Positions 1-26,326 of a stretch of 26,326 nt of DNA are shown here, in pieces. The position numbers and the translations under genes are program-made. A model generated the notes under the pieces. The model saw nothing but the letters and a program-made list of their open reading frames with translations. It was not told the DNA's origin and did no database searches. Origin of the DNA: a virus; the IMG/VR virus record IMGVR_UViG_3300036790_000819, positions 1 through 26,326 of that record, one strand, 5' to 3'. Position 1 is the first letter of the stretch, and each line of letters starts with the position of its first letter.

Positions 1-1290
1 ATGTCGGAACCCGTCAGACGCGCCCTGCCCCCGAGCGTTTTCGCCCGCCTCGCCGATGCTGCGCGCTATCTGATCACCGGGGTCTCCCCGGACACCTGGT
101 TCGGGCCGCTGCAGCCGCTGGCTCCCATGGCCCCGCCCGAGGTCAAGGGGCGGCAATGGGACTATCCGTTCGGCGCCAACCTCAACTATATCCCGCGCTC
201 GGACGATGGGGTTTCGTTCGGCGAATTGCGCGGGCTCGCCGACGCATTGCCGCTGCTCCGCTCCGTCATCGAGACCCGCAAGGACCAGATCGCCGCGCAA
301 AGCTATGCGGTGCGCGCGCGCAACCGCAACGATTCGCCGGCAAGCTCGCAGGCGATCGACCAGGTCACAGGCTTCCTCGCCCGACCCGACCGCCGGCATT
401 CGTTCGCCGACTGGCTGCGCATGCTGCTCGAGGACATGCTGGTCATCGACGCGGCGACGATCTATCCACGCTACAACCGCGGCGGCTCGCTCTTTTCCCT
501 CGACGTTATCGACGGGGCGACGATCAAGCCGCTCATCGGCGAGGATGGACGCGCCCCCGAGCCCCCCGACCCGGCCTATCAGCAGATCCTCAAAGGGATC
601 CCCGCCGCCGACTTCTCCGCCGAGGAGCTCATCTACATTCCGCGCAACCTCCGCGCCCACCGGCTCTACGGCATGAGCCCGGTCGAGCAGATCGCGCTCA
701 CAATCAATATCGCGCTCAGGCGCGACGCCGCGACCCTCGACTATTACAGCGCCGGCTCGACGCCGGACGCCTTCGCCACACTGCCCAGGGAATGGACGGC
801 CGACCAGATCCGCTCGTTCCAGGACTATTTCGACGCGCTGATGAGCGGCAATCTGGCGCGCCGGCGCCAGACCAAGTTCATGCCGGCCGACTTCAAGCTG
901 ATCGAGGCCCGCCAGCCGCCGCTCAAGGATCAGTACGACGAGTGGCTGGCGCGCATCATCTGCTACGCCTTCTCGGTGCCCGTCTCGCCATTCGTCAGCC
1001 AGGTCAACCGGGCGACCGGCGAGACCATGCGCCAGCAGGCGACGCAGGAGGGGCTCGTGCCCCTCAAGGCCTGGGTGAAGAACGCGCTCGATCATGTGAT
1101 CCACGTGTGCATGGCCGAGCCGGGGCTCGAGTTCGTATGGGTCGGCGACGACGCGCTCGACCCGCTCGAACAGGCCCAGACCCTGCAGATCCTGGTCGGC
1201 GCGGGCATCAAGACGCGCGAGGAGGCGCGCGCGGACTTAGGCCTTGCGCCGGCAGGCGGGGCGGCGCCCATCGCCGATGGCAAAGCCTGA
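1..1290 (+). CDS. Phage portal protein (HK97/GTA type)
   Basis: The 429-residue product would form the dodecameric ring at one capsid vertex through which DNA is packaged and ejected. Length and layout fit the HK97-type portal family. The N-terminal arm has a WDYPFGANLNYIPR segment near residue 55. It is followed by a region like the family's clip and stem (SVIETRKDQIAAQ, about residues 88-100), and by the C-terminal segments FSVPVSPFVSQVNRATGET and DPLEQAQTLQILVGAGIKTR that are typical of these portals. The ATG is the first base of the window, so the ribosome binding site and any upstream terminase gene cannot be seen. The first head gene in view, it precedes the protease and capsid genes in the order seen in GTAs. 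A degraded copy of its 3' end lies just downstream. The family call is firm; an N-terminal extension beyond the window cannot be excluded. Confidence 0.93.
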   Translation: MSEPVRRALPPSVFARLADAARYLITGVSPDTWFGPLQPLAPMAPPEVKGRQWDYPFGANLNYIPRSDDGVSFGELRGLADALPLLRSVIETRKDQIAAQSYAVRARNRNDSPASSQAIDQVTGFLARPDRRHSFADWLRMLLEDMLVIDAATIYPRYNRGGSLFSLDVIDGATIKPLIGEDGRAPEPPDPAYQQILKGIPAADFSAEELIYIPRNLRAHRLYGMSPVEQIALTINIALRRDAATLDYYSAGSTPDAFATLPREWTADQIRSFQDYFDALMSGNLARRRQTKFMPADFKLIEARQPPLKDQYDEWLARIICYAFSVPVSPFVSQVNRATGETMRQQATQEGLVPLKAWVKNALDHVIHVCMAEPGLEFVWVGDDALDPLEQAQTLQILVGAGIKTREEARADLGLAPAGGAAPIADGKA

Positions 1291-1332
1291 AAGGCCTGAG
1301 AAAGTTCGATCCGCGACACGACGCGCGGGCGC

Positions 1333-1490
1333 AAGTTTGCGACGACGGACGGGTCGGCGAGGTCGTTCATTGATCCCCTCGAACAGGCGCAGACGCTCAA
1401 AATTTTCATTTCACCCGGGCGTCACGGCGCGCGCTACGCGCCAACTTCGGCGTGGCGATCCCCGCCGACCCCAGCAATTCCGGGCGCTAG
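1333..1490 (+). pseudogene. Frameshifted remnant of a second portal gene 3' end
   Basis: From 1372 the + strand reads DPLEQAQTLKIF, against DPLEQAQTLQIL in the intact portal. After a shift of frame it reads SRRALRANFGVAIPA and ends in TAG at 1488-1490, against TREEARADLGLAPAG in the portal. Upstream, GGGTCGGCGA is shared at nucleotide level, with a one-base length difference before the aspartate codon. The substitutions (Q to K, L to F, D to N) suggest a diverged paralogue rather than a recent duplicate. There is no start codon or intact frame, so it should be non-functional. The left boundary is approximate. Confidence 0.72.
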
Positions 1491-1504
1491 AACAAAAAGA
1501 GAAC
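1490..1504. promoter_or_regulatory. LexA-like SOS box (GAAC-N7-GAAC)
   Basis: GAAC at 1490-1493 and GAAC at 1501-1504 are separated by AAAAAGA. This is an exact match to the direct-repeat operator GAACN7GAAC (GTTCN7GTTC on the other strand) known for LexA of alphaproteobacteria. It lies six bases upstream of a good -35 element, so bound LexA should interfere with RNA polymerase. The inference is that at least part of the head operon may be derepressed by DNA damage. Confidence 0.6.
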
Positions 1505-1510
1505 ATTTGC

Positions 1511-1539
1511 TTGACCGCTTACGCCGGTCATGGCATATT
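1511..1539 (+). promoter_or_regulatory. Sigma70-type promoter before the protease gene
   Basis: TTGACC at 1511-1516 and CATATT at 1534-1539 are separated by 17 bases, the optimal spacing. The local AT-richness stands out in a GC-rich phage, and the gap before the next gene is the longest in the window. Transcription would begin near 1546 and read into the protease gene at 1663. Confidence 0.55.
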
Positions 1540-1662
1540 TAGCTACAGTGGGAGAAGTGACGGAGGCGATGGCGCCCCGGCCCTTCCCGCCTCTCCAGAC
1601 AACGCCTTTCCTTATGCACCCGCTCCGGCGGGCGCCGTTCGTTGCTTCAATCCGGAGCCTCA

Positions 1663-2814
1663 ATGTCCGCTCTCGACCTGTTCCTGCCGCTCGCCAAGGT
1701 CGACCTCGACCGGCGCCTGGTCACCGGCGTCGCCACGGCGGAGACGCCCGACCGCTCGGGCGAGATTTTCGACTATTCCTCGAGCAAGCCCTATTTCGAG
1801 AAGTGGTCCTCCGAGGCCGAGGCCGCCAGCGGCGGCAAGTCGCTCGGCGCGGTGCGCGCCATGCATGGTCCCGTCGCCGCCGGCAAGCTGACCGACATCG
1901 GCTTCGACGACGATGCAAAGCGGATCACGGTCTGCGCCAAAATCGTCGACGACGACGAATGGCGAAAGGTTCAGGAGGGCGTCTACACCGGCTTCAGCCA
2001 GGGCGGGCGCTATGTGAAGCGGTGGGCGGATCCCGATTCCGGACTCACCCGCTACACCGCCGAGCCGCACGAAATCTCGCTCGTCGATCTGCCTTGCGTG
2101 CCCGACGCGACATTCGACGTGGTCAAGGGCGGCATGATCGAAAGGCGCGGTTTCGCCGCTCGCGACGAAGCGAGCGACACGGACATCGATCGGGATCCAG
2201 ACGCGAGCGACGATGATTGCGACGCCGACAAGGGCGAGTTCTTGGCCGGCCAGCGCGAGAAAGACGCCGAAGAGGGCGTCGCCATGCCCGACGGCTCCTA
2301 TCCGATCCGGTCCGCCAAAGACGTCGAGAACGCCGTGAGGGACTACTTCCGAACCGGCAAGAAGGCGGACGTCAAGGCGCATATCGTTGCGCGCGCCAAG
2401 GCCATTGGCGCCGAGAGCGCGCTGCCCGACGACTGGAAGGAAAGCGCCGGTAAGGCGGCCGGTCTCTCGGGCGCTGTTGGCGGGGCGCACGCCCCCGACG
2501 CGCTTGCCAAGGCGCTCACCTACGCCGCATTGAAGCTCGACCGCGCGACGGCCGAAAACGCCCGGCTGCGCAAGGCGCTCGACGAACTGCGGCCGACGCT
2601 CCTGGACATGAACAAGCGCGTCGCTGCGCTCGAAGCCCAGCCGCTGCCGGCTAAGGCGGCTTTGCGCTCTGTCACCAAGATGGCCGACGGGGCGGACGAG
2701 ACCGTGGTCAGCGCCGACGACGCCGTTAGGCGCCTGGCCTCCTTGCCGGCTCACGAGCGGGCGCTCGCACTGACCAAGCTCAGCCTCGCCAATCCCGCGC
2801 CGCCGCCCTTCTGA
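1663..2814 (+). CDS. XkdF-like prohead protease with possible scaffold tail
   Basis: The 383-residue product resembles XkdF/U35-type prohead serine proteases, which cleave scaffold and capsid proteins during head maturation. Residues 1-155 carry the protease-like part. H68 in AVRAMHG and S112 in GFSQGGRY are the probable catalytic pair, followed by the conserved EPHEISLVDLP stretch. An acidic Asp-rich linker spans about 165-205. Residues 208-262 (from MPDGSYPIRSAKD) look like the small domain often fused to phage proteases (DUF6582-like). Residues 283-326 are a predicted coiled coil. No separate scaffold gene lies before the capsid gene, so the C-terminal part may serve as scaffold. The ATG at 1663 was chosen because GGAG at 1654-1657 sits five bases upstream; a TTG seven codons earlier has no such site. 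Confidence 0.82.
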   Translation: MSALDLFLPLAKVDLDRRLVTGVATAETPDRSGEIFDYSSSKPYFEKWSSEAEAASGGKSLGAVRAMHGPVAAGKLTDIGFDDDAKRITVCAKIVDDDEWRKVQEGVYTGFSQGGRYVKRWADPDSGLTRYTAEPHEISLVDLPCVPDATFDVVKGGMIERRGFAARDEASDTDIDRDPDASDDDCDADKGEFLAGQREKDAEEGVAMPDGSYPIRSAKDVENAVRDYFRTGKKADVKAHIVARAKAIGAESALPDDWKESAGKAAGLSGAVGGAHAPDALAKALTYAALKLDRATAENARLRKALDELRPTLLDMNKRVAALEAQPLPAKAALRSVTKMADGADETVVSADDAVRRLASLPAHERALALTKLSLANPAPPPF

Positions 2815-2822
2815 ACAGCCAG

Positions 2823-2838
2823 GCTGGCTGGAGCCAGC
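2823..2838 (+). terminator. Small hairpin just after the protease gene
   Basis: GCTGGC and GCCAGC form a perfect six-base stem around a TGGA loop, nine bases after the protease stop. No T-tract follows, so intrinsic termination is doubtful. It could be a weak attenuator or chance pairing in GC-rich DNA. Confidence 0.25.
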
Positions 2839-3082
2839 GGTCTATCGTCCGCTTCGAAACCCCGTCGTGCAGCGACTTCCCTCCCGGTCGCCGCCGACGG
2901 AATCGCCGACGCCGCGGCGTCAGGCGAGGCGGCGGTCGAGGCTCAGCGGACCATCGCCTTGCTCACGGCGGCGATCGGTACCCAGCTCGATGCCTCGGCC
3001 GCCGCGGATCTTTGCAGCCTGCGCAGCCGCGCATCTTTGACGGCGCGCGCCCTAACCTTCAGCCGCTCTCGAGGAGACTCCA

Positions 3083-3472
3083 ATGACTTCCTTCAAGTCC
3101 ATCTTCTCCCTTGCCGCCGTCTGCGGCGCGCTCGCCGGATGCACTTCCACCGGGCAGCTCACGCCAGTCGCAACGGCTGACATCACCGCCGCCTACAATA
3201 ACGTGTGCGCAGCGCTCCCGGCGCTCGGCCCCGTGTCGGCGACCATGAACGCCGACGCCAAGAACGCCTACGCACAGGCGCAAACAGTCTGCGCCGCGGG
3301 CGCGCCGACCAACGTCATCGCTGCAGGCGTCGATATTCTGGCGCTTGAGAATGCCCTTCTGCCCTATTTCAAGAAGGCCGTCGCGCTCGCCCCAGACCGA
3401 GCGAGCCCTGAGCGAAAACTCCAGGTGAAGTTCGGCGAGGTCCATCTCCACACGCCGAGCTTCGGCGAGTAA
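3083..3472 (+). CDS. Small phage-encoded lipoprotein, unknown function
   Basis: The 129-residue product starts with a charged n-region (MTSFK), a hydrophobic core and the lipobox LAGC, giving lipidation at C20 and membrane anchoring after Sec export. The mature part (about residues 21-110) is Ala-rich and predicted helical, with cysteines at NVCAALPA and QTVCAAGA. The C-terminus is charged. I do not recognise the family. The start is supported by GAGGAG a few bases upstream. Position is the oddity: it sits between protease and capsid genes, where scaffold or decoration proteins are usual, and is flanked by 268 and 207 non-coding bases, as an inserted accessory (moron) gene would be. Possible roles include superinfection exclusion or outer-membrane modification; an outer spanin is less likely because no inner spanin or lysis gene is nearby. 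Confidence 0.75.
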   Translation: MTSFKSIFSLAAVCGALAGCTSTGQLTPVATADITAAYNNVCAALPALGPVSATMNADAKNAYAQAQTVCAAGAPTNVIAAGVDILALENALLPYFKKAVALAPDRASPERKLQVKFGEVHLHTPSFGE

Positions 3473-3679
3473 CTGCCGGACGCGCTGCCTACGCCGGCGC
3501 AGACGTCCTTTGCCGCCCCTCGCTTAAGCGGTGATGCAGCACGGATCGAGCCCGCGCTCGAAGGCTGAGGATCCAGGCCTTCCGCATACGCCCTTCCGGC
3601 CAGGCGCAAATCACGCTCAGCCAATCAACTCACGCGCCTATCCCTCGTTAACTCCCATCCGCGCCAAAGGACTGATCTC

Positions 3680-5152
3680 ATGAATATTGCGCTGACGACC
3701 CAGGAAACGCTGGGTCTGATGAAGGAATCGCTCGCCAAGAACGTCACGATCCAGACCGGCCTTACGGCTTATGATCTGCAGGCGCCGGCGAAGAACCTCT
3801 ATCCGACGATCACGCCGCTCAGAAATTCGCTGCCTCGCGTCGCGCGGCTCAATCCCGGCGATGCAGCGCATTGGCGTTCGATCTTCGCCACGACCGGTTC
3901 GGGCTTCGATGCGATGGGCTGGGTTCCGGAGGGCCAACGTTCGGCGAGCATGTCTTATTCCGCCGCCTCCATCACGCTCCCTTACGTAACGCTCGGCGAG
4001 GAAGACACGGTCACCTTCGAAGCGGAGGCCGCCGCTCAGGGGTTCGAAGACATCAACGCCACCGCCACCCTTCGCATCCTGCAGAAGACGATGCGCAAGG
4101 AAGAGACGGCGCTGCTTGGCGGCAACACGTCGCTTCAGCTCGGCAAGCCCGGCACGCCGACGCTCAGCGCCTCGGGCGCGGGCGGAACGCTGCCGGCTGC
4201 GACCTATTCGGTCATCGTCGTCGCGCTGACCTTTGAGGGTTACCGCAATTCCACGCTTGCCGGCGGCGTCGCGACAACCATGACCATCACCGGCAACGAC
4301 GGCAACACCTATACGTTGAATGGCGGCTCTTCGCCGCGGAGCACGAACGCTACCCAGGCCGTTGCAGCTGGCCAGACGCTGTTTGCAACCGCCCCAATCG
4401 TCAATGGCGCCGTCGCCTATGCGTGGTATGTGGGCGCCGCCGGCTCGGAGACGCTGCAGGCGATCACCACGATCAACAGCGCCGCCTTCAACGCGCCGCT
4501 TACGACCGGCCAGCAAGCGGCCACCGTCGTCACCGCTGACAGTTCTCGCAACCAGGGGGTGGCGTTCGACGGATTGCTCACGGACGGCTTCAACCCCGCC
4601 ACCAGCTCGTATGTGCAGGCGTTGCCGTCAGGTGTCGCAGGGACTGGAACGGCCCTCACAGCCTCGGGCCGGGGCTCGATCCTGGAGATCGACAATATGT
4701 TGCTGCAGATGTGGAACCTCTATCGGCTGTCGCCGACGGTGATCTACGTCAACGCGCAGGAGCAGAAGAACATCACGGCGAAGTGCCTGACCAACAGCTC
4801 TGGGCCGCTCGTTCGGTACAATGTCGACGCCTCTCAGTCGGCGCCTTACGAGTTCACCGCCTCCGGCGTCGTGCGCTGGTACTACAATCCGTTCACCGGC
4901 GTCGAGATTCCGCTGACCGTTCATCCAGACCTGCCGCCCGGCACGATCCTGGCGTACTGCGAGCGACTGCCGGCGTGGTATCAATCGAACGAGACTCCTA
5001 ACGTCGCCGAGGTTCTGACGCGTCGCGATTATTATCGCGTCGATTGGCCGGTCCGCACCCGTCGCCGCGAGTTTGGCGTCTACACCGAAGAGGTCCTGGC
5101 CGTTTACGCCTCGTTCGGCATCGGCATCATCACCAACATCGGCAACGGCTGA
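3680..5152 (+). CDS. Major capsid protein with internal insertion domain
   Basis: This 490-residue protein is called the HK97-fold major capsid protein from its position after the protease, its length and its segments. WVPEGQRSASMSYSAAS (about residues 81-97) followed by YVTLGEEDTVTFEAEAAA is typical of the N-arm and E-loop region. The C-terminal half holds the SPTVIYVNAQEQKNITAK and RRDYYRVDWPVRTRRREFGVY segments, like P- and A-domain strands. Residues about 155-285 break the fold with a Gly/Thr/Ala-rich, beta-predicted stretch containing YSVIVVALTFEGYRNS, similar in style to Ig- or FN3-like surface domains. The ATG is preceded by AAAGGA nine bases upstream. A strong hairpin follows the stop. 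There is no obvious proteolytic pro-region, which fits a separate or protease-fused scaffold. Confidence 0.85.
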   Translation: MNIALTTQETLGLMKESLAKNVTIQTGLTAYDLQAPAKNLYPTITPLRNSLPRVARLNPGDAAHWRSIFATTGSGFDAMGWVPEGQRSASMSYSAASITLPYVTLGEEDTVTFEAEAAAQGFEDINATATLRILQKTMRKEETALLGGNTSLQLGKPGTPTLSASGAGGTLPAATYSVIVVALTFEGYRNSTLAGGVATTMTITGNDGNTYTLNGGSSPRSTNATQAVAAGQTLFATAPIVNGAVAYAWYVGAAGSETLQAITTINSAAFNAPLTTGQQAATVVTADSSRNQGVAFDGLLTDGFNPATSSYVQALPSGVAGTGTALTASGRGSILEIDNMLLQMWNLYRLSPTVIYVNAQEQKNITAKCLTNSSGPLVRYNVDASQSAPYEFTASGVVRWYYNPFTGVEIPLTVHPDLPPGTILAYCERLPAWYQSNETPNVAEVLTRRDYYRVDWPVRTRRREFGVYTEEVLAVYASFGIGIITNIGNG

Positions 5153-5168
5153 CGCTCAGCTGCGCGTG

Positions 5169-5199
5169 GCGGGTCACCGCGAGGGACGCGGCCACCCGC
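5169..5199 (+). terminator. Two-step GC hairpin after the capsid gene
   Basis: An outer stem GCGGGT/ACCCGC (5169-5174 with 5194-5199) encloses a 2x2 internal loop and an inner stem CCGCG/CGCGG (5177-5181 with 5187-5191), closed by the loop AGGGA. It starts 16 bases after the capsid stop. Only a short T-run follows, so it may act as a partial terminator or a 3' end stabiliser. Either would let capsid mRNA exceed that of the connector genes. Confidence 0.5.
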
Positions 5200-5236
5200 G
5201 GCCATTTCCGCATTAGCCCGTCTTTGCGAGCGTCGC

Positions 5237-6058
5237 ATGTCGCCATTCGATCTGACCAATCTCGCGGCCCTGAAGGCCTGGCTCGGATTGCCCTCCGCGC
5301 CCGGCCCGAGCGACGCTACGCTCAGCGCCCTTGTCACCGCGGCGAGCCGTTCGGTCTACGCGGCGCTGAGCCGCCCCAGTCTGCTGCCCCGGTCCTTCAC
5401 GGAGACGATCAATCTCGAGACCAGTCGCGTCACCTTAAGGCACTGGCCTGTGCTGCAGGTGACCTCGGCGACATGGCATGGAATCGCCGTTCCGCCTGAC
5501 GAGAACGCCGATCTGGAAGCTTCAGTCGGCTACGCCCTCGAGCCGGGCGACGACGTTCCGCCGGGTCGCCCGCAGGCGCTCGATTTGTTCGGCCATCAAT
5601 ATCGTCCGGGACGGCAGAGTCTCGTCGTGTCGTACAACGCCGGATATGCGGTCCAGAACGAGACGCAGGCAGTTCCTGCCGCCGCTCCCTTCCAGCTCTC
5701 GGCTTTTTCGCCGTTCGGACCTTGGGGATCGGACCTCGGCGTGATCTACGCTGCGACTGGCGCGCCGCTGACGCCGGTTCCAGCGTCGCCCGTCACCGGT
5801 CAATACGCGGTCAGCGCAGGGACTTATGCCTTCTCTGCAGCCGACGCCGGCCAATCTGTCTCCATCTCCTACGGCTACGTGCCGCAAGATATCGCGCAGG
5901 CGACCCTGGAACTGGCGGCGGATCGTTTTCGTTCGGCCGAGCGCATCGGGCTCAAATCGAAGTCGATCGGCGGCCAGGAAACGATCGCCTACGACATGAG
6001 CGCGATGTCGGCGCCGGTCCAGGCGATGCTGCAACCCTATAAGCGGGTCACCCTCTGA
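5237..6058 (+). CDS. Head-tail connector (gp6-like adaptor) with insertion
   Basis: The 273-residue product is called a head-completion adaptor that would sit below the portal. Residues 1-100 (FDLTNLAALKAWLGLP, then LVTAASRSVYAALSRP) and the C-terminal residues 216-273 (IAQATLELAADRFRSAERIG, ending with a conserved-looking YKRVTL) match the helical pattern of gp6/YqbG-type connectors. These are usually 100-200 residues, so this one is long. The extra length is a beta insertion at about 130-215, whose residues 169-215 (VIYAATGAPL to ISYGYV) form the domain that also recurs in the tail tube and tip proteins. The Shine-Dalgarno signal before the ATG is weak, which fits lower expression after the hairpin. 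The stop overlaps the next ATG as TGATG. Confidence 0.8.
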   Translation: MSPFDLTNLAALKAWLGLPSAPGPSDATLSALVTAASRSVYAALSRPSLLPRSFTETINLETSRVTLRHWPVLQVTSATWHGIAVPPDENADLEASVGYALEPGDDVPPGRPQALDLFGHQYRPGRQSLVVSYNAGYAVQNETQAVPAAAPFQLSAFSPFGPWGSDLGVIYAATGAPLTPVPASPVTGQYAVSAGTYAFSAADAGQSVSISYGYVPQDIAQATLELAADRFRSAERIGLKSKSIGGQETIAYDMSAMSAPVQAMLQPYKRVTL

Positions 6059-6546
6059 TGTTCGCGCTCGAACTCGAGGGCCTCGAGGAAACAAAGGCCA
6101 GGCTCGAAGGCTATCCTGCCGCCTTGCAAGCGGCCCTCGGCGACAAGGCCGCCGAACTCGCCGGGGCGCTCGCCGACCTGGTCAAGAACGACAAGCTTGC
6201 TGGCGGCGTATTGAATTCGCGCTCCGGCGCGCTCAGCGATTCGATCGTCGCCAGCGTCTCTGCCGGCGCAGACGGCGTTATGGCCTCGATTGGCTCCGAA
6301 GGCGACGTTAAATATGCGGCGATCCAGGAATATGGCGGCAAAACGAGCGCGCATGAGATCCTGCCCGCGAAGGGCGACGTGCTCGCCTTTGTTATCGGCG
6401 ATGCGCAGCATTTTGCCCGAAGAGTCGAGCATCCAGGTTCGCTGATTCCCGAGCGATCCTATTTGCGTTCGGCGCTCGACGACATGAAAGACGAGATCCT
6501 CGCGTCGCTCGCCGACGCCGCGACCGAGGCATGGGAGGGCGCATGA
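6058..6546 (+). CDS. HK97 gp10-like neck/tail completion protein
   Basis: The 162-residue product matches the HK97-gp10-like family of head-tail joining or tail-completion proteins. Visible marks are VKYAAIQEYGGKTSAHEI (about residues 84-101), with the family's IQEYGG signature, and the HPGSLIPERSYLRSALDDM stretch (about 125-143) that is nearly invariant in these proteins. The N-terminal 60 residues are helical. The ATG overlaps the connector stop and its own stop overlaps the next ATG, so translation is probably coupled. Its position between connector and tail terminator equals that of the stopper gene in GTAs. Confidence 0.85.
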   Translation: MFALELEGLEETKARLEGYPAALQAALGDKAAELAGALADLVKNDKLAGGVLNSRSGALSDSIVASVSAGADGVMASIGSEGDVKYAAIQEYGGKTSAHEILPAKGDVLAFVIGDAQHFARRVEHPGSLIPERSYLRSALDDMKDEILASLADAATEAWEGA

Positions 6547-6977
6547 CCCGCGAAGCGGCCTTCTCCGCACTGTTTGCCGCCGTTTCCTCGGCCTACCCGT
6601 GGGGGCTCGCGTCTCGGAGGATCAAGCTATGGAGCGAAGTTCCAGCCGTGCTGCGCCCGGCGTTCTTCCAGCTGGAATCGGGCCCGGAATCCTATGAATG
6701 GGGCTCGCCGGCGACGCCGCGGCGGACGCTGGAGGCAAAGCTCTTTCTTTATTTTGACGCCCGCGACCCGACGACGCCAGGCGCGACCGCGATCAACAAC
6801 GCTCTCGACGCGATCGACGCGGCGCTTGCGCCTGCGAGCTCCAACGTCGGCCTCGGTCGCCAGACGCTCGGCGGCGCTGTGTACGATTGCAAGATCACGG
6901 CCGTGCCGGTGCGAGACACCGGCGATCTCGACGGCGACGGCCTCGCGGTGGTCGCGGTGCGACTGATCGGGCCGTGA
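6543..6977 (+). CDS. Tail terminator protein
   Basis: The 144-residue protein fits the gpU-like tail terminator family, which caps the tail tube and joins it to the head. It has a helical N-terminus (MTREAAFSALFAAVSSAYPW), a central beta stretch RTLEAKLFLYFDARDP, a helix INNALDAIDAAL and the closing strands YDCKITAVPVRDTGDLDGDG, which is the usual order for the family. The ATG at 6543 was chosen over one at 6531 because it forms an ATGA overlap with the previous stop and has GGGAGGG four bases upstream. The gene order (neck protein, terminator, tail tube) supports the call more than any single motif. Confidence 0.78.
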   Translation: MTREAAFSALFAAVSSAYPWGLASRRIKLWSEVPAVLRPAFFQLESGPESYEWGSPATPRRTLEAKLFLYFDARDPTTPGATAINNALDAIDAALAPASSNVGLGRQTLGGAVYDCKITAVPVRDTGDLDGDGLAVVAVRLIGP

Positions 6978-7084
6978 AGCCGTACTGTTCCTCGCCTCTC
7001 TGAACAATCTTACGGGAACGCATTGCGCCTTTGTGTCGGCAGCGACGCGACCCTCATAAATCTCTGTCCATGGAGCTCATCCTC

Positions 7085-7831
7085 ATGTTCGTATTCGGCT
7101 CGGGCGTGCTGATCGGCACGCAACTGAACGTCGCCAATCCAACCCCGATCAACTTCGGGCTCGTCCAGAAGGTCAGCGTCGACACCTCGGTCAGCGTCAA
7201 GGAGCTCTACGGCCAATATGCGTTCCCGGTCGCCGTCGGATCCGGCACGCGCAAAGTCACGTGCAAGGCGTCGCTCGCACGCTTCAGCGGTCAAGCGCTG
7301 GGGCGCCTGTTCTACAATCAGGTTCCGACCCCTGGTTCGACGCTCTCTCAGTTCGCTGAGTTGCACCCCGTCCCGGCGTCGGCCCCCTACACGATCACGG
7401 TCGCAAACTCGACGCACTTCGTCGCCGACCAGGGCGTCACCTACGCTTCGACCGGACTTCCACTGATCGCCGTCGCCTCGTCGCCAGTCGCGGGACAATA
7501 TTCGGTCAGCGCGGCGGGCGTCTATACGTTCGCCGGCGCAGATTCCGCTGCCGGGGTTCTGATTTCCTACACCTACACGAGTTCGGCGCAGGGAGAGTCT
7601 CTCATAATTGGAAACCCGCTGGTCGGACCGACGTCGACCTTCTCGGCGCTCTTGTTCGCGACCGACCCGACCACGAACGCCCAATTCTCAGTGACGCTCA
7701 ATCAGTGCGTCGCCAGCAAGTTCTCCTTCGACACCAATATCGAGGACTTCGCCAAGCCGGACTTCGAGTTCCAGGCGTTCGCCAACGCCGCCGGTCAGGT
7801 CATGACCTTCAACTTCGGAGACGCCGCATGA
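7085..7831 (+). CDS. Major tail tube protein with insertion domain
   Basis: This 248-residue protein is called the major tail tube subunit from its position between terminator and chaperone and its beta-rich sequence. The start MFVFGSGVLIGT is typical of tube proteins of this type. VKELYGQYAFPVAVGSGTRK (from about residue 39) and the closing FAKPDFEFQAFANAAGQVM complete the tube fold. Residues 118-165 (VTYASTGLPL to ISYTYT) form the recurrent insertion domain shared with the connector and the tip protein. In-frame alternatives at 7031 (TTG) and 7070 (ATG) lack a ribosome site, whereas GGAG at 7072-7075 lies nine bases before 7085. The stop overlaps the next gene as ATGA. Confidence 0.83.
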   Translation: MFVFGSGVLIGTQLNVANPTPINFGLVQKVSVDTSVSVKELYGQYAFPVAVGSGTRKVTCKASLARFSGQALGRLFYNQVPTPGSTLSQFAELHPVPASAPYTITVANSTHFVADQGVTYASTGLPLIAVASSPVAGQYSVSAAGVYTFAGADSAAGVLISYTYTSSAQGESLIIGNPLVGPTSTFSALLFATDPTTNAQFSVTLNQCVASKFSFDTNIEDFAKPDFEFQAFANAAGQVMTFNFGDAA

Positions 7832-8226
7832 GCGAGGAGGCGTTCGTCATCTCGCTTGGCGGAAAGACCTGGTCGATTCCGCATCTGCCTTTCCGCGCGA
7901 TCAAGGCGATCCAGCCTGCTCTTTTCGACGCCTATCTCGGAGCGGGCGGCGCGTCGATGTCGGCCGACTCCGTCGCGCGTCTGAGCGAAGCCCAACTTGA
8001 TCGCCTCGCCGAAGCGACCTGGCGAGCGATCTCTTTCATCGAGCCTGAGCTTTCCTTGGCGAACTTTCTCGACCTTCCGTTCTCGGTCGGCGAACTGATC
8101 CAGGCTTTTCCGTCAGTCGCCAGGGCGGCTGGGCTTCGCCCGGGCAAAGTTGAGGATCAGGCTTCGCCTGCGCTCGCGACGCCGGAGGCGTCGCCAAACG
8201 TGGGAAAGTCGATTTCGACGCCCTGA
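7828..8226 (+). CDS. Tail assembly chaperone, short form (gpG-like)
   Basis: The 132-residue product occupies the chaperone slot between tail tube and tape measure. Chaperones of this kind coat the tape measure during tail assembly and are absent from the virion. The helical sequence includes ISLGGKTWSIPHLPFRAIKA near residue 8 and SARLSE-like helices in the middle, with a Pro/Ala/Ser-rich low-complexity tail before the stop. GGAG seven bases upstream and an ATGA overlap with the tube gene support the ATG. Near the 3' end it carries the slippery heptamer GGGAAAG in the right phase, so a longer frameshifted product is predicted. Confidence 0.8.
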   Translation: MSEEAFVISLGGKTWSIPHLPFRAIKAIQPALFDAYLGAGGASMSADSVARLSEAQLDRLAEATWRAISFIEPELSLANFLDLPFSVGELIQAFPSVARAAGLRPGKVEDQASPALATPEASPNVGKSISTP

Positions 8227-8447
8227 TCGCTCAGGTCGTCTCCAATACCGGCTGGCGCTGGGACGAAGCTCTCGACCAGCTGACGATGCCGCGCTTTCTC
8301 GCGCTGCGGGCCGAATGGCGGCGCAACCCGCCCGTTCACTGGCTCGTCGCCGCCGCGCTCAAGTATCGTGAGCCGAGCGACGATGCGTCGCCGCGCCAAC
8401 CGACGATTGCGGAACTCAAGGCGGCCTTCCCGAACGGGGCCCTCTGA
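7828..8447 (+). CDS. Tail assembly chaperone, -1 frameshift form (gpGT-like)
   Basis: This is a predicted 206-residue fusion: 127 codons in the first frame (7828-8208), then 79 codons in the -1 frame re-reading base 8208 and ending at TGA 8445-8447. The second part begins VDFDALIAQVVSNTGWRWDE, continues with LTMPRFLALRAEWRRNPPVH, and looks like genuine protein. It has no start codon near its beginning, as expected for a gpT-type domain expressed only by frameshifting. In lambda-like phages the GT form bridges tape measure and tail tube at a fixed ratio to G. The next gene starts 27 bases downstream. Frameshift efficiency cannot be judged from sequence. Confidence 0.75.
8202..8208 (+). promoter_or_regulatory. 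Slippery heptamer for programmed -1 frameshift
   Basis: The sequence is G GGA AAG in the chaperone frame, fitting X XXY YYZ, and is identical to the known lambda G/GT slip site. Sixteen bases downstream of it the zero-frame TGA (8224-8226) lies inside a small hairpin with arms CCTGA (8222-8226) and TCAGG (8231-8235), a possible weak stimulator. Confidence 0.75.
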
Positions 8448-8474
8448 CGAATCCGCCAAGGTCAAGGATCAGCG

Positions 8475-9791
8475 ATGGCCGACGCAAACGTCTCCGTCAG
8501 CTTCAGCGCATCGACCGGCGATTTTGTCTCCCAAGTCAGCGAGGCAAAGGATGCATTGCAGACCTTTGCCGCGCCATTCGGCGAAATCAACCGGCAGTTG
8601 GTCTCGTTTGGGACCGCTGCATCCCAAGCTTTCAGCGCCGATCATCTGACGCCCTATCGCGACGCGCTCTCAGCGACCCAATCGCTTCAGGAGTCGTTCG
8701 CCACCGACAGCGCGCGCGCCGCAGCGGCGCTGCGGGAGGGGGATGATGCGGCCTATGCCGACGCGGCAAGGGCCGCACAACTCGCAACCTCGGAAGAATT
8801 GAGAATCCTGACAGACGCTACGAAGCAGAAGCTCGCCCTTTATTCCGAGGAGGCGCGATTTTTCCAAATCACCCAGCAGCAAAAATTAGCGTTTTCGCAG
8901 CAGGCTCTGGACGCAGAATACGCTGGCGAGCTAGCCGCGCTGCAAAGAGATGAGGCTCTCGGCGACCAATCGCTTGCCGCGAAACAGCGCGTCGACGACC
9001 TGGCCATCGAAGCGACCCGGCGCCGTGACGATCAGATGGCGGCGTTGACCCGCTCGGCCCTGCAAGACCAGGAGCGCGACTATCAGGCGTTCGGCAATTC
9101 TATTACGCAGGCGGTCAATTCCCAACTGCGCGGACTCATTACCGGGACGACCACTTGGCGCACGGCGTTTGCTAACGTGCTTCGGGACTTGCTGGTCAAG
9201 TTTATTGAGTGGTGCGAAACGACCGTAGAGCACTACGCCTTGGCGGAGGCGATGAAGACAGCCGCGACCACGTCGGGCGTCGCCGCGCGTACGGGCGCGG
9301 AACAGGCGGGCGCCGCGGCCTCGTTGGGCGCGCAGGGCGCGGCCATGGTTCAATCGATCCTCTCCTCGGCGGCGGAAACATTCGCTGGGGTGTTCGGGTT
9401 TCTGGCGCCGCTCATGGGTCCGTTCGCCGCGGGCCCCGCTACGGCGGCGCAGGCCACGGTTGCCGGCATGGCAGGCGCCGTCGCGTCCGCGGACATCGGC
9501 ATGTGGAGGGCGCCGGGAGACATGCTGACCCTCATTCATCACAATGAGCTCATCATGCCAGCGCCGGAAGCCGGAGCCTTCCGCTCGATGCTGACGAGTT
9601 CGGCGAGCGGCGGCGCTTCGCCTGGCGCGTCCGTGGCTATTCATCCAACCACGCACTTTAACGTCTCGGCGCTCGATGGCGCCTCAGTCGCCTCCTGGAT
9701 GCGCTCGAATGGCCCTGGCATGGCAAAGGCGCTCGATCAGGCGGTGCGCCACGGCGCGGCGCTTGGTCTCAAGCGACTCAATGGCCGATGA
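8475..9791 (+). CDS. Tail tape measure protein (short)
   Basis: The 438-residue product is the tape measure: it spans the tail lumen, sets tail length and helps DNA entry. Residues about 60-215 are long Ala/Gln/Glu-rich helices with coiled-coil character. Residues about 291-330 (FAGVFGFLAPLMGPFAAG) are hydrophobic and could insert in membrane. The C-terminus has PGDMLTLIHHNELIMPAPEA, a stretch typical of tape measures in this phage group. At roughly 0.15 nm per residue the tail would be at most about 65 nm, short for a siphophage and closer to GTAs. AAGGA before the ATG supports the start; the stop overlaps the next gene as ATGA. Confidence 0.85.
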   Translation: MADANVSVSFSASTGDFVSQVSEAKDALQTFAAPFGEINRQLVSFGTAASQAFSADHLTPYRDALSATQSLQESFATDSARAAAALREGDDAAYADAARAAQLATSEELRILTDATKQKLALYSEEARFFQITQQQKLAFSQQALDAEYAGELAALQRDEALGDQSLAAKQRVDDLAIEATRRRDDQMAALTRSALQDQERDYQAFGNSITQAVNSQLRGLITGTTTWRTAFANVLRDLLVKFIEWCETTVEHYALAEAMKTAATTSGVAARTGAEQAGAAASLGAQGAAMVQSILSSAAETFAGVFGFLAPLMGPFAAGPATAAQATVAGMAGAVASADIGMWRAPGDMLTLIHHNELIMPAPEAGAFRSMLTSSASGGASPGASVAIHPTTHFNVSALDGASVASWMRSNGPGMAKALDQAVRHGAALGLKRLNGR

Positions 9792-12316
9792 GCAACCCGA
9801 CTCTTCCCGGCGTCCATTTGCTGCCGTCGACAGGCGAGTTCGCCTACGACACCATTCCTTATTTCGGCTTCCAGCGCGGTGAGTACGGCCTAGACCAAGC
9901 GTTCATCATGAACTTCTTCGCTGGCGCGCCGAGCAACAAAACAGATTATTCCGTTTCTCTCGATCAGTTGCAGGCGCAGCACCCGGAATGCACGACGGTC
10001 TCGGTTGTGATCGCCTGGTTCTTTGATTCCGAGGACCCATCTGTCTGTCACGTCTATCCGACGAACAATTACATCGGCGGCGCCTTTAAGCAATGGGTCG
10101 CGGGCCCCGTCAACCCGTTCGGAGTTTGGGTCGACGATCACTGGATGGTTTCAGGCCTGACCGAATTGTCGGACGGACTCATCCCGCCGGCGATGCTGCC
10201 CGGGACGAGCAATTTCGTTTACGGCGGCACACCGAGCGACCAGAGCGTCGTTCGCTGTATCCGCGATCTCAAAAGCCGCGGCTTCAAAGTTATCTTCTAC
10301 CCGTTCCTGCTCGGGACCGGTCCAGGGTTCCCGTGGCGTGGCCGGATTACTTCGTCCGGCGACCTCAGCCAGACGGCGACGAACGACGTCGCGACCTTCA
10401 TGGGGCCAGCCGCGGTCGCTGACTTCACACCGGATTCGATCAATCTGACAGTCGCCTACTCCGGCTATCTGTTCGATTGGACCTATCGCCGGATGATTTT
10501 GCACTACGCGAACCTCTGCACGGTCGCCGGCGGCGTCAATCTGTTCGTGATCGGATCGGAAATGCGCGGGATGGAAGTCCTGCGGGGACCGGCCTGGACG
10601 AAGACTGGCGCAACGGACGGATCCGGCGCCGCGATCTGGGACTATCCGATGGTCGGGGCGCTCAACACGCTCGCCAACGACGTAAGGACCACGTTCGACA
10701 AGCTGGGCTTCGTGAAAAACGCGACGACGCTCGAAAACTTGATTTGCTACTCGGCCGACTGGTCGACCTGGATGGGCTGGCAGCATCCAGGAGAAGACGG
10801 ACAGTGGCCGCATCTTGACCAACTCTACGCTAACACGAACATCGACTTCGTTTCCTTTGACAACTACCTCCCGCTGACCGATTGGACGACCGGCGCCAGC
10901 GGCGGCCTTGACGGTTCCGAATGGATTGAGCCAGCCCCGACCGGGACGTGGCCGCCAACGCCGTCGATTATGAGCGGTCTTGGGCTCAGCGGGCCGCCGA
11001 CGATCTATTCGACGTCCTATCTCAAAGCCGGGATCGAGGGCGGCCAATATTTCAATTGGTTCTATAACAACAGCGACAATCGCGGCCGCGGCCTCGATCC
11101 GAATGGCACCGACCTGCAGGTGTCGTTGCCAGAAGGCGACCGGCTGGCTCAGGCTCGTAACCCGTATTTTACGGGCCAAGAGCTTCTCGCCAACAAGCAG
11201 TTGCGTTGGTTCTGGAACAACCCTCATCAGGCGGTTTACGCCACACCAGCTTCTGGCGGGGCATGGGTTCCGACGGGGCCGCACACCGAATGGGTGCCCA
11301 ATTCAAAATCGATCTTGATGCTGGAGTATGGCTTCGCCGCCTGCGATCGGTCGACGAATCAGCCGAACGTTTTTTTCGACCCAAAATCGACGGAGAGCTT
11401 CACCGCCTATTGGTCGATCTGGGACCCGGCCAACGAACTCGGTTATCTGCCGCGACGCGACGATACGATCCAAGCGCTGGCCCTCGAAGCGGTCTATGAA
11501 TACTGGAACGTGGACGGCGCCAACGAGAGCGTCGGCGGCTTGCCGATGCTCAACTGGAATTTCTGCTGCGTCTGGAATTGGGACGCGCGGCCGTTCCCGA
11601 CGTTTCCAGCCGAAAATCAGTCATGGGGCGACACCGGAAATTGGGAACAAGGCTTCTGGACTAACGGCCTGCGCGCCGTTCTTCCGCCGCCCCTCCCGAG
11701 CCCGCAACCGACGCCGGGCGCTTACGCAACCTTCCCGACCTTGACGACGCTCGCCTGGTCGACCCACCTGAGGCCAAAGTTTTCGACTCTGATCGCCACT
11801 CACGTCTCTGGGCGCGAGACGCGAGCCCAACACACCGCCAACCCCTATTTCGACCTGGAATTGACCTATGAGGTGCTGCGTTCGGCGCCCGCGGATGACG
11901 AATTGCAGGCGATTGCAGGGTTCTTCGAGCAGGCAAGCGGCGCGGATGAACCGTTCTGGGTCGGGCCTCCGGGCTTGAGCACGATTACGGGCCAAGCGAT
12001 CGGAACCGGTGACGCCGCGACGACTGTCTTTCCGCTCTTCGCGTCAATTGGCGGTTATAGCGGGCCGGTCTTTGGGACGTCGGGCGTCTCAGCCGTCTAT
12101 CTCGACGGCGTGTCGCAGCCGAGCGAATGGACGGTTTCAAGCGGATATCTACCTGCGATCACTTTCGCATCGGCGCCGGGCGACGGCGTCGTCATCACCG
12201 CCGACTTTGGCGTTCTCTGGCTCTGCCGCTTCGCCGAAGACGTCCAGGACTTCGAGGAGTTTATGACGATGCTTTGGGCGCTCCGGACGCTGCGGTTGTC
12301 GACGGTGAGACCGTGA
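9788..12316 (+). CDS. GTA-type TIM barrel fused to DUF2460 distal tail domain
   Basis: The 842-residue product has two parts. Residues about 1-625 match the GTA TIM-barrel (glycoside hydrolase-like) domain: DQSVVRCIRDLKSRGFKV, VIGSEMRGME with E258, YSADWSTWMGWQHPGEDG, DFVSFDNYLPLTDW and MLEYGFAACDRSTNQPNVF with E513. E258 and E513 are candidate catalytic acids, so it may cut cell-wall or surface polysaccharide during entry. A Pro-rich linker (about 632-646) leads to a DUF2460 domain (649-842, from FPTLTTLAWSTHLRPKFST), which is the distal-tail protein of GTAs. In GTAs the TIM barrel normally belongs to the large hub protein, so this fusion is unusual. Both ends overlap neighbours (ATGA at the start, GTGA at the end). 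Confidence 0.85.
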   Translation: MSNPTLPGVHLLPSTGEFAYDTIPYFGFQRGEYGLDQAFIMNFFAGAPSNKTDYSVSLDQLQAQHPECTTVSVVIAWFFDSEDPSVCHVYPTNNYIGGAFKQWVAGPVNPFGVWVDDHWMVSGLTELSDGLIPPAMLPGTSNFVYGGTPSDQSVVRCIRDLKSRGFKVIFYPFLLGTGPGFPWRGRITSSGDLSQTATNDVATFMGPAAVADFTPDSINLTVAYSGYLFDWTYRRMILHYANLCTVAGGVNLFVIGSEMRGMEVLRGPAWTKTGATDGSGAAIWDYPMVGALNTLANDVRTTFDKLGFVKNATTLENLICYSADWSTWMGWQHPGEDGQWPHLDQLYANTNIDFVSFDNYLPLTDWTTGASGGLDGSEWIEPAPTGTWPPTPSIMSGLGLSGPPTIYSTSYLKAGIEGGQYFNWFYNNSDNRGRGLDPNGTDLQVSLPEGDRLAQARNPYFTGQELLANKQLRWFWNNPHQAVYATPASGGAWVPTGPHTEWVPNSKSILMLEYGFAACDRSTNQPNVFFDPKSTESFTAYWSIWDPANELGYLPRRDDTIQALALEAVYEYWNVDGANESVGGLPMLNWNFCCVWNWDARPFPTFPAENQSWGDTGNWEQGFWTNGLRAVLPPPLPSPQPTPGAYATFPTLTTLAWSTHLRPKFSTLIATHVSGRETRAQHTANPYFDLELTYEVLRSAPADDELQAIAGFFEQASGADEPFWVGPPGLSTITGQAIGTGDAATTVFPLFASIGGYSGPVFGTSGVSAVYLDGVSQPSEWTVSSGYLPAITFASAPGDGVVITADFGVLWLCRFAEDVQDFEEFMTMLWALRTLRLSTVRP

Positions 12317-12930
12317 CGACGCCCCCGAGCTTCCCGACACTCGCCGGCCTCGGTTGGAGCGTCCATAAAAAGCCAGTGTTTTCGACGCTGGTTGCGAGCC
12401 ATGTGTCCGGGCGGGAAGTTCGCGACGCTCTCTATCAGAACCCGATCTGGCAGTTCGAGCTGGCTTTCGACGGCCTTTCGTCATCGCCGAATTCGTATTC
12501 GGGACTCGGTGCGAATTCGATGCAGGCCCTCCTGGGATTCTTCCTGCAAATGCAAGGCCAATTCGGCACCTTCCTTTACAACGATCCGACCGACAGCGCG
12601 GCGACGAAGGAGACCTTCGCCACCGGCGATGGCGCGACTACGGCCTTCGCCTTCTCCCGCTTTATGGGCGCGTTCCTCGAACCGGTCGGCTGGGTGACGA
12701 GCGTCTCGAGCGTGTTTTTAAACAATGTCAATCAGCCATCCGGCTGGTCGCTATCGACGCCCAACTCGCTGGTGTTCGCGTCAGCGCCCGGCTCAGGGGC
12801 GTCGATCGCGGCGACCTTTACCTACGCATTCCAATGCCGGTTCGATTCCGACGACCAAGACTTCGAGGAGTTCATGTCGAACCTGTGGAGGGTCGACAGC
12901 GTCAAATTCAGATCGGTGAGGGCATCGTGA
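12313..12930 (+). CDS. DUF2460 distal tail protein (second copy)
   Basis: This 205-residue protein is a complete DUF2460 (GTA gp12-like) distal tail protein, expected to form a ring between tube and hub. FPTLAGLGWSVHKKPVFSTL, ASHVSGREVRD and the closing DDQDFEEFMSNLWRVDSVKF run parallel to the C-terminal domain of the preceding gene, showing that the two are paralogues. Residues about 95-185 hold the family's inserted beta stretch (TFATGDGATTAFAF, VFLNNVNQPSGW). The GTG start at 12313 was chosen because it overlaps the previous stop as GTGA and no ATG follows before the conserved start of the fold. The 3' end overlaps the next small gene, again as GTGA. Confidence 0.86.
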   Translation: MTTPPSFPTLAGLGWSVHKKPVFSTLVASHVSGREVRDALYQNPIWQFELAFDGLSSSPNSYSGLGANSMQALLGFFLQMQGQFGTFLYNDPTDSAATKETFATGDGATTAFAFSRFMGAFLEPVGWVTSVSSVFLNNVNQPSGWSLSTPNSLVFASAPGSGASIAATFTYAFQCRFDSDDQDFEEFMSNLWRVDSVKFRSVRAS

Positions 12931-13070
12931 AAATCTGGATCAGCCCATCGGAGCTTGCGCGCGGAACTGTCGGGGACGGCATGCGCCGGACGCGCAGCCT
13001 TATCCTTGGCCAAGCGCCGTTTGCTCCTACTGTGTCACAATTCGCGCGGCTCGCAGCAAAGGCGTCTTGA
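12927..13070 (+). CDS. Small 47-residue protein, unknown function
   Basis: A GTG at 12927 overlaps the DUF2460 stop as GTGA and opens a 47-residue frame beginning MKIWISPSELARGTVGDGMR and ending at 13070, where its TGA overlaps the next ATG. GAGG lies seven to eight bases upstream. The sequence is basic, with a Pro-containing LILGQAPFAPTVSQFARLA segment. I do not recognise it. The exact overlaps on both sides and plausible codon use are the main support. It may be a minor tail-tip or assembly factor. A chance open frame is the alternative. Confidence 0.5.
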   Translation: MKIWISPSELARGTVGDGMRRTRSLILGQAPFAPTVSQFARLAAKAS

Positions 13071-13159
13071 TGCTTGCCGTCGGCGCCCTCAATTTTCTGG
13101 CCTGCTCCGCCGCCACGTATTTGCTCGTGGCCAGCCTTCGGAAATTGTCCCGGTCATGA
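13070..13159 (+). CDS. Putative 29-residue membrane microprotein
   Basis: The ATG at 13070 overlaps the previous stop (TGATG) and the stop at 13157-13159 overlaps the DUF2163 start (ATGA). The 29-residue product starts MLAVGALNFLACSAATYLLV and ends in a basic tail with RKLSRS, which is the form of a single membrane helix with positive charge on the cytoplasmic side. Overlap at both ends suggests that translation passes through it to reach the next gene. It may work only as a coupling leader, or as a small membrane protein. There is no known homologue that I can name. Confidence 0.45.
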   Translation: MLAVGALNFLACSAATYLLVASLRKLSRS

Positions 13160-14025
13160 AACAGACTACCGCAGGCGTCATCAGCCTGATTAACGCCGCG
13201 CGCGCTGCGCAGGACTCGCCGATCGCCTTCGCCGAGTGCTTCACTTTCATCACCACGGCTGGATCACAGTACACGTGGACGAATGTCGACTATGACATCA
13301 CTTACAACGGATTCGTGTTCAGCGCGAACGGACCCCTCGTTTCTGGGCTCAAGTACAAGGGGTCGGTCGGGCTGGAGGTTGACAAGCAGCAGATCGGTAT
13401 CGCGGCTCGCCCGACGGACGTGATCAACGGCTCGCCGTTCCTCATCTCCCTGCGTGATGGCGCGTTTGACGGCGCTCCGGTCTATCGCGACCGGGTTTTC
13501 CTGACGGCTGCGAACGGAGCTGTCGTGGGCGGCGTCCGGATGTTTCAAGGGCGCATTTCGACCGTCGACAATGTCGGACGAACACAAGCGACCCTAACGG
13601 TCGCATCGGATCTCGTCATTCTCGACTACGACATGCCAAAGAACCTGTTTTCCCCGACCTGTCTGCATGTGCTGTACGACGCGGGGTGCGGCGTCATCCG
13701 AGGCACCTTTTCGATCAGCGGGACGGTCGCGCCCGGTTCAAGCTCGAACACCATCAACTTCTCCGGCGCTCGCGCGGGCGACGCGCAAGGGTCGATCGTC
13801 TTCTCTTCCGGCGCCAACGCCAACGTTCGCGCGACGGTCCGCAGCGTAAACGTGGGCGTCTCCTATTCCCTGATGTATCCGCTGCCCTTCGCACCCTCGC
13901 CGGGAGACGCCTTCACCGTCGCTTTTGGCTGCGACCACACGCAAGCCACCTGTCAGGGCAAATTCAACAACCTCGGGAACTTTCGCGGCTTCCCTTATGT
14001 GCCGCCGCCACAGCTGGCCTATTGA
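13156..14025 (+). CDS. DUF2163 / BR0599 baseplate hub protein (GTA gp13-like)
   Basis: The 289-residue product corresponds to the GTA gp13-type tail-tip hub protein. The N-terminal DUF2163 part (about 1-170) includes AECFTFITTAGSQYTWTNVD, GLEVDKQQIGI and VGGVRMFQGRISTVD. The C-terminal BR0599 part includes DMPKNLFSPTCLHVLYDAGC and FGCDHTQATCQGKFNNLGNF, with the family's paired cysteines and FRGFPYVP ending. In the related GTA these cysteines and nearby residues bind an iron-sulphur cluster; the same spacing here makes that plausible but unproven. The ATG at 13156 was taken because it overlaps the preceding microprotein stop and opens on MKQTTAGVISLINA, the normal family start; longer upstream readings are not conserved-looking. 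Confidence 0.87.
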   Translation: MKQTTAGVISLINAARAAQDSPIAFAECFTFITTAGSQYTWTNVDYDITYNGFVFSANGPLVSGLKYKGSVGLEVDKQQIGIAARPTDVINGSPFLISLRDGAFDGAPVYRDRVFLTAANGAVVGGVRMFQGRISTVDNVGRTQATLTVASDLVILDYDMPKNLFSPTCLHVLYDAGCGVIRGTFSISGTVAPGSSSNTINFSGARAGDAQGSIVFSSGANANVRATVRSVNVGVSYSLMYPLPFAPSPGDAFTVAFGCDHTQATCQGKFNNLGNFRGFPYVPPPQLAY

Positions 14026-14034
14026 GGGCGTTCA

Positions 14035-14229
14035 ATGTCTTGGCGTGGACTGTTTTCATGTTGCAAGCACTCTTTCGTTCCGCACGCCGGAGGATTGGAA
14101 TGCCGATGCTCCCGATCGACGGTCGCGATTTCTCGCGTGCCAAACGGCGGATCCACCGCGACGTCGGCTCACCCGCAGGCCTCGCCGGCTTACTCCCCCA
14201 GCGAATATAGGCGGGCGGACGCTAAGTAA
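14035..14229 (+). CDS. Small Cys-containing ORF, 64 residues (competing frame)
   Basis: The 64-residue frame starts MSWRGLFSCCKHSF and includes HAGGLECRCSR, so it has four cysteines and two nearby histidines that could bind a metal. GAGGGC lies before the ATG, and the TAA overlaps the NlpC/P60 start as TAATG, which fits the coupling seen elsewhere. Third codon positions are only about 65 percent G or C. It shares bases with the alternative 36-residue frame at 14100-14210, so at most one is likely to be the main product. No family is recognised. Confidence 0.38.
   Translation: MSWRGLFSCCKHSFVPHAGGLECRCSRSTVAISRVPNGGSTATSAHPQASPAYSPSEYRRADAK
14100..14210 (+). CDS. Small basic ORF, 36 residues (competing frame)
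   Basis: An ATG at 14100 is preceded by GGAGG with a six-base spacer, the best ribosome site in this stretch. The 36-residue product begins MPMLPIDGRDFSRAKRRIHR and ends with GLAGLLPQRI. Third positions are about 74 percent G or C, nearer to the neighbouring genes than in the overlapping 64-residue frame. The same frame is open upstream to another ATG at 14058. No family is recognised; the Arg/Lys-rich stretch hints at nucleic-acid or membrane contact only weakly. Confidence 0.38.
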   Translation: MPMLPIDGRDFSRAKRRIHRDVGSPAGLAGLLPQRI

Positions 14230-14669
14230 TGACGGATCTGGCGCGGGCGGCCGTCGTCACGGAGGCGCGGTCGTGGATCGGGACGCCCTACCATCATGCA
14301 GCCGACGTCAAGAATCAGGGCGTCGATTGCGCCATGTTGCTGGTGCGCATCTATTGCGACCTTGGCTTGCTTGAGCCGTTCGATCCTCGACCTTATACGC
14401 GCGACTGGTTCCTGCATCGGAACGAGGAACGCTACCTCGGTTTCCTTCTCGGGAGATCAAAAGAGGTTCGATCGCCGGGCCTTGGCGACATCGTTCTCTT
14501 CCGGATCGGACGGTGTTTTGCACACGCCGGTATCGCATCGCGGGTCGAACCGCTCAATATCATCCATGCCTTCGCTAATTCCGGACGCGTCGTTGAGGAC
14601 ATCGTCCACGCAAATCCGGAGCTGGCCTCGCGGCTCAAGAGTGCGAAATTCGCCAGCTACTGGGGCTGA
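14229..14669 (+). CDS. NlpC/P60 tail-tip peptidase (GTA gp14-like)
   Basis: The 146-residue product matches NlpC/P60 cysteine peptidases of phage tail tips, which cut peptidoglycan stem peptides during DNA entry. SWIGTPYHHAADVKNQGVDC carries the catalytic Cys at C34. FAHAGIA carries the catalytic His at H99, and H113 in NIIHAF is the likely third polar residue. GDIVLFRIG before the His is the usual strand. There is no signal peptide, as expected for a virion enzyme. It lies between DUF2163 and hub genes exactly as gp14 does in GTAs. The start overlaps the upstream stop and the next gene begins three bases after its own stop. Confidence 0.92.
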   Translation: MTDLARAAVVTEARSWIGTPYHHAADVKNQGVDCAMLLVRIYCDLGLLEPFDPRPYTRDWFLHRNEERYLGFLLGRSKEVRSPGLGDIVLFRIGRCFAHAGIASRVEPLNIIHAFANSGRVVEDIVHANPELASRLKSAKFASYWG

Positions 14670-14672
14670 CCA

Positions 14673-17243
14673 ATGGGCTTCCTACGCCGCAACGCTAACG
14701 CGAAACCGGATTATACGTCCCTTCAAATTCAAACAGCGACCTCGACGCTACCGATTCCAATCGTATGGGGGCGCAACAAGGTCGCTCCGAACGTCATCTG
14801 GTTCGCCAATTTTCGGGCTGTTCCCGGGAGCAGCGGAAAGGGAATCGGCGGGAAGGGCGGCGCGCTCGGCGGCGGCGCCGCTGGAAACAGCTACAGCTAC
14901 GCTGCCGACCTCATCATGGCGCTGTGCGAGGGACCAATCAACGGCACAGGATTCGTCTGGAAAGACCTTGGGGTCTATGTCCCACTCGAGCTCGGAATCG
15001 GCATCTTCAACGGGACAACGCCGCAAGACGCCTGGCCGTATCTGGCTGCGCTTTATCCGTACAACGCCCTTGCTTATCAGGGGACAGCGATCGCCTGGGC
15101 GGCAGGCTATAACCTTGGCGATTCGGCCTCAGTCGGCAACCACAACTTTGAGATTCTGGGGCCTCTCTCTGGTTCCTCGGGCGTCAACGATGACGCCGAC
15201 CCTGCACAAGTCATCAACGACTTCCTGACCAACGCCCAATATGGCGCTGGTTTCGATCCGGCCAGCATCGATGGCGGATCGCTGTTCACCAATCCGGATT
15301 CCTTCCAAGCCTATTGCAGGGCCATGGGCTACGCCTTTTCGCCGGTTCTCTCCAGCCAGGAGCAGGCCTCGAGCATCCTCACCCGCTGGCTGCAGATCTT
15401 TTCGACGGCAGCCGTATGGAGTGGGGGCCTGCTGAAGTTTATCCCTTACGGGGATACCGCGATTTCGTCAGGAGACGAAACGACCTACAGCACCCAGCTT
15501 TCTGTCCCGGTTCCGATTCCCGCCTCATCCGGTGAAGCGCTGCCGGCTCTCGTCACTGTCGCTCCCTCCGGGCAGTTCGTATCGGACGGCGGAGTGGTCT
15601 ACGCCTTCAACAACGGGCCATTGACTTTCATTGGCGCCAACATCCCGAGTTCTGCTGGCGAATATGGGATGGCGCCCGAGGGAACGTACATTTTCGGTCC
15701 CGCTGACCAGGGCAAGCCGGTCGTCATCACTTACACCACCAAGGCCGCCAGCAATTACACGCCGGACCTGACTCCACTCTTCAATCTGACGGACGCCGAT
15801 TTTATCAATGAGGGCGACCATAAGGACCCTGTCCAGGTCGAGCGTGTTGACATCTTTTCGCTTCCGACCATCCAGCGCGTAGAGGTCAGCTCGCGTTCGA
15901 ACCAATATTCGGCGGCGCCTGTCGAGGCGCGCGACCAGGCGATGATCGAACTCTTTGGCCCGCGCGTTGGTTCGACGATCCAAGCGCATGAGGTTTGCGA
16001 CGAATTTGTCATGGGCCCGAAGATCGCGCAGACGATCCTGCAGCGCGAGCTTTACGTCCGGACCAAGTTCACGTTCAGGCTGTCGTGGGAATATTGTTTG
16101 CTCGATCCCATGGACATCGTCACGCTCACCGACTCGAATCTCGGTTTGTCGGACTATCCGGTCCGCGTCATCGAGGTCGAGGAGGACGATAAGGGGATCC
16201 TTTCCTTTACCTGCGAGGAGCTCGTTTCCGGCGTCTCCAACCCGGCGCTCAATCCGAGCGCGGCGGCCAACGGTTTTCAGCCGAATTGGGGCGTGCCGGC
16301 GGTCCCGATCAATGCCCCGCTAATTTTCGAGCCGCCGCCCGGTTTGACTGGCGGCGTGGCGCAGGTGTGGATCGGCGCGTCGGGCATCAACGGCAATAGC
16401 GGCACGCAATGGGGCGGCGCGAACGTTTATATTTCCGTCGACAACGTCAGCTATTCGCAGATTGCTGTGCTCACGGCGCCGATACGCCAGGGCGTCTTGA
16501 CGGCTGACCTGCCAGCGGCCGCGGGATGGGACGGGGTCGACACGCTCTCGGTCAATCTCGGCGAGAGCAACGGTTCTCTCTCCGGCACAAGCCAATCCGG
16601 CGCGCAGGCGGGCGCAACGCTGTCGCTCATCGACAACGAGCTCATGGCCTACGAGGTCGCGGCGCTGACCGCCGGTAATTCGTACGATTTGACAGGGCTT
16701 GCGCGGGCGCTGAGCGGGTCGGTCGGCGTAGCGCATTCTTCCGGCGCGCAATTCTTCCGCATCGACGGTTCGGCCGTTCGGTATGACCTGCCGGCCAACT
16801 TCGTTGGCCGCACGCTCTATTTCAAATTTCAGAGCCTTAACGTGTTCGGCGGCGGAGCCGAGGATCTGTCGAGCGTCACCGCTTATTCTTTCACGCCGAC
16901 CGTGCCCTCGACCGTCGTCACGTCGCAGCCAGCCAACGCACCTCCAACGCCGCCAGCGAATCCCGTTGCGGTGCAGCTCTTGACCGGCTTTCCACTCGAT
17001 CTCGGCCCGATCGAAGGTACGGTCACGGTCGCTGACGACTTTGGCGCCGTGACCGGCAGCCTAGCCGACGTGATAGACCTTGGAGTTTTGGCAACCGTCT
17101 CGCAGCACCCAATTGCAGCGCAATTGCTGACAGGAACGCCAGTCGATCTGAGCCTCGTCACCGGTTTTGCCTCGGTGATCGACGATTTCGGCTCGGTCAA
17201 TGATTCGGTCGAGGACATCATCGACCTTGGAACCACACCCTAA
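14673..17243 (+). CDS. Tail hub/tip protein (GTA megatron-like, lacking TIM barrel)
   Basis: The 856-residue product has the central hub domain of GTA megatron proteins (Phage-tail_3 type): PIPIVWGRNKVAPNVIWFAN at about 29-48, DLIMALCEGPINGTG near 88, DPAQVINDFLTNAQYGAG, and later FRLSWEYCLLDPMDIVTLTD with VRVIEVEEDDKGILSFTCEE. A Gly-rich loop spans about 55-71. Residues 308-357 (VVYAFNNGPL to VITYTTK) are the recurrent beta domain also found in the connector and tube. After about residue 530 the protein has beta/FN3-like domains, then a Pro/Thr-rich linker and two 40-residue repeats. No TIM barrel is present; that domain is in the 9788 gene. Its role would be tail-tip closure and fibre attachment. 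Confidence 0.85.
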   Translation: MGFLRRNANAKPDYTSLQIQTATSTLPIPIVWGRNKVAPNVIWFANFRAVPGSSGKGIGGKGGALGGGAAGNSYSYAADLIMALCEGPINGTGFVWKDLGVYVPLELGIGIFNGTTPQDAWPYLAALYPYNALAYQGTAIAWAAGYNLGDSASVGNHNFEILGPLSGSSGVNDDADPAQVINDFLTNAQYGAGFDPASIDGGSLFTNPDSFQAYCRAMGYAFSPVLSSQEQASSILTRWLQIFSTAAVWSGGLLKFIPYGDTAISSGDETTYSTQLSVPVPIPASSGEALPALVTVAPSGQFVSDGGVVYAFNNGPLTFIGANIPSSAGEYGMAPEGTYIFGPADQGKPVVITYTTKAASNYTPDLTPLFNLTDADFINEGDHKDPVQVERVDIFSLPTIQRVEVSSRSNQYSAAPVEARDQAMIELFGPRVGSTIQAHEVCDEFVMGPKIAQTILQRELYVRTKFTFRLSWEYCLLDPMDIVTLTDSNLGLSDYPVRVIEVEEDDKGILSFTCEELVSGVSNPALNPSAAANGFQPNWGVPAVPINAPLIFEPPPGLTGGVAQVWIGASGINGNSGTQWGGANVYISVDNVSYSQIAVLTAPIRQGVLTADLPAAAGWDGVDTLSVNLGESNGSLSGTSQSGAQAGATLSLIDNELMAYEVAALTAGNSYDLTGLARALSGSVGVAHSSGAQFFRIDGSAVRYDLPANFVGRTLYFKFQSLNVFGGGAEDLSSVTAYSFTPTVPSTVVTSQPANAPPTPPANPVAVQLLTGFPLDLGPIEGTVTVADDFGAVTGSLADVIDLGVLATVSQHPIAAQLLTGTPVDLSLVTGFASVIDDFGSVNDSVEDIIDLGTTP
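16965..17231 (+). repeat. Tandem repeat at the C-terminus of the hub protein
   Basis: Two copies of about 40 residues lie at residues 765-804 and 814-853, a period of 49 residues (147 bases). Each begins with V/I-A-V/A-QLLTG-F/T-P-L/V-DL and ends with D-V/I-IDLG, around a DDFG core. Bases have drifted more than residues, so the repeat appears selected at protein level. It may serve as a docking tail for the fibre proteins that follow. Confidence 0.8.
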
Positions 17244-17252
17244 GAGGATCCC

Positions 17253-18107
17253 TTGAGCGAGCAGCTTCAACTCCGCCGCGGCACCTCGAGCCAGGTCGCC
17301 GCCTTCACTGGCGCCCAGGGCGAGACGGTGATCGACGCGACCAACAACCGCTTGGTCGTCAATGACGGCTCGACCGCCGGGGGCTGGCCCGCCGCGAAGC
17401 TATCCGAGGTCATTACGAATACGCGCACGGCAGTCAGTGACGCGGCCTACAGTGTCCTCGCCACTGACCGCATGATCGCCTACACTGCGCTCAGCGCCGC
17501 GCGAATCGTCAGCCTACTTGCTTCGTCCGCCTATCCGACCGGCACGCGCTTGGTCGTCGTCGACGAGACCGGCAACTGCTCGACCGTGAAGACGCTGACC
17601 ATCACCCCGAACGGCGCGGACATGATCGACGGCGCGCCCTCGGCCGTCGTCAACGTCCCTTACGGCTTTATCGGTCTTGAGAGCAACCAGGCCGGCGAGT
17701 GGACGATAGTCGATCAGGGTTTCATGCCGAGGCTCGCGAATATCGCCGCCGCAGCGCATGGCGCCAACATCCAAATCGGCGTGCTTGAGACACTGGTCAC
17801 GCTCTCCGGCTCATCGACCAACGCCTCAGTCCAAATCCCGCCCAATTGCATCGTGCTTTCCGTCGGCGCGCGGGTGGTGGCGCCGATTAGCGGCGCGACC
17901 TCCTACGAGGTCGGCGTTTCCGGCAACCTGTCGCAGTTTGGTTCGTCGCTATCGATCACGGCTGGGTCGACCAACTACGGACTCATCGGCCCGACGGCTT
18001 TTTATCCCGCGACGACGCTCATCATCACCGCGCAGGGCGGGAGCTTCTCGGCAGGTCAAGTGCGACTCTCGATTTCCTATCTGCTGGCCATTCCCTCCGC
18101 TGCCTGA
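17253..18107 (+). CDS. Tail fibre protein with Mtd-N-like start
   Basis: The 284-residue product opens with LQLRRGTSSQVAAFTGAQGE then NRLVVNDGSTAGGWPAAKL, which matches the N-terminal virion-attachment domain of major tropism determinant (Mtd)-like and other fibre proteins. The middle (about 60-165) is beta-rich with TLTITPNGADMIDG. The end (about 170-284) is a small beta domain with IPPNCIVLSVGARVV and VRLSISYL, common in phage fibre tips. The start is a TTG with AGAGGA a few bases upstream, in place right after the hub gene. It lacks the C-type-lectin tail of retroelement-diversified Mtd. It probably trimerises and contacts the host surface. Confidence 0.78.
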   Translation: MSEQLQLRRGTSSQVAAFTGAQGETVIDATNNRLVVNDGSTAGGWPAAKLSEVITNTRTAVSDAAYSVLATDRMIAYTALSAARIVSLLASSAYPTGTRLVVVDETGNCSTVKTLTITPNGADMIDGAPSAVVNVPYGFIGLESNQAGEWTIVDQGFMPRLANIAAAAHGANIQIGVLETLVTLSGSSTNASVQIPPNCIVLSVGARVVAPISGATSYEVGVSGNLSQFGSSLSITAGSTNYGLIGPTAFYPATTLIITAQGGSFSAGQVRLSISYLLAIPSAA

Positions 18108-18131
18108 TCTTCCTCTCGATCGAGGTTTCTC

Positions 18132-19277
18132 ATGACTCGTACACTCCTCGCCGCATTGTGGGCGATCGGCCTCGCATTGCCTGTCCAGGCGCAAACCTAT
18201 CAGGATTCGGGAGGCACCTATGTCCGCGGCATTGTGCCCATCCAGCCTGGAGTCGGGCCATTGTTCACATCAGCGAATCCAGGCAAAATTTCCGGTTCAT
18301 TTTCGGCTTCGCTGAGCGGCTTTCAGCCGACTCCGGCCTACGCGACGCTCTCCGTTGGAGTGTCCTCGAGCCGGGTCGCCCTTCCGAGTGGGACAGTTGT
18401 CGTCGTCTACAATACGGGCTCGAACGTGGCCTATGTGACGCTTGGCGGCTCCAGCGTCACGGCGACCACATCCAATGACGTGGTGCCCGCCGGCGGATGG
18501 ATGGCCTTCACTGTTGGCCCCAACACTTTTCTGGCCGCCATCGAGAGCGCAGGCGCGACAACACTTACGCTTTCCGGTGGTTCGGGACTACCGACCGGCG
18601 CGGGCGGCGGTGGCGGAGGCGGAGGTTCGGGCTCAAACGCCTCAGTCGGACCGACCGGCTCGAGCGCTCCCGGCGCCGCGACCTATAACGGCATGCTGGT
18701 CATCGGCGGCAACATGGTCGGGGCGTCAGGATCATCGTGGGGCTCGGCGCCGACAGGTCTCAACGTCCTCGGCGTCAACGCAGACGTTCTCTCGTCTGCG
18801 CTGCCAGCCGGCGCCGCCACTGCCTCAAACCAGGAAGTGACCCCGGCCGGCGCGAGCGCAACAAACGCGCAGGCCGTGCAGGGAGTCACGGGCGGCGTTC
18901 CGATGCCGACCATCGGGGCCAACACCGGCGGAAGCCTGACTACGATCATCCAAGCCGGCGTTTCAGTCCCAATTAATATCTCAACCGCAACTACGACGCA
19001 GCTCGTCGCGGCTATCGCCGGCAAAGCGATCTATGTCACCGCCTGGGACGTGATCGCAGCCGGGACCGGGAGTATCACGCTCGACTATGGGACCGGCTCG
19101 AGCTGCGGCACTGGCACGACACCGCTGACCGGCGCCTATGGCCTGGCTGCGCAATTTGGCATCGCCAAAGGCAACGGCCTGGGACCGGTACTTGTCGTGC
19201 CAGCCGGCAACGCGCTGTGCGCTTTGACGTCGGCCGCTGTGCAGATGAGCGGCAGCGTAAGCTATACGCAATTCTGA
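18132..19277 (+). CDS. Exported fibre-like protein with signal peptide
   Basis: The 381-residue product begins MTRTLLAALWAIGLALPVQA, a clear Sec signal peptide with cleavage expected after A20. The rest is Gly/Ser/Thr-rich and beta-predicted. A domain at about 50-135 precedes a poly-Gly linker (about 157-170), then SNQEVTPAGASATNAQAVQG, a stretch seen in phage fibre-associated proteins, and a C-terminal domain with two cysteines about 40 residues apart (SSCGTG, ALCALT) that could form a disulphide. GAGG precedes the ATG. A cleavable signal is odd for a virion protein, so the product may act in the periplasm or on the cell surface. It is otherwise similar in composition to tail fibres. Function unassigned. 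Confidence 0.65.
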   Translation: MTRTLLAALWAIGLALPVQAQTYQDSGGTYVRGIVPIQPGVGPLFTSANPGKISGSFSASLSGFQPTPAYATLSVGVSSSRVALPSGTVVVVYNTGSNVAYVTLGGSSVTATTSNDVVPAGGWMAFTVGPNTFLAAIESAGATTLTLSGGSGLPTGAGGGGGGGGSGSNASVGPTGSSAPGAATYNGMLVIGGNMVGASGSSWGSAPTGLNVLGVNADVLSSALPAGAATASNQEVTPAGASATNAQAVQGVTGGVPMPTIGANTGGSLTTIIQAGVSVPINISTATTTQLVAAIAGKAIYVTAWDVIAAGTGSITLDYGTGSSCGTGTTPLTGAYGLAAQFGIAKGNGLGPVLVVPAGNALCALTSAAVQMSGSVSYTQF

Positions 19278-19354
19278 GTGCTGGCCGGGGCTGGCCGCCG
19301 CAGATGCTCCACCACATCCGATCCCGAATTCCCCCTTCTCAGCTCAAGGCCACA

Positions 19355-22300
19355 ATGAAGCGCTTCCTTGCTTTCCTCACTGTGGCCCTCCTCGGGCCGA
19401 TCTGGCGGATGCCGGCCTGGGCGGGGGCGGGACTGACGACGATTGGCGTGGGCGGCATTCTGGCGGTCGTCGTCATACTCACTCCGCCCGCGATTACGCC
19501 GCAGCCTAGTCTCGCCTTCTCACAGTCGAACGCTTACGGCTATATCAACCAGGGCATGAGGCCCAACGGTGGGGCCGTCGGGTCGATGGAACTGCCGTCA
19601 ACCCCGGCCAAGTCGTTTGCACTTTATCATGAGCTAACGATGGGCGGCAGTTGGCTATTCGGGCAAAACAGCAGCTCGATCAATACGCTCGCAAAAACGA
19701 CTGGCGTCAGCGGCGGCCCGTCGACGATGCTACTTCAGGCGTCGGTTGGTGCTCCATGGTGGTTGCCGACTGTGGGCGGCCAACTCTCCAGTGGCGCCGC
19801 GTCGTTCCCTTCTCACGGATCTAATTATAACGGCGGAATTTATACGTGGACTGCGACAGATGGTTGCCCGACCGCAAATGGTGCGGGCGCGCGAGAGCCG
19901 CGTGGAGCCGTGATTCCGAACGGACCCGGAGCCGCTATCTATACGATAGACCCGGGTTTTCTTTGTGGCGAGAACGCGAGCGGCCTGGCGCCGCAAGTGG
20001 GTTTTGCCTCCATTCCCGGCATTGGCGCGAATCAGGCGACCGGAACAGCGGCGTCGCCCGCGCAGACAGCAACCACATGTGCCTCGAACACTCCGACGAG
20101 CACCCAATTTACTGTAACGGTCAATGTGGCCGTCGCCCATGGCGTCTATCCAGGACAGAGCTTCACGCTCGCGGGTTTCACGCCATCCAGCTACAACGAA
20201 GCTTACGCCGCTCTCCCAGGAACAAGCGGGATGACGCTTGTCGGGTCATACAGCAATGGGACCGGCACATGCCCCGGAACCGTGACGGCGGAGGGCAATG
20301 TCGGGGCCGGTTCTGGTGGCGCGATTACGGTCACTGCACCGTCAGTGACGGCGCCCTATAACCTGCAGACTGGCACCGGCATTACGTTCGAGCCGGGCCA
20401 GCGCGTTTGCGGCATGTTCGGCGAGTTCGGTGCTGATTCAGCGTTCCCCGGCGCGCAGTTCGCCAAATATACCGACATCACTGGAACCGATCTGCCCGGC
20501 TCCCCGGCCGTGAGCCCATGGCTCAATCAGGGTGCGGTCAATTTCACCGGCTACACGACCTTTGGGACGCAAGCCCCGATGTCTCCAGCACTGACCGTGA
20601 CGGCGATGAACAGCTACGCCGTCTCAAGCGTCAGCTTCAACGCGACAACCGGCTACGCGACTTTCGCGATGAGCCAGAATCCCGGCTTCATTGTTGGGTC
20701 CGAGTTCACCGTTTCCGGCGCCTCGACCTCGGGAGGCGGAAGCTTCAATCTGACCTACGTCGCGGTCGCTGGAACGTCAGGAACCACGATCGTTGGCAAC
20801 CCGCTCAGTGGACCAATCGGCCTGCCGCAGGCGTCATCCCTGACCGGGGCCTCGACGGGCTCTGCCGGTGCGATGGTTGGCGTCATCATGCCAGGCATGG
20901 CGGTGGTTGGGGCGCAGGGGGTTATTAGCCCCTTCGGGACATTCGGGTCTACCGGCGTGGGTGGCGTCGGCACCTATGGGCTTACATCGACTCCTGCGAC
21001 ATACACTTTCGCCGGGTCGATCCCAGCAAGCAGCACGACGCTGACACTTAATAACTCACCTGGTACGCCCCCGGTCGTAGGGCAGACGATCACCCTCGCA
21101 TCGCCTGCTTACACCGGGACGATTACCGCGATGCTGAGCGGCGCTGGAGGAACAGGGAGCACGTACACAGTCAGCCCAGCCAATGGCGCGACCGCGATCA
21201 CATCGGCCACCATAACGGCTAACGGGTTCATCGGGACATCAGGCTCACCGGTCAGCATCTATGCAGCGGAGACTTACTACTACACCGCCGCGCCCAGCGG
21301 CTCGGCTGCGGGTGGCGGTTCGGTCACAGCCAAAACGCAGGCCGCCATCGGCGATCTGATGACCGTGATCGGGTCATCGTCGGCGTCCACCACTGCCCTC
21401 ACCGGAAACAATGCGCAAGGTTGGGGCGGAAATATCGCGAATATGGGTATGTACCAGGGCGCGCCATTCCCGATGGATGCGACCGGACATCCGTCAAGTT
21501 CGGCCTTCACGAGTCTTTGCACCAAGACGACCGACTTTCAGTCTTTCGCTTCGGCCAACGGCGGCGCTTGGCGGTCACTCTACAAGTTCAACGACGGCGG
21601 CATCTGGGCTGATCACAGTGTCGCAGAATTTAAGGCCCACGCGGCTGGCACGGCGCTCACGATTGATTCGACGCAGACCGGATCAACATCTGCGCTCGCG
21701 GCAGGAACCGTGATTTCCGGGCCTGGCCTTTGTGCGAACAGCGTGTGCCCGACCATCGCAAGCGGATCCGGAAGCTCTTACGTTCTGAGCGGCAGCTTCA
21801 CGCTATCAAGTGAAGCCATGTCCGCAGGAAATTATCAGCCCGCAGCGCCGCTGGCTTCGCAGCAGGTCACCGCATCGATCGCGGGCTCGACGCTGACTGT
21901 AACCGCGGCGGTCGGCCCATCGACATCAACCTTCACGGGCGCATATAACGGCGCGCAGACGAGCGGCAACCTCACGACCAGTTCGCCGACAGGCACGATC
22001 GCGACCGGCCAGTGCATCTGGGATGGCGGGGTCCATATCAGCCCGCAATACCCGCTTTGCATCACGGCCGGGGCGTCATCGCCATGGACCGTCAACGGAG
22101 GGACTGCATCGTTCAACTATTACCCCGCGATCTCTTCGGAAACGATGTACGCGACGAATGTTGCGATCGTTCCAGGCACATATGTCATGGGCGCCGGCAT
22201 CACGACTCCGGTCTTGGTCAAGAGCTACGGGACGCTGACCCCTTGCGCGACGACCGGCTTTCCGATGTGCGGCACCTATGTGATCGACAATCCGGGCAGC

Positions 22301-25300
22301 CTGTCGGTCAGTTCTGAGACGATGACCCTATCGGGCGTCACCGAGGGAGGCGCCATCGCTCCTGGCGCCGCGCTCACAGTCCAGAGTCCGGGGTCCGGCT
22401 CGACCTATCCGGTCACGAACTGGAGCGCCATGACTGGCGTCATGCCCTTCAACGGCAAGTATAACACAGGCCTCCTCGGAGGGACGCCTTCCCACATTCA
22501 GGCTCAGGTCTCGGCGACACCGGGTGGCGCGCCGCTTAGCGGCTGCGCACCATGCGCGTGGACCAACATATCAAGCGAGACGATCTCTGGTGGTGCATGG
22601 TCCGGCAGCGTCGTCAGTATCCCGGCCGGCGGCCCCTACTGGGTTTCCTTGCGCGCTGCGAACGGAACTGCTTACGCCACGCTGCCGAACGCCGTCTTCG
22701 TTGGCGTCAACGTCGCCGGATTTGGCGAAGGCAACGCCGTCGACCAGCTCATCGGGACCGGATTCACCTACAGCCAGACCTATTGGCAGGGTTTCTCGAC
22801 AATGGTTGGGTGGCAAGCCGCCGGCTCTCCTGCGCCGAACAACGTTTCCGCTGCCTATATCCCTGGACCTTCGTATCTCAACAACTGGGCGCCAGCCCAT
22901 CCGGCTCAACTGTCGGTCGACCGATACGGAGTCGCCCCAAGCGCTTCTGCATCGCTGAATGACGGCGCGGCGTGGCAATCGGCAAACGCGAGTTCTCTTA
23001 TGGGCGGAGCGCCTGTTGGCCTCCTCAATATGTATAAGAATGGCAGTGGCGGTCAGAACTGGTTTTATAGCAACGTCACCCAGACGCAGACCATCGGCAT
23101 CGGCGACGGCTCGACGTCAACCGTCTCGTCGGGCGCCGGTTTCGGCGGCAGCGTGGCGGGTCTATCGTCAACGGTGACGGGGAGCATCAGCGGCAACACG
23201 ATGACGATCCCTGCGCCGGGGCCAGGGTCTTACTATTACATCAACATCGGCAATGGGGTGAGTTGCGGATCGTGCGCGGCCGGAACCGTCATCACCAATA
23301 CCAGCGGCACGACGCCCGGGAGCGCGGGAACGTACAGCGTCTCGCCTAGCCAGACGGTGGCGTCGACCACGCTGACGATCAGGCACAACAACCTCGGCTT
23401 CAACGGCGCCTGGGGCTTTGGCGCGACGATCACCGGGACGGTGTCTAGCGGAGTGCTGACCGTCAGTGGCGTCCAGAACGGCGTCATGGCTCCGCTCCTG
23501 ATTGCATCGGACGGGACGAACAGCGCCACCCTCACCGCATGCCTGACGAACTGCAGCCTCATGGGCAATGGTCAGGCAACCTCCACATGGCAACTGAGCA
23601 GCGGCGCGCTTGATGGCGACACGAGCACGACGTCTTTCTTGGTCGCGCCGTCTGGTGGGGCGCCATGGCCAACGCTTCAGATAGAACCCGCATCAATCCC
23701 GATTTATTTTGCGGGGCCGACGTCGATCGGCGGCGAGCCTCTGATCCAGATTGGAACCTTTCAGGTGCTCGTCAATGGGACGGTCGTCTGTCAGGACAGC
23801 GGCACCTTCGCCTATAACGTCCAGGTCGGCAATTGCGTCGGGGCAGGTGTCTCGAGCGCGTGGGTGAATTACGTCACTGGCGGCTTTTCGGTCTCCTTTG
23901 CGAGTCCGCCCGCGAGCAACGCCACGATTACCGCCAAGTGGACCAATCTTATGTCCACGAACAGTTCGAATGGCGATGAGCAGATCGACTGGGTTGGCAA
24001 CACATCACCGACGAGCGGCGCGCTCGCCTCAGTGGCGGCGAAGACCGGCGGGATCAATGCCTATCTCAACGGCCAACAATGCGGTGGCGGCTGGCCCGAC
24101 GGTATGCTCAGCGCAGCGCGTCAGTTGAACTATTTTTTCTCCACGAGGATGGCGGCGCTTCACGGCGGCATGACGGGTCAACCCGAACTCACTACCGGCC
24201 AGTGGCGCGGCATGGGAACCCAGGCGGTGTTGGGCTACTTCTCCTTCGCCGCCAATCTGGAATGCGAAGAATACGACGAGGATGCCGGACGGAACTCGGT
24301 TTTCTCCGCGACGATCGGGAGCGCGAGCGGGTCTGGGCCGTGGACATCTGTGATGACGTTGACCGCCCCTGCGACGGGCCCGATGTGGGAAGGCGAGGTC
24401 ATCGAGTGCAATCCTTATAGTGCGGCTTGCGTGCTCCCTCCTGGGACGGAACTTGTCTCGCTCGCCAGCGGCGCCTGGGGTGCGAGCGGATCGACTTACA
24501 ACGTGACCTCGGACCAGAACTCGTTCGCCGCGGCGCACACCGCCGGAACGATCGCACTCCACAATGCCATGTGGTATCCGCCGGGGACCGGGGCCTATGT
24601 CGGGCCTTACGTCGATCTCTCGATGCAGAACGGCTATGGCGGAGGCTATGCCGTCGAGACTGGTGGTGGCATGAATGGCGGCCTGCGCTATGGCCACAGG
24701 GCTGGCGTCGAGATCGGCGCGGCTCTATCCGGACATCCAGAGCACGGTTCCGACCCTACGCTCGACCGGACTTCGTTCACAGGTTGCGATGCGGCGGCGG
24801 TGTCTCAGGGTGTCTCGCCGTGCTTTGATATCGGCAACACCTATGCAGCGTCGCACGCAGCGACATGGAGCGGCTCGACGTTCACGATCTCAGGAGGCTT
24901 GAGTGCTGGAGCACGTCCATTCGTCCCTGGTATGTCTCTTGGTTGTTCCGGCTGTAACCCTGGCCTAGTGGCTCTCTCTGTTAGCCTTCCTCCTACGCAG
25001 TCTTCTGCAACCGGAGCAGGGCAGATCGGTCAGACCTTGACCGTCACCGCGAGCGGCGCAATCGGCGGTGGCGGATCAGGAACGCTGACCGGCGGCTGCT
25101 CCGGGACATCCGGCGTCGGCTCGAACTGCATAGACTTCAAGCTCGACATCAACACGACGGGAACCTACGGGAAGACGGCGGCGCTGGTTACTTGCGGCGT
25201 GAATAATCTCGAAGGAACCAATACCAATCTGCCGACAGCCGGACCTTACGTCTTCCCGAACGGGACATGCGTTCCGTCAGGTGTCGGCTCGCTTGCCCGA

Positions 25301-26326
25301 GGTTTCCGTATCGGTTCGCAGCAGATCATGGACACGCAAACGAACGCTCTCGGCTCGGCTTATGATTTCGGCATGGACCCCGGCGTCTATGTGGCCAACG
25401 GGCCGGCCGGCTTGATCGTCCAGAACGAGGCGTTCACCTGCAATATCGTGGGCGCGACCATCGTCCAGTGCGTCAAGGGACCGACCTATTTGCACGGCGT
25501 ATTTTCCAGCATAGGGCAATGGGCGTCTGGATCGACCTTCGCGCAATATGGCGATCCGAACAATGCCTTCAGCTTCATGACCGGCATGGTCGGTTATCCT
25601 GGGGGGCAGTCTTTCCCGTTCACCGCTGGATCAGGCTATACGACGCCGTCGGGTGTGACGGACTTCGTGACCGGCGCCGTTTGCGCGCTCAATACGACGG
25701 CCGGGACGACGCCGCAGGCTCCGGCTATGGGTTTCAACCTTTCTGGCGGGTCGATCGTCGACACCTACCTGACCGTCGTTGGCTCAAGTCTCTACTCGAC
25801 ATGCAGCTTCCCTATCAGCTTCACGTTTACCGGCGTGATCAGCGGCTACAACGGATCGCTGCATACGGCCAACCTGGCGGTGACAGGGATCACCAGCGGG
25901 ACAGGCCCTGGAACCATCGTGCCGGGCGAGATCCTGACCGGGGCGAGCTTCACCGGCTATGCGGTGGTCAAGACCGGCCCGTTCAATGGCCTAAACGGAA
26001 CCTATGTCATCGACACGACGAACAGCAATATCACGGGAAGCCTGGCGTCGGAGACCGTGACGTCTGGCCCGACAGGCGGTTCTGGCGCCGCGATCTCGAC
26101 CCCTCCGCTAGGCTGGAGCACTGGAGTATTCACGCCCGAAGGAATCGGCGTCACTCAGACCAATGACGCCGACAACAATCTCACCGGAACCGAACTCTAT
26201 GACAACTCCGGTGTGAGCGGGAACCCGCTTGCTGGCAAGTTCAACCTTCCGACTGGCGGGCTCGAGTCTCCAGGCTTGCCGGTCCATCCGTTTGGGATGC
26301 GGCGCGGCGCTGGCGTTAGCGGCTAA
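19355..26326 (+). CDS. Giant exported fibre/adhesin-like protein, 2323 residues
   Basis: The N-terminus is MKRFLAFLTVALLG with an AWA-G site near residue 23, followed by a second hydrophobic run (about 26-44, TTIGVGGILAVVVILTPP). It therefore looks Sec-exported, and either cleaved or membrane-anchored. The body is Gly/Ser/Thr-rich beta sequence with at least ten degenerate modules of 60-90 residues and about 36 cysteines, many close together (CGSC, CAPC, CANSVC). A stretch with GFGEGNA (about 1122-1128), APVGLLNMYKNGSGGQNW (about 1219-1236) and QPELTTGQWRGMGTQAVLG (1609-1627) resembles an SGNH esterase lacking catalytic residues. The ATG at 19355 was chosen because the hydrophobic signal starts there and AAGG lies upstream; the same frame is open back to 19217. 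The stop is the last base of the window. Confidence 0.75.
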   Translation: MKRFLAFLTVALLGPIWRMPAWAGAGLTTIGVGGILAVVVILTPPAITPQPSLAFSQSNAYGYINQGMRPNGGAVGSMELPSTPAKSFALYHELTMGGSWLFGQNSSSINTLAKTTGVSGGPSTMLLQASVGAPWWLPTVGGQLSSGAASFPSHGSNYNGGIYTWTATDGCPTANGAGAREPRGAVIPNGPGAAIYTIDPGFLCGENASGLAPQVGFASIPGIGANQATGTAASPAQTATTCASNTPTSTQFTVTVNVAVAHGVYPGQSFTLAGFTPSSYNEAYAALPGTSGMTLVGSYSNGTGTCPGTVTAEGNVGAGSGGAITVTAPSVTAPYNLQTGTGITFEPGQRVCGMFGEFGADSAFPGAQFAKYTDITGTDLPGSPAVSPWLNQGAVNFTGYTTFGTQAPMSPALTVTAMNSYAVSSVSFNATTGYATFAMSQNPGFIVGSEFTVSGASTSGGGSFNLTYVAVAGTSGTTIVGNPLSGPIGLPQASSLTGASTGSAGAMVGVIMPGMAVVGAQGVISPFGTFGSTGVGGVGTYGLTSTPATYTFAGSIPASSTTLTLNNSPGTPPVVGQTITLASPAYTGTITAMLSGAGGTGSTYTVSPANGATAITSATITANGFIGTSGSPVSIYAAETYYYTAAPSGSAAGGGSVTAKTQAAIGDLMTVIGSSSASTTALTGNNAQGWGGNIANMGMYQGAPFPMDATGHPSSSAFTSLCTKTTDFQSFASANGGAWRSLYKFNDGGIWADHSVAEFKAHAAGTALTIDSTQTGSTSALAAGTVISGPGLCANSVCPTIASGSGSSYVLSGSFTLSSEAMSAGNYQPAAPLASQQVTASIAGSTLTVTAAVGPSTSTFTGAYNGAQTSGNLTTSSPTGTIATGQCIWDGGVHISPQYPLCITAGASSPWTVNGGTASFNYYPAISSETMYATNVAIVPGTYVMGAGITTPVLVKSYGTLTPCATTGFPMCGTYVIDNPGSLSVSSETMTLSGVTEGGAIAPGAALTVQSPGSGSTYPVTNWSAMTGVMPFNGKYNTGLLGGTPSHIQAQVSATPGGAPLSGCAPCAWTNISSETISGGAWSGSVVSIPAGGPYWVSLRAANGTAYATLPNAVFVGVNVAGFGEGNAVDQLIGTGFTYSQTYWQGFSTMVGWQAAGSPAPNNVSAAYIPGPSYLNNWAPAHPAQLSVDRYGVAPSASASLNDGAAWQSANASSLMGGAPVGLLNMYKNGSGGQNWFYSNVTQTQTIGIGDGSTSTVSSGAGFGGSVAGLSSTVTGSISGNTMTIPAPGPGSYYYINIGNGVSCGSCAAGTVITNTSGTTPGSAGTYSVSPSQTVASTTLTIRHNNLGFNGAWGFGATITGTVSSGVLTVSGVQNGVMAPLLIASDGTNSATLTACLTNCSLMGNGQATSTWQLSSGALDGDTSTTSFLVAPSGGAPWPTLQIEPASIPIYFAGPTSIGGEPLIQIGTFQVLVNGTVVCQDSGTFAYNVQVGNCVGAGVSSAWVNYVTGGFSVSFASPPASNATITAKWTNLMSTNSSNGDEQIDWVGNTSPTSGALASVAAKTGGINAYLNGQQCGGGWPDGMLSAARQLNYFFSTRMAALHGGMTGQPELTTGQWRGMGTQAVLGYFSFAANLECEEYDEDAGRNSVFSATIGSASGSGPWTSVMTLTAPATGPMWEGEVIECNPYSAACVLPPGTELVSLASGAWGASGSTYNVTSDQNSFAAAHTAGTIALHNAMWYPPGTGAYVGPYVDLSMQNGYGGGYAVETGGGMNGGLRYGHRAGVEIGAALSGHPEHGSDPTLDRTSFTGCDAAAVSQGVSPCFDIGNTYAASHAATWSGSTFTISGGLSAGARPFVPGMSLGCSGCNPGLVALSVSLPPTQSSATGAGQIGQTLTVTASGAIGGGGSGTLTGGCSGTSGVGSNCIDFKLDINTTGTYGKTAALVTCGVNNLEGTNTNLPTAGPYVFPNGTCVPSGVGSLARGFRIGSQQIMDTQTNALGSAYDFGMDPGVYVANGPAGLIVQNEAFTCNIVGATIVQCVKGPTYLHGVFSSIGQWASGSTFAQYGDPNNAFSFMTGMVGYPGGQSFPFTAGSGYTTPSGVTDFVTGAVCALNTTAGTTPQAPAMGFNLSGGSIVDTYLTVVGSSLYSTCSFPISFTFTGVISGYNGSLHTANLAVTGITSGTGPGTIVPGEILTGASFTGYAVVKTGPFNGLNGTYVIDTTNSNITGSLASETVTSGPTGGSGAAISTPPLGWSTGVFTPEGIGVTQTNDADNNLTGTELYDNSGVSGNPLAGKFNLPTGGLESPGLPVHPFGMRRGAGVSG
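20080..26070 (+). repeat. Degenerate beta modules within the giant protein
   Basis: Recurring modules of about 60-90 residues share a pattern: an S/T-I-S/A-G-x-T-L/M-T-V/I opening, a PG/VG-x-x-I/F-x-G turn, a GTY-V/S or STYTV strand and an ending such as SSETM or ASTTLTI. Clear copies lie near 20080-20330, 20580-20850, 21000-21225, 21640-21830, 21860-22135, 22140-22335, 23170-23385, 23410-23600, 24300-24550, 24860-25080 and 25835-26070. They are divergent, so DNA-level repeats are not obvious. Confidence 0.6.

Follow-up and report, generated by a model that had tools for sequence, protein, structure and literature searches.

P1 and P2, neighbouring genes in the tail-fibre locus of an alphaproteobacterial soil phage, encode proteins that probably cross the inner membrane rather than being finished in the cytoplasm as normal tail fibres are, since predicted signals and disulfide-like cysteine pairs are conserved across many phages, both related and unrelated. 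Export is well supported; for the final site we infer, with a probability of roughly 0.5, that these tail-fibre-locus proteins are rerouted via the periplasm and oxidised there, and that on release by lysis they probably join virions. In the textbook view tailed phages complete their particles inside the cytoplasm, and a widespread exported fibre-locus family would depart from that teaching, meaning either that virion parts can be built in the periplasm and attached at lysis or that large extracellular proteins are exported late in infection.

The window, the whole stretch of 26,326 bases that was analysed, is a virus record whose first base is that of a portal gene ATG and whose last is that of the P2 stop codon, and so has probably been trimmed, at gene boundaries, out of a larger contig. 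Pfam and PHROG matches 5′ of P1 and P2 identify portal, protease, capsid and tape-measure genes and then a tail-tip set (GTA_TIM plus DUF2460, Gp84/BR0599, NlpC-like, Phage-tail_3/Rcc01698_C and an Mtd_N protein) of a kind typical of Rhizobiales/GTA-like siphophages. The gene for the Mtd_N-domain tail protein (17253-18107, plus strand, as are P1, P2 and all their parts; 284 residues without a signal; Pfam PF18454, E 1.2e-9) is directly 5′ of P1 and marks the fibre locus; a gene of this kind also precedes P1 homologues in prophage-type loci, for instance L066, L081 and L085. P1 and P2, encoded on that same strand, come straight after the Phage-tail_3 and Mtd_N genes and are preceded by gaps of 24 and 77 bases respectively, and a consensus scan of 17000-19700, a weak test, gave no sigma-70-like promoter match; expression in a quiet lysogen is therefore unlikely.

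P1 (18132-19277, 381 residues from ATG 18132, with the ribosome-binding site GAGG at 18122-18125) begins MTRTLLAALWAIGLALPVQA↓QTYQDS, the arrow being the predicted cut, VQA↓QTY, after a 20-residue signal peptide (18132-18191) that reads as a textbook Sec signal. The cut was placed with a signal rule and by comparison of relatives. The rule, which takes a basic n-region, an uncharged h-region and a small-x-small cleavage site, is crude and weak alone, 25% of composition-shuffled N-termini passing it too. It is passed by 17 of 18 P1-like proteins and by 8 of 14 that are P2-like, window P2 included, and among the other window genes tested only by two ORFs, one terminator-like at 6531 and the other lipoprotein-like at 3083. 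The latter (MTSFKSIFSLAAVCGALAG↓C, 3083-3472) is between the protease and capsid genes. The relatives of P1, sixteen from IMG/VR and one Hyphomicrobiales MAG, all open, where the start is readable, with a short basic region, followed by a hydrophobic one and by [AV]x[AG]↓QTY(Q/M)DS. Identity to the window is 30-75% in the signal region and 60-84% in the first 130 mature residues, and in 14 of the 16 relatives compared the signal is the more divergent of the two while the cut-site pattern [AV]x[AG]↓Q is retained. Real signal peptides evolve in this way, the letters changing and the cut-site pattern staying, and the predicted export of P1 is very probable.

The mature part of P1 is fibre-like in its makeup, the protein as a whole having 40% Gly+Ser+Thr and 3.4% charged residues. 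Residues 68-150 (18333-18581) form a predicted beta-sandwich domain, delimited by AlphaFold2, viral Foldseek matches and an hhalign alignment to the L066 homologue described below, in which it is also present; Foldseek likens it to phage proteins of about 100 residues. Only there does pLDDT reach about 63-88, the mean for P1 being 39. A poly-glycine linker (18600-18635, limits approximate) follows, and then a C-terminal domain (18921-19274) with Cys325 and Cys363 invariant in an alignment of 13 members. In three relatives (L012, L013 and L016) the C-terminal half is replaced, yet the first 130 mature residues are still 84% identical, a replacement beside a kept N-terminal part that can be likened to that of receptor-binding proteins. 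Neither P1 nor P2 has a Pfam match even at E 1, or a PHROG match.

P2 (19355-26326) is a giant fibre-like protein with 39% Gly+Ser+Thr. The places and lengths that an earlier note had given for the two reading frames, 381 and 2323 residues, proved right, as did its count of about 36 cysteines in the larger, the number being exactly 36 (1.55%). The open frame extends back to a GTG at 19217, AAGG is at 19346-19349 before ATG 19355, and five relatives (L003, L005, L006, L007 and L008) have the same MKRF start with a stop codon 0-7 codons 5′ of it, from which ATG 19355 is taken to be the start. Searches with the P2 protein alone gave no relatives, and these were reached via synteny with P1, P2 relatives being directly 3′ of P1 in almost every locus that extends far enough to show it. 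Those of L007, L009 and L010 are complete, L024 has a further complete one, and comparison of relatives gives a conserved C-terminus, GLPxxPFGxxxGxxVSG (26240-26326, start approximate), that runs to the stop at the window's last base. In distant L017 a different signal-bearing gene occupies the place of P2; a signal-bearing protein at 11271-12269 of that 115-kb contig, adjoining the P1 relative, matches Gly_rich_2 at E 2.7e-4, below the Pfam cut-off.

The P2 N-terminus has two hydrophobic segments, both present in the window: a signal-like one of 23 residues (19355-19423, predicted cut AWA↓GAG from the signal rule and relatives) and a second at residues 26-42 (19430-19480, from hydrophobicity), by reason of which a membrane anchor is possible. 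By the signal rule the first is a good signal in the window, L008, L010, L013, L018, L024 and the Ssp-JY42 analogue, is barely above threshold in L006 and is broken by charged residues in L002-L005, L007 and L009. The second is strong (KD mean 1.9-2.2) where the first is weak, and weak (KD mean 1.0-1.1) in L010, L018 and Ssp-JY42. Membrane targeting appears to be kept across all P2 forms, and cleavage is uncertain; export or membrane insertion of P2 is likely. The earlier proposal that both proteins start with Sec-type signals thus stands for P1 and is less clean for P2, given its 8 of 14 and its second segment.

The interior of P2 gives few clues to activity. AlphaFold2 models of P1 and of the middle part of L009 P2 (mean pLDDT 44 for the latter) contain a beta-sandwich and an Ig-like domain only, and the matches from a PDB fold search with them were for the most part antibody-type domains, with E above 0.001 in every case. 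By eye, GxGN/GQ-like and HP/GGRR motifs in the middle part permit an SGNH/sialate O-acetylesterase-like hydrolase reading, but pLDDT is about 20 over that candidate region, which has no Pfam match and no credible PDB match, and comparison of P2 with the L066 downstream protein gave no hhalign support for it. Pfam and PDB searches identified no enzyme domain in P2, and none of the tests made supports an enzymatic role.

The stronger indication of oxidative folding comes from how the cysteines of P2 evolve. When the window and nine relatives are aligned (L013, L016 and L018 were left out, the last having internal stops under the P1 coordinates used), closely paired cysteines are mostly both present or both absent: positions with a single one occur at 0.14 of expectation, versus 0.63-1.02 for every other residue type. 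A J-like tail protein encoded nearby, without a signal, gave 1.2 for 18 homologues, and the GTA_TIM protein, with only three cysteine pairs, gave 0.52. In window P2 alone the close pairing that had been pointed out is marginal (10 gaps of at most 12 residues, 6.0 expected, p = 0.046), so that across relatives, and not in spacing within one protein, that claim finds its strong evidence. By itself, cysteine content has no diagnostic value, as gp84-like and NlpC-like genes without a signal reach 1.9-2.1%. Cysteines gained and lost in pairs indicate disulfides, which when stable mean that a protein folds away from the reducing cytoplasm; disulfide formation by P2 is judged highly likely. Together with the conserved signals, this pattern lends support to the export and oxidative folding that the sequence had been thought to imply.

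The C-terminal domain of P1 recurs in Ssp-JY42, L024, L046-L051 and L067 (in genome G869, where the tail genes are the same), and the 13 members sampled, which come from dissimilar phages, without exception carry a signal peptide and this pair of cysteines. The isolate Ssp-JY42 (L019 / L052, PP438432.1) encodes in its fibre region a P1-like protein followed by a signal-bearing protein of 786 residues with 10 cysteines, and 7 of the 81 genes examined in that phage pass the signal rule. Although labelled a Synechococcus phage, it encodes, besides a XerC integrase, a putative cell-cycle regulator, GcrA, which suggests an alphaproteobacterial host. Runs of signal-bearing genes are present in this region of L027, L046, L047 and L048; in L048 the P1-domain gene adjoins one whose product bears a signal and resembles a beta-helix tailspike (PHROG tail spike, E 5e-11), and the signal-bearing neighbours in other phages include further large, cysteine-rich proteins. 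By gene types read from sequence, P1-domain proteins are also beside capsid-type genes (L049 2953-3830, L050 2209-4502) and terminase- or portal-type genes (L024 10894-11298).

Homologues without a signal are present at the same locus. In the G984 prophage (L066, on a 4.5-Mb contig) one comes right after the Mtd_N-like gene and begins MQWKNPDGSITTGVVIEDG. It aligns to P1 residues 23-199 (hhalign E 1.6e-22), and the pairing of its residue 3 with P1 residue 23 puts its start at Q21, the predicted +1 residue of mature P1. L068 matches P1 in the linker region only (E 7.7e-9). The same start, MQWKNPDG, recurs in the viral contigs L072, L073, L079, L080, L084 and L085. These signal-less proteins have few cysteines (two in the 766 residues of L066, none in the 122-241 residues of L079, L084 and L085), and at several of the loci a cysteine-richer, signal-bearing protein comes next, with 12 in 790 residues in L079 and 24 in 1334 in L085. 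It appears, then, that the signal has been placed in front of a domain which in the tail locus otherwise begins without one, and it is mainly for this reason that a virion role after release is preferred to host display. Attachment to virions on release is the best fit among the fates that the earlier note had listed, though on present grounds such attachment would be a tentative proposal.

Among known systems, lambda Lom is a signal-bearing outer-membrane protein of a temperate phage, its gene being between those for tail spike and tail fibre (PMC12309495). P1 and P2 are like it in being signal-bearing and encoded in a tail region, but Lom is a small outer-membrane beta-barrel whereas they are fibre-like, without a barrel match, and P2 has 2323 residues. 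With the tailspikes and tail fibres of siphophages and podophages they share locus position, a Gly/Ser/Thr-rich beta architecture and a replaced C-terminal part; known tail fibres, to our knowledge, fold in the cytoplasm and are without signals, whereas P1 and P2 have Sec-type signals and paired cysteines. PblA and PblB of Streptococcus mitis phage SM1 are tail-type proteins acting off the virion as adhesins, and so share a role outside it; they are not known to have Sec signals such as P1 and P2 carry, and reach the surface of their Gram-positive host through lysis. The N-terminal domain of Mtd-type receptor-binding proteins is in the upstream gene (17253-18107) and in neither P1 nor P2. We know of no described precedent for a tailed phage adding Sec-exported fibres, and a narrow search of a partial open library turned up no account of tail fibres exported by Sec. 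PMC12946066 was set aside, its gp38 having no signal.

From what the sequences themselves contain, namely gene order, conserved signals, pairwise cysteine evolution and signal-less homologues at the same locus, we infer a route in which P1 and P2, as late proteins of the tail-fibre locus, would pass through the inner membrane via Sec. Once in the periplasm, P1 would lose its signal, P2 would lose its own or keep it as an anchor, and the paired cysteines would form disulfides. At lysis the mature proteins would meet virions already completed in the cytoplasm and most likely dock on the tail tip via the N-terminal region that the signal-less homologues use, to act as extracellular fibres binding host-surface glycans. 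The pair would work like an exported fibre or adhesin module, a description that carries no membership in a named family. More speculative is a two-compartment assembly, in which a group of alphaproteobacterial phages makes fibre parts in the periplasm with the host's Sec and disulfide machinery and adds them after lysis to particles built in the cytoplasm. Against the virion reading are the weak P2 signal (6 of 14), which may be an anchor, and the lack of a Pfam or PHROG tail family match for either protein; a tail-tip role also fits poorly with the head-type genes beside P1-domain genes in L024, L049 and L050.

Those head-type neighbours would be less awkward if P1 and P2 were free secreted factors, exported and released at lysis but staying off virions, where they would bind or cut surrounding glycans or, as a variant, serve as decoys blocking receptors on debris or sibling cells. 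The signals and paired cysteines suit this too, as do the beta-helix tailspike-like protein of L048 and the large cysteine-rich proteins among signal-bearing neighbours elsewhere; yet the signal-less homologue found where P1 would be points to a component of the virion, P2 has no identified enzyme domain, and free action is considered rather unlikely. If the hydrophobic N-termini were instead structural parts of ordinary cytoplasmic virion proteins, the ambiguous P2 N-terminus in 6 of 14 relatives, the fibre-like composition and the tail-locus position would be accommodated, but not a signal kept with changing sequence and constant cut site, nor a homologue starting exactly at that cut, nor the paired cysteine evolution that is absent from the signal-less J-like neighbour; absence of export is very improbable.

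Display on the host cell, with masking of receptors or adhesion, had also been put forward, and in lysogens P1 and P2 might stay on the cell surface to exclude phages or aid adhesion in the manner of Lom. Export, the Lom precedent (PMC12309495) and the possible inner-membrane anchor of P2 would fit, but neither protein has an outer-membrane barrel or an autotransporter C-terminal translocator barrel by Pfam (the former even at E 1), or a lipobox with Cys at +1 in the window sequences, and the genes belong to the run of tail genes and show no match to a promoter consensus. Carriers among sequenced genomes are also few, 1 of 397 in the order, 1 of 385 in the class (for the C-terminal domain) and 5 of 298 in the family, the last mostly distant matches; absence from the genomes sampled says little on lysogeny, but these counts do not speak for a trait that lysogens commonly have. 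The display proposal therefore fares poorly and is quite unlikely, and virion attachment after release from the periplasm is the preferred reading.

Further genes near these fibre loci merit mention. In the longer P2 relatives a set of small membrane proteins is encoded 3′ of P2 (L010 18395-20009, L007 17899-19199, L009 18369-19955), one being weakly MotA/ExbB-like (E 0.35) and the next having, by eye, an ExbD-like membrane segment followed by a DVDLWV-type domain, and this could be a lysis or energised-envelope set. In L085 an outer-membrane beta-barrel gene (14527-15597, OMP_b-brl, E 7.6e-8), of the phage or of flanking host DNA, is 3′ of the fibre genes, and genes with a signal similar to its own, ...A↓ADLPS, are near the fibre locus of both L066 and L083.
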